Below, piece by piece: positions 1 to 64,000 of a DNA stretch of 64,000 nucleotides. Under the pieces are notes generated by a model. The model was given only the letters and a program-made list of their open reading frames with translations. It was not told the origin of the DNA and did no database searches. Source of the stretch: Geothrix sp. (GTDB lineage Bacteria > Acidobacteriota > Holophagae > Holophagales > Holophagaceae). The translations under genes and the position numbers were made by a program. How positions within the stretch are numbered: the stretch's first letter is position 1; every line of letters starts with the position of its first letter. The stretch spans positions 62,001-126,000 of the forward strand of contig NZ_CP126625.1 in NCBI RefSeq assembly GCF_030219325.1, written 5' to 3'.

Positions 1-456
1 GAGGACCTTGCCCGCCGATTCGACCTGGAGCAGGGCCCGGAAGTCACCCACGTAGGTGTCCTTCTCGATGACGTAGAACCGCTGGAGCTCACCGCTCAGG
101 GTGATGGCGGCGCCTTCGGTCTTGTCGGTCAGGGGGAGGCCGGGCTGCTGCAGCAGGGCGAGCAGGTGTTTCGTGACGTAGGGGGCCACGTCCTCGGCGG
201 TGCCGATGTAGCGGGTCACCGGCTTCTCCACGTTCTCGCCCAGGCGGGCCTTCTCGGGCCGGTTGTCCGCCAGCGGCCGGATCGCGATCTTGAGCGTGGC
301 GAAGGGCGTGAGGTTCACCGTGCCCGAGGACAGGAGGGCGGAGGTCGGCTTCCAGACGAGCGGGGTCATGACGGTGGGCCCGTCGGCAGCGGTCAGGGCC
401 AGGGTGCCGAGGGCGGCCAGGCCGAGCAGGAAGGGGCGGAGGTGGAGACGTCGCAT
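1..456 (-). CDS. Exported protein of unknown function (C-terminus beyond window)
   Basis: This reverse-strand gene is cut by the window edge; 152 codons are visible and open. It starts with a basic n-region and a hydrophobic stretch (MRRLHLRPFLLGLAALGTLA), a Sec signal peptide with no lipobox cysteine. A GGAG ribosome site lies 7 nt before the ATG. The mature part has alternating strands (TLKIAIRPLADNR, then LSGELQRFYVIE) of the kind found in small periplasmic or outer-membrane-associated proteins. I do not recognise the family. It lies 53 nt downstream of the HIT gene on the same strand and is probably in the same transcript. Confidence 0.7.
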   Translation of the reverse strand, partial: MRRLHLRPFLLGLAALGTLALTAADGPTVMTPLVWKPTSALLSSGTVNLTPFATLKIAIRPLADNRPEKARLGENVEKPVTRYIGTAEDVAPYVTKHLLALLQQPGLPLTDKTEGAAITLSGELQRFYVIEKDTYVGDFRALLQVESAGKVL

Positions 457-509
457 GGGAAAGCTCCAAAAAAAATCGATCCAGGCCCGGGGGTTCCGGG
501 CTGGACGGT

Positions 510-968
510 TCAAGGGCCCTTGGGCAGATCCTTCGTGATGGCGTCCTCTCGCAGCTTCTCGCCGCCCACCACATGGAAGTGGAGGTGGAAGACGCTCTGG
601 CTGGCGTCCTTGCCGGCATTGGAGATCACCCGGAAACCATCGTCCAGGATCCCCTGCTCCCGCGCCACGCGGACGCAGGCGCTGAGCAGGGCGGCCCGGG
701 TCTCCACCGGCAGGTCATCCAGCTCCTTGAGGCTGGCCACGTGCTGCTTGGGGATGACCAGCAGGTGCACCTTGGCCCGGGGACGGATGTCCCAGAAGGC
801 CAACACGAACCGGTCCTCGTAGACCTTCCGGGAGGGGGCCTTGCCCGCCACGATCTGGCAGAAGATGCAGTCGGCGGGGACAGCCTTGGAGGAGGGTGTC
901 GTTGGGGCAGCGGATGGCGCCTGGGCCGCCAGGGCCGTGGCCAGGAGGAAGGGGAGCAGGCGGCGCAT
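510..968 (-). CDS. HIT-family nucleotide hydrolase/transferase with signal peptide
   Basis: 152-residue histidine-triad protein. The HIT motif HLHFHVV near residue 130 supplies the catalytic histidine, and the CIFCQ pair near residues 34-37 is the zinc-type Cys pair of many bacterial HIT proteins. HIT enzymes hydrolyse nucleoside phosphoramidates or dinucleotides in the cytoplasm. Here the domain is preceded by about 30 extra residues, [17 protein letters not shown] then an Ala/Pro/Ser/Thr linker, which read as a signal peptide. The ATG overlaps the transaldolase stop by one base (TGATG), so the two are translationally coupled. Family is sure; periplasmic location is inference. Confidence 0.9.
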   Translation of the reverse strand: MRRLLPFLLATALAAQAPSAAPTTPSSKAVPADCIFCQIVAGKAPSRKVYEDRFVLAFWDIRPRAKVHLLVIPKQHVASLKELDDLPVETRAALLSACVRVAREQGILDDGFRVISNAGKDASQSVFHLHFHVVGGEKLREDAITKDLPKGP

Positions 969-1615
969 CAGCGGCCGCTCTTTTTCCAATCCGCCAGGAA
1001 CCCCTCCACGCCCTTGTCGGTCAAGGGGTGCTTCAGCATCTGATCGAAGACCTTGGTGGGGATGGTGGCCACGTGGGCGCCAGCCAGGGCGGAATCGGTG
1101 ACGTGGCGGGGGCTGCGGATGCTGGCGGAGAGCACCTGGGTGTCGAAGGCGTAGTTCTCGAAGATGGCGCAGATCTCGCGGATGAGGTCCATGCCCTCGA
1201 GGTTGATGTCGTCCAGGCGGCCCACGAAGGGACTCACGTAGGTGGCGCCGGCCTTGGCCGCCATGAGGGCCTGGGTGGAACTGAAGCAAAGCGTCACGTT
1301 GGTGTGGATGCCTTCGCCGGACAGCACCTTGCAGGCCTTCAGGCCCTCGGCGATGAGGGGCAGCTTCACCACCACGTTCTTGTGGATCTTCGAGAGGCGG
1401 CGCCCCTCCTCGATCATGCCCGGGGCCTCCAGGCCGATGACTTCGGCGCTGATGGGGCCGTCCACGATGCCGCAGATCTCCTCGATGATCGCCTCGAAAG
1501 GCTTGCCCGTCTCCTTGGCGATGAGGCTGGGGTTGGTGGTCACCCCGTCCAGCACGCCCAGGGCGTTGATGCGCTTGATCTCGTCGATGTTGGCGGTGTC
1601 GATGAAGAATTTCAT
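968..1615 (-). CDS. tal: Transaldolase, small fructose-6-phosphate aldolase (TalC/FSA) type
   Basis: 215 residues, the usual length of the short transaldolase subfamily. The start [13 protein letters not shown], the TTNPSL motif (residues 26-31) and VVVKLPL with the Schiff-base lysine near residue 84 are diagnostic, as are THTNVTLCF-like (HTNVTLCFS) and YVSPFVGR. It transfers dihydroxyacetone units between sugar phosphates in the non-oxidative pentose phosphate pathway, or acts as an F6P aldolase. The start has a GGAG site about 7 nt upstream; an upstream in-frame extension to 1735 lacks family similarity. It is the first gene of a leftward unit with the HIT gene. Confidence 0.95.
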
Positions 1616-1723
1616 GATCGTCTCCAGGAACCCTCCAGGATACCAGGGGGTCCGGGCGGCTCGCGAACCCGGATCCAGCCTGGAAACCAGGTACCGAAGA
1701 ACCCTGATTGGAACCAAGGCTTT

Positions 1724-1753
1724 ATCCGTGTTCATCCGGGTCTATCTGTGGCA
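1724..1753. repeat. Three tandem imperfect 10-bp units
   Basis: Units at 1724-1733 (ATCCGTGTTC), 1734-1743 (ATCCGGGTCT) and 1744-1753 (ATCTGTGGCA) lie in the spacer between the divergent transaldolase and thyX genes. The spacer (1616-1814) must hold both promoters. No firm -10/-35 pair could be assigned. Confidence 0.5.
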
Positions 1754-1814
1754 AACCAGGCTTTTCCATCGGAGGTATTCCTGCGCGATACGCTAGGAGC
1801 CAGGAGTCGTCCCC

Positions 1815-2495
1815 ATGGCCCATCCCGAGATCAAGGTTCTAGACAAAGGCTTTGTCCGCCTCGTCGACCACATGGGCTCGGACCTGTCCGTGGTGAACGC
1901 GGCGCGGGTGTCCTTCGGGAAGATGAAGGCGACCTTCGAGGACGGCGACGCCAAGCTGGTGGACTACCTGGCCGAGCACGAGCACACCTCGCCCTTCCGC
2001 CACACGGCGCTCACGCTCCACGTGAAGGCGCCCATCTTCGTGTTCCGGCAGTGGATGAAGCACCGCATCGGCTCGGAGTTCAACGAGATTTCAGGCCGCT
2101 ACGTGGAGTTCCCCGAGGACGAGTTCTTCGTTCCCGCCACCTTCCGCCAGCAGGCCAAGGTGAACAAGCAGGGCAGCGAGGGGGAGATCGCCGAGGCCCA
2201 TCGTGCCCGCGCCCTGGAGAGCTACCTCGAGAGCTGTCGCGGGGCCGTCACCCACTACAAGGAACTCATCGCCCTGGGCGTCTGCCGCGAGCAGGCCCGT
2301 TGCGTGCTGCCGGTGGCCCTCTACTCGGAGGTCTACTGGACCGTCAGCCTCCAGGCCGTGGCGCACTTCATCCGGCTGCGGGCCGATGGCCACGCCCAGT
2401 GGGAGATCCAGCAGTACGCCGCCGCGGTGCGCAACCTGGTGGAACCCCTGTTTCCCGTGGGCCTCAAGGCCCTCCTGGCCTCTGGCAAGGGATGA
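1815..2495 (+). CDS. thyX: Flavin-dependent thymidylate synthase ThyX
   Basis: 226 residues. Makes dTMP from dUMP using methylenetetrahydrofolate, FAD and NADPH. The ThyX signature is present as KHRIGSEFNEISGRY near residues 80-95, with Lys in place of the first Arg of the usual RHR and the nucleophilic-region Ser and Arg kept. TSPFRHT near residues 57-63 is the FAD-binding segment, and the C-terminal helix EIQQYAAAVRNL is typical. GGAG sites lie just before the ATG. Its stop overlaps the start of the next gene (ATGA), so both form one transcript. Confidence 0.96.
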   Translation: MAHPEIKVLDKGFVRLVDHMGSDLSVVNAARVSFGKMKATFEDGDAKLVDYLAEHEHTSPFRHTALTLHVKAPIFVFRQWMKHRIGSEFNEISGRYVEFPEDEFFVPATFRQQAKVNKQGSEGEIAEAHRARALESYLESCRGAVTHYKELIALGVCREQARCVLPVALYSEVYWTVSLQAVAHFIRLRADGHAQWEIQQYAAAVRNLVEPLFPVGLKALLASGKG

Positions 2496-3715
2496 ACGCC
2501 CCGCCCCTCAACCCCGCCCTCTTCCACCTGGACAAGGACCACCTCTGGGTCATGCACTGTGCCGAAGGGCCGGTGCCCCGGGCGGGGATGCGCGCGGTGC
2601 GCGCCTTCATGCAGAAGGAACTCCAGCCCTGGGAGATGGGCTGGGAGGAGGACTTCCAGGGCCTGCCCGCCGCCCTGCGCCGTGAGGCGGCCGCCCTCAT
2701 CGGCGGCGAGGCCAGGGACGTGTCTCTTACACCCACCACCTCCTCGGGGCTGGTGACTGTGGCCCAGGGCTTTCCCTGGGCTCCGGGCGATGAAGTGCTC
2801 GCGCCGCTGGGCGAGTTCCCCTCCAACGCCTGGCCCTGGCTGGCGCTGCGGTCCCGGGGCGTCGGGTTTCGCGAGGTGCCGCTCTGGGCGGGCCACCAGG
2901 CTGGAACGGACGCCTGGGCGAGTCTGCCGCCCACCGCCGAATCCGATCCCGAAGCCCGGCTGGTCGGGGCGATCGGGCCGAGGACCCGCATCCTGGCCGT
3001 CTCCTGGGTGCGCTTCCAGGATGGGCTCAAGCTCGACCTGCCGCGCCTCGGTGCCGCCTGCCGCGAACGGGGCGTGCACCTGGTGGTGGATGGCATCCAG
3101 GGCGTGGGAACCACCCCTCTGGATCTCGAGGGTCTTTCCGCCTTTGCCACCGGCGGCTACAAGGGCCTCCTGGCGCCCGAAGGGCTGGGCTTCCTCTGGA
3201 CCGAGGCGGGCTTCCGGCAATCCCTGGCGCCCACCGGCACCTGGCTGTCGGTGGTGGATGCCACGGAGTTCGCCCGGCCTTCGACTGACCTCGCCCGCGA
3301 TTGGCTTCCCGATGGCCGGGCCCTGGAGCCGGGCGGGCCCAGCCTGCTGCTGGGTTCGGCCCTGCTGGAGTCCCTCCGCCTCCTCAACCAGACCGGCGTG
3401 GCGGCCATCGAGGCCCACGTGACCCGACTGCAGGAGCGCCTCCTCGATGCCCTGGGTGATTCATCCTGGGCCGGTGAGGCCGGCCGCCTGGGCACCCTGT
3501 TGGAGGGCGGCCGCCTGGGGCCTTTCCTGGCCTTTCATCACGCTGGCTCGGGGCCGGATCGGATGGACCGCCTGCTGAAGGCCGGGTACCGCCAGGGAGT
3601 CTTCGCCTCGGTGCGGGAGGGCTACCTGCGCGTGGCCTTCCACGGCTTCCACACCGAGGCCGATGTGGACCGGGTGGCCCAGTGGCTCAAGGGTTCTAGC
3701 GGAACAGCCAGCTGA
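2492..3715 (+). CDS. Class V (PLP-dependent) aminotransferase family protein
   Basis: 407 residues. The fold-type I PLP enzyme pattern is clear: TPTTSSGL early (phosphate-binding turn), HLVVDGIQGVG with the Asp that contacts the pyridine nitrogen, and ATGGYKGLLAPEG with the Schiff-base lysine. It most resembles the cysteine desulfurase/isopenicillin-N epimerase/selenocysteine lyase-like group, but substrate cannot be read from sequence. It lacks an obvious CsdA/SufS active-site cysteine loop, so a desulfurase role is not favoured. It starts with a 4-nt overlap with thyX. Its last 20 nt overlap the convergent DUF5916 gene. Confidence 0.88.
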   Translation: MNAPPLNPALFHLDKDHLWVMHCAEGPVPRAGMRAVRAFMQKELQPWEMGWEEDFQGLPAALRREAAALIGGEARDVSLTPTTSSGLVTVAQGFPWAPGDEVLAPLGEFPSNAWPWLALRSRGVGFREVPLWAGHQAGTDAWASLPPTAESDPEARLVGAIGPRTRILAVSWVRFQDGLKLDLPRLGAACRERGVHLVVDGIQGVGTTPLDLEGLSAFATGGYKGLLAPEGLGFLWTEAGFRQSLAPTGTWLSVVDATEFARPSTDLARDWLPDGRALEPGGPSLLLGSALLESLRLLNQTGVAAIEAHVTRLQERLLDALGDSSWAGEAGRLGTLLEGGRLGPFLAFHHAGSGPDRMDRLLKAGYRQGVFASVREGYLRVAFHGFHTEADVDRVAQWLKGSSGTAS

Positions 3716-6134
3716 CCTTGGCCTGGATCACGTCGTCCGAGGGCAGCTTCCGCAGGATGGCCAGGTCGGGCCGGGGGGCGAGGCTGGCCCGGTCGTTGAT
3801 CAGGGCATCCGTGCTGGTGCCGTGGGTGTAGACGAGGAAGAAGGTGGAGCCGGGCCGGAACTCCCAGCGGGTGATGAGGTTCAGGTTCCACGTGCGGTAG
3901 CTGAAGGCGGTCTCGGGCGTGGTGCCGGGGGGCTGGTCCTGGGGCAGACCCGGGGCCAGGGTCTGATCGTTGACGTAGTGCTTCAGGTCGCGGAAGTTCC
4001 AGTTCGCCGCGAGCCACTGGCTGAAGAGCTGGATGGTGAAGGCGGGGTTGAAGGCGTAGGCCACCCGCAGGGACTGGTCGAACTGGCTGAGGCGGCGCAG
4101 GCCCACGATGGGCGTGGTGGTGGGCGTCTCCAGCCACTTCAATTCGCCCTCGTCGCGAGTCAGGGAAGTGGTCAGCTGAACCTCCACGGCGGAGGTGGGC
4201 TTGATGATCTGGAAGAGGGTCGTGTCCGTGGAGGGACCTCCCTCCTGCCAGGAGCGGCTGGCGTTCACCTTCACGTACCAGGGCCGGTTGCCCGGCGTGT
4301 CGAAGCCCAGGTTGGCGTAGGGCAGGGAGGGCCGCGCCAGGTACTTCTTGATGGGGTCGGCGTAGGTGCGCAGCTCCCGGTCATCCTCGGCGGCCACGTC
4401 CACCCCCCCGCCGCCCCACAGGGAGACGAAGTTGCTGAAGTCGGTCTTGGCCCAGCCGTTGAAGTTCCGGAGGAAGGTATGCCCGGCCTGGTCCCGGGCC
4501 GCGGTGTGGTTGAAGCCCACCTCGCGGTGCCGCAGGACGCCCCAGGGGTCCTCCCAGTGCCGGACCAGTTCCGCGTAGACCCTCTGCTCATCGGCCCGGT
4601 TCAGATAGCCGGTGTCGTTGGGGTTGTAGGCCCAGCCGGCGTTGATGGCCTGGACCTCGAGGACCCACCCGTCGCGCCAGTCCTGGTGGACGCGCAGGCG
4701 CCCGCGCCAGCCCTGGTCCTGGGCCTCCTTCGGGCCCGCCTGGGTGCGGCTGAGCGTGGCCTCGACGAGCCCGCTCCGATCGAAGGATTTGTAGACGCCG
4801 TCGATGGCCTCGACCTGGGCGACCCGGCCCGCGGGCCCCGCCTGGTGCATCCCCGAGGCGAAGGCGCCCAGGTAGCTCCCGCGGTCATCCATGAGCTGCT
4901 GGACCCGCAGGACCCCGAAGTTGGTGAGCGGGGCGAGCTCGCGGCGGAAGCGGCCACCCGCCGCGTCCTGGATCACCGCGCTGGCCGGCTCCACGCTGGC
5001 ACCCAGGAGCCCCACGTTCGTGCCGCTCGGGAACTTGGCGGTGTACTTGGCGGCGGCCGTGATGTCGGTGGCACCGGGGCGGTCCTGGAGGGTTTCTCCG
5101 GCATTGAGGGTTGGATCCGACAGTCCCTGTCCAATACGACGGCTGTAGAAGAGGTCGGGGCCGGCCACCCGGAAGACGTCCATGCCCTCGAGGAAGAAGG
5201 GCCGCTTCTCCGGGAAGAAGGTCTCCACGGTGCCCAGGTTCAGCACGGCCTGGTCGACCTCGACCTGTCCGAAGTCCGGCCGGAGGCTCAGGTCCACCTG
5301 GGCGTGGGAGTTGAGGCCCCAGCGGGCATCGAGGCCCGCCCGCTGCTCCCAGCGGCGGTCATCGAAGGGGCGCATCGTCTCGAACTTCCGCATGGAGCTG
5401 AGGTACGGCAGGTACTCCTGCCTGGTCTGGGGGCGGAGTCCCTCCAGCCCCACCAGTTCAGGGAAACGGCTCACGAATCCGGTGTCGCCGCGGGGGACCA
5501 CGCGCCAGCGGCTGGACTCGCGGACGACGCCCTGGTCGGCGCGGCTGAAGTTGATGCCCCAGGTCTGGGGCCCCTCCCCGGGCTTGAAGCGGAGCAGGGA
5601 CAGGGGGATCTTCAGCTCCGCCGTCCATCCGCCCTCGTCGATGGTCACGGCGCTCTCCCAGACGCCATCCCAGCTGGGATCGTAGGTGCTGTCGTTGTAG
5701 ATCACCTGATCCTTCTGGACGCCTGCGGCATTCACCTCGAAGACCAGCGCCGTCCGATGGTCGTGGTTGGAGTCGATCGCCACGCCGAACCAATCGCCCT
5801 GGCTCTCCTGGTCCCGCCGGTGGAGGCGGCGGACCACTTTCGCGGGACCGCCGTCCAGGGCCGGATCGTGGTGCATGCGCGCGCCGACGTAGAGGAAGTG
5901 GTCGTCGAAGAGGACCCGGACCTCGGTCCGCTGCCGGGCCGGCACGCCGCGCACGGGCCACTCCTGCGTGAAGCCGGAGGCCGGGATGGCCAACGCCCAC
6001 GCGGCCTCGTCGAGGCGTCCATCGATCTGGATGCCAGCGGTGGTACGCACGGCCCGGAGGCCCGAATCCGGGCCCTGCGCGGCCAGAGCCACGGCGGCAA
6101 GCAGAGGAAACACGGGCAGGGAGGTGGCGCGCAT
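3696..6134 (-). CDS. Exported CBM9-like plus DUF5916 outer-membrane barrel protein
   Basis: 812 residues. A signal peptide (MRATSLPVFPLLAAVALAAQ) is followed by a carbohydrate-binding family 9-like domain at about 25-210 (IQIDGRLDEAAWALA, FLYVGARMHHDP, WESAVTIDEGGWTAELKIP). The remainder is a long DUF5916-type region rich in alternating amphipathic strands, ending in Phe-Arg as in outer-membrane beta-barrels. Function is unknown; DUF5916 proteins are often near TonB systems, but none is seen here. The start at 6134 has AGGAG 5 nt upstream; an earlier ATG at 6170 is not preceded by a good site. It converges with the aminotransferase and overlaps it by 20 nt. Confidence 0.88.
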   Translation of the reverse strand: MRATSLPVFPLLAAVALAAQGPDSGLRAVRTTAGIQIDGRLDEAAWALAIPASGFTQEWPVRGVPARQRTEVRVLFDDHFLYVGARMHHDPALDGGPAKVVRRLHRRDQESQGDWFGVAIDSNHDHRTALVFEVNAAGVQKDQVIYNDSTYDPSWDGVWESAVTIDEGGWTAELKIPLSLLRFKPGEGPQTWGINFSRADQGVVRESSRWRVVPRGDTGFVSRFPELVGLEGLRPQTRQEYLPYLSSMRKFETMRPFDDRRWEQRAGLDARWGLNSHAQVDLSLRPDFGQVEVDQAVLNLGTVETFFPEKRPFFLEGMDVFRVAGPDLFYSRRIGQGLSDPTLNAGETLQDRPGATDITAAAKYTAKFPSGTNVGLLGASVEPASAVIQDAAGGRFRRELAPLTNFGVLRVQQLMDDRGSYLGAFASGMHQAGPAGRVAQVEAIDGVYKSFDRSGLVEATLSRTQAGPKEAQDQGWRGRLRVHQDWRDGWVLEVQAINAGWAYNPNDTGYLNRADEQRVYAELVRHWEDPWGVLRHREVGFNHTAARDQAGHTFLRNFNGWAKTDFSNFVSLWGGGGVDVAAEDDRELRTYADPIKKYLARPSLPYANLGFDTPGNRPWYVKVNASRSWQEGGPSTDTTLFQIIKPTSAVEVQLTTSLTRDEGELKWLETPTTTPIVGLRRLSQFDQSLRVAYAFNPAFTIQLFSQWLAANWNFRDLKHYVNDQTLAPGLPQDQPPGTTPETAFSYRTWNLNLITRWEFRPGSTFFLVYTHGTSTDALINDRASLAPRPDLAILRKLPSDDVIQAKVSWLFR

Positions 6135-6258
6135 GACTCTCCTGGCGACGCAACGGCCACCTGCGATCATGGTGCCACAGCTTGCGAGGTATCATCGAGC
6201 GGGGATCCTTCACGGTCCCGTGGGCACTTCATCTGATAATGAGGTCCAAGGAGTCGCC

Positions 6259-6750
6259 ATGCGCATGCTGTTCACGGCCCTGCTGTCCCTGCCGCTGCTG
6301 GCGGGGGGGGGCGGTACCGTCCACTTCCGGAACCAGGCTTTCATGGCCGAGGTCGCCTCAGAGCCGCGGGAGCAGGAGCTGGGCCTCATGCGCCGCAGCC
6401 ACCTGGCCAAGGATCGCTGCATGATCTTCCTGTACGGGCGGGACGGCTACCACACGATCTGGATGAGGAACTGCCTGATCAGCCTGGATGTGGCCTGGGT
6501 CGATGCCCAGGGCGTGGTGGTGGAGGTCGCCGAGAACGTGCCCCCCTGCTCGAAGGCCCAGTCCAAGCTCGAACCCAGCCCCTGCCCCACCTATGGCGGG
6601 ACCGTGCCGGCCCGGAACTTCATCGAGTTCCCCGCGGGCACCTTCAAGCGCGTGAAGCTGAAGAAGGGCGATGCCCTGCGCTGGGACCTCACCCTGGATG
6701 ACGGCACCCGGCTGAAGGGCGGCGCTTGGGCCATGCTGGTCCAGCGCTAG
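6259..6750 (+). CDS. Exported DUF192 family protein
   Basis: 163 residues. It has a short signal peptide (MRMLFTALLSLPLLAGGGG) and then the DUF192 core: EVASEPREQELGLMRRSHL, MIFLYGRDGYHTIWMRN, and IEFPAGTFKRVKLKKGDAL. DUF192 proteins are small beta-rich, usually periplasmic proteins of unknown biochemical role. AAGGAG at 6248-6253 sits 5 nt before the ATG and fixes the start. The gene reads divergently from the DUF5916 gene and converges tail to tail with the next gene (4-nt spacer). Confidence 0.9.
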   Translation: MRMLFTALLSLPLLAGGGGTVHFRNQAFMAEVASEPREQELGLMRRSHLAKDRCMIFLYGRDGYHTIWMRNCLISLDVAWVDAQGVVVEVAENVPPCSKAQSKLEPSPCPTYGGTVPARNFIEFPAGTFKRVKLKKGDALRWDLTLDDGTRLKGGAWAMLVQR

Positions 6751-6754
6751 GCGC

Positions 6755-7591
6755 CTAGTCCTCCGTCTTGCCCGCGTCTTTGCCCTTCCGGGGTGGCCGC
6801 GTGAGCGTGCGCAGGTGCTCGGGCGTGGGTGGGAGTTCGCCCAGGCCCAGGGGGCTGAGGCGGTCCGCCAGCAGCTTCCAGGCCCTCGCCTGACGGGGCA
6901 GGCGTTCGGGCTGGATGACCTCGAATCCCTGGGCGTAGCTCACGAAGGGCGGCATCACCAGGGCGAAGCCCGTGTAGAGGAAGGCTGGCAAGCGCAGCCA
7001 GTCCGGCTCGGCCGCAGGGCCCGGGGCGGGGACGGCGAAGAGGGGGTGGACGCCGCCGTTGATCCAGAAACCATGCGAGGGGTCATGGCGGGGATAGACG
7101 AAGATGCGTCGCCGGTGCATCAGGGTGAAGGGGCCCACCCGATGCTGCTCGACGGGTTCGATGCCGGTACCCTCCAGGGCGGGGCCGGAGCTGCGCTCGG
7201 GGTGGCCCACCACCTGGACGACCTTCCGACCCCCGGCCTTCAGCTTGCGGAAAATGGTGCGCAGCTCCTCGGCCTCGTCCCCCTCCACGGTGCCCTGGCT
7301 GGGCTTCAGATCCCCCAGGAGGGCAATCTGCTCCGGGGCGAAGTCGTCGATGAGGCTGAAGACCCGCTCCCAGATCTCCATCTGCGGGGTGGCCGGCATG
7401 GGATCGGGCCGACGCCGGCGGGCGGCGCCCAGGCCGAAAAAGAGGTCCGACAGCACCAGCGTCTTGTGCCGGGGCAGCCACACCGCCCTCCGGCTGTCGA
7501 GCACCACGTCCTCGCTGAGCTGCACCTGCACCGGAACCTCCAACCTTCCATTGGACCACACGCGGTCCCAGAATCCTCGGAGGGAGGCCAC
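6755..7591 (-). CDS. Mre11/SbcD-like metallophosphoesterase relative with degenerate metal site
   Basis: 278 residues. The order of motifs follows the DNA-ligase-associated (PdeM-like) phosphoesterase family: LVLSDLFFGLG, LLGDLKPSQG, VVGHPERSS, MHRRR, INGGVHP. Working members carry D-x-H, GD-x-x-H, GNHD and HGH-x-H at these positions. Here the first His is Phe, the GDLKH His is Pro, GNHD has become GHPE and HGH has become NGG. Most metal ligands are therefore gone and hydrolysis looks unlikely. Product may be a binding protein or a decaying gene, though the frame is intact. The spacer to the divergent TauE gene is only 5 nt, so promoters overlap the coding ends. Confidence 0.72.
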   Translation of the reverse strand: MASLRGFWDRVWSNGRLEVPVQVQLSEDVVLDSRRAVWLPRHKTLVLSDLFFGLGAARRRRPDPMPATPQMEIWERVFSLIDDFAPEQIALLGDLKPSQGTVEGDEAEELRTIFRKLKAGGRKVVQVVGHPERSSGPALEGTGIEPVEQHRVGPFTLMHRRRIFVYPRHDPSHGFWINGGVHPLFAVPAPGPAAEPDWLRLPAFLYTGFALVMPPFVSYAQGFEVIQPERLPRQARAWKLLADRLSPLGLGELPPTPEHLRTLTRPPRKGKDAGKTED

Positions 7592-7596
7592 CAGGC

Positions 7597-8382
7597 ATGA
7601 CTGCGGACGGAAGCCACCTGCTGGCCGGCATGGGGACGGGCCTCTGCGGGGGCCTGCTCTCGGGCCTCTTCGGCATCGGTGGGGGCATCGTCATGGTCCC
7701 CCTGCTGGGCCTGATCCTGGGCCTCGACCAGCACCGGGCCCAGGGAGCCACCCTGGCGGCCATGCTCCTGCCCACGGGCCTCCCGGCGGTGCTGGAATAT
7801 CGGCGACGGGGGATCACCACCAGCCTTCCCCTGGTGGCCGTGCTGGTCCTGGCCTTCCTCTTCGGGGTCACCGGCGGCTCCTTCCTGGCCAACCTCATTC
7901 CTCCGGGACCCCTGCGCTGGGGGTATGCGTCCTTCCTGGTGCTGCTCGCCATCCGCACCTTTCTGCGGCAGGACCCTCCCGTCGTGGACCGGGGCACCTC
8001 CCCGGTCGAGCTGGCCGGGCTCTGGAACTGGGGCCTGCCCATCGGCTTCCTGGCGGGGCTTCTGTCCGGGCTTACCGGGCTGGGAGGTGCCGTGGTGGTG
8101 ATCCCCCTCCTGGCCTCACGGTTCCGGATGACGCAGCACGAGGCCCAGCTCACCAGCCTGATGATGATGCTGCCGCCCATCGGGCTGCCGGGCGTCTACG
8201 TCTACGCGCGGGCCCAGGGTGGGCTGCCCTGGCTGGTGATCGGAGGCGTGGCGGTGGGGTTCGCCGTCGGGGCTCTGGGCGGCGCCCGGATGGCGACCCG
8301 CCTGCGGGGTCCGCGGCTGAAGCAGGTCTACGCGGCCTTCGTGCTCTTGATGGCGCTGCTGGTGGTGTGCCGGCACCCCTGA
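7597..8382 (+). CDS. TauE/SafE (DUF81) family membrane permease
   Basis: 261 residues with about eight hydrophobic helices in two repeated halves. Each half opens with the glycine-rich family signature: GGLLSGLFGIGGGIVMVPLL near residue 22 and GLLSGLTGLGGAVVVIPLL near residue 155. Family members export or import sulfite, sulfoacetate and other small organic anions across the inner membrane; the substrate here is not evident. The gene stands alone between two leftward genes. Confidence 0.9.
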   Translation: MTADGSHLLAGMGTGLCGGLLSGLFGIGGGIVMVPLLGLILGLDQHRAQGATLAAMLLPTGLPAVLEYRRRGITTSLPLVAVLVLAFLFGVTGGSFLANLIPPGPLRWGYASFLVLLAIRTFLRQDPPVVDRGTSPVELAGLWNWGLPIGFLAGLLSGLTGLGGAVVVIPLLASRFRMTQHEAQLTSLMMMLPPIGLPGVYVYARAQGGLPWLVIGGVAVGFAVGALGGARMATRLRGPRLKQVYAAFVLLMALLVVCRHP

Positions 8383-8387
8383 TGGGA

Positions 8388-9731
8388 TCAGAGAAAGGCC
8401 AGCCTGGCGTAGTTGGATCCCAGCAGGGTGTTGGTGGTGGCCGTGGGCTGCCCCAGCCAGCGGTCCAGCACGGTGGCGTAGAAGCTTCTGAAGTCGGTGG
8501 TGAACTTCATGTTGCCGTTGCCGTCCAGATTGGAGAGATCGGGGTACCCACCGTACATGCCGCCCTTCACCGCCTTGCCCACACAGAACGAGAGGCCTGC
8601 GGTGCCGTGGTCCGTGCCCCCGTTGTTCTCCTGCACCCGCCGGCCGAACTCGCTGTAGGCGAGGATCATCACGCGGTCCTGGGCCACGCCCGTGGCGGTG
8701 GTGATGGTGGCCAGATCGTCATAGAAGGCCTTGATGGAGCCACCCAGGGCCCGCTGCAGGTTTGGATGGTCCACGGCCTGGTTGCTGTGGGTATCCCAGC
8801 CGCCCAGGCGGGAGAAGTAGATCTGGGCGGGCAGGCCCGCGGCGATCATCTGCGCGATGAGCTTGAACTGGCGGCTGAGGCTGCCGGTCAAGTTGCCGCC
8901 GTTGTCGGCACGCTTGATCGGGTAGGCCGCATCGCCGGGATAGGGTACGGTGGGGGTGCGGGCGGCGATGGAACCACCGGCGCCAAACGCCGCGTTGTTC
9001 TGTGCGTCGAAGAAGAGCTTGCCGGCCTGGGCGGCCGCCTGATAGCCCGCATCCGGGCTGGCGGCGCCGAGGGCACTGCCCCAGCCGGTTTCCAGGAGGG
9101 CCGCATCCGGCAGGGCCGTGCCGCTGAACAGGTAGGCCGGGAACACGTAGCCTCCGGCACTGGGAATGGAGACGAAACTCCGGCTGGCGCCCTTGAGCAT
9201 CAGGATCAGATCCGAGGTGACCGTGAGCCCCCGGAGCACATCTCCGGCGGGACTGAAGGCCGCATCGGCGAAGCGTCCCAGCCAGCCGGTGCCGGCAGGT
9301 GTGGCGGCACCCTGGCCCCAGAGGTCCTGCGCCGTGAAGTGGGACAGGTTCGGATTGGGCATGCCGATGCCGGGGATCCAGGCCACCCGGCCCTGGGCGT
9401 TCAGGATGTCCATGCCGGTGAAGTCGTTGTTGAGCGCTGCACCGTTGCCCAAGTCCGTGAGCAGGCTGGTGTCCGTGATGCCGAGGGTGGCGCGTTTCGT
9501 CTGGTAGACGCTGAGGTTGGTGCCGGCATTGGGAGGCATCACGTTCAGCCAGTCGTACCCGCCGTCGATGTTCACGATGACCAGAATGGGGGCGCTGGGG
9601 ATGGGGATGGGGGGCTGGGTGGTGCCGCCACCGCCACTGGATCCCTTGCCGCCCCCCCCACAGGCGCTGAGCCCGGCCAGGGCCGCGCCGGTGGCGCCCA
9701 CGGTTTGGATGAACTCGCGTCGCGTCGTCAT
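8388..9731 (-). CDS. Tat-exported DUF1501 family protein
   Basis: 447 residues. The N-terminus TTRREFIQTVGATGAALAG is a twin-arginine signal, and ACGGGG follows, so it may be a Tat lipoprotein. The DUF1501 (sulfatase-like fold) pattern is seen in VNIDGGYDWLNVMPPN near residue 55, FSRLGGWDTHSNQ, ILAYSEFGRRVQENNGGTDHG and the C-terminal FYATVLDRWLG. DUF1501 and DUF1800 proteins are commonly encoded as pairs and are thought to act outside the inner membrane; their chemistry is not established. Last gene of a three-gene leftward operon with 9-10 nt spacers. Confidence 0.93.
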   Translation of the reverse strand: MTTRREFIQTVGATGAALAGLSACGGGGKGSSGGGGTTQPPIPIPSAPILVIVNIDGGYDWLNVMPPNAGTNLSVYQTKRATLGITDTSLLTDLGNGAALNNDFTGMDILNAQGRVAWIPGIGMPNPNLSHFTAQDLWGQGAATPAGTGWLGRFADAAFSPAGDVLRGLTVTSDLILMLKGASRSFVSIPSAGGYVFPAYLFSGTALPDAALLETGWGSALGAASPDAGYQAAAQAGKLFFDAQNNAAFGAGGSIAARTPTVPYPGDAAYPIKRADNGGNLTGSLSRQFKLIAQMIAAGLPAQIYFSRLGGWDTHSNQAVDHPNLQRALGGSIKAFYDDLATITTATGVAQDRVMILAYSEFGRRVQENNGGTDHGTAGLSFCVGKAVKGGMYGGYPDLSNLDGNGNMKFTTDFRSFYATVLDRWLGQPTATTNTLLGSNYARLAFL

Positions 9732-9741
9732 GGTCGCCTCC

Positions 9742-11400
9742 CTAGTAGAGCTGGCCCGCAGGTGAGCAGAGGATGAGGAAGGCCAGCTCCCGGGCCTTGG
9801 CCTGCGAGGCCGCGTCCCAGGTGAACGTGGCGGGCCACAGGGCCGCGAGCCATCCGGCAGGGACCCCCGCGGGCATGGGGCCCGGCTGGAGCAGGGCCGC
9901 CAGCCGGTCGTAGACGGCCTGGGCCGTGGCCGGGGCGGCGGGGAACCAGTCCGTCGTGACGAAGGTCGGGAACAGGGGATAGGTGGTGCCGTTGTAGCCG
10001 CGCGTTTCGTTCATGGCGAGGGCCGCGGCCACCTTGGTGCGGTAGCGCATGGTGTTGCTGTTGAGCCAGGCCGCATGCTCCTTCCAGCCGTTGGGCCCGC
10101 TGGGATCCAGCAGGCTCATGCCCATTTGATCGAAGGTGGTCGCATTGCTGGTGACCAGGCGCCAGGCGGGGTAGCCCTTTGGTGTCTGGGCCGCGCCGGC
10201 CGTGAGCGCGGGGCAGAGCATGCGCGCCGCGCGGACCAGCCAGGACACGGGCCCTTCCGCCAGGGCGAAGTGGTTGGCAACGTCGAAGAAATACTGCGAT
10301 TTGAGCAGGGTCTTCATCACCGCCCGCAGATCGAAGGCCGAGGCCTGGATCATGGCGGCCACGTCGCTCAGGTCCTGGGTGCTGTAGCCAGTGGTGACGA
10401 AATGGGTGAGCAGTCGCTTGGCGAGGAACTGGGCGCACTGGGCCCCGCGCACCGAGACGATGGCGCGCAGGGCGTTTTCGCCCTTGGCCCAGCCGTTGGC
10501 GGTGGAGGTGATGTCGAAGGTCTGGCCGAAGAGGGCGATGCTGCCCGTGCCGTGCATGGTGTAGCTGGTGGTGCCCGTGCCGCCCCACCACAGGCGGGTA
10601 TCCGGGCTGATGCTCGACCCGTCGTAGACCTTGAAGTGCGCGTTGGCGACCCTCTTCTGGCTGGGGCTGGCGGGATTGGCGATGTAGTCGGCCTCGGCAA
10701 AGGTGAAGCTCCAGCCGCTGAGGGCCCGGGCCAACTGGGTGATGTCGGTCTGGTTGTAGCCGTTGTCCGCGCCCAGGCTGTAGAGCTCCATGGCCTCGCG
10801 GGCGTAGTTCTCATTGGGGATGTTCGTGCCGGAGGCGTTGTTGAGCACGGAATCCAGCCAGATGCACATGGCCGGGTCCTTGCTCACCGCCGCGAGCAGG
10901 TCGTCGAAGCGGGCCAGCCCCTGGGCGCGGAAGAGCTGGTACTGCTTGAGCATCAAGGCGGCGTTGTCCACCTTGTGCCAGCCGGTGGCGAAGAGGTTGT
11001 GCCAGAACAGCGCCATGCGCTCCTGGAACGGGTAGGGGTTGTGCTGCATGCGCCAGGCGCAAAGGGCCTGGGCGGTGTTCAGGCTGTTGCGCCAGGCATC
11101 CGTGCCCTCCACCAGAAAGGCGTGGGGTGCCGCCACGGCGGGCACGTCGACGCTGCCGGCATCGCTGGCATTGGCGGTGACCAGGGGTTCGGTGACCACG
11201 TCCGCCGTGGCCAGGGCTGCCGTGAAGGCGGTGGCGTCATAGGCGGCGCCAGTGCCATCGATCCAGGCGTCGATGGCGGCGGCAGGGGCCAGGGTCTGAA
11301 GCCCCGCGGCGGCCTCGGGCGTCAGGCCGAAACCCGCGCGGCGGGCGAAGTGCTGGACATCCGCAAGGGTCCAGCTGGAGATGGCGGTGAGAACGGCCAT
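9742..11400 (-). CDS. DUF1800 family protein
   Basis: 552 residues. Family hallmarks are LADVQHFARRAGFGLTPE near the N-terminus, the ERMALFWHNLFAT helix, NENYAREAMELYSLG, and ITQLARALSGW. No clear signal peptide is seen at this start, which is common for DUF1800 members whose partner carries one. It is the middle gene between the cytochrome-like lipoprotein and the DUF1501 protein, the standard pairing for this family. Function unknown. Confidence 0.93.
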   Translation of the reverse strand: MAVLTAISSWTLADVQHFARRAGFGLTPEAAAGLQTLAPAAAIDAWIDGTGAAYDATAFTAALATADVVTEPLVTANASDAGSVDVPAVAAPHAFLVEGTDAWRNSLNTAQALCAWRMQHNPYPFQERMALFWHNLFATGWHKVDNAALMLKQYQLFRAQGLARFDDLLAAVSKDPAMCIWLDSVLNNASGTNIPNENYAREAMELYSLGADNGYNQTDITQLARALSGWSFTFAEADYIANPASPSQKRVANAHFKVYDGSSISPDTRLWWGGTGTTSYTMHGTGSIALFGQTFDITSTANGWAKGENALRAIVSVRGAQCAQFLAKRLLTHFVTTGYSTQDLSDVAAMIQASAFDLRAVMKTLLKSQYFFDVANHFALAEGPVSWLVRAARMLCPALTAGAAQTPKGYPAWRLVTSNATTFDQMGMSLLDPSGPNGWKEHAAWLNSNTMRYRTKVAAALAMNETRGYNGTTYPLFPTFVTTDWFPAAPATAQAVYDRLAALLQPGPMPAGVPAGWLAALWPATFTWDAASQAKARELAFLILCSPAGQLY

Positions 11401-11409
11401 GGCGGGCTC

Positions 11410-11877
11410 CTAGTTGTCGAGCGCCCCGGCGCTGATCCAGGCCGAGAGGGTGGTCACGGTGGGTTGGCAGAGGTTGGGCGCCCCCTGGGGCATGCGGGTG
11501 CCGTAGCCGGACCCGCCCGGCTGATCCTGGGTGACTTTTTCCAAGATCCAGGAGTGGGCGGGGTCGCCGGGCTTCACCAGGAACCAGCCGCCTCCAGGGG
11601 GGGCACTGGCGGGCACGACGTTGACCAGCCGGGCATGCACCTCGCTGGGTGTGCCGGAGTAGCTCACATGGCCCGTGGGAGCGGCACCACCGTGGCACGA
11701 GGTGGCTGCCGAGCCGCAGCTGCTCTGCAGGGCGGGCAGGAGGTCGGCGGCGAAGGTGGGGTTGGCCTTGGCGATCGGAATGGGACAGGTGGTGGGGGCC
11801 GGTGGTGGCGTGGCCGTTCCGCCGCCCCCACAGCCGCAGAGCACGGAGAGCAAGGCCAGTGGGACGGTCAGGCGCAT
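11410..11877 (-). CDS. Lipoprotein resembling a planctomycete-type cytochrome c domain with CX6CH
   Basis: 155 residues. MRLTVPLALLSVLCGCGGGG is a lipoprotein signal with the acylated cysteine near residue 14-16. The body has FAADLLPALQSSCGSAATSCHGG followed by HARLVNVVPA, VKPGDPAHSWILEKV, RMPQGAPNLCQ and LSAWISAGA. That layout matches the small cytochrome c-like domains that precede DUF1501/DUF1800 proteins, in which a CXXCH binds haem and the Met of RMP is the second axial ligand. Here the two cysteines are six residues apart, so covalent haem attachment by the normal system is doubtful. First gene of the operon. Confidence 0.75.
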   Translation of the reverse strand: MRLTVPLALLSVLCGCGGGGTATPPPAPTTCPIPIAKANPTFAADLLPALQSSCGSAATSCHGGAAPTGHVSYSGTPSEVHARLVNVVPASAPPGGGWFLVKPGDPAHSWILEKVTQDQPGGSGYGTRMPQGAPNLCQPTVTTLSAWISAGALDN

Positions 11878-12015
11878 GGGGCTCCAGGAGGGGAAACGAC
11901 CAGCATGGGTGACCCCGCATTCTAGTCAAGGTCATGACAGCTAATACCTTTGGCGTAGTCCCTGGGACACAAACAGGCACCACTGGGTTTACGCTCCGTT
12001 GCGTTATTCTTCGGG

Positions 12016-12375
12016 GTGGAGGTTGCCGTGCCCCTGGATGTCCCGACCCCGCTCTTCGTGGGAGAGCGCCTGCGAGACCTGATCCTGTGCTATGCGGGGC
12101 CCTGGGCCTTCCTGCCGTACATGCGGAACCGGGAGGATTCGGAGTTGCTGTGGCACGCCCGGCAGGGGGTGATCCTGGCCTTCGCGGAGTGCGTGATGAC
12201 CCTGGCCATGGTGATCATCGGGCTCTTCCCCATCTTCGGATCGGTGTCCGTGCGCTTCTTCCTGCCCCTCTGGCTGCTGTGGTGCCTCGGCATGTCCGTG
12301 ACGAGCATCCTGCAGGCCACCAAGGGCAAGAAGCACCGCATTCCGGTGATCCACCAGTTCGTGGAATATTTGTAG
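12016..12375 (+). CDS. Small membrane protein, DUF4870-like
   Basis: 119 residues with two or three hydrophobic helices at about 22-36, 50-74 and 80-98. The segment PYMRNREDSELLWHARQGVIL resembles the DUF4870/Tic20-like family, where a short loop ending in H-x-x-Q-G joins two helices. Function unknown. The start is GTG at 12016; a GTG at 12028 is also possible. It converges with queA, with a 3-nt spacer and no visible terminator. The 11878-12015 spacer is shared with the divergent lipoprotein gene. Confidence 0.7.
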   Translation: MEVAVPLDVPTPLFVGERLRDLILCYAGPWAFLPYMRNREDSELLWHARQGVILAFAECVMTLAMVIIGLFPIFGSVSVRFFLPLWLLWCLGMSVTSILQATKGKKHRIPVIHQFVEYL

Positions 12376-12378
12376 CTT

Positions 12379-13437
12379 TCAGCGGCGGCCGTTCAAGATG
12401 AGCATCGCGTCCCCGTAGCTGAAGAACCGGTACCCCTCCCGCACGGCCTCGGCGTAGGCCGCCTGTGCGACCTCCAGGCCCAGCAGGGCCGAGACCAGCA
12501 CGAACAGGGTGCTCTCGGGCAGGTGGAAGTTGGTGAGCAGGTGGTCGGCGGTGCGCAGCCGGTAGCCGGGCGTGATGAAGAGGCGCGTGGCGCCTTCGCG
12601 GGCCAGGCGATGCCCGTCCCAGGCGCCCTCGAGGGTGCGCAGGGAGGTGGTGCCCACGCAGACGATGGCACGCGATCGATCCTTCAGGACGGGCTCGAGG
12701 AGGCCCGCGGTGTCCTCGGGGATCTCGAAGCGCTCTTCATGCATGGCGTGGTCTTCCAGCCGCTCGGCGGTCATGGGCCGGAAGGTGCCCAGCCCCACGT
12801 GGAGCCGCACGGGATGCCAGCCGCAGCCCCGGGCTGCCAGGGCCACGATGAGCTCCGGCGTGAAGTGCAGGCCCGCCGTGGGGGCCGCCACGGCCTCGCC
12901 CTCCCGCGCCGCGAACACCGTCTGGTAGCGGGTCTCGTCCTCGCCGCCGGCCAGGTGGTCGATGTAGGGGGGCAGGGGCAGCCGGCCGATGCGGTCGATC
13001 GCGTCCCAGTCCAGGTCGTGCTCGGCGTGGACCCGTACGGCGCGCAGGCCCTCGGGCAGGGTGTCGAGAATGTCGAGCCTGGCAAGGGGCGCGTCCGAGA
13101 CGGGATCCACCACGGTGGCGGAGGCCCCGGGTTTCAGGCGCGCGCCGGGTTTCACCATGGCCTCGAAAGTGCCCTGTCCAAGGCTCCTCAGGAGCAGGGC
13201 CTCGCCGGCCCCGCCGCCGCTGCGCCGCAGGAAGAGGCGAGCGTGGCGGACCCGCACGTCGTTGGGCACGCAGAGGCTTCCCGGGGGCAGCAGCTCCGGC
13301 AGGTCCCGGATGGCGCGGTGGGACCAGATCCCCGTTCGTGCATCCACCACCAGCAGACGGGCGCCATCGCGTTCGGTCGCCGGGTGCTGGGCGATGAGCT
13401 CTTGCGGCAGGTCGAAGTGGAAGTCGGAACGCTTCAT
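12379..13437 (-). CDS. queA: tRNA preQ1 ribosyltransferase-isomerase QueA
   Basis: 352 residues, normal for the family. QueA moves the ribosyl part of S-adenosylmethionine onto preQ1 in tRNA to give epoxyqueuosine. Diagnostic blocks are SDFHFDLPQELIAQHPA at the N-terminus, GRLPLPPYI, YQTVFA, AVAAPTAGLHFTPEL, LHVGLGTFRPM and the C-terminal FFSYGDAMLIL. The start MKRSDF matches other QueA proteins; 19 codons of upstream open frame do not. It is 10 nt downstream of the ABC transporter on the same strand. Confidence 0.97.
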   Translation of the reverse strand: MKRSDFHFDLPQELIAQHPATERDGARLLVVDARTGIWSHRAIRDLPELLPPGSLCVPNDVRVRHARLFLRRSGGGAGEALLLRSLGQGTFEAMVKPGARLKPGASATVVDPVSDAPLARLDILDTLPEGLRAVRVHAEHDLDWDAIDRIGRLPLPPYIDHLAGGEDETRYQTVFAAREGEAVAAPTAGLHFTPELIVALAARGCGWHPVRLHVGLGTFRPMTAERLEDHAMHEERFEIPEDTAGLLEPVLKDRSRAIVCVGTTSLRTLEGAWDGHRLAREGATRLFITPGYRLRTADHLLTNFHLPESTLFVLVSALLGLEVAQAAYAEAVREGYRFFSYGDAMLILNGRR

Positions 13438-13447
13438 CGGGACGACG

Positions 13448-15256
13448 TCACGCCTCGGCGAACTGCAGCTTGTGGAGGCGGGCGTATTCGCCATCCAGGG
13501 CCAGCAGCTCGTCGTGGCTGCCCACCTCCACGATGCGGCCCTGCTTCATGGCGCAGATGCGGGTGGCGCGCTGGATGGTGCTGAGGCGGTGGGCGATCAC
13601 CAGGGTCGTGCGGTTCTGCATGAGGGTCTCGAGGGCCGCCTGCACGGCGCGCTCGCTCTCGGTGTCCAGGGCGCTGGTGGCCTCGTCCAGGATGAGGATG
13701 GGCGGGTCCTGCAGCAGGGCGCGGGCGATGGCGAGGCGCTGACGCTGGCCGCCGCTGAGGCTGGAGCCCGTCTCCGCCAGCGGGGTGTCATAGCCCTTGG
13801 GCAGGCCCTGGATGAAGTCGTGGGCATGGGCCTTCCGCGCCGCCTCGATGACGGACTCGCGGCTGGCCTGCATGCCGTAGGCGATGTTGTCGTGCACCGT
13901 GTCCATGAAGAGCAGCGTCTCCTGGGTGACGATGCCGATGGTCTTGCGGAGCTCCCGCGGATCGAAGTCCCGGAGGTCGATGCCGTCCAGGGTGATCCGG
14001 CCGCCCGTGGGATCGAAGAAGCGGGGCACCAGGTTCACCAGGGTCGTCTTGCCGCCGCCGCTGCCCCCCACCAGGGCCACGGTCTCGCCGGCCTTCACCT
14101 CGAGGTCCACGCCGCGGAGCACCGGGTGCTTGCCGTCATAGGTGAATTCCACCCCCTCGAAGCGCAGCAGGCTCGGGCGGGCCGGCACGGGCTCGGGGTT
14201 CGGATGGATGGGCAGTTCCGGCTGGCGGTCGAGCATGGCGTAGACGCGGTCGAGGCTGGCGGAGGCCACCTGGATCTCGTTGTTGAGCTTGGTCAGGCGG
14301 CGCAGGGGATCGTAGAGGGCGTAGATGGCCAGGATGTAGGTGAGGAAGTTCTCCGAGGTCAGGGTCCCGTTCTTGAAGCGGCCCGAGGCGTAGGCCGCGA
14401 GGCTCGCCAGCAGGAGCCCTCCCACCAGCTCCATGATCGGGGTGGAGAGCGCCGAGGCCCGGGCGCTCTTCATGCCCAGGCGGTAGAGCTCCTGGTTCTG
14501 GAACTGGAAGCGCTGGACCTCGTAGGCCTCGCGGGAGAAGGCCTGCACCACGCGGATGTTGCTGAACACTTCCTTGAGGCGCTGGAGCAGGTGGCTGGAG
14601 GCCTCCTGGTTCCGGTGGTTCACCTTGCGGATGCGCTGGCTCAGCTTCTTCACCGGGAGGACGACGAGGGGGCCGGCCAGGAAGAGCGTGAGGCTCAGCT
14701 TCCAGTCCATGTAGAGGACCGTGGCCAGCATGGTGAGGGCCACGCAGATCTCGCGGACCATCTCAGCCAGCTGGTTGCTGGCGATGCCCTGGACCGCGCC
14801 CACGTCGTTGATGCTGCGGGTGAGCAGCTCGCCCACGGGGTGCTTCTGGAAGAAGGCCGGCTCCTGGAGCAGGAAGTGGGCGAAGAGCCGCTCCCGCAGG
14901 GCCTGGGTGGCCCGGATGCCGCTGCGCACCATCAGGAGGGTGCCGGTGTAGGTGAACAGGCCCTTCAGCGCGAAGAGCGAGACCAGCACCAGGGGCACCA
15001 GGAGGCCGCCGCTGCGCAGGACGGAGGCCTCGGGCAGGTGCGCCAGCACCCAGGCCCGCAGGTGCTCGAGCTGCCCGAAGAGGCCCGGCTGGCTGGCCTG
15101 GAGCGCATGCACCTTGCCGTCGTCGAAGACGAACTTGATGGAGGCGATGAGGGCGCCCTGGCACAGCCCCGCCAGGAGCAGGAAGAGCGAGCCCCCTGCG
15201 ATGAGGGGGGCGTGGGGACGGAGGTGGTCCTTGAAGAAGCGCAGCAGTCGCGACAT
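13448..15256 (-). CDS. MsbA-like ABC exporter (fused permease and ATPase)
   Basis: 602 residues. Six membrane helices fill about residues 15-310. The nucleotide-binding domain follows with Walker [10 protein letters not shown] near residue 390, Q-loop, signature LSGGQRQR, Walker [10 protein letters not shown] and the switch histidine in VIAHRLSTI. Overall layout and length match MsbA, the lipid A-core flippase of the inner membrane, but multidrug half-transporters look the same and no other lipid A genes are adjacent. It would work as a homodimer. It probably shares a transcript with queA. Confidence 0.88.
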
Positions 15257-15305
15257 GGTCAGGCACCAGCTTAGCCGGTCCGCCCGGATCCGCCGTCACC
15301 GCGGA

Positions 15306-16115
15306 TTACTCGACGGTCACCGTGACGTTGCTCTTGCTGTCGTCCAGGCTGAACAGCTCGGTGCCCTTGGGGGCGTTGAGGGCCTGGTCCATGATCCGCT
15401 CCATGTCCACGCCCTTGGTCTTGGCCTGGCGCAGCTGCTCGTCGGACAGGTAGCCGCCCACGGCCCGGGCCAGTCCCAGTGCCAGCCGCACCGTGAGGAC
15501 CTCGGCCTTGCCCCGCTCCTTCACCCGGATCACGAGGAAGCGCCCCTGAGCCGGTCCTGCGGCCTGGGGCTGGATGCCCATGCCCTGCAGGGCCAGGCGG
15601 CAGGCCTCGGAGGATGCATCCACCCGGAGACCGGCCTGGAGCACGGGCGCGGCCCGGGCGTCCCGGCGCTTGGCCAGCTGGAGGGCGGCGGCAATGCGGA
15701 CCTCCTCCCGTTCATCCGACAGGGACTGGGCCAATCCCGCGACGGCCGTGGGGCTGTCCCACTGGCGGATGCCCCAGCAGCGCACCCGGTTGAGTCGGGC
15801 CTCCTTGCCGAGCATGCGCTGATCGGGGTGCTTCATCAGAAATTCGGTGTAGGCCTCGGCGGCGTCGTCCCAGCGCTGGTCCTGTTCCAGGCTGGCGGCC
15901 AGCCAGTAGCGGGCGTCCGCAGCGCGGGAGGAGGTGGGGAATTCGCGGAGCAGGGTCCGGTAGGCCTGGGAGGCCTCGTACCAGCGCTGGGCGTAGCGGA
16001 GGTCGCGGCCCTGCCGGAACAGGCTTTCCACGGGCTGCTCGCCGAGGAGGACCGCGGGCTCCGGAGCCGCGGGTGACGCCAGCGCGGGGATCACCATCAG
16101 GAGGCCGAGCTTCAT
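15306..16115 (-). CDS. Exported TPR/HEAT-repeat protein
   Basis: 269 residues. MKLGLLMVIPALASPAAPEP is a signal peptide. TPR-like pairs run from about residue 30 to 110 (YAQRWYEASQAYRTLLREFP, RWDDAAEAYTEFLMKHP), then a HEAT-like pair (EEVRIAAALQLAKRRDARAAPVL) at about 135-175. The C-terminal part, ending in a Ser/Asp/Val-rich strand, is unassigned. It starts with a 4-nt ATGA overlap with the preceding membrane gene, making it the last member of the sigma-factor operon. Likely a periplasmic scaffold; function unknown. Confidence 0.75.
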   Translation of the reverse strand: MKLGLLMVIPALASPAAPEPAVLLGEQPVESLFRQGRDLRYAQRWYEASQAYRTLLREFPTSSRAADARYWLAASLEQDQRWDDAAEAYTEFLMKHPDQRMLGKEARLNRVRCWGIRQWDSPTAVAGLAQSLSDEREEVRIAAALQLAKRRDARAAPVLQAGLRVDASSEACRLALQGMGIQPQAAGPAQGRFLVIRVKERGKAEVLTVRLALGLARAVGGYLSDEQLRQAKTKGVDMERIMDQALNAPKGTELFSLDDSKSNVTVTVE

Positions 16116-16813
16116 GCACCCTCTCCACGCAGGCGCCGTTCCATCTGCTCCGACTGGGTTTCGAGGTTGTGGGCCGCGGCCCACTGCCGCAGCTCCCTGG
16201 CCCGCTCCACGGTCAGGCAGTTCTCCTCGAAGGCGACCTCAGACAGCCAGGAGTGCAGGCTGGCCCGGATGATCTCGGCCTCCTTGAGCGGCGCGCCCTG
16301 GGCGGCGAGCTGGTGGCTGGCCTCGAGAAGGGCCATGGCCATCTCTCGTTCCTGCCGGCGATCCTCTTCGCCCTTCTTGCAGAGGGCGGGGTTCTGTTCG
16401 AAATCCTGGAGCAGGGCGGTGCTCTGCTGGAAGAACGCGATCCAGGCGCGATCCTGGGTCCGCTTCTGAGCCAGTAGCTCGAGGCGGGCCGTGTCCTGGG
16501 CCTGGGCCTTGAGGCTCTGGGTCCGCTGGAGGATGGTGAAGGTGGGAATCAGGGCCACGAGCAGGATGGCGGCCGCGGCCAGGGACCAGCGGGTGGTCCA
16601 GCGGGTCCGGGGAGCGGGGGCCAGGCCCTCGGCCAGGGCGGGGCCGTGGCTCCCGAGGGCCAGGTGCAGCTCCAGCAGGGTGGCCAGCTCGGCCTGCGCG
16701 GTGGGGTCCTCGGGCCAGAGCTCGGGCTGCTCGAGCAGGTCGAACAGCCGGGCCTCATCGAGCCCGGGCTGGGGGCTCTGGGGATCGAGGCGCTGGGGGT
16801 CGAAGGAGGTCAT
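16112..16813 (-). CDS. Single-pass membrane protein, probable anti-sigma factor
   Basis: 233 residues. An acidic cytoplasmic N-terminal part (about 1-70) with short helices is followed by one membrane segment (WSLAAAAILLVALIPTFTI, about 76-95) and a helical, Gln/Glu-rich periplasmic part. No zinc-binding HxxxCxxC is present. The call rests mainly on position: the gene starts with a 4-nt overlap at the end of the ECF-type sigma gene, the usual place of its anti-sigma factor. Confidence 0.6.
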   Translation of the reverse strand: MTSFDPQRLDPQSPQPGLDEARLFDLLEQPELWPEDPTAQAELATLLELHLALGSHGPALAEGLAPAPRTRWTTRWSLAAAAILLVALIPTFTILQRTQSLKAQAQDTARLELLAQKRTQDRAWIAFFQQSTALLQDFEQNPALCKKGEEDRRQEREMAMALLEASHQLAAQGAPLKEAEIIRASLHSWLSEVAFEENCLTVERARELRQWAAAHNLETQSEQMERRLRGEGA

Positions 16814-17400
16814 GGCTGGGGTCCGAGGGTCTTGCGGAGTTTCTGGAGGCTCTGGAAGAGGGTGGCTTTCACGGTGCCTTCGGCGCAGCCCAGGTCCTGG
16901 GCGATCCGTTTCACCGGATGTTCGTGGACGTAGTAGGCCAGGACCATGGCCCGCTGGCGGGGGGTCAGCCCCTCCAGGGCCCCTTTGAGGGCCTGGATCC
17001 GCCGGCTTTGGTCCACGGACTCCCAGGGAGATGGTTGGTGGGGGTCCGGTGCGTCAAAGGTCTCGGGAGGGGGTACCTCCCGCCCTCTTCTACGCAGATG
17101 GTCGGTCGCCGCATTAGCCGCCAGCGTAAAAAGCCAGGCGGCCACCGGCCGGCCCTCCTCGAAACGTTGACAATGCTGGAGACACTTGAGGAAAACCTCC
17201 TGAGCCAGCTCCTGGACGACCCCGGCCTCCCCCTGGAGGCGGCGGTGGAGGAAGGCGAAGAGGGGTCGTTCGAAGCGGGCCATCAGGTGGGCCAGAGCCT
17301 CCTCCCTGCCAGCCTTCAGCTGGGCCATCCAGTATTCGGGGGACGGCTCGTCCGGCGATGGGAAACCGCCATCTGCAGTGAGGGCGACGGCCGGGCTCAT
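16810..17400 (-). CDS. ECF-type RNA polymerase sigma factor
   Basis: 196 residues. Region 2 covers about 25-100 (MARFERPLFAFLHRRL, VQELAQEVFLKCLQHC, AAWLFTLAANAATDHLRR) and region 4 about 135-190 (GLTPRQRAMVLAYYVHEHP, RIAQDLGCAEGTVKATLFQS, the DNA-binding helix-turn-helix). A Pro-rich linker joins them and no region 1 or 3 is present, as in ECF sigmas. It overlaps both neighbours by 4 nt: the lipoprotein upstream and the membrane protein downstream. This suggests an envelope-responsive regulatory unit. Confidence 0.92.
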   Translation of the reverse strand: MSPAVALTADGGFPSPDEPSPEYWMAQLKAGREEALAHLMARFERPLFAFLHRRLQGEAGVVQELAQEVFLKCLQHCQRFEEGRPVAAWLFTLAANAATDHLRRRGREVPPPETFDAPDPHQPSPWESVDQSRRIQALKGALEGLTPRQRAMVLAYYVHEHPVKRIAQDLGCAEGTVKATLFQSLQKLRKTLGPQP

Positions 17401-18407
17401 GCCTTGCGGTCCCCGCCGGGCAGCTTGAAGGAGAAGCCGGGCAGGCCGAGTTTCTCCATCACCAGCTTGAGCTGTTCCGTGGTCAGGGTGCAACGCAGCC
17501 CCACCCGCCGCTTCTCCTGCATGAGCTCCGGGGCCGAGCCCGGCGTGGACTGGATGGCGTTGGCGGCGGCCACCAGGCGCTGGAGCCAGGGCGTGACCTG
17601 GTTGATGCCCTCCGGGGTTCCCGCCAGGGCCAGTTCGAATTTGGCGGGCTGGTCCTTCTCCTCCGAGGGCGTGACGCTCCAGAACAGGGCATTCACGCCC
17701 TTCGGCAGATCCTTGATGATGCTGCCGTCCAGGGAGTTCCGCAGGCTGCCCAGGAGCGCTTCCGGCTGGAGGAAGCCCTGGAAGGGAGCCTTGGGGCTGA
17801 TCCATTCGGCCGCCAGCGCCACGTCGGGCTGGGAGCCAAGGCTCGCCACGGAGGCCAGCCGGTTCAGGGCCTCCAGGGAGCCGATCCAGATCTGGCCCTT
17901 TTCGTCGCTGGCGGCGCGGATGTGGGCCTTGACCCCCCCGGTCTCGATGTCGAGGATCACGTGGAGGGGCCAGTCGCGGCCCTGGATGCGGAGCATGCCC
18001 TCCTGGGGGAAGGACTCGGCCAGGGCCCCGATCAGGGCGGTGGGATCCTTGAACTGGTTGAGCTGGATGAGGACGTACTCGAGGCCCTTCTGCACGGTGT
18101 CCTCACCCTTTCCGGGCATGCCGACGACATGGAAGGTCAGGCGGCCGGTCTCGGTGCGGGGATTGATGTGGGCCTTCTGGATGAAGAGGTCGAGGGCCCG
18201 CTCCACCATGGGATCCCGGGAGATGAGGGACTGGACTTCCTTGTGGGTGAGCACCCAGCCGGCCTCGCCCGAGAAGGCGGCCAGGCTGTCCCCCGGCGCG
18301 ACCTGGACCCAGGCGGGAACGCGGGCCTTGGACCGGCAGGATGAGGTGAAGGGGAGGCAGGCCAGGGCCACCGCGGCGGGGATCAGAATGGCGGCGGGGC
18401 GTCGCAT
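17397..18407 (-). CDS. Lipoprotein of unknown function, first gene of the sigma-factor operon
   Basis: 336 residues. MRRPAAILIPAAVALACLPFTSSC ends in a lipobox-like cysteine near residue 24. The rest is a mixed alpha/beta protein with no domain I can name (GWVLTHKEVQSLISRDP, HVVGMPGKGEDTVQKGLEYV, DWPLHVILDIETGG). Its stop overlaps the sigma factor start. Because it heads the operon it may be the sensed or regulated envelope component; that is inference only. Confidence 0.75.
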   Translation of the reverse strand: MRRPAAILIPAAVALACLPFTSSCRSKARVPAWVQVAPGDSLAAFSGEAGWVLTHKEVQSLISRDPMVERALDLFIQKAHINPRTETGRLTFHVVGMPGKGEDTVQKGLEYVLIQLNQFKDPTALIGALAESFPQEGMLRIQGRDWPLHVILDIETGGVKAHIRAASDEKGQIWIGSLEALNRLASVASLGSQPDVALAAEWISPKAPFQGFLQPEALLGSLRNSLDGSIIKDLPKGVNALFWSVTPSEEKDQPAKFELALAGTPEGINQVTPWLQRLVAAANAIQSTPGSAPELMQEKRRVGLRCTLTTEQLKLVMEKLGLPGFSFKLPGGDRKA

Positions 18408-18471
18408 GGTGGCTCCTGAAAGGGCTACGCGAGGGTGCGGTCCGCGTTTACGCTGAAGGCCACGCCCCGCA

Positions 18472-20256
18472 TCAGCCCAGGCTGCGCAGGGCCGCGGGGA
18501 GGTGGGGGCTGCGCAGCAGCTGATGCTGCTCCGCCTCGGACAGCAGGCCCCAGATCCGCATGGAGGCTTCCCGCGGGGTCTTCGGGTTGAGCAGCAGTTC
18601 GGACATGATCGCCGCATGGGCCATGAGTACCGGGTGGCCGGCGATCTGCTCGAGCACGGCCCGGGGCGTCAGCTTGTTCCGGGCCAGCCGCAGGAGGATG
18701 CCCGGGTCCAGCTGGCGGTCCGCCACCATCCGGCGCAGGGTCTCCTCGTCCTGGAGCACCTCCTGTGGGAGGTGGCGCATGAGCTCCCCGCCAGATGTGC
18801 GCAGCGCGGTGATGCGGTTGGGTACATCCATGTCCTGGTAGAGGGCCCGGAGGTGTTCCAGGGCGCGGCGCTTGAGCTCCAGGTGCAGGACCCGCGGATC
18901 GCGGAGGATCTCGATGGCCGGCTTCATCCCCTGGAGCCGCGTGAACAGGTGCAGGGCGGAGGCTTCGGACAGGTGGGGGTGGTGGACCAGGGCCTCGGCC
19001 ACCATGGGGTCCTCGGACCAGCTGGCGTGCGAGGCGATGATCTCCACGCGTTCGTGGTCCAGGGCGGCGATGGAGGAGGCCAGCAGTCGGGGGCTGAGGG
19101 CGGGGTTCTCCAGGGCCAGGCGGAAGACCTGGGGATCCGGATCCTTCAGGATCTGGCTGATCTGCTCTTCCTGGGTGGCCTGGGTGGCGAGGAAGACCCG
19201 CTCCTCCATGGTCGCCCAGCGGCCCTCCTCGCCTCGCTCGGGCAGGGCCGAGGCCAGTCCGGAGCGTTCGCGCTGCAGGCGGTCGTAGAAGTACTTCACG
19301 ACCCGGAGGAGCTGGGGCGACTGCCGCTTGGCCCAGAAGGTGATGAACTGGTACTCGCTCTCGTCCAGCTGGGTGAAGAGGCTGACGATGCGCCGCAGGG
19401 AGGCGCGATCGGGGCCGCCGTGGGCCAGGGCCGCCACCAGGTGCCGGGACAACCCGACCCGCTTGGAGAGGTCGGAGGGGCAGCCGGGGGAACCCTGCAG
19501 GCTGTCCCGCACCGGTTCCCGGAAGTACCACCGGGCCTCTGCGTAGACCTCCTCGAAGAAGGAGGCCACGCCGCACTGAGCCAGGGCCTGGCAGACCAGC
19601 TCCTCCGTCACCAGGGGATTCTGCAGGGCCGTCTGCCGCAGGTCCTGGTCGGGGTCCACCAGGAAGGAGAGGAGTTCTTCCGGCTGGGCGGTCTGACGGG
19701 CCCTGGCGAGTCTCCCGACCCGGTCCAGGTTCTCGGTCGGAGGCTGGGGCGGCGCCGCCTCCGGGAGGGCGGTGAGGGCCTCCCAGTCGGGATGTTCCGC
19801 CGGCAGGGGCGGCAGCTCCTGGGTGGTGCCGGTGGCGGTGACGGTCTTCGCCAGCTGCTTCGCCAGGAGCTTGGCCACGGGCTTCAGGCCGGCGTTCAGC
19901 TGCGAATAGAGGGCCTTCACGGATTCCGAGCGCTCTTCCTTCTCCGCGGCAGGGGCCTTGTCCATCTCCCGCATCTGATCGAAGAGCGAAACCACCATCT
20001 CGAGGTCGCGGCGGATGGATTCGGGCGTGGCCTCGTTTTCCGCGAGACCCAGCAGGATGGGCCAGTGCGCCAGCCAATGGGGCGTCCTGGCCATGAGGGC
20101 GAGCAGGCGGGGGGAGGCGAGGGAGCGGGCCAGCCCCTCGAGCATGTGGATCTGGCCCTCGGAGGGCAGCTGGGGCCGCACCATCGCCAGGTGGCGGAAA
20201 TGGAGGCGCTCGGGTTCCGTGAGGGTTTCCAGGAACGCGGATTCCCCTAATGTCAC
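18472..20256 (-). CDS. Large alpha-helical repeat protein (HEAT/LRV-like), function unknown
   Basis: 594 residues, cytoplasmic by sequence. Repeated units of roughly 30-35 residues with Leu/Ala helices and a proline-started second helix recur, for example LALENPALSPRLLASSIAAL, VAEALVHHPHLSEASALHLF and LRLARNKLTPRAVLEQIAGHP. These resemble HEAT or leucine-rich-variant solenoids. The start is GTG at 20256, chosen because GGGAGGG lies 3-9 nt upstream; the frame is open further up to 20364 but overlaps the HisA-like gene. It follows that gene by 13 nt. A binding scaffold is likely; no partner is evident. Confidence 0.7.
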   Translation of the reverse strand: MTLGESAFLETLTEPERLHFRHLAMVRPQLPSEGQIHMLEGLARSLASPRLLALMARTPHWLAHWPILLGLAENEATPESIRRDLEMVVSLFDQMREMDKAPAAEKEERSESVKALYSQLNAGLKPVAKLLAKQLAKTVTATGTTQELPPLPAEHPDWEALTALPEAAPPQPPTENLDRVGRLARARQTAQPEELLSFLVDPDQDLRQTALQNPLVTEELVCQALAQCGVASFFEEVYAEARWYFREPVRDSLQGSPGCPSDLSKRVGLSRHLVAALAHGGPDRASLRRIVSLFTQLDESEYQFITFWAKRQSPQLLRVVKYFYDRLQRERSGLASALPERGEEGRWATMEERVFLATQATQEEQISQILKDPDPQVFRLALENPALSPRLLASSIAALDHERVEIIASHASWSEDPMVAEALVHHPHLSEASALHLFTRLQGMKPAIEILRDPRVLHLELKRRALEHLRALYQDMDVPNRITALRTSGGELMRHLPQEVLQDEETLRRMVADRQLDPGILLRLARNKLTPRAVLEQIAGHPVLMAHAAIMSELLLNPKTPREASMRIWGLLSEAEQHQLLRSPHLPAALRSLG

Positions 20257-20269
20257 GGTCCCTCCCGGA

Positions 20270-20986
20270 TCAGGCGCAGGTGGCCTGGAGGAAGGCCAGA
20301 AGGCTGGGGTCCTGCTGGAACAGCAGGGCATCCACCAGAGCGCCCTTGAGCCCATGGTGGGCATGCACGGCTTCCAGGTGGCGCGGCGTGGTCAGGCTGC
20401 CGCCCATGACCAGGGGCAGGCCGGTCGCTGCGGCGAGGTCCTGGGCCGTCTGGAAATCGGGGTCCGTTTCCGTGTCCTCGGGGATGTCCACGAAGAGCAG
20501 GCGCCGGAAGCCGTAGGCCTTGGCGCGCTGGGCGAGCTCCAGGGCGGTCAGGGTGGTGGTGTCCACCCAGCCGGACCGGTGCACCTTCCCGCCGCGGGCA
20601 TCGATGGCGGCGGTGAGGTAGGACTGGAACCGGGCCATCAGCTGCTCGGAGACCATGGGGGACTTGTGGAGGATGGTTCCGACCACCAGCCAGGTCGCCC
20701 CCAGGTCGATGAAGAACTGGGCCTGGTCGGAGCTGCGGACCCCGCCGGCGACCTGCACGCAGACCTTCCGTTCGCGCGCGTGGCAGCGCTGGAGGATCTG
20801 GCCGATCAGCTCGCGGTTGTTCCCCCGTCCCATGGCGGCGTCCACATCCACCAGGGCCAGCCGGGTCGCCCCTTCGTCGATGAGCCGCTCTGCGACCTCC
20901 AAGGGGGTCTGCGGGCAGACGCCCCCGAGCCCCGCGGTCGAGACCACAGCGCCGTGCTGGAGGTTCAAGGTGGGGTAGATCTTCAA
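20270..20986 (-). CDS. HisA/HisF-family TIM barrel protein with altered catalytic residue
   Basis: 238 residues from the TTG at 20986. HisA isomerises ProFAR to PRFAR in histidine synthesis. The barrel pattern is kept: IYPTLNLQHGAVV, LALVDVDAAMG, QVAGGVRSSDQA (phosphate loop), IDARGGKVHRSGW, LLFVDIPEDTETD, LVMGGSLTTPRHLEAV (second phosphate loop). The first catalytic Asp of HisA (P-x-x-D-L) is Asn here, while the Asp of DARGGK is kept. No his genes adjoin it. The TTG has GGAG 7 nt upstream and matches the family N-terminus; a GTG at 21034 overlaps the rnc stop by 4 nt but lacks a ribosome site. Confidence 0.75.
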   Translation of the reverse strand: MKIYPTLNLQHGAVVSTAGLGGVCPQTPLEVAERLIDEGATRLALVDVDAAMGRGNNRELIGQILQRCHARERKVCVQVAGGVRSSDQAQFFIDLGATWLVVGTILHKSPMVSEQLMARFQSYLTAAIDARGGKVHRSGWVDTTTLTALELAQRAKAYGFRRLLFVDIPEDTETDPDFQTAQDLAAATGLPLVMGGSLTTPRHLEAVHAHHGLKGALVDALLFQQDPSLLAFLQATCA

Positions 20987-21030
20987 GCACGCACTCCGGG
21001 CGAGACGCAGAAGGGAGTGTAACGCAAGGG

Positions 21031-21738
21031 TCACGCCTGTGTAGGGTTTCCGAGCCGGGTCAGCAGTTGGCGGGCCGCGTCGCCCTCGGCACCCTTGCGG
21101 GTGGGACCCTCCGCCTCTGCCGACACGGTGCCCACCGAGACCCGCATGGTGAACCGGGGGGCGTGCCCGGGACCCGCCAGACCGATCTGGTCATACACCG
21201 GGGCCGGCAGGCCGAGTCGGGCCGCGGTCTCCTGGAGGTGGGTCTTGGGGTCGGTCCGGGTCCAGCTTTCGGGCTGGGCCTGGCGGATGCTCTCCATGAA
21301 CCGGGCCTCCACCAGGGTCCTCACCGGCAAGGTCCCGTCCTCGCCGCCAGCCAGCGCGTCCAGGTAGACCGCCGCGAGCAGGGCCTCGAGGGCATCGGCC
21401 AGGGGCTTGGGACCCATGGGCGGGGCCTTGCGGGGATGGGCCGCCCTCAGGGCGGCGTCCAAACCGAGGTCCAGGGCCCAGGCATGCAGGGCGTCCGTGC
21501 GCACCAGCACGCCCCGCAGCTTGCTCATGGCGCCCTCCTGCCAGTCGGGGCGCTCGCGGTGGAGCAGGAAGGCGACGGTGAAGTTCAGGAGGGCGTCGCC
21601 CAGGAATTCCAGGCGCTGGTTGTCGCGGCGGGACCCGGCTGACGAGTGGGTGAGGGCCTCGCCCAGCAGGTCCGCGTCCCGGAACCGGTAGCCCAGCCGG
21701 GCCTGCAGCTCGCCCAGGTCGTTCCTGCCACGCGTCAT
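21031..21738 (-). CDS. rnc: Ribonuclease III
   Basis: 235 residues. Cuts double-stranded RNA in rRNA and mRNA processing. The catalytic motif NQRLEFLGDALLNFTVA (about 40-56) carries the metal-binding Glu and Asp, and DALEALLAAVYLD (about 112-124) the second acidic pair. A C-terminal double-stranded-RNA-binding domain follows from about 160 (DPKTHLQETAARLG, PRFTMRVSVG, GAEGDAARQLL). The start sits 2 nt after the kinase stop. Confidence 0.95.
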   Translation of the reverse strand: MTRGRNDLGELQARLGYRFRDADLLGEALTHSSAGSRRDNQRLEFLGDALLNFTVAFLLHRERPDWQEGAMSKLRGVLVRTDALHAWALDLGLDAALRAAHPRKAPPMGPKPLADALEALLAAVYLDALAGGEDGTLPVRTLVEARFMESIRQAQPESWTRTDPKTHLQETAARLGLPAPVYDQIGLAGPGHAPRFTMRVSVGTVSAEAEGPTRKGAEGDAARQLLTRLGNPTQA

Positions 21739-21740
21739 GA

Positions 21741-23414
21741 TCAGTCCGCCAGATCGGCCGGCAGCTTCCGGCTGAACCGGGCCTGGTTGAGCACGGACTT
21801 GAAGCGCAGGTTCCGGGCCGCCATCTGCCCCAGGATGCCCTGGCGTCGGGCCTCGCGGAGCTCCTGGACGAACTCGCTGGTGCGGCCCTGATCGTAGAGC
21901 ACCACGGCCAGCCAGGCGTGGGCGTTGACATTGGTGGGGTCGGCCTTGATGGCCTGCCGGAAGCCCTGGATGGCCTTCTCGGGTTGGCTGTCTGCCATCT
22001 GGATGGCTTCGCTCAGGGAGACATTGCCGAGGTTCATCCGCTCGTGGACCTGCAGCTTGTCCAGCTTTTCGGGCTGGTAGAGCTCGGGCTGGTCGATGGC
22101 CCTGGCCTCCCTGGGCTTCGTCTCGGCGGTCTTGGGTGGCGTGGGTCTGGCTGGTTCGGGGCGGATCTCGGCCGGGGTATCCGGCCGAGTCGAGGGCAGC
22201 GGAGCGGCGGGTTTCCGGGTGCCCTGGGGCTCGGATATGCCTGGGGACGGGATGGCCGCTTGTGTGGGGGATATCACCCCCGCGGCGGTCTTCACTTCGC
22301 CGGGAGCGGGGGCGGATTCCACTTTGGGATCCGTGGTGGTGGCCGCGGGCAGGGAGGCACGGTCCTTCAGGGTCCACCAGGTGGCTCCCGTCACCGCGAG
22401 CAGGCCCAGGGCGGCGATTCCGATCCACAGCCCCTTGCCGCTGCCAGCGGGCCGGGGGGCCGGGCGTGGTTCCGCGGTGACCACCGGGGGGGCGGCGGGG
22501 ACCTGCAGGGTGGTGTTCGCGGGTACGGCCCTGGCAGCGGCCGTGGGGGCGGAGACCTGCATCAGGGTGGTGGCCTCGTCGACCTGACCCATCCAGGAGG
22601 GGTCCTTCGCGGCCCGCAGGGCCTTGGCTAGGTCCTCCGCGGTCTGGTACCGCTCCTCGGGATTCTTGCAGAGCGCGCGGTCCAGCACGGTCCTGATGGC
22701 GGGGCTGATGCCCTGCAGCTTCTCGGTCTCGATGGGGTCGGGCGGCTCATTCACGATCTTGTAGAGCACCGTCGGCGTGGTATCGCCGGCGAAGGGCTTC
22801 CGACCGCTGAGGCTCTCGTAGAGCATCACGCCCACGGCGAACAGGTCGCTGCGGGGATCGGGTTTGCCGAAGCGGATGTACTCGGGCGCCATGTAGCTGA
22901 CCGTGCCCATGACCATGCCCGTGGCCGTCATGTCCGAATTGCTGATCTTGGCCACGCCGAAATCCATCACCTTGGCGTGGAGCCGCCGCCCGTCCCGCTG
23001 GACGCGGACGTTGGTGGGCTTGATGTCGCGGTGGACGATCTGCTGCCGGTGGGCGAAACCCAGCCCGTCGCAGACCTGGGCCAGGATCTCCAGCGACTCG
23101 GAGCGGGTCAGTGAATGATCCTGCAGGAGCTCCTCCAGGTCATGCCCCTTCACGTACTCCATGGCAATGTAGAGGACGCCCTGGTCCTCGCCGAATTCGT
23201 AGATGGTCACAAGGTTCGGGTGGTTCAGGACGCCGGCGGCCCGGGCTTCGCGGGCGAACCGCTCCTTGGCCTCTCCGCCCTGGGCCGCGGCGGGAAGGAT
23301 GGTCTTGATGGCCACCTCCCGACCGATGGAGGGATCCACGCCCAGATAGACCTCGCCCATGGCGCCGTTTCCGAGGACGCGCTTGATCTCGAATTTCCCG
23401 AGCTTCTCGAACAT
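21741..23414 (-). CDS. Membrane Ser/Thr protein kinase with C-terminal TPR-like region
   Basis: 557 residues. The kinase domain occupies about 8-270: glycine loop LGNGAMGEVY, ATP lysine in VAIKTIL (near 37), catalytic loop HRDIKPTNV, DFGVAK metal site and SYMAPE. A Pro/Ala/Thr-rich stretch leads to one membrane helix at about 333-352 (LWIGIAALGLLAVTGATWW) and another Pro-rich linker. The extracytoplasmic end has TPR-like helices (AIQGFRQAIKADPTNVNAHA). It is a Hanks-type, PknB-class receptor kinase without PASTA domains. It heads a leftward operon with rnc. Confidence 0.93.
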   Translation of the reverse strand: MFEKLGKFEIKRVLGNGAMGEVYLGVDPSIGREVAIKTILPAAAQGGEAKERFAREARAAGVLNHPNLVTIYEFGEDQGVLYIAMEYVKGHDLEELLQDHSLTRSESLEILAQVCDGLGFAHRQQIVHRDIKPTNVRVQRDGRRLHAKVMDFGVAKISNSDMTATGMVMGTVSYMAPEYIRFGKPDPRSDLFAVGVMLYESLSGRKPFAGDTTPTVLYKIVNEPPDPIETEKLQGISPAIRTVLDRALCKNPEERYQTAEDLAKALRAAKDPSWMGQVDEATTLMQVSAPTAAARAVPANTTLQVPAAPPVVTAEPRPAPRPAGSGKGLWIGIAALGLLAVTGATWWTLKDRASLPAATTTDPKVESAPAPGEVKTAAGVISPTQAAIPSPGISEPQGTRKPAAPLPSTRPDTPAEIRPEPARPTPPKTAETKPREARAIDQPELYQPEKLDKLQVHERMNLGNVSLSEAIQMADSQPEKAIQGFRQAIKADPTNVNAHAWLAVVLYDQGRTSEFVQELREARRQGILGQMAARNLRFKSVLNQARFSRKLPADLAD

Positions 23415-23484
23415 GGGGGAACCCTTCCGGGCGCGTGGGTGGACGGAAGAACAGCATAGGTCCAGACGGTGCCAGGGCCAAGGG

Positions 23485-23761
23485 CTAGGAGCCTGTCCAA
23501 GTATTCGAGCGCCCCGCGATGACCCCAGGTGGGATGCACCGCCAGGAAGGGCCCGCAGGGCGATGTGGGTGCATCGTTCCAGGGCCCTGACGCCGCGGGG
23601 CGCTCGCCTGGGGTCATCCCGGAGGGCGTGTGGCGGCGTGCGTCGCGATGCGGCGTCAGGCTAGGATCGCGTAGTGCCCGCTACGCTCACCTCGCCTTCC
23701 TGGCCTCGCTCGCGCGGCGCCACACGCGCGGGGCATTCCAATGACTTGGGCAGGCTCCTGG
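23485..23761. mobile_element. MITE-like non-coding element with terminal inverted repeats
   Basis: The ends 23485-23502 (CTAGGAGCCTGTCCAAGT) and 23744-23761 match as inverted repeats at 16 of 18 positions. Inside are a 13-bp perfect inverted pair (23506-23518 with 23594-23606), a 12-bp perfect pair (23518-23529 with 23607-23618), a 9-bp pair (23627-23635 with 23718-23726) and a small hairpin (23669-23686). There is no convincing gene. The 13- and 12-bp pairs are arranged A-B-A'-B', so they cannot form one simple hairpin together. No target-site duplication is clear. It fills most of the 431-nt gap between the divergent kinase and DUF4388 genes. Confidence 0.6.
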
Positions 23762-23845
23762 GGATATTTCGGCATCAATGTGGCGCTTTCGGGGCTGGCG
23801 TCTCGGCCTGGAACATGCAAACTAGAATTCACCCCCGGAGCCTTA

Positions 23846-25207
23846 GTGCCCGAAGTTCGCATCCGCCATTTCCTGCCGGCCCTCATGGGATCCCTCCACC
23901 AGCAGAGGGCCGAGGGTGAGCTTGTGCTGGAACAGAACGACGGGACGCGCCGCCTCTACTGGGCCGACGGCGACCTGAAGTACCTGCGCAGCGACGCGGT
24001 CGGCGAGCAGTTCGGCAACTTCCTCATCCGCCGGGGCGTGCTGGACATGGCGTCGCTCAAGGAACTGCTCTCCGACGGCGAGGGATCGCGCGTGGGGGAC
24101 CGCGTCGTGCAGTGGGGCCTGATGACCGTGGAGGAGCGCGACGAGCGCCTGCACGAGCTGCTGGGTTCGGTGCTGCTGCATGCCATGGAGCACCAGATCC
24201 TGAAGATGACCTGGATTCCCGGAGGCCTCGACGAGAACCTCAGCGGGGATCTGCAGTTCCGCCTGGATCACCGGTGGCTGGTCTGGGACACCTTCCAGAG
24301 CGCCAAGATCGACCGGGAGCTGGTGGAGATGTTCCGCAGTGAACCCGACTGGCGCTGGCGGGCCCTGCCGAACCTGCTCGAGGCCCTCAGCAGCCTTCCC
24401 CTGACGCCCACGCTCGCCTATGCGCTCTCCCTGCTGGGCACGGAGCCCCTGGGCTGCGACACCATCGCCTCCCTGACGGGGCTTCCCCAGGAGCAGGCCG
24501 CCAAGCTGGTCGCGACGCTCTGGGCCCTGGGCGGGCTGGACCTGGTGCGCGGCGAGCTGCCCCTCCTGCCGAAGGAGGAACCACCCCCGCCGCCGCCCGT
24601 CCCGGAGCCCGTGATCGAGCTCGAGCCCGACCCCGAGCCGATCCTGGTGATCCAGGATGACCTGGTGCCGCCACCCGCCCACTTCCTGTCGGACCCTCTG
24701 GAACTGGATCTGCCGGAGCCGACGCCGGTGATGCTGCCGCCCATTCCGGTGGAGGAGGCGGAACCCTCGCCCAGCGAGCGGGCCCGGCGTCTGCTCGTCA
24801 AGGCCAAGTCCTACATGATGCAGGACCGCACCAGCGAGGCCATCCGATCCCTCGAGCAGGCCATCAAGCTGGACGGGGATTCCCCGGCCGCCTTCGAGTC
24901 CTGGATGCTCCTCGGGCGGCTCAGGCTGAGCAACCCGGCCTGGTCCACCCGCGCCATCGAGGCTCTGCAGGTGGCCTCCCGCCTGAACCCCCGTGCCGCT
25001 GAGCCCTGGGCCCTCATGGGTGAGCTCTACCACCGCAAGGGCTTCCGGGCGAACGCCCAGGGCTGTTTCCGTCGGGCCCTGGAGCTGGACCCCTCGGTGG
25101 CCGTTCCCGCCGGGTGGTCCGCGGAGGACCCGGCCCTGCCCACCAAGGAGGCCCAGGCGAGCCTCATGGGCAAGCTGAGGGGGATGTTCGGCCGGGAGAA
25201 GGGCTGA
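23846..25207 (+). CDS. DUF4388 (PATAN-like) protein with C-terminal TPRs
   Basis: 453 residues. The N-terminal part resembles DUF4388: LPALMGSLHQQRAEGELVLE, RRLYWADGDLKYLRSD, FLIRRGVLDMASLKELL. A Pro/Glu-rich linker spans about 245-310 and TPR-like helices run at about 320-420 (SEAIRSLEQAIKLDGDSPAA, AEPWALMGELYHRKG). DUF4388 proteins are signalling or motility-linked adaptors in delta-proteobacteria and relatives. The start is GTG at 23846 with GGAG 8 nt upstream; an ATG at 23741 lies in the inverted repeat of the upstream element and is rejected. It is the nearest upstream gene to the GT41 cluster. Confidence 0.8.
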   Translation: MPEVRIRHFLPALMGSLHQQRAEGELVLEQNDGTRRLYWADGDLKYLRSDAVGEQFGNFLIRRGVLDMASLKELLSDGEGSRVGDRVVQWGLMTVEERDERLHELLGSVLLHAMEHQILKMTWIPGGLDENLSGDLQFRLDHRWLVWDTFQSAKIDRELVEMFRSEPDWRWRALPNLLEALSSLPLTPTLAYALSLLGTEPLGCDTIASLTGLPQEQAAKLVATLWALGGLDLVRGELPLLPKEEPPPPPPVPEPVIELEPDPEPILVIQDDLVPPPAHFLSDPLELDLPEPTPVMLPPIPVEEAEPSPSERARRLLVKAKSYMMQDRTSEAIRSLEQAIKLDGDSPAAFESWMLLGRLRLSNPAWSTRAIEALQVASRLNPRAAEPWALMGELYHRKGFRANAQGCFRRALELDPSVAVPAGWSAEDPALPTKEAQASLMGKLRGMFGREKG

Positions 25208-25400
25208 CCCGACCCGCACGCGGGCATTGAAGGGCCGACCCGAGGCATTCATAAACGTCCGAATTTGCGGGTTAATTCCGAATGGGCTTGAGTGGCCATG
25301 TCGGCCCCGTCCCGGCTGTAGAAATCTCCTCGTGGGATCTGGCCCAGGCTTTGCTAACACGGAAGAGAATGCCTGTGGCACCCTGATGGGCAGCGAGGAA

Positions 25401-25415
25401 AGGAGGTTTTTTCTG
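25401..25415 (+). promoter_or_regulatory. Ribosome-binding site AGGAGG placed 6 nt before a CTG start
   Basis: AGGAGG (25401-25406), six T residues, then CTG at 25413. The nearest ATG (25386) has no site at the right distance. The arrangement has the same 6-nt spacing as in the next gene. Confidence 0.65.
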
Positions 25416-27590
25416 AGTGAAGGAGAAGCTCCGCTTGATCGCTTGAACCAGCTCGCAGCCCTGTTGCAGGCGGGACAGTACGAGGCGGTCGAAGGCCAGG
25501 CCCTCGCCCTGGTGAGTGAATACCCCCTTGCAGGTGGAGCCTGGCTGGTGCTTGGCGTTTCTCTGGAATCCCAGGGCAAGCCCTCGCTGGCGGCGCTGAA
25601 TCGGGCCGCCCGCCTGGAACCGGACAATGCGGTGGCCCTCTGCAACCTCGGAGCGGCCGAGCAGCGGCAGGGGCAGACCGCGAAGGCCCTTGAGAGGTAC
25701 AGGCGGGCCCTAAAATTTGATCCGAATCTAGCAATAGCCCATTACAACATGGGCCTTGGCCTGCGGATTGTTGGATCCAAAGAGGAGGCCATGGAGGCCT
25801 TTCGCTGTGCCATTGCGGTTCAGCCGGATTATTTTGATGCCTATTTCCAGCTGGGGTTGCTGGAACAGGAACTGGGTCACCTCCAGGCGGCGGTCGATAC
25901 GTACCAGAAGGCCATAGCGTTCAGGGCCGATTCCCACATGATCTTCTACAACCTGGGGCTGGGGTTGCGGTCCCTGGGCCGCCCCGAAGCGGCGATCGAA
26001 CAGTACGAAAAGGCCCTCAGGCTCAGGCCCGACCTTCCGGATGTCCTGAACAACATGGCCATGGCCTACAGGGACATGGGCCAGGTCGAAGCGGCGATTG
26101 GCTGCTGTCGGCGAGCGCTCGAGATCGATCCGATCCACTATCATGCCAATTTGCATCTCAATCTGATCTACATGGATCAAAAACGATTGGTTGAATCGGA
26201 ACAATTGTGTCGCAAGGTTTTGGAAGCAAAGCCAGACTTCGCTGAAATGCGTCAGAACCTGGCCCGGGCCCTGGCTTATATGTCGGACTTCGGGGATGTG
26301 GTTTCCGAAAGCGACCGGGCCTTCCTGGACAAGCCGGACCAGGTCGTCATCTGGGAACAGCGCCTGTACTGCTATTCCTACCACCCCGACCTGAGCGCCG
26401 AGACCATCTTCCAGGAGTTCGTGCGCTGGGGGGACCGGTTCCCGGACCCGACGACGGACTTCAGCGCCCATGACCGCAATCCGAACCGCCGTCTCCGCAT
26501 CGGATACGTATCCCCCGATTTCCGGGCCCACAGTTCCCGCTTCTATTTCTGGCCCCTGTTCTGCCACCACGACAAAGCGGCCTTCGAGTTGTTCGCCTAC
26601 TCCAACGTCGAGAAGGAGGTGGCCTGGACCCGGCTCTTCCGGGGCCAGTTCGAGCACTGGCGGGACATCCGCGGTGTGGACGATGAGGCCGTCGTAAACC
26701 TGGTCCGGGAGGACGGCATCGACATCCTTGTGGATCTCTGCGGGCACATGCAGGACGAGCGGCTGGGGGTGTTCGCCCGGAAGCCGGCGCCCATCCAGGC
26801 GACCTGGCTGGGGTCTGCCTGGACCACCGGGCTGAAGACCATCGACTACGCCCTGTTCGATCCCTTCGTCGCCCCCGAGGGCACCCTGACCCGCGAGGCC
26901 ATCCACCGGCTTCCCCATTCCTTCATGGTGTTCCAGCCCCCGCTGGAAACGGCTGACATTGTCCCGCCGCCCTGTCTGAAGAACGGCCACATCACCTTCG
27001 GGTACACCGGGCGCTCGGAGCGCCTGAACCACCGGACCTTCCGGGTGTGGGGGGAGATCCTGAAGCGGCTTCCCGATGCGAGGTTGATCCTCGACTACGC
27101 CTCCTTCGCCGACCCGATGACCCAGGGCCGTTTCCGCGACCTCCTGGTGAAGCACGGGGTGGACACAGATCGCGTGACCATGCGCAGGAGCCCCAAGGTG
27201 TTCCCCGGCCTGAACGACATCGACATCCTGCTGGACAGCTTCCCGCACGGCGGGGGCACCATGCTGATGGACGCGCTGTGGATGGGCGTGCCCTTCGTGA
27301 CCCTCGCCAGCCGTCCGCCCGTGGGGCGGCTGGGGCTGGGCATGCTGATGAACCTGGGGCTGCCCGAGTGGGTGGCTGCCACCGAAGCGGAGTACATCGA
27401 CAAGGCCTGCCATTTCGCGGGCGAGGCCCTGACCCTGAAGGATCTCCGGCTTGGCATGAGGGAGAGGATGAGGAACTCCCCCCTGATGGACGGACCGGGT
27501 TTTGCGCGGGCCTTCGAGGCCGCCTACCGGACCATGTTCGAGCGCTGGACGAAGGAGGTCCCCCCTGGACAGCGGACACACCCTGATTGA
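25413..27590 (+). CDS. TPR-GT41 (SPINDLY/O-GlcNAc transferase-like) glycosyltransferase 1
   Basis: 725 residues from CTG. About seven TPR units run to residue 290 (AVALCNLGAAEQRQGQTAKA, AIAHYNMGLGLRIVGSKEEA). The transferase part begins near 360 with RIGYVSPDFRAHSSRFYFW, then DILVDLCGHM (near 438), PIQATWLGSAWTTGL and FPHGGGTMLMDALWMGVPFV (near 609), the UDP-sugar-binding signature of family GT41. Family enzymes attach a sugar to Ser/Thr of proteins. The usual nucleotide-contacting Lys segment (FN-x-x-x-K) reads YTGRSERLN, so donor choice may differ. Likely target is flagellin. The start is CTG 25413 by ribosome site and paralogue alignment; ATG 25386 is the alternative. Confidence 0.88.
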   Translation: MSEGEAPLDRLNQLAALLQAGQYEAVEGQALALVSEYPLAGGAWLVLGVSLESQGKPSLAALNRAARLEPDNAVALCNLGAAEQRQGQTAKALERYRRALKFDPNLAIAHYNMGLGLRIVGSKEEAMEAFRCAIAVQPDYFDAYFQLGLLEQELGHLQAAVDTYQKAIAFRADSHMIFYNLGLGLRSLGRPEAAIEQYEKALRLRPDLPDVLNNMAMAYRDMGQVEAAIGCCRRALEIDPIHYHANLHLNLIYMDQKRLVESEQLCRKVLEAKPDFAEMRQNLARALAYMSDFGDVVSESDRAFLDKPDQVVIWEQRLYCYSYHPDLSAETIFQEFVRWGDRFPDPTTDFSAHDRNPNRRLRIGYVSPDFRAHSSRFYFWPLFCHHDKAAFELFAYSNVEKEVAWTRLFRGQFEHWRDIRGVDDEAVVNLVREDGIDILVDLCGHMQDERLGVFARKPAPIQATWLGSAWTTGLKTIDYALFDPFVAPEGTLTREAIHRLPHSFMVFQPPLETADIVPPPCLKNGHITFGYTGRSERLNHRTFRVWGEILKRLPDARLILDYASFADPMTQGRFRDLLVKHGVDTDRVTMRRSPKVFPGLNDIDILLDSFPHGGGTMLMDALWMGVPFVTLASRPPVGRLGLGMLMNLGLPEWVAATEAEYIDKACHFAGEALTLKDLRLGMRERMRNSPLMDGPGFARAFEAAYRTMFERWTKEVPPGQRTHPD
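27291..27550 (+). repeat. Near-identical tract shared with 29137-29396 (gene conversion candidate)
   Basis: The last ~260 nt of GT41 gene 1 and of gene 2 differ at only about a dozen positions (offset 1846), whereas their upstream parts differ throughout. The third copy shares only part of this tract. Confidence 0.7.
27552..27567 (+). promoter_or_regulatory. Ribosome-binding site AAGGAGG placed 6 nt before a CTG start
   Basis: AAGGAGG (27552-27558), TCCCCC, then CTG at 27565. No ATG, GTG or TTG in this frame lies near; the only upstream option is a TTG at 27502 without a ribosome site, 63 nt further inside the preceding gene. Confidence 0.7.
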
Positions 27591-29418
27591 GGAACTGAAC
27601 GGGCTGATTGCGCTGTTCAACGAGGGCCGCTTCGAAGAGGTCGAGGCCCCGGCACGCGCCCTGCTCGGGCAGTTTCCGCTCTCGGGGAGCACCTGGCTGA
27701 TCCTCGGGGCTTCACAACTCGCCCAGGGCAAGCAGGCCCTGGGCGCCCTGAAGCGGGCGGTGAACCTCTTGCCAGAGGATGCAGAAGCCCACTGCAACCT
27801 GGGTGTGGCCCTGGAGCAGGGTGGCCGCCTGGCGGAGGCTGAGGCTTCCTACCGGAAGGCCCTGTCGCTGAATGCCCAGTCCGCCAATGCCCACTGCTTT
27901 CTCGGCCACACCTTGAGAAGCCAGGGCCGACTCGAGGAAGCCGTGGCCTGCTACCAGGCGGCCCTGGCGATCGATCCTGTCCACTACAAGGCGAACCATG
28001 GCCTGAAATCCGCCCTGACCCGGGTGGGCCGGTTGGCGGAAACCGAGGCCCTGTGCCGCAGGACCCTGCTGGCGAAGCCCGACTTCGATGAGATGCGACA
28101 GGCCCTTTGCAACACCCTTGCCTACATGTCGACGTATGAAGAGGTGGTGAAGGAGAGCGACCGGGTCCTCGAGAGGCAGCCCGATCAACCGGGGATCTGG
28201 GAGCAGCGTCTCTACTGTTTCTCCTACCACCCCGACCTCAGCGCCGAGGAGATCTTCCGGGAATTCAGCCGATGGGGAGCTCGCCACCCCGTCCCGCAGG
28301 TCGACTTCAGCGCCCACGATCGCAATCCGAACCGCCGCCTCCGCATCGGCTATGTCTCCCCGGATTTCCGGAAGCACACGTCGCGGTTCTTCTTCTGGCC
28401 CCTGTTCCTGAACCACGACCGGGAGGCCTTCGAGCTGTTCGCCTATTCGAATGTCCAGGGCGAAGTGGCCTGGACGAGGCTCTTCAGGGAACAGTTCGAG
28501 CACTGGCGGGATATTGGGGGAGTGGACGACGGGACCGTCGCCTCGATGGTCAAGGAGGATCGGATCGACATCCTCGTGGACCTCTGCGGTCACATGGCGG
28601 GCGAGCGGCTCGGCGTGTTCGCCCTGAAGCCGGCTCCGATCCAGGCGACCTGGCTGGGGTCCGCGTGGACGACCGGACTGAAGGCCATCGACTACGCGTT
28701 GTTCGACCCTTTCGTTGCTCCGGAAGGCACCCTGACCAGCGAGACCATTCACCGGCTTCCCCATTCCTTCATGGTGTTCCAGCCACCGGTGGAGACGGCC
28801 GACCTCGTCCCTCCACCCTGCTTCAAGAACGGGTTCATCACCTTCGGGTACTCCGGCCGCACCGAGCGGCTCAACCACCGGACCTTCCGCGTCTGGGGCG
28901 AGATCCTGAGGCGCCTTCCGGATGCAAGGCTGATCCTGGACTTCGGTCCCTTCGCCGATCCCGCAACCCAGGCCCATTACCGGGCGTTTCTCGCCAGTCA
29001 CGGAGTGGATATCCAGCGGGTGGTCATGCGGAAGAGCCCCAGGATCTTCGAGGGCCTGAACGACATCGACATCCTCCTGGACAGCTTTCCCCACAGCGGG
29101 GGAACCATGCTGATGGACGCGCTTTGGATGGGAGTGCCCTTCGTGACCCTCGCCAGCCGCCCGCCCGTGGGGCGGCTGGGGCTGGGCATGCTGATGAACC
29201 TGGGGCTGCCCGAGTGGGTGGCCGCCACCGAAGCGGAGTACATCGACAAGGCCTGCCATTTCGCGGGCGAGGCCTTGACCCTGAAGGAGCTCAGGCTTGG
29301 CATGAGGGAGAGGATGAGAAATTCCCCCCTGATGGACGGGCCGGGTTTCGCCCGGGCCTTCGAGGCCGCCTACCGGAGCATGTTCGAGCGCTGGTCGAAG
29401 GGGGCTTCCCGTGGATAG
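27565..29418 (+). CDS. TPR-GT41 glycosyltransferase 2
   Basis: 617 residues from CTG. It has three or four TPR units (to about 170), fewer than its upstream paralogue. GT41 blocks are RIGYVSPDFRKHTSRFFFW (near 259), DILVDLCGHMAGERLG, PIQATWLGSAWTTGL, ITFGYSGRTERLNHRTF and FPHSGGTMLMDALWMGVPF. It overlaps gene 1 by 26 nt in another frame and gene 3 by 8 nt, so the three are one transcript. From CTG its first residues align without gaps with gene 1 and gene 3 up to a shared Leu-Asn. The C-terminal third is almost identical to gene 1. Confidence 0.88.
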   Translation: MDSGHTLIEELNGLIALFNEGRFEEVEAPARALLGQFPLSGSTWLILGASQLAQGKQALGALKRAVNLLPEDAEAHCNLGVALEQGGRLAEAEASYRKALSLNAQSANAHCFLGHTLRSQGRLEEAVACYQAALAIDPVHYKANHGLKSALTRVGRLAETEALCRRTLLAKPDFDEMRQALCNTLAYMSTYEEVVKESDRVLERQPDQPGIWEQRLYCFSYHPDLSAEEIFREFSRWGARHPVPQVDFSAHDRNPNRRLRIGYVSPDFRKHTSRFFFWPLFLNHDREAFELFAYSNVQGEVAWTRLFREQFEHWRDIGGVDDGTVASMVKEDRIDILVDLCGHMAGERLGVFALKPAPIQATWLGSAWTTGLKAIDYALFDPFVAPEGTLTSETIHRLPHSFMVFQPPVETADLVPPPCFKNGFITFGYSGRTERLNHRTFRVWGEILRRLPDARLILDFGPFADPATQAHYRAFLASHGVDIQRVVMRKSPRIFEGLNDIDILLDSFPHSGGTMLMDALWMGVPFVTLASRPPVGRLGLGMLMNLGLPEWVAATEAEYIDKACHFAGEALTLKELRLGMRERMRNSPLMDGPGFARAFEAAYRSMFERWSKGASRG

Positions 29419-31312
29419 CCAGAGCGCGCCAACCGGGCGGTTGAACGATCTGCGGGCCCTGTTCAATGGCCAGGCATTCGAGGAGGCCGAGCTGCAGGCC
29501 AGGAGCCTGATGGCCGACTTCCCGCTCTCCGGCGAGGCGTGGCTGATCCTGGGGGCGGCCCTGCAATCCCAGGGGAAGGCCGCCCTTCCCGCCCTGAAGC
29601 GGGCCGTAAGCCTGATGCCAGGGCATGCCGAGGCCCACTTCCGCCTCGGGATCGCCCAGGAGCAGATGGGCCGGCTCGAAGCAGCGGAGGACAGCTACCG
29701 CCAGGCCCTGATCCTCAACACCCGGTTTGCCGATGTTCACTGCTTTCTTGGTGAGACCCTGAGGAAGCTGGGATCTCCCGAGGAGGCCATCGAGAGCTTT
29801 TCCAGGGCGCTCGCCATCAATCCCGTTCATGAAAAAGCGAACCACTGCCTGAGGTTTCTGTATTCGAGACTGGGCCGGCTCGTGGAGGCGGAGGCGCTCT
29901 GCCGGAGGACCCTCGCGCTCAAGCCTGACTTCGACGAGCTGCGGCAGTGCCTTTCCACCGCGCTGGCCCACCTCTCCAATTACGAGGACGTCGCGAGGGA
30001 GAGCGACCGGGCCATGGAGCGGTGGCCCGACCACAAGGTGATGTGGGAACAGCGCCTCTACTGCTTCTCCTATCATCCCGACCTGAGCGGGGAGGACATC
30101 TTCAAGGAGTTCGTGCGCTGGGGGGACCGCTTCCCGGACGCCAGCCCGGACTTCAGCGACCATGATCGGAACCCGGAGCGCCGCCTCCGCATCGGGTATG
30201 TCTCTCCCGACTTCCGTTCCCACAGCTCCCGATTCTATTTCTGGCCCCTGTTCAGCAACCATGATCGGGCCTCCTTCGAGTTGTTCGCGTACTCCAACGT
30301 CGAGCATGAAGCCCGCTGGACCCGCTGCTTCCGGGAGCAGTTCGAGCACTGGCGGGACATCCGGGGCGTCGATGATGAGGAGGTCGCCAGGCTGGTCCGG
30401 GAGGATCGGATCGACATCCTCGTGGACCTTTGCGGCCACATGGAGGACGAGCGGCTCGGCGTGTTCACCCTCAAGCCGGCCCCCGTCCAGGCGACCTGGC
30501 TGGGATCCGCCTGGACCACCGGACTGAAGGCGATCGACTACGCGATGTTCGACCCCTTCGTCGCCCCCGAAGGGACGCTGGCCCGGGAGACCATCTACCG
30601 CCTTCCCCATTCGTTCCTGGTGTTCCAGCCGGACCCGAAGACGGCGGACCTGGCGCACGCCCCCTGCACCAAGAACGGCCACGTCACGTTCGGCTATTCG
30701 GGACGGACGGAACGCCTGAACCACCGGATCTTCAAGGCCTGGGGAGACATCCTGAAGCGCCTCCCGGATGCCAAGCTGATCCTCGACTACCCCCCCTTTG
30801 CCGACCCCGCCACCCAGGCCTACTACCGCGACTTCCTCTCCCGGCAGGGTGTGGACACGGATCGCGTGATCATGCGGAGGAGCCCCGATATATTCGAAGG
30901 GCTGAACGACATCGACATTCTCTTGGATAGTTTTCCTCATGGCGGGGGAACCATGCTGATGGACGCGCTTTGGATGGGAGTGCCGTTTGTAACCCTGGCC
31001 AGCCGCCCGCCCGTGGGCCGGCTGGGGACGGGCATGCTGATGAACCTGGGGCTGCCCGAGTGGGTGGCCACCAGCGAGGCGGAATACGTCGAGAAGGCCT
31101 GTCGTTTCGCGGGAGATCCGCAGGGGCTGGATGAGCTCAGGCTCGGGATGCGGAAGCGCATGCAGGCCTCCCCGCTGATGGACGGACCCAGCTTCGCCCG
31201 GGGCGTCGAGGACGCCTACCGGTACATGTTCGATACCTGGCTTCAAAAACACCCCTTGTCCAACCCCTCGAACGCCATGCGGGGCGATTGCCCAGGCGGA
31301 GGTACCGCATGA
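29411..31312 (+). CDS. TPR-GT41 glycosyltransferase 3
   Basis: 633 residues from GTG at 29411, which has a G-rich site (AGGGGG) 6 nt upstream. TPR units fill about 40-170. The transferase part carries RIGYVSPDFRSHSSRFYFW (near 260), DILVDLCGHMEDERLG, PVQATWLGSAWTTGL, VTFGYSGRTERLNHRIF and FPHGGGTMLMDALWMGVPF. As in its two upstream paralogues, Trp replaces the usual Tyr of the WLGYP-type loop and the conserved Lys segment is altered, so these three form a divergent GT41 subgroup. Its stop overlaps the rfbF start (ATGA), linking glycosyl transfer to CDP-sugar synthesis. Confidence 0.9.
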   Translation: MDSQSAPTGRLNDLRALFNGQAFEEAELQARSLMADFPLSGEAWLILGAALQSQGKAALPALKRAVSLMPGHAEAHFRLGIAQEQMGRLEAAEDSYRQALILNTRFADVHCFLGETLRKLGSPEEAIESFSRALAINPVHEKANHCLRFLYSRLGRLVEAEALCRRTLALKPDFDELRQCLSTALAHLSNYEDVARESDRAMERWPDHKVMWEQRLYCFSYHPDLSGEDIFKEFVRWGDRFPDASPDFSDHDRNPERRLRIGYVSPDFRSHSSRFYFWPLFSNHDRASFELFAYSNVEHEARWTRCFREQFEHWRDIRGVDDEEVARLVREDRIDILVDLCGHMEDERLGVFTLKPAPVQATWLGSAWTTGLKAIDYAMFDPFVAPEGTLARETIYRLPHSFLVFQPDPKTADLAHAPCTKNGHVTFGYSGRTERLNHRIFKAWGDILKRLPDAKLILDYPPFADPATQAYYRDFLSRQGVDTDRVIMRRSPDIFEGLNDIDILLDSFPHGGGTMLMDALWMGVPFVTLASRPPVGRLGTGMLMNLGLPEWVATSEAEYVEKACRFAGDPQGLDELRLGMRKRMQASPLMDGPSFARGVEDAYRYMFDTWLQKHPLSNPSNAMRGDCPGGGTA

Positions 31313-32082
31313 AAGTCGTCATCCTCGCCGGTGGTCTGGGCACACGACTCAGCGAAGAAACCCACTTGAAGCCCAAGCCCATGATCGAGATCGGAGGCCG
31401 TCCCATCCTCTGGCACATCATGAAGATGTATTCGCGGTACGGCCTGAACGAGTTCGTCGTCTGCCTCGGGTTCAAGGGGTACATGATCAAGGAGTACTTC
31501 TCCAACTACTTCCTGCACATGAGTGACGTCACCTTCGACATCCAGAACAACCGCATGGAGGTCCACGAAGAGCACGCCGAACCCTGGCGGGTCACCCTCG
31601 TGGACACGGGTGCGGACACGCTGACCGGTGGGCGCCTGAAGCGGATCGCCTCCTACGTCGAACGGGAGAAGGACTTCTGCCTGACCTACGGGGATGGCGT
31701 GTCGGACATCAACATCCGGGACCTGGTGGATTTCCACCGCTCCCACGGCAGGAAGGCCACCGTCACCGCCGTCCAGCCCCCCGGCCGGTACGGCTCATTG
31801 GTATTGGAAGACCGGGCGGTTCAAGGGTTCATCGAGAAACCCCTCGGCGATGGAGGATGGATCAACGGCGGCTTCTTTGTCCTCTCCCCGGAATGCCTGG
31901 ATTTCATCGAGGACGACGCCACCGCCTGGGAGGGGACTCCCCTCACCCAGCTGGCCGCCGAAGGCGAGCTCATGGCCTTCAAGCACCACGGGTTCTGGCA
32001 GCCCATGGACACCCTCCGGGACAAGACCCAACTGGAAACCCTTTGGCAGCAGGGAGTGGCCCCGTGGAAAACCTGGGACTGA
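31309..32082 (+). CDS. rfbF: Glucose-1-phosphate cytidylyltransferase
   Basis: 257 residues. Makes CDP-glucose from CTP and glucose-1-phosphate. Nucleotidyltransferase signature MKVVILAGGLGTRLSEETH at the N-terminus, KPKPMIEIGGRPILWHIM, CLTYGDGVSDINI (metal-binding Asp), FIEKP and WINGGFFVL. The start has GGAGG 6 nt upstream; the open frame extends 21 nt further. It overlaps the third GT41 gene by 4 nt and rfbG by 19 nt. First step of the sugar pathway encoded by the next genes. Confidence 0.96.
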   Translation: MKVVILAGGLGTRLSEETHLKPKPMIEIGGRPILWHIMKMYSRYGLNEFVVCLGFKGYMIKEYFSNYFLHMSDVTFDIQNNRMEVHEEHAEPWRVTLVDTGADTLTGGRLKRIASYVEREKDFCLTYGDGVSDINIRDLVDFHRSHGRKATVTAVQPPGRYGSLVLEDRAVQGFIEKPLGDGGWINGGFFVLSPECLDFIEDDATAWEGTPLTQLAAEGELMAFKHHGFWQPMDTLRDKTQLETLWQQGVAPWKTWD

Positions 32083-33155
32083 CTGGCGCCTTCTGGCGGG
32101 ACCGCCGGGTCTTCCTGACCGGCCACACGGGCTTCAAGGGAGGCTGGCTGACTCTCTGGCTCGAGGCGCTCGGCGCCAAGGTCCACGGGTTCGCGCTGCC
32201 TCCCCCAACCCGGCCGAACCTGTTCGACGCCGCCGGAATCGAGGCGCATGTCAGCGGCAGCACCCTCGGCGACCTGGCCGACCGGGCCCTGCTGGCCAAC
32301 GCCCTGCAGCAGGCCCAGCCCGAGGTGGTCTTCCACCTGGCGGCCCAGCCGCTCGTGCGCCACTCCTATGCCTTTCCGGTGGAGACCTTCGCGACCAATG
32401 TGCTGGGGACGGTCCACCTCCTCGAGGCCGTGCGCGGGTGCCCTTCGGTGCGGGCGGTGGTCAATGTCACCACCGACAAGTGCTACGAGAACCAGGAATG
32501 GCCATGGGGGTACCGGGAGAACGATCCCCTGGGAGGGGCCGATCCCTATGCCAGCAGCAAGGCCTGCTCCGAACTCGTCACCGCGGCCTATCGCCGCTCC
32601 TTCCTCGGGACCGCCGGCGTGGGCGTCGCCACGGCTCGGGCCGGCAACGTCATCGGGGGCGGCGACTGGGCGGCGGATCGCCTGCTTCCCGATGCCTTCC
32701 GGGCCCTGGACGGGGGGAAACCCCTGATCATCCGCGCCCCCGGGGCGATCCGCCCCTGGCAGCATGTACTGGAGTCCCTGTCCGGCTATCTGGCGCTGGC
32801 GGAGCGGCTGCACGAGGATGGGCAGGCCTTTGCGGGCGCCTGGAACTTCGGCCCATCTGAGCAGGGGGCCAGGTCGGTGGCGGACCTGCTGGGACGGCTG
32901 GCGGAGCTGGAGCCGACCTTCCGGTGGGAGCACGACGCTTCGCCCCAGCCCCATGAGACGTCGGTCCTCATGCTCGACAGCACGCGCACTCGGCTGAAGC
33001 TGGGCTGGCAGCCCCGCTGGCAGGTCGAGACCGCCCTGGCCCGGTCGTTGGCCTGGCATCAGGCCTGGCGGCAGGGGCGCGACATGGCCGAGTTCACCCT
33101 GGAGCAGATCCGGGACTACTCACAGTCGGTAGGGGAGAGGACCTCTCCGTCATGA
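32064..33155 (+). CDS. rfbG: CDP-glucose 4,6-dehydratase
   Basis: 363 residues from GTG at 32064 (GGGAG 7 nt upstream). An extended short-chain dehydrogenase: TGHTGFKGGWL NAD loop, HLAAQPLVRHSY, NVTTDKCYEN and the catalytic DPYASSKACSE (Tyr and Lys). GNVIGGGDWAADRL and RPWQHVLE are typical of this enzyme rather than of dTDP-glucose dehydratases. Product is CDP-4-keto-6-deoxyglucose, the branch point for CDP-linked deoxysugars. Follows rfbF with overlap. Confidence 0.95.
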   Translation: MENLGLTGAFWRDRRVFLTGHTGFKGGWLTLWLEALGAKVHGFALPPPTRPNLFDAAGIEAHVSGSTLGDLADRALLANALQQAQPEVVFHLAAQPLVRHSYAFPVETFATNVLGTVHLLEAVRGCPSVRAVVNVTTDKCYENQEWPWGYRENDPLGGADPYASSKACSELVTAAYRRSFLGTAGVGVATARAGNVIGGGDWAADRLLPDAFRALDGGKPLIIRAPGAIRPWQHVLESLSGYLALAERLHEDGQAFAGAWNFGPSEQGARSVADLLGRLAELEPTFRWEHDASPQPHETSVLMLDSTRTRLKLGWQPRWQVETALARSLAWHQAWRQGRDMAEFTLEQIRDYSQSVGERTSPS

Positions 33156-33718
33156 GTGGCGCCCGCTTCGAGTTCCAGGAGGGGGACCTGCCGGGCCTCA
33201 AGCTCGTCCGGCGCAAGCCCATCGAGGACGCCCGCGGTTCCCTCGTCCGCATGTTCTGCGCCGATGCCTTCCGCACCAGCGGCTTCGCCCCCGCCATCAG
33301 CCAGATCAACCACACGCTCACGAAGCGGAGCGGCACCGTGCGGGGGTTCCATTTCCAGCGGCCGCCCCATGCCGAGGTCAAGCTGGTCAGCTGCCTCAGG
33401 GGGAGCATCTTCGACGTGGCCGTGGATCTCCGGGAGGGTTCGCCCACCTTTCTCCGCTGGCAGGGCGTCGTGTTGTCCGAAGCCAACCAGACCGGCCTCC
33501 TGATTCCCGAAGGGTTCGCCCACGGCTTCCAGGCCCTGGAAGCGGACTGCGAGCTGCTGTACCTGCACTCTGCGCCCCACCATCCCGAAGCCGAGGGCGG
33601 CCTGCATCCCCTGGATCCAGCCCTGGCCATCGCCTGGCCCCTGGAGATCGCGGACCTCTCGGACCGGGACCGCTCCCATCCGATGCTGCTTCCCGCCTTC
33701 AAGGGGCTCTCGCTATGA
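33152..33718 (+). CDS. dTDP-4-dehydrorhamnose 3,5-epimerase-like (RmlC family)
   Basis: 188 residues with the cupin pattern of RmlC: DARGSLVRMFCADAF, QINHTLTKRSGTVRGFHFQ with the active-site His, VKLVSCLRGSIFDVAVDLR, and IPEGFAHGFQAL. In this CDP-sugar setting it probably epimerises the 4-keto intermediate at C3 and/or C5, rather than working on dTDP-sugars; that is inference from context. Overlaps rfbG and the next gene by 4 nt each. Confidence 0.9.
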   Translation: MSGARFEFQEGDLPGLKLVRRKPIEDARGSLVRMFCADAFRTSGFAPAISQINHTLTKRSGTVRGFHFQRPPHAEVKLVSCLRGSIFDVAVDLREGSPTFLRWQGVVLSEANQTGLLIPEGFAHGFQALEADCELLYLHSAPHHPEAEGGLHPLDPALAIAWPLEIADLSDRDRSHPMLLPAFKGLSL

Positions 33719-34941
33719 AATGCCGTCATTGCCATGCCGAGCTGGAGCTCCCCTTCATGGACCTGGGTTCGGCCCCGCACTCCAACGCCTATCTGACCGA
33801 ACAGGCCCTGCATGCCCCCGAGCCCTGGTTCCCCTTGAAGGTGCTGGTCTGCCGCGCCTGCTGGCTCGTCCAGACCGAGGACGTGGTCGCGGCCGATGCC
33901 CTGTTCAACGAGGATTACGCCTACTTCAGCTCCTACTCCGAAACCTGGCTCAGGCATGCGGAAGCCTACGTGGCGAAGATGGTGGATCGCCTGGGCCTCG
34001 ACCGGCATTCGCTGGTGGTGGAGCTCGCGGCGAATGATGGCTACCTGCTGCAGTACGTGCAGGCCCGGGGGATCCCCTGCCTGGGCATCGAGCCCACGGC
34101 GGGCACCGCCCGGGTGGCCCGGCAGAAGGGCCTCGAGATCATCGAAGCCTTTTTCGGAGCAGGCCTCGGTTCGGAGCTCGCCGCCTCGGGCCGGCAGGCG
34201 GATCTGGTCACGGCGAACAACGTGCTGGCCCACGTTCCCGACATCAACGACTTCCTGTCGGGCATCGCCAGGCTGCTGAAACCCGGCGGCACGGCGACCT
34301 TCGAGTTCCCCCACCTCCTCAGCCTGGTGACGCAGGCCCAGTTCGACACCATCTACCACGAGCATTTCTCCTACCTGTCCATGACGGCGCTGGACGGCAT
34401 CCTGGGAATGAACCAGCTGAGGGCCTTTGATCTCGAAAGCCTGAGCACCCATGGCGGCAGCCTCCGCGTGTTCGCGCAGAGGGCGGATGCCCCCCCGCGG
34501 GAACCGAGTCCGGCCCTGCTCGGTTGCCTCGAGGCCGAGGCCGCAGCGGGCATCCGGTCGGATGCCTTCTACGCCGCCTTCCAGTCCCGAGCGGATGACA
34601 TCAAGAACCACTTCCTGGAATTCCTGCTGCAGGCGAAGCGGGACCACAAGACGGTGGTGGGCTATGGCGCCGCGGCCAAGGGCAACACGCTCCTGAACCA
34701 TGCCGGCGTCGGGCCCGACCTCATCTCCCATGTCATCGACCGCAATCCGGCGAAGCAGGGCAAGTACCTTCCGGGCAGCCGCATTCCCATCTGCGAGGAG
34801 GCCCTGCTCAAGCAGCTCCGGCCCGACTTTGTCATCATCCTCCCCTGGAACCTGCGCGAGGAGGTCGTGCAGCAGCTGGCCTACATCCGCGAGTGGGGAG
34901 GGCGCTTCGTCACGGCGGTGCCCGCCCTCCGGGTCAGCTAG
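33715..34941 (+). CDS. Sugar C-methyltransferase (TylC3/NovU-like)
   Basis: 408 residues in three parts. An N-terminal zinc-type knuckle (CRHCH near residue 3, CRAC near 45) leads to a SAM-binding Rossmann domain at about 95-240 (LVVELAANDGYLLQYV, LVTANNVLAHVPDINDFL). The C-terminal domain (GYGAAAKGNTLLNHAGV, VIDRNPAKQGKYLPGS) is the one found in C-3 methyltransferases of 4-keto-6-deoxy sugars. The likely reaction is methyl transfer to C3 of the CDP-keto sugar, giving a branched sugar. The region is in the same coupled operon. Confidence 0.9.
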   Translation: MKCRHCHAELELPFMDLGSAPHSNAYLTEQALHAPEPWFPLKVLVCRACWLVQTEDVVAADALFNEDYAYFSSYSETWLRHAEAYVAKMVDRLGLDRHSLVVELAANDGYLLQYVQARGIPCLGIEPTAGTARVARQKGLEIIEAFFGAGLGSELAASGRQADLVTANNVLAHVPDINDFLSGIARLLKPGGTATFEFPHLLSLVTQAQFDTIYHEHFSYLSMTALDGILGMNQLRAFDLESLSTHGGSLRVFAQRADAPPREPSPALLGCLEAEAAAGIRSDAFYAAFQSRADDIKNHFLEFLLQAKRDHKTVVGYGAAAKGNTLLNHAGVGPDLISHVIDRNPAKQGKYLPGSRIPICEEALLKQLRPDFVIILPWNLREEVVQQLAYIREWGGRFVTAVPALRVS

Positions 34942-34949
34942 GAGGGCGC

Positions 34950-35837
34950 ATGAAGGTCCTCCTCACCGGCGCAAGCGGATTCCTGGGACGCCATGTCCTG
35001 GAAGCCCTGCGTTGCCGGGGCATCGAGACCGTTCTCGTCGGCCGGCATCGTCCCGCCGACTGTCCCTTGGAGGAGTACATCGAGACCGACCTGCTGGCCG
35101 AGCCTGATGGCGGAACCCTGTTCAGGGCGTCCGGGGCGACCCACCTGCTGCACCTGGCCTGGTATGTCAAGCATGGCCAATACTGGACCTCGGAGCTCAA
35201 CCCGCGCTGGGCCGAGGCGACGGTCCGGCTGGTGGATGGCTGCTGCCGGGCGGGCTGCCAGGGCATGGTGCTGGCAGGCACCTGCGCCGAGTACGACTGG
35301 TCGGGCGGCATCTGCCTCGAGGACAGCACGCCGCTCCGGCCAGCCACCCCGTACGGCGCCTCCAAGGACGCCGCCCGAAGGCAGGCGATGGCCCTGGGCG
35401 TCCAGCATCAGGTCCCCTGCGCCTGGGGCCGGGTGTTCCTTCCCTACGGTTCTGGAGAGGACCCCCGGCGCCTGGTCCCCTCCCTGATCGAGGTCTGCAG
35501 GGGGCGCCGCGCTCCCTTCGCGGTGGACGCCGCCGCCCATCGCGACTTCCTCCACGCTTCCGATGTGGCGGAGGGCTTCGTGACGCTGCTGAATCGGCAG
35601 GCCAGCGGGGAGTTCAACATCAGTTCGGGGCAGCCAGTGGAGATCGGAACGCTCGTGCGGGAACTGGCCAGGATCATGGGTGCCGATCTGCAGGCCGTGC
35701 TCGATCTGTCGGTTAGGCGCCCTGGGGAACCGCCCCTGTTGGCGGGCGATAACCGGAAACTCCGTGCCCTGGGTTGGCACCCGCAGCTCTCTCTCACCCA
35801 GGGGTTGGAGCGGACGATCCGTGAGGCGCTGGCATGA
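34950..35837 (+). CDS. NAD-dependent sugar-nucleotide epimerase/reductase
   Basis: 295 residues, extended SDR: MKVLLTGASGFLGRHVLEAL NAD loop, HLAWYVKHGQYW, the catalytic TPYGASKDAAR (Tyr/Lys) and RDFLHASDVAEGF. In such operons this member usually reduces the 4-keto group after methylation; the exact stereochemistry cannot be read. GGAGG lies 4-8 nt before the ATG. The stop overlaps the next gene by 4 nt. Confidence 0.88.
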   Translation: MKVLLTGASGFLGRHVLEALRCRGIETVLVGRHRPADCPLEEYIETDLLAEPDGGTLFRASGATHLLHLAWYVKHGQYWTSELNPRWAEATVRLVDGCCRAGCQGMVLAGTCAEYDWSGGICLEDSTPLRPATPYGASKDAARRQAMALGVQHQVPCAWGRVFLPYGSGEDPRRLVPSLIEVCRGRRAPFAVDAAAHRDFLHASDVAEGFVTLLNRQASGEFNISSGQPVEIGTLVRELARIMGADLQAVLDLSVRRPGEPPLLAGDNRKLRALGWHPQLSLTQGLERTIREALA

Positions 35838-37006
35838 CCGCGCATCCCTGCCCCATCTGTGCCGGAGACCGGACCACGGTCTTCCTCCGGCGCGATGGCG
35901 TGCCTGTGCACCAGAACCTGGTGATGGCCACTCCGGAGGCCGCGCGTTCACTGGCCCGGGGTGACCTGACTTTTGCGGTGTGCCCGGACTGCGGCTTCGT
36001 GTTCAACCAGGCCTTCGACCTCGCCCGGCTGGCCTATGGCGAAGACTACGATAACACCCAGTCCTGCTCCGCGACCTTCAACACCTACCTGGATGGGCTG
36101 GTGGAGGACCTCGTCGACCGCCACGGGGTGCGGAACTGCGCCATCGTGGAAGTGGGCTGCGGCAAGGGTGGGTTCCTCCGCAAGCTGGTGGAATTCGCAG
36201 ACGCCAACAACACGGGGACTGGTTTCGATCCAAGCTACGTGGGGGAGGCCACGAGCTCGGATGGGCGGCTGACCTTCCGCCAGTGCTACTACGATGACGC
36301 CTGCACGGAGATCCCCGCCGACGTGGTGGTCTGCCGTCACGTCATCGAGCATGTGCCGGACCCGATGAGCCTGCTGCGGTCGGTCCGGGCGGCGCTGTCC
36401 CGGTCGCCGAGGGCGCGGGTGTTCTTCGAGACGCCCTGCGTGGACTGGATCCTGCGCAACCAGGTGGTCTGGGATTTCTTCTACGAGCACTGCTCCCTGT
36501 TCACGGCCAGTTCCCTCGGAGTGGCCTTCGAGCGAGCCGGCTTTGCGGTGGACCGGGTCAAGCACATCTTCGGGGGGCAGTACCTCTGGCTGGAGGCGCG
36601 AGTGGCCGGGGCCACCCGGCCGACCCTCGAACCCGGCGAGACCGTGCAGCTTGCCCAGGCCTATGGGGCCAGGGAGGGCCAGCTGCGGCAGCGCTGGCAG
36701 GCGAGGCTGCTCGAGCTGGGAGCCCTGGGCCCCGTGGCGTTGTGGGGCGCGGGCGCCAAGGGAGCCACCCTCGCGAACCTCGCGGATCCGGACGGCACGC
36801 ACATCGACTGCGTGGTGGACCTGAATCCGAACAAGCAGGGCGGCTTCATTCCGGGCACGGGACACCCCATCGTGGCACCGGCCGACCTCCCCGGTCGCGG
36901 CGTGAAGCGGGCCATCCTCATGAACCCGAACTACCGCCAGGAGAACCTGCGTCTCCTGGCGGAACATGGAATCAACCTTGATCTGCTGGACTGGAGCGAG
37001 CCATGA
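35834..37006 (+). CDS. SAM methyltransferase with sugar C-methyltransferase C-terminal domain
   Basis: 390 residues. N-terminal Cys pairs (CPICAG near residue 6, CPDCGF near 50) suggest the same zinc knuckle as the earlier methyltransferase. The SAM site is IVEVGCGKGGFLRKL near 105, with VVVCRHVIEHVPDPM. The C-terminal part (ALWGAGAKGATLANL, CVVDLNPNKQGGFIPG) again matches the C-methyltransferase family. Sequence identity with the 33715-34941 protein is low, so it is not a recent duplicate. A second methylation, or methylation of a different sugar, is likely. Confidence 0.86.
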   Translation: MTAHPCPICAGDRTTVFLRRDGVPVHQNLVMATPEAARSLARGDLTFAVCPDCGFVFNQAFDLARLAYGEDYDNTQSCSATFNTYLDGLVEDLVDRHGVRNCAIVEVGCGKGGFLRKLVEFADANNTGTGFDPSYVGEATSSDGRLTFRQCYYDDACTEIPADVVVCRHVIEHVPDPMSLLRSVRAALSRSPRARVFFETPCVDWILRNQVVWDFFYEHCSLFTASSLGVAFERAGFAVDRVKHIFGGQYLWLEARVAGATRPTLEPGETVQLAQAYGAREGQLRQRWQARLLELGALGPVALWGAGAKGATLANLADPDGTHIDCVVDLNPNKQGGFIPGTGHPIVAPADLPGRGVKRAILMNPNYRQENLRLLAEHGINLDLLDWSEP

Positions 37007-37767
37007 GACTGTCCCTGGACACCGACGCCAAGACACTCACCCTGGATGAAGGTGGAATCGGCAAGGTCGTGGACCTGTACTCCAAGGAGGCCTTCGAGGC
37101 CCTGTCCCGCCAGTGGGTGCGGCTGGGCTGGAACCAGAAATACCAGTACACCTTCAGCTGGATGGGCCGCCCGGTCATCCAGCTGCCGGAGGACATGATC
37201 CGCATGCAGGAGGTCATCTTCCAGGTGCAGCCGGACGTGATCATCGAGACCGGCGTGGCGCATGGCGGCTCCCTGATCTTCTATAGCAGTCTCTGCCGGG
37301 CCATGGGGAAGGGACGGGTCATCGGCATCGACATCGAGATCCGGCCCCACAACCGCAGGGCCATCGAGGCGCACCCGCTGAATGACCGCATCGAGCTGGT
37401 CGAAGGCAGCTCGACGGACCCCGGCATCGTGGCGCAGGTGAAATCGCTCGTGAAGCCCGGCGAGGCCGTGCTGGTCATCCTCGATTCGAATCACACCTAC
37501 GCGCACGTGCACGACGAGCTGGAAGCCTACGCGGACCTGGTGACGGCGGGCTCCTACATCGTCGCCACCGACGGCATCATGCTCGACCTGGCGGACGTGC
37601 CGCGCGGCGTGCCTGCTTGGGCCACGGACAATCCCACCTTCGCGGCCCGGGATTTCGCGGCGGAACATCCTGAGTTCGTGATCGAACAACCCACCTGGCC
37701 CTTCAACGAGAGCGGGCTGGACCAGAACATCACGCACTGGCCCGGAGCTTGGCTGAGGCGCCGCTAG
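37003..37767 (+). CDS. CmcI/cephalosporin hydroxylase-family methyltransferase
   Basis: 254 residues. Matches the family named after cephalosporin hydroxylase CmcI, many members of which are SAM-dependent sugar O-methyltransferases: VIIETGVAHGGSLIFYSSL (SAM loop near residue 83), GRVIGIDIEIRPHN, VLVILDSNHTYAHVHDEL and GSYIVATDGIM. It closes the sugar operon and overlaps the previous gene by 4 nt. O-methylation of the sugar before or after transfer is the likely role. Confidence 0.87.
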   Translation: MRLSLDTDAKTLTLDEGGIGKVVDLYSKEAFEALSRQWVRLGWNQKYQYTFSWMGRPVIQLPEDMIRMQEVIFQVQPDVIIETGVAHGGSLIFYSSLCRAMGKGRVIGIDIEIRPHNRRAIEAHPLNDRIELVEGSSTDPGIVAQVKSLVKPGEAVLVILDSNHTYAHVHDELEAYADLVTAGSYIVATDGIMLDLADVPRGVPAWATDNPTFAARDFAAEHPEFVIEQPTWPFNESGLDQNITHWPGAWLRRR

Positions 37768-37887
37768 GGGCCCGATTGACAGGTCGTCACCGCTGTTGTC
37801 CAGATTGTATTGATGGGCAGAATCCGGCATTAATGCGCGTAAACCCATCTATCAAGAAAAAATAAATTCCAGTTTTGCCGCCGGCTG

Positions 37888-37968
37888 TCCGAAGAGACTT
37901 CGGTTGGGGGATCCCCCCGGCACAACCCGGCAGCACGGATGCTGCCTCCTAACATCATGGAGGATGTT
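37888..37968 (+). promoter_or_regulatory. Structured flagellin leader 1 with two GGA-loop hairpins
   Basis: TCCGAAGA (37888-37895) is a possible flagellar-sigma -10. Then come a palindrome GGGGGATCCCCC (37906-37917), a 7-bp stem with CGGA loop (37929-37946) and a 6-bp stem (37951-37956 with 37963-37968) whose loop ATGGAG holds the ribosome site. The ATG follows directly. Both loops contain A-N-GGA, the core of CsrA sites, 22 nt apart. Confidence 0.6.
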
Positions 37969-38574
37969 ATGGTTACCATTCTGAGTAACGTGAATGCCCT
38001 GGCCGCAAGCCGCCAGCTCGGCGTCACCAAGATCGACCTGAACCGGACGATCACCCGTCTCACCACCGGCCGACGCGTCAACACCGCCTCGGACGACGCG
38101 GCCAGCCTCGACGCCGGCAACACGGCCATGGCCACTTCCCGTTCCGCGGCCGCCTCGGTTTACAAGAGCCAGGCCGCCTACTTCGTCGCCCTCAACACCG
38201 ATGGCGCCAACCAGCAGTTGACTGAACTGGCTTACAAGCAGGCCGAACTGGAAGGCGGCGGCAACAGCGGCCTCCAGGAATACACTGACCTCGCCGCCGT
38301 CGCCGGCATGGGCAGCAACTCGTCCGCTTCACTGGCCGCCATTGCCGCCAGCCAGAAGACCAACGCCGCCGCCATGTCCAAGGCGCTGAGCGATGCCCAG
38401 CTCTCCGGCATCTCCGCGGAAACGCAGCTCGGCATCGCCGACTCCTATCTGGGTGCCGACATGGGCGCCGAGATGGCGAACCTCACCAAGTACCAGATCA
38501 TGATGCAGGCTGGCACCAGTGCCCTGAGCAATGCCAACCAGTCCGCACAGACGATCCTGGGCCTCTTCCGGTAG
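37969..38574 (+). CDS. Flagellin, short form (copy 1)
   Basis: 201 residues, far shorter than most flagellins. It keeps the paired terminal helices: TILSNVNALAASRQLGVTKI and LNRTITRLTTGRRVNTASDD at the N-terminus and MMQAGTSALSNANQSAQTIL at the C-terminus. The middle is Ala/Ser-rich (GMGSNSSASLAAIAASQ) and leaves no room for outer D2/D3 domains. Forms the flagellar filament after export. The start is the ATG at 37969 with GGAGG in the leader hairpin; an ATG 30 nt upstream falls inside the leader structure. Regulation by a flagellar sigma factor and a CsrA-like repressor is suggested by the leader. Confidence 0.93.
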   Translation: MVTILSNVNALAASRQLGVTKIDLNRTITRLTTGRRVNTASDDAASLDAGNTAMATSRSAAASVYKSQAAYFVALNTDGANQQLTELAYKQAELEGGGNSGLQEYTDLAAVAGMGSNSSASLAAIAASQKTNAAAMSKALSDAQLSGISAETQLGIADSYLGADMGAEMANLTKYQIMMQAGTSALSNANQSAQTILGLFR

Positions 38575-38591
38575 TAGGCATTCTCTGACTT

Positions 38592-38624
38592 CTGGAGGGG
38601 GCGGAATCCTTCTGTCCCCTCCAG
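38592..38624 (+). promoter_or_regulatory. Conserved 11-bp stem-loop between flagellin and flaG (copy 1)
   Basis: Arms 38592-38602 and 38614-38624 pair over 11 bp with one G-U. It has no following T-run, so it looks like an mRNA stabilising or processing hairpin rather than a terminator. Copy 2 keeps the pairing with a different G-U. Confidence 0.6.
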
Positions 38625-38653
38625 GCGTTTGAAGTCCGGAGAGGAGGTTTGTC

Positions 38654-39001
38654 ATGGCCAATGCAATCAGTCCGTTGGGAAGTCTCCCCGTCGTGGCGAC
38701 TGGTGCCGCCTCGCCCAAGCCCGTCAGCGCACGGCCAGCCCCGGCTGCGGCCAGGGGTTCCGTGGGCAGTCCCGCGGCGGCTGCGGCCCAGATCAACCAG
38801 CACCTCCAGCAGGCCGAGCCGGAGCTCAAGCTCCAGGTGGACGCGGGCTCAGGCCGTACCGTCTACCAGGTCATCCAGCAGGGTACCGGCGAGGTGGTGC
38901 TGCAGATTCCTTCCGAGGAAGTGCTGGGGATGTCCCGGCGCCTGCGGGAAATGGAGGGCCAGGGTCAGCCATCCGGTGCCCTGGTGGACAAGGAGGGCTA
39001 G
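38654..39001 (+). CDS. flaG: FlaG family protein (copy 1)
   Basis: 115 residues. The N-terminal half is a Pro/Ala-rich flexible stretch. The C-terminal half is the FlaG core: INQHLQQAEPELKLQVDAG, TVYQVIQQGTGEVVLQIPSEE. FlaG proteins affect flagellar filament length, and are usually encoded beside flagellin and fliD. GAGAGGAGG lies 7 nt upstream. It follows the first flagellin by 79 nt. Confidence 0.9.
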   Translation: MANAISPLGSLPVVATGAASPKPVSARPAPAAARGSVGSPAAAAAQINQHLQQAEPELKLQVDAGSGRTVYQVIQQGTGEVVLQIPSEEVLGMSRRLREMEGQGQPSGALVDKEG

Positions 39002-39065
39002 GCTTTCCTGCTCTTGTGCCAATCGAAGTGCGTGTAAGTGAATGCATCCAGCAGTCTCACCGTCG

Positions 39066-39097
39066 GGGCCCTTCTCCTGGAGGGCCCATCCTGTTTT
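39066..39097 (+). terminator. Probable intrinsic terminator after the first flagellin-flaG unit
   Basis: A perfect 7-bp GC stem (39066-39072 with 39081-39087) with an 8-nt loop is followed by a short T-rich end (ATCCTGTTTT). It sits between flaG copy 1 and the second promoter. Confidence 0.55.
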
Positions 39098-39156
39098 ATG
39101 ACGAGAATCCCGCCAACCCGAATTGAGGCGCCGTCATCACACGAGAGAAAAAAGAT

Positions 39157-39184
39157 TAAAGTTTGCACCCACCCCGTCCGAAGA
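39157..39184 (+). promoter_or_regulatory. Candidate sigma-28 (FliA) promoter for flagellin copy 2
   Basis: TAAAGTTT at 39157-39164 equals the sigma-28 -35 consensus. Twelve nt later TCCGAAGA (39177-39184) agrees with GCCGATAA at 5 of 8 positions. Copy 1 keeps the same -10 but only a partial -35 (CCAGTTTT). Confidence 0.6.
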
Positions 39185-39216
39185 GACTCGGGTCGGGGGA
39201 TTCCCCCACACAACCT

Positions 39217-39256
39217 GGCGGCACGGATGCTGCCTTAAAACATCACGGAGGATGTC
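39217..39256 (+). promoter_or_regulatory. Structured flagellin leader 2 with two GGA-loop hairpins
   Basis: A stem 39217-39223/39228-39234 with loop CGGA is followed by a stem 39239-39244/39251-39256 with loop ACGGAG, which holds the ribosome site. One base in the first stem has changed from A to G relative to leader 1 and still pairs (G-U). Confidence 0.6.
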
Positions 39257-39862
39257 ATGGTCACCATTCTGAGCAACGTCAATGCTCTCGCCGCCAGCCG
39301 CCAGCTCGGCGTCACCAAGATCGACCTGAACCGGACGATCACCCGCCTCACCACCGGCCGACGCGTCAACACCGCCTCGGACGACGCGGCCAGCCTCGAC
39401 GCCGGCAACACGGCCATGGCCGCCTCCCGCTCCGCGGCCGCCTCGGTTTACAAGAGCCAGGCTGGCTACTTCGTCGCCCTCAACACCGATGGCGCCAACC
39501 AGCAGCTGACCGAACTGGCCTACAAGCAGGCCGAACTGGAAGGCGGAGGCAACAGCGGCCTCCAGGAATACACCGACCTCGCCGCCGTCGCCGGCATGGG
39601 CAGCAACTCGTCCGCCTCGCTGGCCCTCATTGCCACCAGCCAGAAGACCAACGCCGCCGCCATGTCCAAGGCGTTGAGCGATGCCCAGCTCTCCGGCATC
39701 TCCGCGGAAACGCAGCTCGGCATCGCCGACTCCTATCTGGGTGCCGACATGGGCGCCGAGATGGCGAACCTCACCAAGTACCAGATCATGATGCAGGCTG
39801 GCACCAGTGCCCTGAGCAATGCCAACCAGTCCGCACAGACGATCCTGGGCCTCTTCCGGTAG
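39257..39862 (+). CDS. Flagellin, short form (copy 2)
   Basis: 201 residues, differing from copy 1 only at four positions (Thr/Ala, Ala/Gly, Ala/Leu, Ala/Thr), all in the central part. The terminal polymerisation helices are identical. It has the better promoter of the two and leads a transcript that continues through flaG copy 2 into fliD, as no terminator is seen after flaG 2. ATG at 39257 follows the leader hairpin directly. Confidence 0.93.
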   Translation: MVTILSNVNALAASRQLGVTKIDLNRTITRLTTGRRVNTASDDAASLDAGNTAMAASRSAAASVYKSQAGYFVALNTDGANQQLTELAYKQAELEGGGNSGLQEYTDLAAVAGMGSNSSASLALIATSQKTNAAAMSKALSDAQLSGISAETQLGIADSYLGADMGAEMANLTKYQIMMQAGTSALSNANQSAQTILGLFR

Positions 39863-39879
39863 TAGGCATTCTCTGACTT

Positions 39880-39912
39880 CTGGGGGGGGCGGATCCAATC
39901 TGCCCCCTCCAG
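39880..39912 (+). promoter_or_regulatory. Conserved 11-bp stem-loop between flagellin and flaG (copy 2)
   Basis: Arms 39880-39890 and 39902-39912. Relative to copy 1 one arm base is changed and remains paired as G-U, while the copy 1 G-U has become G-C. Confidence 0.6.
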
Positions 39913-39941
39913 GCATTTGAAGTCCGGAGAGGAGGTTTGTC

Positions 39942-40289
39942 ATGGCCAATCCAATCAGCCCGCTGGGAAATCTCCCCGTCGTGGTGACTGGTGCCGCCTC
40001 GCCCAAGCCCGTCAGCGCACGGCCAGCCCCGGCTGCGGCCAGGGGTTCCGTGGGCAGTCCCGCGGCGGCTGCAGCCCAGATCAACCAGCACCTCCAGCAG
40101 GCCGAGCCGGAGCTCAAGCTCCAGGTGGACGCGGGCTCAGGCCGTACCGTCTACCAGGTCATCCAGCAGGGTACCGGCGAGGTGGTGCTGCAGATTCCTT
40201 CCGAGGAAGTGCTGGGGATGTCCCGGCGCCTGCGGGAAATGGAAGGCCAGGGCCACTCTTCCGGTGCCCTGGTGGACAGGGAGGGCTAG
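39942..40289 (+). CDS. flaG: FlaG family protein (copy 2)
   Basis: 115 residues, with six changes from copy 1 (at both ends; the core LKLQVDAGSGRTVYQVIQQG is identical). Same ribosome site. It lies 33 nt upstream of fliD, in the usual flaG-fliD-fliS order. Confidence 0.9.
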   Translation: MANPISPLGNLPVVVTGAASPKPVSARPAPAAARGSVGSPAAAAAQINQHLQQAEPELKLQVDAGSGRTVYQVIQQGTGEVVLQIPSEEVLGMSRRLREMEGQGHSSGALVDREG

Positions 40290-40322
40290 ACTTTCCTGCT
40301 CGCATGACTATCGAGGTGTGTG

Positions 40323-42044
40323 ATGGCGACTTCATCCTTGACTTCAATCAGCGGCATCACCACTGGCATCGACACCAAGGCCCTCGTCGATGCCATCGTG
40401 GCCCAGAAGGCCACTGGCATGAACCGGCTGCAGGCCAAGAAGGATCTCAACGACAAGAAGACGGCGGCGCTCACCGCCATGCGGACCGCCCTGACCACCC
40501 TGTCCCTCAGCATGGCCAGCCTTCAGGACAAGCTGAACAGCCGCACGGTGACGAGCACCGACACCAACAACACCAATGTGACGGCGACCGCGACAGGCAT
40601 CGCCTCCGGCAATTACGACATCAGCGTCAAAACGGTCGCCACCAAGGGTCGCCTGTCGGCGGCCCTCGACCCCGTGACGGGCTACACCCTGTCGGTGGCC
40701 AACCCCGGCGATTCCACGCTCTCCCCGATCTTCACGTCTGGAACCTCGGCCACCTTCGCCGTCCAGGGCACCGATGGCGTCGTCAAGGAGATCACCCTCG
40801 ATGCCTCGTCCAATTCCCTGAATGGCCTGCGGGACAAGATCAATGCCTCGGGGGCCGGCGTCACCGCCACGGTGGTGAACGTGGGCAAGGGCAGCAGTCC
40901 CTATCAGCTCGTGCTGACCGCCAAGGACACGGGTACCGGGAAGACTGGCGGCGTCGTGACCCTCGCCACCCTGTCGGGCACAGTGGCCGCCTCCCTGGGG
41001 ATCGCGAGCGGAAGCTACGGCGCGCCCCTGGCGGATGGCACGCAGACCATCGTGGGCGGCGTGACCTCCGCCACGTCTGGCGCGAATGCCACGGATGCGG
41101 ACTTCACCCTCAACGGCATCGAGCTCACGCGCACGACCAACGTGGTGAAGGATGCGGTCGATGGCATGACCTTCACCCTGAAGCAGGGGAACCAGGCCGG
41201 AACGACCACCCTGTCGGTGGCTCCCGACAAGGCCGGGGCCACGGCCGCAGTGCAGGACTTCATCACGAAATACAACCAGCTGATGAAGGACTACCACGAC
41301 GCCTCGACCTCCACCAAGAACGCGGACGGCAGCATCAACCAGGCGCCGCTGGCGTCGGATTCGGCCACCCGCGCCATGATGGGCAACCTCAAGGCCACCC
41401 TGTTCGGCCAAACGGCCGGGCTGCCCGGCGGAGCCACCTACAAGACGCTTCCCAACATCGGGATCAGCACCCAGGCAGACGGCACCGTCTACCTGAACAC
41501 CATCACCTTCCAGACGGCCATGACCAACGACTTGGCCTCCGTCCAGCGTCTGTTCACCTTTGCCGGGGATTCCACCAGCCCGGCCGTGACCGTCAGGGCG
41601 GGTGGCAGCAAGACTGTGACGGGTCCTATTGATTTTGCCATCACGAAGGATGCGGGAACGGGCGTGCTCTGGGGGACGCTGACCCGCAATGGCGTGACCA
41701 GCGACCCGATCCAGGTGACGGATGGCGTCCTGTCTGGGACGGGCGATTTTGCCGGTCTGAGCCTCGCCGTCGGTGGCGCGGGCAGTGGAACCATCACCCT
41801 GAGCCGGGGCGTGGGCCAGGCGGCGAAGGACCTCATCACCAATTTCACCACCCCCGGCAGCGCGGGCGGGATCTCGTCCATCCTGGATTCCATCCAGGCC
41901 CAGAACAAGAGCTTGGGCTCCCAGATTCAAGATGCCCAGACGCGGTTGAACCATGAAAGGGACAACCTGACCAAGAAGTTCGCCCAGATGGAATCTGTGG
42001 TGGCCCAGATGAGGGCCGGTGCCAGCTCCCTTGGTTCGGCCTGA
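40323..42044 (+). CDS. fliD: Flagellar filament cap protein FliD
   Basis: 573 residues. The N-terminal FliD domain reads SLTSISGITTGIDTKALVDAIV and continues with coiled-coil helices to about 75. The C-terminal FliD domain has FTLNGIELTRTTNVVKDAV (near 260) and ends in a long amphipathic helix (SLGSQIQDAQTRLNHERDNL) that inserts between flagellin subunits. The Thr/Ser/Gly-rich middle forms the cap plates. It promotes flagellin polymerisation at the filament tip. ATG at 40323 has GAGG 6 nt upstream; a GTG 3 nt earlier is too close. Confidence 0.95.
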   Translation: MATSSLTSISGITTGIDTKALVDAIVAQKATGMNRLQAKKDLNDKKTAALTAMRTALTTLSLSMASLQDKLNSRTVTSTDTNNTNVTATATGIASGNYDISVKTVATKGRLSAALDPVTGYTLSVANPGDSTLSPIFTSGTSATFAVQGTDGVVKEITLDASSNSLNGLRDKINASGAGVTATVVNVGKGSSPYQLVLTAKDTGTGKTGGVVTLATLSGTVAASLGIASGSYGAPLADGTQTIVGGVTSATSGANATDADFTLNGIELTRTTNVVKDAVDGMTFTLKQGNQAGTTTLSVAPDKAGATAAVQDFITKYNQLMKDYHDASTSTKNADGSINQAPLASDSATRAMMGNLKATLFGQTAGLPGGATYKTLPNIGISTQADGTVYLNTITFQTAMTNDLASVQRLFTFAGDSTSPAVTVRAGGSKTVTGPIDFAITKDAGTGVLWGTLTRNGVTSDPIQVTDGVLSGTGDFAGLSLAVGGAGSGTITLSRGVGQAAKDLITNFTTPGSAGGISSILDSIQAQNKSLGSQIQDAQTRLNHERDNLTKKFAQMESVVAQMRAGASSLGSA

Positions 42045-42102
42045 GACTTGCCTCGACTCATGATTCGGCAGAAATCGCCGAAACACAGCTGGGGGACCCA
42101 TC

Positions 42103-42528
42103 GTGAACGCCTATGCCAAATCCGCAGATGCCTACCTGACCCAGCGCATCATGAGTGCCAGTCCCGAACAGCAGGCGGCCCTGATCATGGAGGCCGGCCA
42201 GCGGCACCTGGGCAGGTCCATCCAGGCCTTGAACCGCAATGACATTTCGGGGGCGGCCACCAGTCTCACCCGGGTCCTGGATGCCATCACCGAGGCGACC
42301 CTCCGCCTCAACTACGAAGACGGCGGAGAGCTGGTCGAGAACCTTGAGAAACTCTACGACTGGTGGACGCGAGAGCTCGTGGCCGCCGGTCACCTCAAGG
42401 ATGCGAAGCGCCTGGCGGTGGTGGCCGAGCAGATGGGTGACATCCGGCAGGCCTGGGAGCAGTTCCACGAGAAGAAGACCGGCGCCGTCCAGGGGGCCGA
42501 GCCTTCCTTCGGGAACCAGGTCATATGA
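42103..42528 (+). CDS. fliS: Flagellin export chaperone FliS
   Basis: 141 residues from GTG. It keeps the FliS pattern: AYLTQRIMSASPEQQAALIM, then a four-helix bundle with LVENLEKLYDWWTRELV. FliS binds the C-terminal helix of flagellin in the cytoplasm and prevents early polymerisation. It follows fliD by 58 nt and overlaps the next gene by 4 nt. Confidence 0.93.
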   Translation: MNAYAKSADAYLTQRIMSASPEQQAALIMEAGQRHLGRSIQALNRNDISGAATSLTRVLDAITEATLRLNYEDGGELVENLEKLYDWWTRELVAAGHLKDAKRLAVVAEQMGDIRQAWEQFHEKKTGAVQGAEPSFGNQVI

Positions 42529-42824
42529 GCGATGCCAGGGTCCGCGCGGCCATCGAGGAGATGGAGGCGTGGCTGGCCGACCCCGCCTGGGAGCCGGAGG
42601 CCGAGGCCCTTGCCCGCTGGGATGCGGAGTTCAGGGCGGCGATGGCGCAGGCGGAGCGGGCGGAAGGGTGGCCAGCCCTGGCCGGCCGGGCCCACGCGGC
42701 CGGGAAGCTGCTGGAAGCCCGCATCCCGGTGGCTGTCGAGGCGCTGAACCGGGTCCGGGCGGAACTGGAAACCCAGGCCCAGGGGAACCGGGCGCTGAAG
42801 GGTTACGGCGCTGGGGTCCGCTGA
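42525..42824 (+). CDS. Small helical protein, probable FliT-like flagellar chaperone
   Basis: 99 residues, almost all helical with many Ala, Glu and Arg (IEEMEAWLADPAWEPEAEAL, GKLLEARIPVAVEALNRVRA). There is no clear family motif. Size, helical content and position directly after fliS with a 4-nt overlap fit FliT-type proteins, which bind FliD. That identity is inference. Confidence 0.6.
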   Translation: MSDARVRAAIEEMEAWLADPAWEPEAEALARWDAEFRAAMAQAERAEGWPALAGRAHAAGKLLEARIPVAVEALNRVRAELETQAQGNRALKGYGAGVR

Positions 42825-42877
42825 GACGGTTCCAGGCCCATGAGGCCTGCCGCAGGGAATTCATCCTCTGAGGTTCG

Positions 42878-45800
42878 CTACAGCCAGGCGTCACTGGCGG
42901 TCGTGATCGGCTTGAGCCCCGTGATTGGCCTCATGTCGCGGTGGATGGCCAGCATGCTGATCGAGCAGGCCCTGGGGGAAGGGGATCCGACAGCCGACTG
43001 TGGGGGGGCGTGCCACCAGAGTCGATAGTCCATCTCGAAAAGCCGCTGGATCAAATCAGCGGATTTCTCCGCATGGTCGTTCTTGATGTACATGATCGGC
43101 CGACAGCGCTTGATGGTCTCGGCGGCTCCTTCCAGGACGGCGGCTTCGTCCCCCCCCACGTCGAGCCTGATGAAATCCACCCGGTCCAGCTGGAAATCGT
43201 CCAGTCTGCCCAGGGGGACCACCTCGCCCTCCTCGGCGTCATCCCCGGTTCTCCCGTCCAGATCGCCGGATTGGGAGTCACCCAAGGCGCGGAGCTGGCA
43301 TTCGCCAGTGCAGGGACCCAGAGCCATGGCATAGGTGACGGCGTTGGGAATGCTGTTGAGCACGAGGTTCGCACAGAGGTTTTTGTACAGAACCGGCTGA
43401 GGCTCGAACGCGACCACGACCCCGCCGGAACCCGCGAGCTGGGCCAGGGGCACCGTGCGGGTACCGACACTTGCCCCCACATCGAGGACGATGCTCCCGA
43501 TGCCGACGAATTGGCTGAACAGCTGAAATTCCTCCTGGCTCAATTCCCCCGTTCCGGCCATGGAAGGCGCCCCGGGTTGGCCCCCCACCGGAACGAGCAT
43601 CCGGCCGTATCGGGTCTCCCGAAGGTCGACGGAGGGCGGGAATGGCCGGATGGGGGAGGTTTTCGCAGGGGGTTCGGATGGGCTCCCCGGCAGGCCGAAA
43701 CGCTGCTGGACGAGCGACAATCTCCGCCCCATCTCGGCACTTCCAAAGCCCAAAGCCCGGATCTTCTCCAGGCGCGGCAGAGCCGTGGTTCCGGTGTAGT
43801 AGGACGAATAGGACCCGAGGCGTTCGATTTCCTCCAGAATGGCCGCCAGCATCCAATTGTCGACGGAGGGCCCGGTGGCGAGGAGGTCAAACCGTCCTCC
43901 TGGAGCCAGGAAGGGTTCGTCCAGTTCCAGGCGATTGCGATGGACGATGCGGTCGAGCAGCTGCTGGAGTGCCTGCACGGCACAGGCCCTGTACCCGAAA
44001 TCCCGGGCGACGCGCGCGAGGCTGGCGAGCCGCATGTTGGAGGGGTCGCGCTCGCACAGGGCGCGCAACGCGCGAAAGCTCTTTTCCAGCGACGACACGC
44101 GCTCGGTCAAAGGAAGAGACGGATCTTGGCACACAGCATACTGAGCGAGGGCCGCCTCCACCTCGACGCTATTTCCAGCTGCCGCCGTCGCTTTCCAAGA
44201 TTCAAGCAGTTGGGCTCCATAGGGGAGGACAGCAAGGCTGGACCGCCAATCATGGGTCCTCCCGGAGGCCGTCCTTCCGACAGCTTCTTCTGAACCAGCG
44301 CCGGAGGGGGCCGGGCCTCCAAAGGCGGCTGCGGGTACGAGGAACCCCTGCCCAGCGAGGGATCGCGCACGATCCTGCTTGCAGCAGTACAGATTCAAAA
44401 GGTACCCATCCTCCATGGATTCGGCATCGATGGGGACAAGCACATTGAGCCCGGGGACCAGGCGATATGAGTCATATCCGAGCGCGGTGAAGTGATGGAT
44501 CAACTCCATGTGTACTGTGTCACCAGCTCGTATTTCATACTGAATCAAGGGTGAGAGCCGATCGAAGAAATGCTTGCCACCCTCCAAAATATTGGACTCT
44601 TCACCCTCTGCATCAATCTTAATGAACTCAATGTTTAACCAATCATTTTCGTTCATGCAATCATCAAGCGTGACAAGCTTCACGACCTCAGTGGCCCCGG
44701 CATGTTGGGGATCCTGCGTAAGGGCATTGAGCTCCGAATTGGCATTCAGGCTTAAGCAGGCGGTCCCACGAGCTTTGGAGAGAGCGCTGCGCTCGAGGAC
44801 GACATTTGAAACGTGGTTGACGGCCATCGATTCGGCAAGAAACCCCGCGGTGGTCGAGGCGGGTTCGAAGGCCCATACGCAACCGGTTGGACCGACGGTC
44901 TTGGCCATGGACAGGGTGTAGGTCCCGTAGTTTGCGCCAATGTCAATCACCCTCTGGCCTGGTTGCAGCAACCTGCGGAGGAATTTGATGTCGTCCTCGA
45001 ACCAGTCCTGCTGCTCTGAGAGCACATAGGTCGTGATTAAATCCAGCGAATCTGGCACCACGATTTTCACGCCATCAACCATGGTGTGGATGACCTTGGG
45101 CGGCCCTTGCACGGCTTCCCCATGCAGTGCCGGCCGAGTCAGCGCCTGGAGGTAAGGCTCACCGAGTTTGGTACCGGTGCGCCTGTCGTGCTCATTCAAG
45201 AGGAAGAGCGCCACATCGGGGCTTCCGTACAGGGCGAGGAAGATTGCCATTTTCTGCAACTGATCGGAAGTTAGGGCGTCGAGATGGAAAAGATCGCGGA
45301 TGAAAATGGCGTCCGCCCACATCTGCTGGTTCAAATGGTTGGTGTCGTTATTGAACACCAATGGCTTGACCGTGCGCCCGGCCCCGCCGATGAACTTGTG
45401 GAAGGTGAAGCCCCGGCTGCGGAGGAATGCATCTACGTCGCCGAAGAGGGGCTGTCCCAGGTACAGCGGAACAAATTCGACTTCGCAAACAATGAACAGG
45501 ACATCCTGCAGAACCGCGGCCGCGCCCTGCAGGGCCTCCAACTCGGCTCCTTGGATGTCCATCTTGATGAAGTCCACGCAGCCGATGGCCTGCTCTTCCA
45601 CAAATTCATCGAGCGGCACCGTATCGATCGAGCTGGTCTTCTTCAGCCGCATGACGTCAAGGTTATGAAACAGATCGGCATATCGCTCATCGGGGGGGAA
45701 CAACGAGCCGCACATCGAGTGGACGGTTTCGTAGAAAGGGCGCGTTTCCCTGCGTTTTGCCACGGCGGTGGGATAGTAGCGGACGCCTCGAGGCGCCTTG

Positions 45801-45976
45801 CGGTTCAGTTCGCTGCAGAGTTCAGCATCGGGTTCAAAGGCGACCACCTTCGACTTCGCCCACTGATCGAGCAGAGCGTGAAACGGCTCGCTCTTGGAGT
45901 CGATCGGTAAAGCCCCAAGTTCCAGCATGGTGAGCTCAAGGTCCCCTCCTGCCTTCTTGAGTAGATCGGAGAGCAT
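42878..45976 (-). CDS. Triple-domain FkbM-family methyltransferase
   Basis: 1032 residues with three FkbM-type SAM domains. Domain 1 (about 10-200): LELGALPIDSKSEPFHALL, VVAFEPDAELC, VDFIKMDIQGAELEAL. Domain 2 (about 305-540): VIDIGANYGTYTLSMAKTVG, WAFEPAS, IEFIKIDAEGEESNIL. Domain 3 (about 800-1000): IVLDVGASVGTRTVPLAQLA, VVAFEPQPVLYKNL, VDFIRLDVGGDEAAVL. A helical spacer lies at 590-760. Domain 1 has lost the glycine loop (GALPID for GANxG). FkbM enzymes O-methylate sugars or other small groups. The start is the ATG at 45976, 6 nt after AAGGA; the ATG 6 nt further up touches that site. DNA for domain 2 is clearly more AT-rich than its surroundings. Confidence 0.88.
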   Translation of the reverse strand: MLSDLLKKAGGDLELTMLELGALPIDSKSEPFHALLDQWAKSKVVAFEPDAELCSELNRKAPRGVRYYPTAVAKRRETRPFYETVHSMCGSLFPPDERYADLFHNLDVMRLKKTSSIDTVPLDEFVEEQAIGCVDFIKMDIQGAELEALQGAAAVLQDVLFIVCEVEFVPLYLGQPLFGDVDAFLRSRGFTFHKFIGGAGRTVKPLVFNNDTNHLNQQMWADAIFIRDLFHLDALTSDQLQKMAIFLALYGSPDVALFLLNEHDRRTGTKLGEPYLQALTRPALHGEAVQGPPKVIHTMVDGVKIVVPDSLDLITTYVLSEQQDWFEDDIKFLRRLLQPGQRVIDIGANYGTYTLSMAKTVGPTGCVWAFEPASTTAGFLAESMAVNHVSNVVLERSALSKARGTACLSLNANSELNALTQDPQHAGATEVVKLVTLDDCMNENDWLNIEFIKIDAEGEESNILEGGKHFFDRLSPLIQYEIRAGDTVHMELIHHFTALGYDSYRLVPGLNVLVPIDAESMEDGYLLNLYCCKQDRARSLAGQGFLVPAAAFGGPAPSGAGSEEAVGRTASGRTHDWRSSLAVLPYGAQLLESWKATAAAGNSVEVEAALAQYAVCQDPSLPLTERVSSLEKSFRALRALCERDPSNMRLASLARVARDFGYRACAVQALQQLLDRIVHRNRLELDEPFLAPGGRFDLLATGPSVDNWMLAAILEEIERLGSYSSYYTGTTALPRLEKIRALGFGSAEMGRRLSLVQQRFGLPGSPSEPPAKTSPIRPFPPSVDLRETRYGRMLVPVGGQPGAPSMAGTGELSQEEFQLFSQFVGIGSIVLDVGASVGTRTVPLAQLAGSGGVVVAFEPQPVLYKNLCANLVLNSIPNAVTYAMALGPCTGECQLRALGDSQSGDLDGRTGDDAEEGEVVPLGRLDDFQLDRVDFIRLDVGGDEAAVLEGAAETIKRCRPIMYIKNDHAEKSADLIQRLFEMDYRLWWHAPPQSAVGSPSPRACSISMLAIHRDMRPITGLKPITTASDAWL

Positions 45977-46058
45977 GGTCATTCCTTTCCCTGGGCGTTG
46001 CGGCTTTGGTCACCGTGTATAGCACAACCAAAACAAGACTGGTCCCAACCCGCGGTCC

Positions 46059-47690
46059 TCAAGAATCCACCATCTTCCGATAGGCGTCCTCCAACCCCTT
46101 CGTGAACCGAGCTCGATCGCACAGAGGCGAGTTTGCGACAACCATCCTGAGATGTCCGCGCAGCTCGGCGAGTTGCCCCCGGTCCTCTGAAAAGGCCGCC
46201 GCGAGCGAGACGAATTCGTCGGCGGAGGTGGTTGCCAGACCCGCAAGCCCCACGGCCGTCAAGATGGTGTATCCGACCCGGGCGGCGTGAAGGCCCCCGA
46301 CCAGGGAAATGACCGGAACCCCCATCCACAGGGCCTCGCACGTGGTCGTGGTGCCGTTGTAGGGGAAGGTGTCGAGGGCGATGTCGACCTTGCCGTAGGC
46401 GGCAAGGTGCTCCCGGGGGTTTGCCAGAAGACCCGAAAACGAGATGCGCGAGGCATCGATGCCCCGCTCGGCAAATCGCCCGCGGAAGCGGTCACAGACT
46501 TGTGTGTCGGAAAACGCGCGGGCCTTGATGAACATCCGGGAATCAGGCACAGCGGCGAGGACGCCGGACCAGAGGTCAAGGGTTTCATCCGAGATCTTTG
46601 CAGACTGGTTGAACGAGCCAAATGTGATGAACCCGTTTGCCAAAGCCGGCAACGGAGCGATGTCGGGAGAGGCGGCGTTGGGTGTGTAGCAGAGGAAGGG
46701 GGCGGGAAGCCGGATGAGCTCCTCGGTTGCGAAAGCTTCGCTGCCTTCCGGGTCGGTGTGGGCATCGACCATTCGAAAATCGATGAAGGGACAACCCGTG
46801 GTGGCCGGATATCCCAGATAAGTGGCTTGGATGGGGGCCGGACGGAAGGCGAAGATGCCGATGCGACTTCCGGAGGTATGTCCTCCGAGGTCGACCAGGA
46901 TGTCGATCTGGTCCGCCTCGATGCGCCCGGCGGCCTCGGCATCAGAGCAGGTCGAGAGATCCACGAAGTGCTCCGCCAATCGGACGAAGTTCTCGGTCAT
47001 CCGATCAGGGGCATGTGTCAAGGAATAGCAGAACACTTCGAATGCCCCGCGGTCGTGCGTGCCAAGGATCCCCAGCAGGAAGAAGGCCACCGAATGCCCT
47101 CTGAAATCGTTCGAAACGTAGCCGATGCAGATCCGCCGCCCGGCAGTGTCCTGCAGGGGCTTCCGGGCAGCCGAGGCGATGGGGGCGCACAGCATTTGAT
47201 GGACTTCGGCAAGGCCCAGGCCATCGGTGCAGGCGTAGTTCAGGTGGAGCAGCAGGTTGTTCCTGGCTGCCGAGTCATCGGGCGCGAGGTCGAAACCTCG
47301 TTGCAAGGCCTCGATCCCCTCGCTGATCAGTCCTTGATCCGCAAGGGCCACGCCAAGATTGACCCATGCCGTGTGGAAATCAGGCTGCCTGGTGACGATG
47401 CGGCGGAAGGTATCCGCCGCGGCGCAGGTATTGCCCAGATTGACCTGCGCCCCTGCGAGGTTGGTGAGGGCCGCGATGGAATCCGGACGGTATCGCAGGG
47501 CCGATGAGAACTGGTCTCGCCCCTTTTCAAACCGGGAACAGTGCATGAGGGCCGTCCCGAAATTGAAGTGGATCTGGAAATCTGACTCCCCGGCAGCCAC
47601 CACCTCCGCATAGGCTTCGACCGCCTCGCTCCATCGCCCGGATTCCACCAGTGACTCCGCCTTCGCGGCTCGTCCATTGTGCTGATCCAT
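46059..47690 (-). CDS. TPR-GT41 glycosyltransferase 4 (canonical SPINDLY/OGT type)
   Basis: 543 residues. About four TPRs (QIHFNFGTALMHCSRFEKG, HTAWVNLGVALADQG) precede the transferase: ICIGYVSNDFRGHSVAFFL (near 185), DQIDILVDLGGHTSGSRIG, PIQATYLGYPATTGCPFID, ITFGSFNQSAKISDETL with the family lysine, and DTFPYNGTTTTCEALWMGVP. Unlike the three tandem genes, all hallmark residues of GT41 are present. It probably glycosylates Ser/Thr of flagellin or another local protein. It is transcribed towards the FkbM gene, 82 nt away. GAGG lies 6 nt before the ATG. Confidence 0.93.
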   Translation of the reverse strand: MDQHNGRAAKAESLVESGRWSEAVEAYAEVVAAGESDFQIHFNFGTALMHCSRFEKGRDQFSSALRYRPDSIAALTNLAGAQVNLGNTCAAADTFRRIVTRQPDFHTAWVNLGVALADQGLISEGIEALQRGFDLAPDDSAARNNLLLHLNYACTDGLGLAEVHQMLCAPIASAARKPLQDTAGRRICIGYVSNDFRGHSVAFFLLGILGTHDRGAFEVFCYSLTHAPDRMTENFVRLAEHFVDLSTCSDAEAAGRIEADQIDILVDLGGHTSGSRIGIFAFRPAPIQATYLGYPATTGCPFIDFRMVDAHTDPEGSEAFATEELIRLPAPFLCYTPNAASPDIAPLPALANGFITFGSFNQSAKISDETLDLWSGVLAAVPDSRMFIKARAFSDTQVCDRFRGRFAERGIDASRISFSGLLANPREHLAAYGKVDIALDTFPYNGTTTTCEALWMGVPVISLVGGLHAARVGYTILTAVGLAGLATTSADEFVSLAAAFSEDRGQLAELRGHLRMVVANSPLCDRARFTKGLEDAYRKMVDS

Positions 47691-48120
47691 CGGGTCCTCT
47701 TCGGCAGTTTAGCCAAACCAAGAATGGGTGGGGGAAAGGGCCATGTCCTGGTGGCGGTCGGGACTGGGGATGGATGGGACGTCCCTGCGAAGGCCGATCG
47801 ATCATGGCCCTCGGGGATCGCATTCAAGAAGCAGGCCACTGCATGGCCGCGGAATTTGGGTGAAACTTGACCAGCGATGGTCACGAGGATGGGGTTGCGG
47901 GCCCCCGCGATTGCCCGGCCCGGGCCAGTTTGGCCACTCTGCGGGCTCAGATCATCAGCCGGTGGGACTGGTTTTGGGAAGGGGGTCCGAGTCCGCGTTT
48001 GGGTAGCATTTGCCGCCCAGGTGGATTCCAGATACTCCCAAACCGACCCGAGCCCAGAGGGCCGTCCTGAAGTCAGGGACGGACGGCTGGCGGCCGATAG
48101 GAACAGTGGATGTCCATGCC
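47691..48120. other. Intergenic region without a convincing gene
   Basis: About 430 nt between divergent GT41 gene 4 and the second FliS-like gene. Open frames here are short, mutually overlapping and without ribosome sites. GCCGATAG at 48093-48100 resembles a sigma-28 -10 element but no -35 is seen at the right distance. Confidence 0.5.
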
Positions 48121-48522
48121 ATGACCCTCATTCCCAATTCCCCAGGCGCCCCAGTTCAGTGCGAGCCGCCGGCCGTCCCAGAGCACATGGTGGTGTTGCT
48201 CCTGGAGGGAGGACAGCGCGTCCTGGTGAAACTCGAGGAGGCCATCGCTTCCGACGATCCGAGGCTGAAGGCCCACTTCACCAAGAAGATGCTCGCGATC
48301 CTCGACGAACTCCGCCGGCGGCTGAATCATGACCAGGGCGGGGACCTGGTGGACAACCTCGACCGCCTCTACGACTGGTGGCACCGGGAGATCCTCTTGG
48401 CCCGGAGCAATGGGGATGTCGAACGGCTGAAGCGCGTCCATGCCCAGATGGGTGACATGCGCCAAGCCTGGGAATACGTGCTGTTCCAAGGTGAGGGGAT
48501 GTCCGAGAGCCCCGAGCTCTAG
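48121..48522 (+). CDS. Second FliS-like flagellin chaperone
   Basis: 133 residues. The segment DPRLKAHFTKKMLAILDELR, GGDLVDNLDRLYDWWHREIL and VHAQMGDMRQAWEYV aligns with the end of the FliS at 42103-42528 (LVENLEKLYDWW, EQMGDIRQAWEQF). The N-terminal part differs from FliS. Start chosen at ATG 48121; a GTG at 48106 with AGGA only 3 nt away is the alternative. It may serve one of the two flagellins or another late flagellar protein. Confidence 0.72.
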   Translation: MTLIPNSPGAPVQCEPPAVPEHMVVLLLEGGQRVLVKLEEAIASDDPRLKAHFTKKMLAILDELRRRLNHDQGGDLVDNLDRLYDWWHREILLARSNGDVERLKRVHAQMGDMRQAWEYVLFQGEGMSESPEL

Positions 48523-48584
48523 CCCCCCGGAACGGCCCACTCCCTGGGCCCGCCGACCCCCAGAAGAAATGTCTCCCGGCTCGG

Positions 48585-48612
48585 TCAAGTGCTGACTCCG
48601 GGTAGCCGATAG
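48585..48612 (+). promoter_or_regulatory. Candidate sigma-28 promoter upstream of the M4 peptidase
   Basis: TCAAGTGC (48585-48592) agrees with TAAAGTTT at 5 of 8 positions; 12 nt later GCCGATAG (48605-48612) agrees with GCCGATAA at 7 of 8. The peptidase ATG is 79 nt further on. Confidence 0.4.
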
Positions 48613-48691
48613 GAGGGGATCTGCGCGCAGAGCTCGTCGGGCTGTAAAGCGGATCGCTCACTACCCCCATCAGCACTTCCCGGAGGCCGTC

Positions 48692-51600
48692 ATGACCGGT
48701 CCATGCGCCCGCACTGTCGCATCCTGCCTTGGCCTGTTTGCGGCTTCCCTGGTCGCCTCCCCCTCGGGCACCCGCGTCGAGGAGGCCGCCTCCAATGCCC
48801 GCCGGATGGCCGAGGTGCGGGCCCACCAGGAATTCGGTCAAGGCCTGGATGACCGGCACACCCTGAAGGCGTACCGAACGGAGGCCCTGGCTGACGGGGC
48901 TGGCTCCATCCGGTTCCAGCAGTACTATCAGGGGGTCCGCGTGCTGGGGGGGGAGCTGATCCTCCATCAGGTTCCCGGGCGGAGCCATGAGGCGGCGGCC
49001 GATGCCCTTGTCCGTGACCTTCAGATCGCCTCGGACCCGAGCCTCGAAGTGCACGAGGCCCTGGCCATCGCCCATGCTGCGGTAGCCCCCAGGAGCACCT
49101 ACCGGGTCGCGCCTACGGCGGAGCTTGTGGTCTTCCCTGTCACGCGGCTGGTGCCGAGGCCCGGGATCAAGGATCCGAAGAACGCCGAGGATTTCAAGGA
49201 AGTCGTCCTCCGGCACGAGCTGGCGTATCTCATCCACGTGGAGCTTGAGCAGGGGGAGGACACCCGCCACGAGGATCTGCTCGTCCAGGCCCACTCAGGG
49301 GGCATCCTCCGGCACTGGTCCACCCTGCACACCGCGGCCCACGAAGGCGTGGGGAAGTCCGAATACAGCGGCAGCGTGAAGCTGAACACGAACACGGTCG
49401 ACGGGGGGTTCGAACTGCGGGACCTGGGCCGCGCCGGCAACTACACCACCAATATGAATGGTGGCACCTCGGGTAACGGGTCGGTCTACACCGCGTCGGT
49501 GGACGCGTGGGGCGATGGCCTCAACTACAGCGCCGGCAACGGCAGCACCTCCGCCAACGGGCAGACCGCCGCCGTGGATGCCCACTATGGGATGCAGGTC
49601 ACCTGGGACTTCCTGACCAAGGTGATGGGGCGGAATGGCATCGACGGGACCGGCCGCACCGTGTTCAGCCGCGTCCACTACAGCGCGAGCTATGACAACG
49701 CCTTCTGGTCGGACGCCTGTTTCTGCATGACCTTCGGGGATGGCAGCATGTTCAAGACCCTGACGGCCATGGACGTGGCCGCCCACGAGATGGGCCATGG
49801 GGTCTGCGCCACCACCGCCAACCTGGCCTATGTCGGCGAGAGCGGCGGACTCAACGAGGCCAACTCCGACATCATCGGGACCATGGTCGAGTTCTACGCA
49901 CTGGGTGCGCAGGGCCAGGGAACGGTCATTCCCGACACGGGCGGGAACTGGACCATCGGCGAACTGCTGGAGACTGCGAGCTTCCCGACCCCGCTGCGCT
50001 ACATGCAGAAACCGAGCCTCGATGGCCGCAGCCCCGATGCCTGGAGCTCGAACCTGGCCAGCCTGGACGTCCACTTCAGCTCCGGCCCCATGAACCGCGC
50101 TTTCTATTTCCTGAGCCAGGGCAGTTCCTCCAGCGCTTCAAGCTCCGCCTACAGCAGCTACCTGCCGGCCGGCATGAGTGGCCTCGGCAACGACCGGGCC
50201 ATGCGCATCTGGTGGCGCACGCTGACCACCCGTCTCACGTCCTCCAGCAACTACCTGGCCGCCCGCAACGGCGCCATCGCCGCCGCCAAAGAGCTTTACG
50301 GGGCTGGCAGCACCGAGGAAAAGGCCGTCTGGAACGCGTTTGCGGGCATCAATGTCGGCTCGGCCTGGAAGGATACCGATGCATCGGCGCCGAGCGTGAC
50401 CCCCAAGGTCAGCGGTACCTCGGGCGTCCTGACCTTCAGCGCGACGGCCACGGACAACGTGGGCGTGACCAAGGTGGAGTACTACGTCAACAACGCCCTC
50501 AAGGGCAGCGCGACGGCCGCCCCCTACAGCTTCGGCTTCGTATCGACGGCCCTGGCCAATGGCAGCTACAGCCTGGTGGCCAAGGCCTACGACGCCGCCG
50601 GCAACGTCGGCACCTCCGCCGCGGTCCCCTTCACGATCAGCAATGCCGATACGACGGCCCCGACGGTCACGGCCACCGTCACGGGGACGGGCACCTCCAG
50701 GACCTTCACGGCGACGGCCACGGACAACGTCGGGGTCAGCCGGGTGGAGTACTACGTGGATGGCGCCCTCAAAGGCAGCGCTACGGCTTCCCCCTACACG
50801 GTCTCCTTCGACGGCACGACCGTGGCCAATGGCAGCCACAGCCTGGTGGCCAAGGCCTATGACGCCGCCGGCAACGTCGGCACCTCGGCGGTCGTCGCCT
50901 TCGTGGTGGACACCGTGGCGCCGAGCGTGACCCCCAAGGTCAGCGGCACCTCGGGCACCCTGGCCTTCAGCGCGACGGCCACGGACAACGTGGGCGTGAC
51001 CAAGGTGGAGTACTACGTCAACAACGCCCTCAAGGGCAGCGCGACGGCCGCCCCCTACAGCTTCGGCTTCGCGTCGACGGCCCTGGCCAATGGCAGCTAC
51101 AGCCTGGTGGCCAAGGCCTACGACGCCGCCGGCAACGTCGGCACCTCAGCCACCGTCACCTTCACCATCGACAATGACAAGACGGCGCCGAGCGTGACCC
51201 CCAAGGTCAGCGGTACCTCGGGCGTCCTGACCTTCAGCGCGACGGCCACGGACAACGTGGGCGTGACCAAGGTGGAGTACTACGTCAACAACGCCCTCAA
51301 GGGCAGCGCGACGGCCGCCCCCTACAGCTTCGGCTTCGTATCGACGGCCCTGGCCAATGGCAGCTACAGCCTGGTGGCCAAGGCCTACGACGCCGCCGGC
51401 AACGTCGGCACCTCCGCCGCGGTCCCCTTCACGATCAGCAATGCCGATACGACGGCCCCGACGGTCACGGCCACCGTCACGGGGACGGGCACCTCCAGGA
51501 CCTTCACGGCGACGGCCACGGATAACGTGGGCGTGACCAAGGTGGAGTACTACGTGGATGGCGCCCTCAAGGGCAGCGCCACGGCTTCCCCCTACACGGT

Positions 51601-52891
51601 CTCCTTCGACGGCACGACCGTGGCCAATGGCAGCCACAGCCTGGTGGCCAAGGCCTATGACGCCGCCGGCAACGTCGGCACCTCGGCGGTCGTCGCCTTC
51701 GTGGTGGACACCGTGGCCCCGAGCGTGACCCCGAAGGTCAGCGGCACCTCGGGCACCCTGGCCTTCAGCGCGACGGCCACGGACAACGTGGGCGTGACCA
51801 AGGTGGAGTACTACGTCAACGGCACCCTCAAGGGCAGCGCGACGGCCGCCCCCTACAGCTTCGGCTTCGCGTCGACGGCCCTGGCCAATGGCAGCTACAG
51901 CCTGGTGGCCAAGGCCTACGACGCCGCCGGCAACGTCGGCACCTCAGCCACCGTCACCTTCACCATCGACAATGACAAGACGGCGCCGAGCGTGACCCCC
52001 AAGGTCAGCGGTACCTCGGGCGTCCTGACCTTCAGCGCGACGGCCACGGACAACGTGGGCGTGACCAAGGTGGAGTACTACGTCAACAACGCCCTCAAGG
52101 GCAGCGCGACGGCCGCCCCCTACAGCTTCGGCTTCGTATCGACGGCCCTGGCCAATGGCAGCTACAGCCTGGTGGCCAAGGCCTACGACGCCGCCGGCAA
52201 CGTCGGCACCTCCGCCGCGGTCCCCTTCACGATCAGCAATGCCGATACGACGGCCCCGACGGTCACGGCCACCGTCACGGGGACGGGCACCTCCAGGACC
52301 TTCACGGCGACGGCCACGGACAACGTCGGGGTCAGCCGGGTGGAGTACTACGTGGATGGCGCCCTCAAAGGCAGCGCCACGGCTTCCCCCTACACGGTCT
52401 CCTTCGACGGCACGACCGTGGCCAATGGCAGCCACAGCCTGGTGGCCAAGGCCTATGACGCCGCCGGCAACGTCGGCACCTCGGCTGCCGTCGCCTTCAC
52501 CGTGTCGAACCCTGCGGCCACCACGTTCCAGGAGACCGAGTCGAACGACACCACGGCCACGGCCAATGTGGTCGCTTCCACGGTCACCAAGGTCACCGGG
52601 GCCATCTCCACGAGCCAGGATGTGGACACCTTCGCGATCACGCTGGTGGCGGGTCAGAGCGTCCTGCTGACCCTGACCCCGCCCCCGGGCCTGATCTACG
52701 GCATGAACGTCTTCCAGGGGGTTGCGGCCCAGGGGATCCAGGCCGGGAAGCAGCTGACCTCCTCGGGCTCGACGGTCGTCCGCATTCCGCCGCCGCCGCC
52801 ATCCGCGACCGAGGTCAAGGTCTACATCCAGATCTACAGCCCCAACGGTCAGTGGAGCGCTTCGCCCTACAGCCTCACCATCCAGCGATGA
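48692..52891 (+). CDS. Secreted M4 (thermolysin-like) metallopeptidase with eight Ig-like repeats
   Basis: 1399 residues. A signal peptide (about 1-23) is followed by an FTP/PepSY propeptide to about 225 (FQQYYQGVRVLGGELILHQ). The catalytic domain has HEMGH near residue 365, the third zinc ligand in GGLNEANSDIIG near 388 and the active-site His in DVHFSSGPMNRAFYFLS near 460. Eight Ig-like repeats of about 88 residues fill 565-1270, and a PPC-type domain (TFQETESNDTTATA) ends the protein. It should be secreted as a proenzyme that cleaves itself and then binds surfaces or polymers. GGAGG lies just before the ATG. Confidence 0.94.
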   Translation: MTGPCARTVASCLGLFAASLVASPSGTRVEEAASNARRMAEVRAHQEFGQGLDDRHTLKAYRTEALADGAGSIRFQQYYQGVRVLGGELILHQVPGRSHEAAADALVRDLQIASDPSLEVHEALAIAHAAVAPRSTYRVAPTAELVVFPVTRLVPRPGIKDPKNAEDFKEVVLRHELAYLIHVELEQGEDTRHEDLLVQAHSGGILRHWSTLHTAAHEGVGKSEYSGSVKLNTNTVDGGFELRDLGRAGNYTTNMNGGTSGNGSVYTASVDAWGDGLNYSAGNGSTSANGQTAAVDAHYGMQVTWDFLTKVMGRNGIDGTGRTVFSRVHYSASYDNAFWSDACFCMTFGDGSMFKTLTAMDVAAHEMGHGVCATTANLAYVGESGGLNEANSDIIGTMVEFYALGAQGQGTVIPDTGGNWTIGELLETASFPTPLRYMQKPSLDGRSPDAWSSNLASLDVHFSSGPMNRAFYFLSQGSSSSASSSAYSSYLPAGMSGLGNDRAMRIWWRTLTTRLTSSSNYLAARNGAIAAAKELYGAGSTEEKAVWNAFAGINVGSAWKDTDASAPSVTPKVSGTSGVLTFSATATDNVGVTKVEYYVNNALKGSATAAPYSFGFVSTALANGSYSLVAKAYDAAGNVGTSAAVPFTISNADTTAPTVTATVTGTGTSRTFTATATDNVGVSRVEYYVDGALKGSATASPYTVSFDGTTVANGSHSLVAKAYDAAGNVGTSAVVAFVVDTVAPSVTPKVSGTSGTLAFSATATDNVGVTKVEYYVNNALKGSATAAPYSFGFASTALANGSYSLVAKAYDAAGNVGTSATVTFTIDNDKTAPSVTPKVSGTSGVLTFSATATDNVGVTKVEYYVNNALKGSATAAPYSFGFVSTALANGSYSLVAKAYDAAGNVGTSAAVPFTISNADTTAPTVTATVTGTGTSRTFTATATDNVGVTKVEYYVDGALKGSATASPYTVSFDGTTVANGSHSLVAKAYDAAGNVGTSAVVAFVVDTVAPSVTPKVSGTSGTLAFSATATDNVGVTKVEYYVNGTLKGSATAAPYSFGFASTALANGSYSLVAKAYDAAGNVGTSATVTFTIDNDKTAPSVTPKVSGTSGVLTFSATATDNVGVTKVEYYVNNALKGSATAAPYSFGFVSTALANGSYSLVAKAYDAAGNVGTSAAVPFTISNADTTAPTVTATVTGTGTSRTFTATATDNVGVSRVEYYVDGALKGSATASPYTVSFDGTTVANGSHSLVAKAYDAAGNVGTSAAVAFTVSNPAATTFQETESNDTTATANVVASTVTKVTGAISTSQDVDTFAITLVAGQSVLLTLTPPPGLIYGMNVFQGVAAQGIQAGKQLTSSGSTVVRIPPPPPSATEVKVYIQIYSPNGQWSASPYSLTIQR
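50387..52510 (+). repeat. 798-bp super-repeat inside the M4 peptidase (about 2.7 copies)
   Basis: Repeat starts at 50387, 51185 and 51983 are exactly 798 bp (266 codons) apart. Each full unit holds three Ig-like modules (types a, b, c), giving a-b-c-a-b-c-a-b. Copies are nearly identical at DNA level. Confidence 0.92.
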
Positions 52892-52916
52892 GGCCCGGAC
52901 CTCGCCGGGTCCAGGC

Positions 52917-53543
52917 CTAGGCGGTCCCGAAAAGCCTGTCCCCGGCATCGCCCAGCCCGGGGAGGATGTAGCCCTTCTCGTTGAGCTGGCGGTCCACTGC
53001 CCCGACCACGATGGTGAGGTCGGGGTGGTCGCCCTGGAGCCGCTCCAGGCCTTCGGGCGCAGCCAGGACGGATACGAGCGCGAGATTGACGGCACCGGCG
53101 GCCTTCAGCTGCCGCACGGCTTCGGAGGCGCTGCCCCCGGTGGCGAGCATGGGGTCCAGCACGAAGACAGGGCGCGCTTCCAGGAGTGGCGGGAAGTTGC
53201 GGTAGTAGGGGACGGGCACGAGGGAGTCGTGGTCGCGATAGAGGCCGAGGTGTCCGACCTTGGCGGTGGGCAGCAGCCTGAGGAAGGACGGGAGCAGCCC
53301 CAGACCGGCCCGGAGGACCGGCACCAGCACTGGATCGAGAGCCCTGAGGCGGAGCGTGCCGGTGCGCTCGAGCGGCGTCTCCACGACGACGGACTCGGTG
53401 GGAAGGGCCCGAGTGGATTCGATGGCCAGGATGAGGCCGACCTCTTCGATGAGCGCCCGGAAGAGGCTTCCGGGGGTCTTGCGGTCCCGGATGAGGGAGA
53501 GCTTGTGGTGGACGAGTGGATGATCGACGACATGGATGGTCAT
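52917..53543 (-). CDS. upp: Uracil phosphoribosyltransferase
   Basis: 208 residues. Salvages uracil to UMP with PRPP. Blocks: VVDHPLVHHKLSLIRDRKT at the N-terminus, VPVLRAGLGLL, GLYRDHDSLVPVPYY, the PRPP loop VFVLDPMLATGGSASEA and the uracil-binding C-terminal KGYILPGLGDAGDRLFGT. ATG 53543 has GGGAGG 8 nt upstream. It converges with the M4 peptidase across a 25-nt spacer. Confidence 0.96.
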   Translation of the reverse strand: MTIHVVDHPLVHHKLSLIRDRKTPGSLFRALIEEVGLILAIESTRALPTESVVVETPLERTGTLRLRALDPVLVPVLRAGLGLLPSFLRLLPTAKVGHLGLYRDHDSLVPVPYYRNFPPLLEARPVFVLDPMLATGGSASEAVRQLKAAGAVNLALVSVLAAPEGLERLQGDHPDLTIVVGAVDRQLNEKGYILPGLGDAGDRLFGTA

Positions 53544-53899
53544 GGTCTTGGCCTCCCGGTGCTTCCGGCTGGATCCCGGGCGGCCCAACGCCGCGCCAGG
53601 ACTGGAATGCGCGAGTAGAAGGTTAACAGGCTGGAGACCTGCCGAAGGGCACGAAGCGAGCCGGCCGGAAGCCGGACTTCGCCGGGTCGATTGGACCCTC
53701 CCATCTCTACGACCGGAGCTCGACCAGATTCCGCGAAGGTCGCTGAAAACGGCTGCTGGTGCGGGTTTCGGCGGATGTCACGCATGGAAACCCTGCGACT
53801 TTTCCCCCGCGGCCGCGTCAACCTTTGGGTGCTGGCGGTGCAGAATTCAGGTTCGGGCACTCGGGGACGAAGGGGATCTGGATGGGGAGGTAGCGACAA
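53544..53899. other. Intergenic region, no gene seen
   Basis: First part of the 491-nt spacer between divergent upp and the IGPS-like gene. It has a short GC-rich inverted repeat near 53658-53672 but no open frame with a ribosome site or family similarity. Confidence 0.5.
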
Positions 53900-53957
53900 A
53901 AAAAATGAAGATTTTTCATTTTTCTCTGTTGACCTCATCCAGATCGCTGGTTTCATG
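53900..53957 (+). promoter_or_regulatory. AT-rich hairpin and possible promoter upstream of the IGPS/histone-like gene
   Basis: A 9-bp A/T stem (53901-53909 with 53915-53923) lies just before TTGACC (53929-53934). The position resembles an UP element next to a -35 box. The -10 at 17 nt (TTCATG, 53952) is poor, so the promoter is tentative. Confidence 0.35.
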
Positions 53958-54034
53958 TTGAATCAGAGGAAAAACAGACCATCATCTTCCCCATAGGGCC
54001 AGCAGCGAGGTATCTGAGATTTGGAGAGTGGGAA

Positions 54035-55456
54035 ATGCTAAAGAAAGTCGCCATCTTCAAGGCCCTGGATGTGGAAATCAAGAAGCAGAGGGGCCCCGTG
54101 GCGGTTAAGGATGCTTACAAGGGGCACCACTCCCTGAAAGAAGAGCTCAGCCAGCCTGGAATCACCATCTTGGGTGAAGTGGCCGGGGGCGATCCGGGCC
54201 GTGGCCAGGTGCGGGAATCCTACAAGGCCTCCACCCACGCCAAGAGCTTGGCCGAAAACGGCGCCCGGGCCCTCTCGGTCGCCACGGACAAGTTCCTCTA
54301 TTTCGGCGAGGACAAGCACCTCTCCGAAGTGCGCAGTCAGGTGAAGCTGCCCCTGATCCGGCGGGAGTTCATCTTCGAGGAGTACCAGGTCGAGGAGAGC
54401 AAGATCCTGGGGGCGGATGCGATCTTCCTGATGCCCGCGCTGCTGGGCCAGGAGCGCCTGCAGACCCTTCTCAAGTTCGCCACCAGCAAGGGTCTGGACG
54501 TGGTGGTCGAAGTGACCTCCGAGGCGGAATTGCGGCGGGCGGTCGATGCCGGCGCCGACATCATCTGCGCCGTGGGCCGGAACCTGGATACCTGGGAAGC
54601 CTCCTGGGACCAGGCCGTCGCACTGGTCAAGAAGGTCCCCAAAAGCTGTCTCAAACTCGTCGAGGGCGGCGTGCACCGTCTGGAGCAGATCAAGCAGGTG
54701 GAGGCCCTGGGCGTCCACGGCCTGCTGATCGGCGATGCCCTCCTTGATGACTACTATCCCGGCAAGCGCCTGGCCCAGATCCTGGCCGGCGTGGAGCCCC
54801 CGAAAAAAGCCGCGAAGCCCAAGGGCAAGACCGGCTCTGCCGCTGACGCGGCGCTAGCCCCCACGGCCGCACCGGCGGCCAAGGAACGCGTGTCCACCCC
54901 GCGGAAAGACACGGCCCAACCAGGCACGAAAGATGCTAAGGGCAAGCCATCTTCCCGCACGACCCCTTCCAACCCCGCCCAAAAGGGCGTAAAGGAGCCA
55001 CCCATGGCCGAAATGACCAACCCGGTCGCCACCACCGAACCCGTCGCCGCCAAGAAGCCGGCGAAGAAGGCCGCCCCCAAGAAGAAGGCTGCCGCCAAGA
55101 AGCCCGCCGCCAAGAAGGCCGCGCCGAAGAAGGCCGCCGCCAAGAAGCCGGCCGCCAAGAAGGTCGTGAAGAAGGCCGCGCCGAAGAAGGCCGCCGCCAA
55201 GAAGCCGGCCGCCAAGAAGGTCGTGAAGAAGGCCGCGCCGAAGAAGGCCGCCGCCAAGAAGCCGGCCGCCAAGAAGGCCGTGAAGAAGGTCGTGAAGAAG
55301 GCCGCGCCGAAGAAGGCCGCTGCCAAGAAGCCGGCCGCCAAGAAGGTCGTGAAGAAGGTCGTGAAGAAGGCCGCGCCGAAGAAGGCCGCCGCCAAGAAGC
55401 CGGCCGCCAAGAAGGTCGTGAAGAAGGCCGCGCCGAAGAAGGCCGCCAAGAAGTAG
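54035..55456 (+). CDS. IGPS-like (TrpC fold) pseudoenzyme fused to a histone H1-like Lys/Ala tail
   Basis: 473 residues. Residues 1-250 follow indole-3-glycerol-phosphate synthase: ITILGEVAGGDPGRG (47-57), GARALSVATDKFLYFG, LPLIRREFIFEEYQ (105-118), VVVEVTSEAEL (Glu159) and LVEGGV (Glu230). The catalytic lysine of the usual E-V-K is Ala50 and that of the K-D-F motif is Arg110; the Asn of the N-N-R segment is also absent. A linker at 258-323 rich in Pro, Ala, Lys and Ser leads to repeated KKAAPKKAAAKKPAAKK units, as in histone H1/HC1-like DNA-binding proteins. No trp genes are near. An internal start may also give the tail alone. Confidence 0.8.
   Translation: MLKKVAIFKALDVEIKKQRGPVAVKDAYKGHHSLKEELSQPGITILGEVAGGDPGRGQVRESYKASTHAKSLAENGARALSVATDKFLYFGEDKHLSEVRSQVKLPLIRREFIFEEYQVEESKILGADAIFLMPALLGQERLQTLLKFATSKGLDVVVEVTSEAELRRAVDAGADIICAVGRNLDTWEASWDQAVALVKKVPKSCLKLVEGGVHRLEQIKQVEALGVHGLLIGDALLDDYYPGKRLAQILAGVEPPKKAAKPKGKTGSAADAALAPTAAPAAKERVSTPRKDTAQPGTKDAKGKPSSRTTPSNPAQKGVKEPPMAEMTNPVATTEPVAAKKPAKKAAPKKKAAAKKPAAKKAAPKKAAAKKPAAKKVVKKAAPKKAAAKKPAAKKVVKKAAPKKAAAKKPAAKKAVKKVVKKAAPKKAAAKKPAAKKVVKKVVKKAAPKKAAAKKPAAKKVVKKAAPKKAAKK
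55004..55456 (+). CDS. Histone H1/HC1-like Lys/Ala-rich DNA-binding protein from an internal in-frame start
   Basis: 150 residues, sharing the frame of the IGPS-like gene. AAAGGAG at 54991-54997 is 6 nt before ATG 55004, as good a site as any in the window. The product MAEMTNPVATTEPVAAKKPA is followed by about six repeats of AAPKKAAAKKPAAKK with VVKK spacers, strongly basic and with no hydrophobic core. Such proteins bind and compact DNA. Either the cell makes both a fusion and a free tail, or the upstream stop was lost recently. The DNA repeats are near-identical and prone to length change. Confidence 0.6.
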   Translation: MAEMTNPVATTEPVAAKKPAKKAAPKKKAAAKKPAAKKAAPKKAAAKKPAAKKVVKKAAPKKAAAKKPAAKKVVKKAAPKKAAAKKPAAKKAVKKVVKKAAPKKAAAKKPAAKKVVKKVVKKAAPKKAAAKKPAAKKVVKKAAPKKAAKK

Positions 55457-55484
55457 GCCCAAACGGCACACATAACCTGGCTAA

Positions 55485-56810
<1,326 letters not shown>

Positions 56811-56823
56811 GAGGTCCTCTGGC

Positions 56824-57126
56824 ATGAACGCCAACTGGCTCTTGAAGTCCTCCACCCTGTGGAGCGTGCTGGGGGCCTCGGGGTTCCTGTCCCTGATGGC
56901 CATGCTCTTCTCCCAGGGGGGGCTTCCCGAGTTGCGCCGCCGCGAGGCCGAGCTGCAGGCCGCCCGGGCCCGGCTGGTGGAGCTGAACCACCGCAACCGC
57001 GAGTTGATGGAGGAGGTCCAGCGGCTCGCGGCGAAGGACCCTGAGCTCATGGAGGCCCTGGCCCGTCGCCAGGGCTATGCGCGCAAGGGTGAGACCGTCT
57101 ACACCTTCCGGAACCGGGAACGGTAG
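56824..57126 (+). CDS. ftsB: FtsB/DivIC-type septum formation protein
   Basis: 100 residues. One membrane helix (about 10-30, LWSVLGASGFLSLMAMLF) is followed by a coiled coil (LRRREAELQAARARLVELNH to about 75) and a short tail with ARRQGYARKGETVYTF, the pattern of FtsB/DivIC. These proteins link FtsQ and FtsL at the division site. Location directly after eno (13 nt) is the common one for ftsB. Confidence 0.9.
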   Translation: MNANWLLKSSTLWSVLGASGFLSLMAMLFSQGGLPELRRREAELQAARARLVELNHRNRELMEEVQRLAAKDPELMEALARRQGYARKGETVYTFRNRER

Positions 57127-57127
57127 C

Positions 57128-57931
57128 TTGGAACTCCGTCTCGCCTCCGCCTCGGGCAATGTCTTCGGCTACCTCTGGGCTGACGAGGCTAAAGACTGTT
57201 CAGGCGAGGATTATGCAAAAATCCTCTGCCCCAGGGGTCATGGCTTCGGTTTAGATGGCCTTTTTTTGATGCAAAGGCCGGGAGCGGGGCCTTGGGTGCT
57301 GGAGCACTGGGATCCGGATGGATCCAAGTCCTTTTGTTCCAATGGAAGCAGGGCGTCGCTGGCCATTCTGGGAGCCCCCTCCGAAGCCCGGGTCGAGGTG
57401 ATCTCCAGCGGCGAGTGGATCCTGCTCCGCCGCGCAGGTGAAGAGGTCGGCATCCGCATGCCGCAGGGGGACGGCTTCGGCATGCGTGCGCTTCCACTGC
57501 CGACGGAACTGCCTGCGGGCTTCGGATGGATCGGCAATCCGCAGCTCGTGCTGCGCGTGCCGTCGGTCGCGTCGGTGGACCTGAAGGCCTTCGCGCCGCC
57601 GCTTCGCCACCACGCGGCGATCCCCGGCGGCACCAACGTGAACGTGGTCGAGGTCATCGCTCCCGGCGAGGCCAGGATCCGCTCCTGGGAACGGGGCGTG
57701 GAAGGAGAGACCCTCTGCTGCGGAACCGGCAGTGCCGTCGCCGCCGCCTGGCTCGCGAGCACCGAGGGCATTTCCTCCTGGCGTCTCCACACCGCCAGCG
57801 GCGAGGTGGTGAACGTCGAGCTCGATCTGGCCGCAGAAGGATCGTGGCGGGAATTGTGGCTTTCAGGTCCGGTGCGCAGGTTGGGCACTGTGCATCCAGA
57901 TCCCTCGCTCTTGCTGCGCTTGGGACGCTGA
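57128..57931 (+). CDS. dapF: Diaminopimelate epimerase-like protein
   Basis: 267 residues from TTG at 57128, one nt after the FtsB-like stop. Epimerises LL- to meso-diaminopimelate for lysine and peptidoglycan. Both catalytic cysteines are in place: SFCSNGSRASL near residue 77 and ETLCCGTGSAVAAA near 195, each starting a helix that binds a carboxylate. The N-terminal GNVFGY replaces the usual G-N-D-F. No ATG or GTG alternative matches the family N-terminus. Family is likely; the substrate could differ since the N-terminal motif is altered. Confidence 0.85.
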   Translation: MELRLASASGNVFGYLWADEAKDCSGEDYAKILCPRGHGFGLDGLFLMQRPGAGPWVLEHWDPDGSKSFCSNGSRASLAILGAPSEARVEVISSGEWILLRRAGEEVGIRMPQGDGFGMRALPLPTELPAGFGWIGNPQLVLRVPSVASVDLKAFAPPLRHHAAIPGGTNVNVVEVIAPGEARIRSWERGVEGETLCCGTGSAVAAAWLASTEGISSWRLHTASGEVVNVELDLAAEGSWRELWLSGPVRRLGTVHPDPSLLLRLGR

Positions 57932-58045
57932 TCACACCAGCGCTTCGCCGTGGAACCCGACCTGCTAGACTGGCGTGTTCCACACCCGAGGGGATGCCGA
58001 GATGCGTGGTTTGGCCAGCGCCTGGATGACGATGGGGATCGCCTG

Positions 58046-58825
58046 ATGCGCGCCCGGGTGGTGGCCTTGGCGAACCAGAAGGGCGGCGTGGGGAAGACCA
58101 CCACGGCCATCAACCTCGCGGCGTCCCTCGCGATGATGGAGAAGATGGTGCTCCTGGTGGACTTCGACCCCCAGGGCCACAGCACGACTGGGCTCGGCTT
58201 CCCGAAGCCCGACCACCGCGCGGGTTCGTACGCCCTGATGAAGGGCGCCCCGGCCGAGGCCCTGCTGCTCAGTACCGAAGTGCCCATGATGCAGGTGATT
58301 CCCGCGGGCAAGGACCTCGCCCAGCTGGAATTCGAACTCTTCGAGCTGCCTCAGCTCCAGGTGCTCAAGCAGGGGCTCGCGCCTTTGATGGACAAGTTCG
58401 ACTACATCCTCATCGATCCTCCGCCCAGCCTCGGCATGATCACCTTGAACGCCCTCACCGCTGCGGACGAGGTCATCGTGCCCATGCCCTGCGAGTTCTT
58501 CGCGCTGGATGGCCTGGCGGAACTGACCGAGACCCTCCGGCGCATCCAGTCCGGTCCGAATCCGCGGCTCCAGCTCGGCGGCATCCTGCTCACCATGGCC
58601 GAGGAGCGCACCAACCTCGGCGCGGCCGTCGCCAACGAAGTGCGCCACGCCTTCCCCGGGAAGGTCTTCCAGACCATGATCCCCCGGAACATCCGGCTCG
58701 CCGAGGCGCCCAGCCACGGCAAGCCCGTGGCCTTCTACGATCTGCGCTCCAAGGGCGCCCAAGCCTACCTCAGCCTGGCGAAGGAATGGCTGGGCCTGGA
58801 GATCCTCGCGAGGAGGGAAGCCTGA
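58046..58825 (+). CDS. parA: Chromosome-partition ATPase ParA/Soj
   Basis: 259 residues. The deviant Walker [21 protein letters not shown] is at the N-terminus, Walker B is [17 protein letters not shown], and [18 protein letters not shown] follows. It binds DNA in the ATP state and, with ParB, moves replication origins. ATG 58046 chosen; the open frame extends upstream without family similarity. It overlaps parB by one base (TGATG). Confidence 0.96.
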
Positions 58826-59691
58826 TGACCCTGTTGAAGCGACCGGCCCTCGGCCGTGGACTCACCTCGCTCATGAGCCAGATGGCTCCCGAGGACGGCG
58901 GCCAGCGGGAGCTGCCCCTGGGCAGCATGGTGCCCAACCGGGCCCAGCCCCGCACGCACTTCGACGAGGCTGCCCTGGTCGAACTGGCCGAGAGCCTGAA
59001 GCAGCACGGGATGGTCCAGCCCATCGTGGTGCGCAAGGTGGGCGACCAGTACGAGATCATCGCCGGCGAGCGCCGCTGGCGCGCCGCCCGGAAGGCCGGC
59101 CTCGCCATGGTCCCCGTGGTGATCAAGGAGGTTCCCGACGACCGCCTGCTGGAGATCGCCCTGGTCGAGAACATCCAGCGGCAGGAGCTGAACCCCATCG
59201 AGGAGGCCACGGCCTACTGGCAGCTGGGTGAGCACCTGAGGCTGACGCAGGAGCAGGTGGCGGACCGGGTCGGCAAGTCCCGGCCCCAGGTCGCCAACAC
59301 CCTTCGATTGCTTCGGCTGCCCGCCGAACTCAAGGCCGAAGTGGCCGAAGGACGCCTGAGCACGGGGCACGCCAAGGTGCTGCTCGGCGTGCCGGACCCC
59401 CGCCTGCAGGAACAGCTGGCCCACGAGGTGGTGCAGTCGCAGCTCAGCGTGCGCGCCCTGGAGGCGCGGATCCAGCAGCTTCAGAAACAGACCAAGGCCA
59501 AGGGCCGGAAGAAGCACCCCCAGGAGCTCTTCATCAAGGCCGCCGCCGAGGAGCTGACCCAGTCCTGGGGCACCCGCATCGAGATCAAGGCCAAGGGCAA
59601 GACCGGCACCCTGGTCATGCACTACGGCAGCGAGGGCGAGCTGGACCGTCTGTTCGAGGCCCTCAAGCATGGCCCGGCGAAGCGCCGCTAG
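58825..59691 (+). CDS. parB: Chromosome-partition protein ParB
   Basis: 288 residues. The N-terminal GRGLTSLMSQ is the ParA-stimulating tail. CTP-binding ParB/Srx domain: PNRAQPRTHFDEAALVELAES, EIIAGERRWRAARKAG and ALVENIQRQELNPIEEA. The helix-turn-helix reads LTQEQVADRVGKSRPQVANT, and a C-terminal dimer domain ends the protein. ParB binds parS sites and spreads as a CTP-dependent clamp. No parS-like palindrome was found by eye in the window. Confidence 0.96.
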   Translation: MTLLKRPALGRGLTSLMSQMAPEDGGQRELPLGSMVPNRAQPRTHFDEAALVELAESLKQHGMVQPIVVRKVGDQYEIIAGERRWRAARKAGLAMVPVVIKEVPDDRLLEIALVENIQRQELNPIEEATAYWQLGEHLRLTQEQVADRVGKSRPQVANTLRLLRLPAELKAEVAEGRLSTGHAKVLLGVPDPRLQEQLAHEVVQSQLSVRALEARIQQLQKQTKAKGRKKHPQELFIKAAAEELTQSWGTRIEIKAKGKTGTLVMHYGSEGELDRLFEALKHGPAKRR

Positions 59692-59708
59692 ACAAGTTAG
59701 GAGTCCCC

Positions 59709-60566
59709 ATGTCGTCCTGGTTCGTCAAGAAGCGTCAGCAGAAGACCGCCGTCGAAGAGAAGACCGTCCGGGTCCCCGAGGGTCTCTGGATCAAGTGCGA
59801 AGCCTGCAAGGAGTTGATCTACCGCAAGGAGCTGGTCAACACCCACAACGTCTGTCCCAAGTGCGGCTACCACTTCCGCATCGGCGTGGACGAGCGGCTC
59901 GAGAACCTCATGGATGATGGCTGGACCCCCCTGTTCGGCAACCTCCGCAGCGCCGACCCCCTGGGTTTCGTGGCCATGAAGAGCTACAAGGACCAGCTGA
60001 AGAAACTCGATGAGGCCGGCCAGACCGAGGATGCGGTCGTGGTGGTGGAGGGCACCCTCTCGGGGCACCCGGTGGTGAGCGCCATCATGAACTTCGACTT
60101 CCTCGCCGCCAGCATGGGCAGCGTGGTGGGCGAGAAGCTCCGTCTGGGCGCCGAGCGGGCCCTGGAGAAGCAGTGCGCCTACCTCATCGTCAGCTGCAGC
60201 GGCGGCGCCCGCATGCAGGAGGGCACCCTGTCGCTCATGCAGATGGCCAAGGTGAGCGCGGCCCTCGCCAAGCTCGACAAGGCGGGCCTGCCCTACCTCA
60301 GCATCCTGACCGATCCCACCACCGGCGGCGTGAGCGCCAGCTACGCCATGCTGGGCGACCTGAACATCGCCGAGCCCAAGGCCCTCATCGGCTTCGCCGG
60401 GCCCCGGGTCATCGAGCAGACCATCAAGCAGAGTCTGCCCGAGGGCTTCCAGCGTTCGGAATTCCTGCAGGCCCACGGCATGGTGGACAAGGTCGTCAAC
60501 CGCGACCACCTCAAGGACTTCATCGCCGCCTGCCTGGCGTGGATGATGCCTACGCCCAGGGACTGA
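59709..60566 (+). CDS. accD: Acetyl-CoA carboxylase carboxyltransferase subunit beta
   Basis: 285 residues. The N-terminal zinc ribbon (CEACKELIYRKEL and CPKCGYHF, about 30-55) is diagnostic for AccD. The crotonase-like core has GTLSGHPVVSAIMNFDFLAAS, VSCSGGARMQEGTLSLMQM, DPTTGGVSASYAMLGD and GFAGPRVIEQTI. With AccA it transfers CO2 from biotin to acetyl-CoA, the first step of fatty-acid synthesis. It overlaps folC by one base, the common accD-folC arrangement. Confidence 0.97.
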   Translation: MSSWFVKKRQQKTAVEEKTVRVPEGLWIKCEACKELIYRKELVNTHNVCPKCGYHFRIGVDERLENLMDDGWTPLFGNLRSADPLGFVAMKSYKDQLKKLDEAGQTEDAVVVVEGTLSGHPVVSAIMNFDFLAASMGSVVGEKLRLGAERALEKQCAYLIVSCSGGARMQEGTLSLMQMAKVSAALAKLDKAGLPYLSILTDPTTGGVSASYAMLGDLNIAEPKALIGFAGPRVIEQTIKQSLPEGFQRSEFLQAHGMVDKVVNRDHLKDFIAACLAWMMPTPRD

Positions 60567-61795
60567 TGAGCGGGGCTTTCGAACCCGTCCACATCCCGCG
60601 CCTCCAGGAGCGGGGTCATCTCGGCATCAAGTGCGGCCTCGAGAACATCCAGGCCCTGCTCAATGGACTGGGCCGACCCGACGCGGGCTTTCCCGTGGTG
60701 CTCATCGCGGGCACCAACGGCAAGGGCAGCACGGGGGCCTTCCTGGCCCACATGCTCAGGGCCGCCGGCTTCGTGGTGGGCTGGACCACCTCACCCCACC
60801 TGATGGACGTCACCGAGCGCATCTGGGTGGATGGCGAGCCCATCGGGGAAGGGGCCCTGGACCTGCTCCTGGGCGAGGCCTTCGAGGCCGAGGTCCAGGC
60901 GGGCCTTCAGGCCACCTACTTCGAGTTGATGATCACGGCCGCCCTCTCGGCGTTCCGCATGACCGGCGTGGAGGTGGCCCTGGTGGAGGTGGGCATGGGC
61001 GGCCGCTGGGACGCCACCAATGCTACGGAGCCCATCCTGACCGTGCTGACCACCGTGGGGCTGGACCATCAGCAGTACCTCGGCGACACCCGCGAGGCCA
61101 TCGCTCGGGAGAAGCTCTGCACCGCCCGCGACGGCCGACCCCTCGTGCTGGGACCGGGCCTGGACCCCGAGTGGATCCGCCCGCTGCTGCCCTGCGCCCC
61201 GACCCTGCATCCGGCTCCCCGCCTGGGACCCGTGGACATCCGCTGGGACCACTCACGGGTAGAGGGGAGGCGGGTGGGGCTGGCCGGCCTGCACCAGCTG
61301 GACAACCTGGCCACGGCCTTCGAGGCGATCCGCCAGCTCCAGGCCCTGGGGTTTCCCGTCCCGGACGAGCGGCTCTGGACGGGCGTGGCCGAGACCCGGT
61401 GGCCCGGTCGGCTCTGGAAGGTTCCGGAGCTGGAGGCCGTCTGGATGGACGGCGCCCACAACCCCGATGGCGCCCGCGCCCTGGCGGATCACGCCCTGGC
61501 CTGCGGGGTGCGCCCCCACCTCTACGTGGGCTCCATGGGCGACAAGGACCTCGCCGGAGTGGCCCGCGAACTGAAGCGGATGCGACCCCTCTCCGTGACC
61601 TTCGTGCAGGGGGACGCCCCGCGTTACGCCACCCATGCCGAACTCGGGGAGGCCTGGGGCCTCGAGGCCCCTCTGCTGACGGTGCGGGAGGCCGCGGTCC
61701 ACCTGCGGGCCATGGCCGAGGCGCCCCGCCTGGTGACGGGCTCGCTCTACCTCCTGGGGGACCTGCTCCGGGAGCTGGACATCCGGCCCTTCTGA
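60566..61795 (+). CDS. folC: Folylpolyglutamate/dihydrofolate synthase
   Basis: 409 residues. Mur-ligase-family ATPase: VVLIAGTNGKGSTGAFLAHM P-loop near residue 45, TSPHLMDVTERI, VALVEVGMGGRWDATNA, TTVGLDHQQYLGDT and WMDGAHNPDGARAL in the C-terminal domain. It adds glutamate to folates and may also make dihydrofolate. ATG 60566 overlaps the accD stop (TGATG); open sequence further upstream is inside accD. Confidence 0.95.
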   Translation: MSGAFEPVHIPRLQERGHLGIKCGLENIQALLNGLGRPDAGFPVVLIAGTNGKGSTGAFLAHMLRAAGFVVGWTTSPHLMDVTERIWVDGEPIGEGALDLLLGEAFEAEVQAGLQATYFELMITAALSAFRMTGVEVALVEVGMGGRWDATNATEPILTVLTTVGLDHQQYLGDTREAIAREKLCTARDGRPLVLGPGLDPEWIRPLLPCAPTLHPAPRLGPVDIRWDHSRVEGRRVGLAGLHQLDNLATAFEAIRQLQALGFPVPDERLWTGVAETRWPGRLWKVPELEAVWMDGAHNPDGARALADHALACGVRPHLYVGSMGDKDLAGVARELKRMRPLSVTFVQGDAPRYATHAELGEAWGLEAPLLTVREAAVHLRAMAEAPRLVTGSLYLLGDLLRELDIRPF

Positions 61796-61842
61796 GAGTG
61801 CCTAACTAAGGGTCCACCCCGCCTCCTGCCGATGAGCACCCC

Positions 61843-62511
61843 ATGCGGCGTCTGCTCCTCAGCCTCGGATTCGCCGGTGCCCTCGGCGCCCAGGTCCCCC
61901 TCCACATCGTGGCCGTGGAGCGGAGGGGGCTCCCGCCCTTTGAAGCAGCGGACCGGATCTACCGGCTGGATGGCGGGCAGAACCAGGGCCTCCGCGTGGG
62001 TGACCGTCTGCTCGTGAAGCGGAGCGGCGAGCCCCAGGCCATCGGCCACCTCCGGGTGGTCGAGGTGCGCGGAGACCAATGCGAATCGCACTTCGAGCCG
62101 AAGGGATCCACCTACCCCATGAAGGGGGATCTCGCACTCCGCGAAGAGCTGAAGTGGTTGCCTGTGCCAGGGCCATTGAATGTCGACCCGCTGCCCAGGG
62201 CCCTCCATCCCGCCGTCTCGCACGAGGCGCCGCCAAGGGAGGGGCTGCTCTTCTTCCTGCCCCAGCAGGCAGAGCTGAGCCCGGCGGGACTGAAGAAGCT
62301 GGAGGCATGGGTCAGTGACTGGGGCGCCGAGGGGCGATGGGCCGTGCAGGTGCCTTCGGCCAAGGCTCTGCCCGCGGCCCTCCAGAAGCGGAGGGCGGAG
62401 GCCCTCCTGGCAGCCCTCCGTTCGCTGGGCGTGGCCGAGGCCAAGCTCGAGACCCTGCCGAGAACGGCCGAAGGCAGGTACGACCCGGCCTGGATCCGCC
62501 ACTGGGACTAG
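61843..62511 (+). CDS. Exported protein of unknown function
   Basis: 222 residues. MRRLLLSLGFAGALGAQ is a signal peptide. A short beta domain follows (YRLDGGQNQGLRVGDRLLVK, IGHLRVVEVRGDQCESHF), resembling the small barrels of periplasmic FlgT-like or assembly proteins. The C-terminal part (LSPAGLKKLEAWVSDWGAEG, KRRAEALLAALRSLGV) looks like an OmpA-type peptidoglycan-binding fold, but the key residues are not clear. It follows folC by 47 nt and precedes the cation-efflux gene by 16 nt. Confidence 0.65.
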   Translation: MRRLLLSLGFAGALGAQVPLHIVAVERRGLPPFEAADRIYRLDGGQNQGLRVGDRLLVKRSGEPQAIGHLRVVEVRGDQCESHFEPKGSTYPMKGDLALREELKWLPVPGPLNVDPLPRALHPAVSHEAPPREGLLFFLPQQAELSPAGLKKLEAWVSDWGAEGRWAVQVPSAKALPAALQKRRAEALLAALRSLGVAEAKLETLPRTAEGRYDPAWIRHWD

Positions 62512-62527
62512 GCGCTAACCTGAATCC

Positions 62528-63430
62528 ATGTCCACTGGTTCAGCCCGCGCCGTCGCCCTCGCCTTGGCCGCCAACGGCGGCATCGCCCTGTCCAAGTTCG
62601 CGGTGTTCCTCCTCACGGGCAGCTCCAGCCTGCTGACCGAGGCCATCCACTCCACCGCGGATTGCGCCAACCAGGTGCTGCTCTTCATCGGCATGAAGCA
62701 GGGCGCCAGGCCCCCGAGTCCCAGGCACCCCCTGGGCCATGGCCAGGCGGCCTTCGTGGCCAGCTTCCTGGTGGCGCTGCTCCTCTTCACCGTGGGCGGC
62801 CTCTACTCCCTGGTGGAAGGCGTGCACAAGATCCGCCACCCCGAGCAGCCGCATCACCTGGGCTGGGCCATCGGGCTCCTGCTCCTGGCCATCGGACTGG
62901 AGGGCTGGTCACTGCGGGGCGCCCTGCGGGCGGCGGAGCCTGAACGCCGGGGCCGCTCCCTCCTGCGCTACTTGCAGCGCTCCAGCAGCACGGAGCTGGT
63001 GGTGGTGCTGGCCGAGGACATCGCCGCACTGCTGGGCCTCGTGTTCGCCCTGGCCGCCGTGCTGCTCACGCTGCTGACGGGCAACCCGGTGTGGGATGGC
63101 GTCGGCAGCGTGGCCATCGGCCTCCTGCTCATTGGCGTGGCGGCCTTCGTGGGGGTGGAGGTGACGAGCCTGCTGATGAACGAGGCACCGCCCCTCGCCC
63201 TGCGGGCGGCCATCCGGACCGCGGTGGACGAGGACCCCGCCGTGGAGCACGTGCTGAACCTGGTGGCCGTGATCGTGGGCAGCGAACGCCTGATGGTGGC
63301 CCTTCAGGTGAAGTTCCGGGAGCAACCCAGCGGCACGGCCCTGGTGGAGGCCATCAACGCCCTGGAGCGCCGGCTCCACGAGTGCTTTCCGCAGATCCAG
63401 CATCTCTTCGTCGAACCCGATCTGGACTGA
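62528..63430 (+). CDS. Cation diffusion facilitator (CDF) transporter
   Basis: 300 residues with about five or six membrane helices and a C-terminal cytoplasmic domain. Helix II carries the metal site in LLTEAIHSTADCANQVLL (His and Asp four residues apart) and helix V the partner in VLAEDIAALLGLVFAL. The C-terminal part (HVLNLVAVIVGSERLMVALQ, INALERRLHECFPQIQHLFV) has the ferredoxin-like fold of CDF proteins. It exports Zn2+, Mn2+ or similar ions in exchange for protons; the His-Asp pattern suits zinc-group or manganese-group members, which I cannot separate. Convergent with the next gene. Confidence 0.9.
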   Translation: MSTGSARAVALALAANGGIALSKFAVFLLTGSSSLLTEAIHSTADCANQVLLFIGMKQGARPPSPRHPLGHGQAAFVASFLVALLLFTVGGLYSLVEGVHKIRHPEQPHHLGWAIGLLLLAIGLEGWSLRGALRAAEPERRGRSLLRYLQRSSSTELVVVLAEDIAALLGLVFALAAVLLTLLTGNPVWDGVGSVAIGLLLIGVAAFVGVEVTSLLMNEAPPLALRAAIRTAVDEDPAVEHVLNLVAVIVGSERLMVALQVKFREQPSGTALVEAINALERRLHECFPQIQHLFVEPDLD

Positions 63431-64000
63431 TCAGGGCAGCTCGGAGGCCCCCAGGCGGAAGGTCTGTCCGAGCGCGCCGTAGTTGGGCCCGGCCACCGAG
63501 GCCAGTCGCGAGATCGGCGTCCAGCAACTGGCGTCGGCGCAGTCATGCTCGGTGCTCCAGATGCGCTCGGCGGCATGGGTGACCAGGACATCCAGGAGGA
63601 CGAGGGTGCTGGCGGGGCCCAGTTCCAGCTCGCGGTTGAGGCGGCACTCCAGGGCCACGGGGGCGTCCTTGAGGCGGGGAGGCACCACCAGGTCCGCTGC
63701 CTCGGTGGTGAGCCCGAGGCGCTCCACTTCGCTGATGTCCGGGTCCACCTCGGCGGCGCTGGCGTGGAGGGCCTCCAGCAGGGGCAGGTCCGCCAGATGC
63801 ACCACGGCCTCTCCGGAGGTCCGCAGGTTGTGGTGGGTGTCCTTCAGGGAGCCGTCCTTCCGGCGGCCCAAAGTGATGGCCAGCATGGGTGGCCCGAAGA
63901 TGCCCATGAAGCTGCTGAAGGGGGCGAGGTTCACCCGGCCCGATCCGTCCATGGTCGTGATCCAGGCGATGGGCCGCGGGATCACCAGGCTGGAGAGGAT
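63431..64000 (-). CDS. Flavin reductase family protein (N-terminus beyond window)
   Basis: The 190 visible codons lack the start. The family pattern begins at the edge with SSLVIPRPIAWITTMDGSGR and continues with NLAPFSSFMGIFGPPMLAIT (FMN-binding), KDTHHNLRTSGEAVVHLAD and LECRLNRELELGPASTLVL. Such proteins bind FMN and reduce it or act on small substrates. A GTG at 63985 would cut into the conserved PRPIA motif, so the true start lies outside. It ends one nt after the convergent CDF gene. Confidence 0.88.
   Translation of the reverse strand: MLSSLVIPRPIAWITTMDGSGRVNLAPFSSFMGIFGPPMLAITLGRRKDGSLKDTHHNLRTSGEAVVHLADLPLLEALHASAAEVDPDISEVERLGLTTEAADLVVPPRLKDAPVALECRLNRELELGPASTLVLLDVLVTHAAERIWSTEHDCADASCWTPISRLASVAGPNYGALGQTFRLGASELP

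Follow-up and report, generated by a model that had tools for sequence, protein, structure and literature searches.

Covarying twin hairpins in the flagellin leaders of Holophagaceae point to CsrA-FliW control of flagellin translation

In Bacillus, hag is repressed through two CsrA sites, with FliW as the antagonist (PMC7652899). The flaA leader of Campylobacter jejuni carries two ANGGA stem-loops, of which the second covers the ribosome site, and compensatory changes are seen among species; its repression has been shown experimentally, and mutants of the GGA motifs lose both CsrA binding and repression (PMC4894983). In Escherichia coli glgC, a high-affinity hairpin tethers CsrA, which then bridges to the Shine-Dalgarno (SD) sequence (PMC7652899). 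The SELEX consensus for such sites is RUACARGGAUGU, with a preference for six-nucleotide loops, and the RsmE structure indicates ANGGAN (PMC7652899). Regarding Acidobacteria, a survey published in 2015 offered the suggestion, and only that, that they may use FliW on CsrA (PMC4682653).

The window analyzed here, a 64-kb stretch of a Geothrix genome (64,000 nucleotides), contains a flagellin locus with the following genes and promoters.
37868..37894, forward strand: sigma28-like promoter of flagellin copy 1, TCCAGTTT-N11-GTCCGAAG
37969..38574, forward strand: flagellin copy 1, 201 aa (Pfam Flagellin_N and Flagellin_C)
38654..39001, forward strand: FlaG-like protein copy 1 (Pfam FlaG)
39157..39183, forward strand: sigma28-like promoter of flagellin copy 2, TAAAGTTT-N11-GTCCGAAG
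39257..39862, forward strand: flagellin copy 2, 201 aa (Pfam flagellin N and C)
39942..40289, forward strand: FlaG-like protein copy 2 (Pfam FlaG)
40320..42044, forward strand: FliD, filament cap (Pfam)
42103..42528, forward strand: FliS, flagellin chaperone (Pfam)

The flagellin-flaG unit (37969-40289) is a tandem duplication, with an identity of about 96% between the flagellin coding sequences; the likeness of the two leader copies alone is therefore weak proof, since these copies are not independent. The promoters follow a family pattern: of 51 family leaders, 48 have a CCGA element about 80 nt 5' of the ATG, and TAAAG precedes this element in most of them. Both flagellins are short and hold few residues besides their terminal domains. 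Adjoining the cluster, a 1034-aa protein (42878-45982, reverse strand) displays three FkbM-type methyltransferase stretches and possibly plays a role in flagellin glycan modification.

Read directly from the sequence and then folded, the two leaders yielded the following structures.
37903..37921, forward strand: 5'-proximal G/C hairpin of leader 1, accessory (from folding)
37929..37946, forward strand: hairpin 1 of leader 1, upstream putative CsrA site, GGCAGC[ACGGAT]GCTGCC, hexaloop ACGGAU with C-G closing
37952..37967, forward strand: hairpin 2 of leader 1, putative CsrA site over the SD, ACATC[ATGGAG]GATGT, hexaloop AUGGAG
39195..39207, forward strand: 5'-proximal G/C hairpin of leader 2, accessory (from folding)
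39217..39234, forward strand: hairpin 1 of leader 2, upstream putative CsrA site, GGCGGC[ACGGAT]GCTGCC, hexaloop ACGGAU
39240..39255, forward strand: hairpin 2 of leader 2, putative CsrA site over the SD, ACATC[ACGGAG]GATGT, hexaloop ACGGAG

A first-pass annotation had placed two stem-loops directly before each flagellin ATG, and both reading and folding agree with it: hairpins 1 and 2 stand directly 5' of the start codons at 37969 (copy 1) and 39257 (copy 2), and their GGA cores, at 37937/37959 in leader 1 and 39225/39247 in leader 2, are indeed separated by 22 nt in each copy. The one differing stem base that it reported is an A to G change in stem 1, the only hairpin-1 stem difference between the copies, which turns an A-U pair into a G-U pair. 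Its A-N-GGA loops also stood, except that the first, drawn as a CGGA tetraloop, is better described as a hexaloop, ACGGAU, closed by a C-G pair (RNAalifold). Loops of this type fit the SELEX/RsmE consensus as ANGGAN hexaloops. Hairpin 1 is very stable on folding, with six mostly G/C base pairs where SELEX ligands typically have no more than four (PMC7652899), and the SD core is unpaired, open in the hexaloop of hairpin 2. From copy 1 to copy 2, the stem-loops are 94% identical (one change per 16-18 nt) and the 5-nt linker 40%. Both strands of the window were scanned for two A-N-GGA hexaloops on stems of 4 bp or more and separated by 16-30 nt; exactly two pairs were found, both in the flagellin leaders, and 60 dinucleotide shuffles of the window gave one pair in total under the identical rule. 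Rfam gave no match for 36000-42600 at E up to 5. The 5'-proximal G/C hairpin, of which most genera have one, was considered as a switch component and rejected: we filed it as accessory because genus g11 and internal tandem flagellin copies are devoid of it and keep both GGA hairpins. It is possibly an mRNA stabilizer.

Flagellin homologs were then compared among 77 genomes of the same family, named Holophagaceae here on the basis of the named records near the window flagellin (Holophaga, Holophagaceae). Both hairpins were found in 42 distinct leaders, with A-N-GGA invariant in both loops. Loop 1 with its closing pair always reads CA[CA]GGA[UCA]G (CACGGAUG, CACGGACG, CAAGGACG, CAAGGAUG or CACGGAAG), and loop 2 with its closing pair always reads CA[CUA]GGAGG (CACGGAGG, CAUGGAGG or CAAGGAGG). 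The cores are 21-24 nt apart and the second GGA is located at -10 in nearly all of these leaders; one leader from outside the phylum, with a spacing of 26, was left out of the alignment. From the 42 leaders, RNAalifold returned exactly the two-hairpin structure and selected the hexaloop unprompted. Standard pairs occupied 98.7% of stem cells, vs. 92.3% in shuffles, and two-sided compensatory changes occurred at 7 of the 11 stem pairs (including GGUAGC/GCUACC, GACAGC/GCUGUC and GGCAAC/GUUGCC, and GCAUC/GAUGC vs. ACAUC/GAUGU). Cells changed on both sides numbered 40, vs. 8.0 in shuffles (0 of 500 shuffles reached 40), and this signal was gone when partners were shifted by 1-3 columns. The covariation check proposed in the first-pass annotation thus found both stems kept by compensatory changes. 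That the hairpin match between the two window copies merely reflects recent duplication was ruled out, as such changes preserve the structure in 42 distinct relatives.

Other flagellin genes of the family are informative in this respect. Where flagellins stand in tandem (L013, L014), downstream copies devoid of their own promoter or 5' hairpin retain both GGA hairpins. Several genomes have a second flagellin, located elsewhere, with neither hairpin (L039, L050, L051, L059, L061, L062); these internal negatives show that the hairpins do not simply come along with any flagellin gene. A pattern made of hairpin 2 and the start codon, with at most one mismatch, was matched in 53 genomes; reversed as a control, it matched no genome. 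A flagellin-like gene matched in two frames, probably broken (L149/L005, G045:C452), has an upstream region without either hairpin.

The proposed regulator and its antagonist, both sought in the genome as the earlier reading had advised, are present and adjacent. A single csrA (G000:C1:3560053, 74.4 bits for a cut-off of 27, E 2.9e-20) follows a single fliW (G000:C1:3559659, 130.8 bits, E 6.4e-38) located directly upstream, with about 22 nt between them, and the pair lies 3.46 Mb from the flagellin locus. CsrA has 83 aa and is C-terminally extended, with intact MLVITRK and VHRREVF stretches; its best PDB match is 5dmb_D (residues 2-64), from a FliW-CsrA structure, and FliW matches BH3618 and the FliW of 5dmb. 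Flagellin, fliW and csrA are retained or lost jointly in the family: 47 of the 77 genomes have all three and 20 have none (Fisher P 1e-9, with no correction for kinship), the remaining ten being mostly incomplete or fragmented assemblies.

FliW itself varies within the family. Two complete FliW domains were found in one open reading frame in L146 and L147, where it reads through and stands 5' of csrA, and paired FliW matches occur in G050, G051, G060 and G062-G076. Genera g3, g7, g8, g9, g10 and g11 have such a double FliW open frame; genus g1, which includes the source genome, has a single FliW. A limited literature search turned up no paper describing a fused FliW, a protein that would test FliW:CsrA stoichiometry.

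At the scale of the phylum, searches for flagellin, csrA and fliW covered 396 Acidobacteriota genomes; 60 retrieved flagellin leaders supplemented the ones that the covariance model had picked out, and one fixed rule was applied to all. Among the 40 sampled genomes with csrA, 26 have both sites and 35 have the SD site (kinship uncorrected). Family f28 has mostly the SD site alone at the expected place, and some f6 genomes score no site because only the first flagellin copy was sampled. By contrast with the csrA-bearing genomes, family f10, which has flagellin and neither csrA nor fliW, showed twin sites in none of its 14 sampled genomes, and they are absent too from G143 (family f41), without csrA and fliW. 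The association of twin sites with csrA gave a Fisher P of 1.6e-4 without kinship correction, and the independence of this absence test is limited because the csrA-less genomes come essentially from one family, with a single genome from a second. A lack of csrA, or flagellated relatives devoid of the stems or loops, had been named beforehand as evidence against CsrA control; csrA is there, and the flagellated relatives without twin sites are the sampled csrA- and fliW-less ones just described. Sites were present and csrA undetected in G234, G270 and G332, all fragmented drafts, two of which have family mates with csrA. Both loops also occur in three flagellin leaders from records not titled Acidobacteria (L006, L007, L008).

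Taken with Bacillus and Campylobacter, the source of the inference for CsrA binding, repression and FliW-mediated relief, these data make it very probable that CsrA, by bridging the two hairpins, represses translation of flagellin and that FliW relieves this repression. From a mechanistic point of view, each flagellin mRNA would start at its sigma28-type promoter and carry a leader with two CsrA-binding hairpins. A CsrA dimer would bind hairpin 1 first, then bridge the 22 nt to hairpin 2 and cover the SD, so that ribosomes would be unable to start. Once flagellin is exported, FliW would no longer be occupied and would remove CsrA from the leader; since FliW would free the leader during export, flagellin synthesis would track filament assembly. 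The hag-like control that the first-pass annotation proposed for this distant organism is thus supported, with CsrA binding and FliW relief as predicted steps.

The hairpins could, on another reading, act alone on translation or mRNA stability, as an SD-hiding hairpin, a thermometer or a 5' stabilizer independent of CsrA. The SD indeed lies within hairpin 2, and the stability of hairpin 1 and the extra 5' G/C hairpin are in line with this; however, the SD core is exposed in the loop rather than paired, loop 1 is invariant at A-N-GGA in the family without being an SD, and the sites are missing in the csrA-less family, which leaves CsrA-free tuning very unlikely. A larger, though still small, probability may be given to a leader which, being abundant, mainly serves as a CsrA sponge freeing other mRNAs, with self-repression as a secondary effect. 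The flaA mRNA of C. jejuni does titrate CsrA besides being repressed (PMC4894983), and consensus loops are found in every main copy and kept by internal tandem copies. A sponge would nonetheless not need site 2 to be always over the SD at about -10, and the loss of csrA together with flagellin in this family argues against it, since few other essential CsrA targets are then likely. As for CsrA binding activating or stabilizing the flagellin mRNA without any repression, E. coli flhDC is stabilized by CsrA via two 5' sites (PMC7652899), but the SD-covering position and the linked fliW resemble the repressed hag and flaA, and we regard this as the least probable reading, close to negligible.

The repression reading may not be limited to flagellin. 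A third strong match of the covariance model in the genome (1484825-1484869, reverse strand, 35.6 bits; G000:C1, L197/L075) precedes a 69-aa orphan open reading frame and has AAAGAC as its hairpin-1 loop. The hairpin-2 pattern revealed similar small genes in eight other family genomes (L182, L183, L184, L185, L195, L198, L199, L200), with sigma28-like CCGA or TCGA elements and the flagellin-type SD hairpin; their hairpin 1 retains GGA in some only. These proteins, of 53-86 aa, share an N-terminus M[ST][SGA]I.[GS][VL] and a C-terminus consisting of a hydrophobic residue followed by [ND]-x-x-A, and had no Pfam or NCBIfam match above cut-off. Three of them show a DKDxDGDVD stretch resembling a calcium loop. 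Other weak non-flagellin matches to the model, inspected singly, were chance-like hairpins or lay within other genes and were set aside. The model may point to a new family of small flagellar proteins. More tentatively than for flagellin repression itself, and with somewhat more doubt than confidence, we propose that the CsrA of Holophagaceae is a dedicated flagellar switch rather than a global regulator, kept or lost with the flagellum, that its targets are flagellin and the 53-86 aa family, and that a covalently fused double FliW is its antagonist in the sister genera.

This type of control is already known from Bacillus hag and Campylobacter flaA, and the Acidobacteriota leaders are a further example, which extends it to this phylum on evolutionary evidence, namely covarying stems, invariant loops and an absence that tracks csrA. 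As far as sequence allows a comparison, the leaders match the known systems in every visible feature. E. coli glgC has in common with the mechanism proposed here an upstream hairpin tether followed by bridging to the SD, and differs as a non-flagellin gene with four sites, whose antagonists are the CsrB/C RNAs rather than FliW. B. subtilis hag shares the two CsrA sites, one of them on the SD, the protein antagonist FliW and a C-terminally extended CsrA (PMC7652899); it belongs to another phylum, and the likeness is to its published description rather than to an aligned leader. C. jejuni flaA displays a nearly identical two-stem-loop layout, with fliW in the genome (PMC4894983). In C. jejuni, however, fliW lies apart from csrA, whereas it adjoins csrA in the window organism, and the window leaders add a 5' G/C hairpin and serve two tandem flagellins, each with its own unit.
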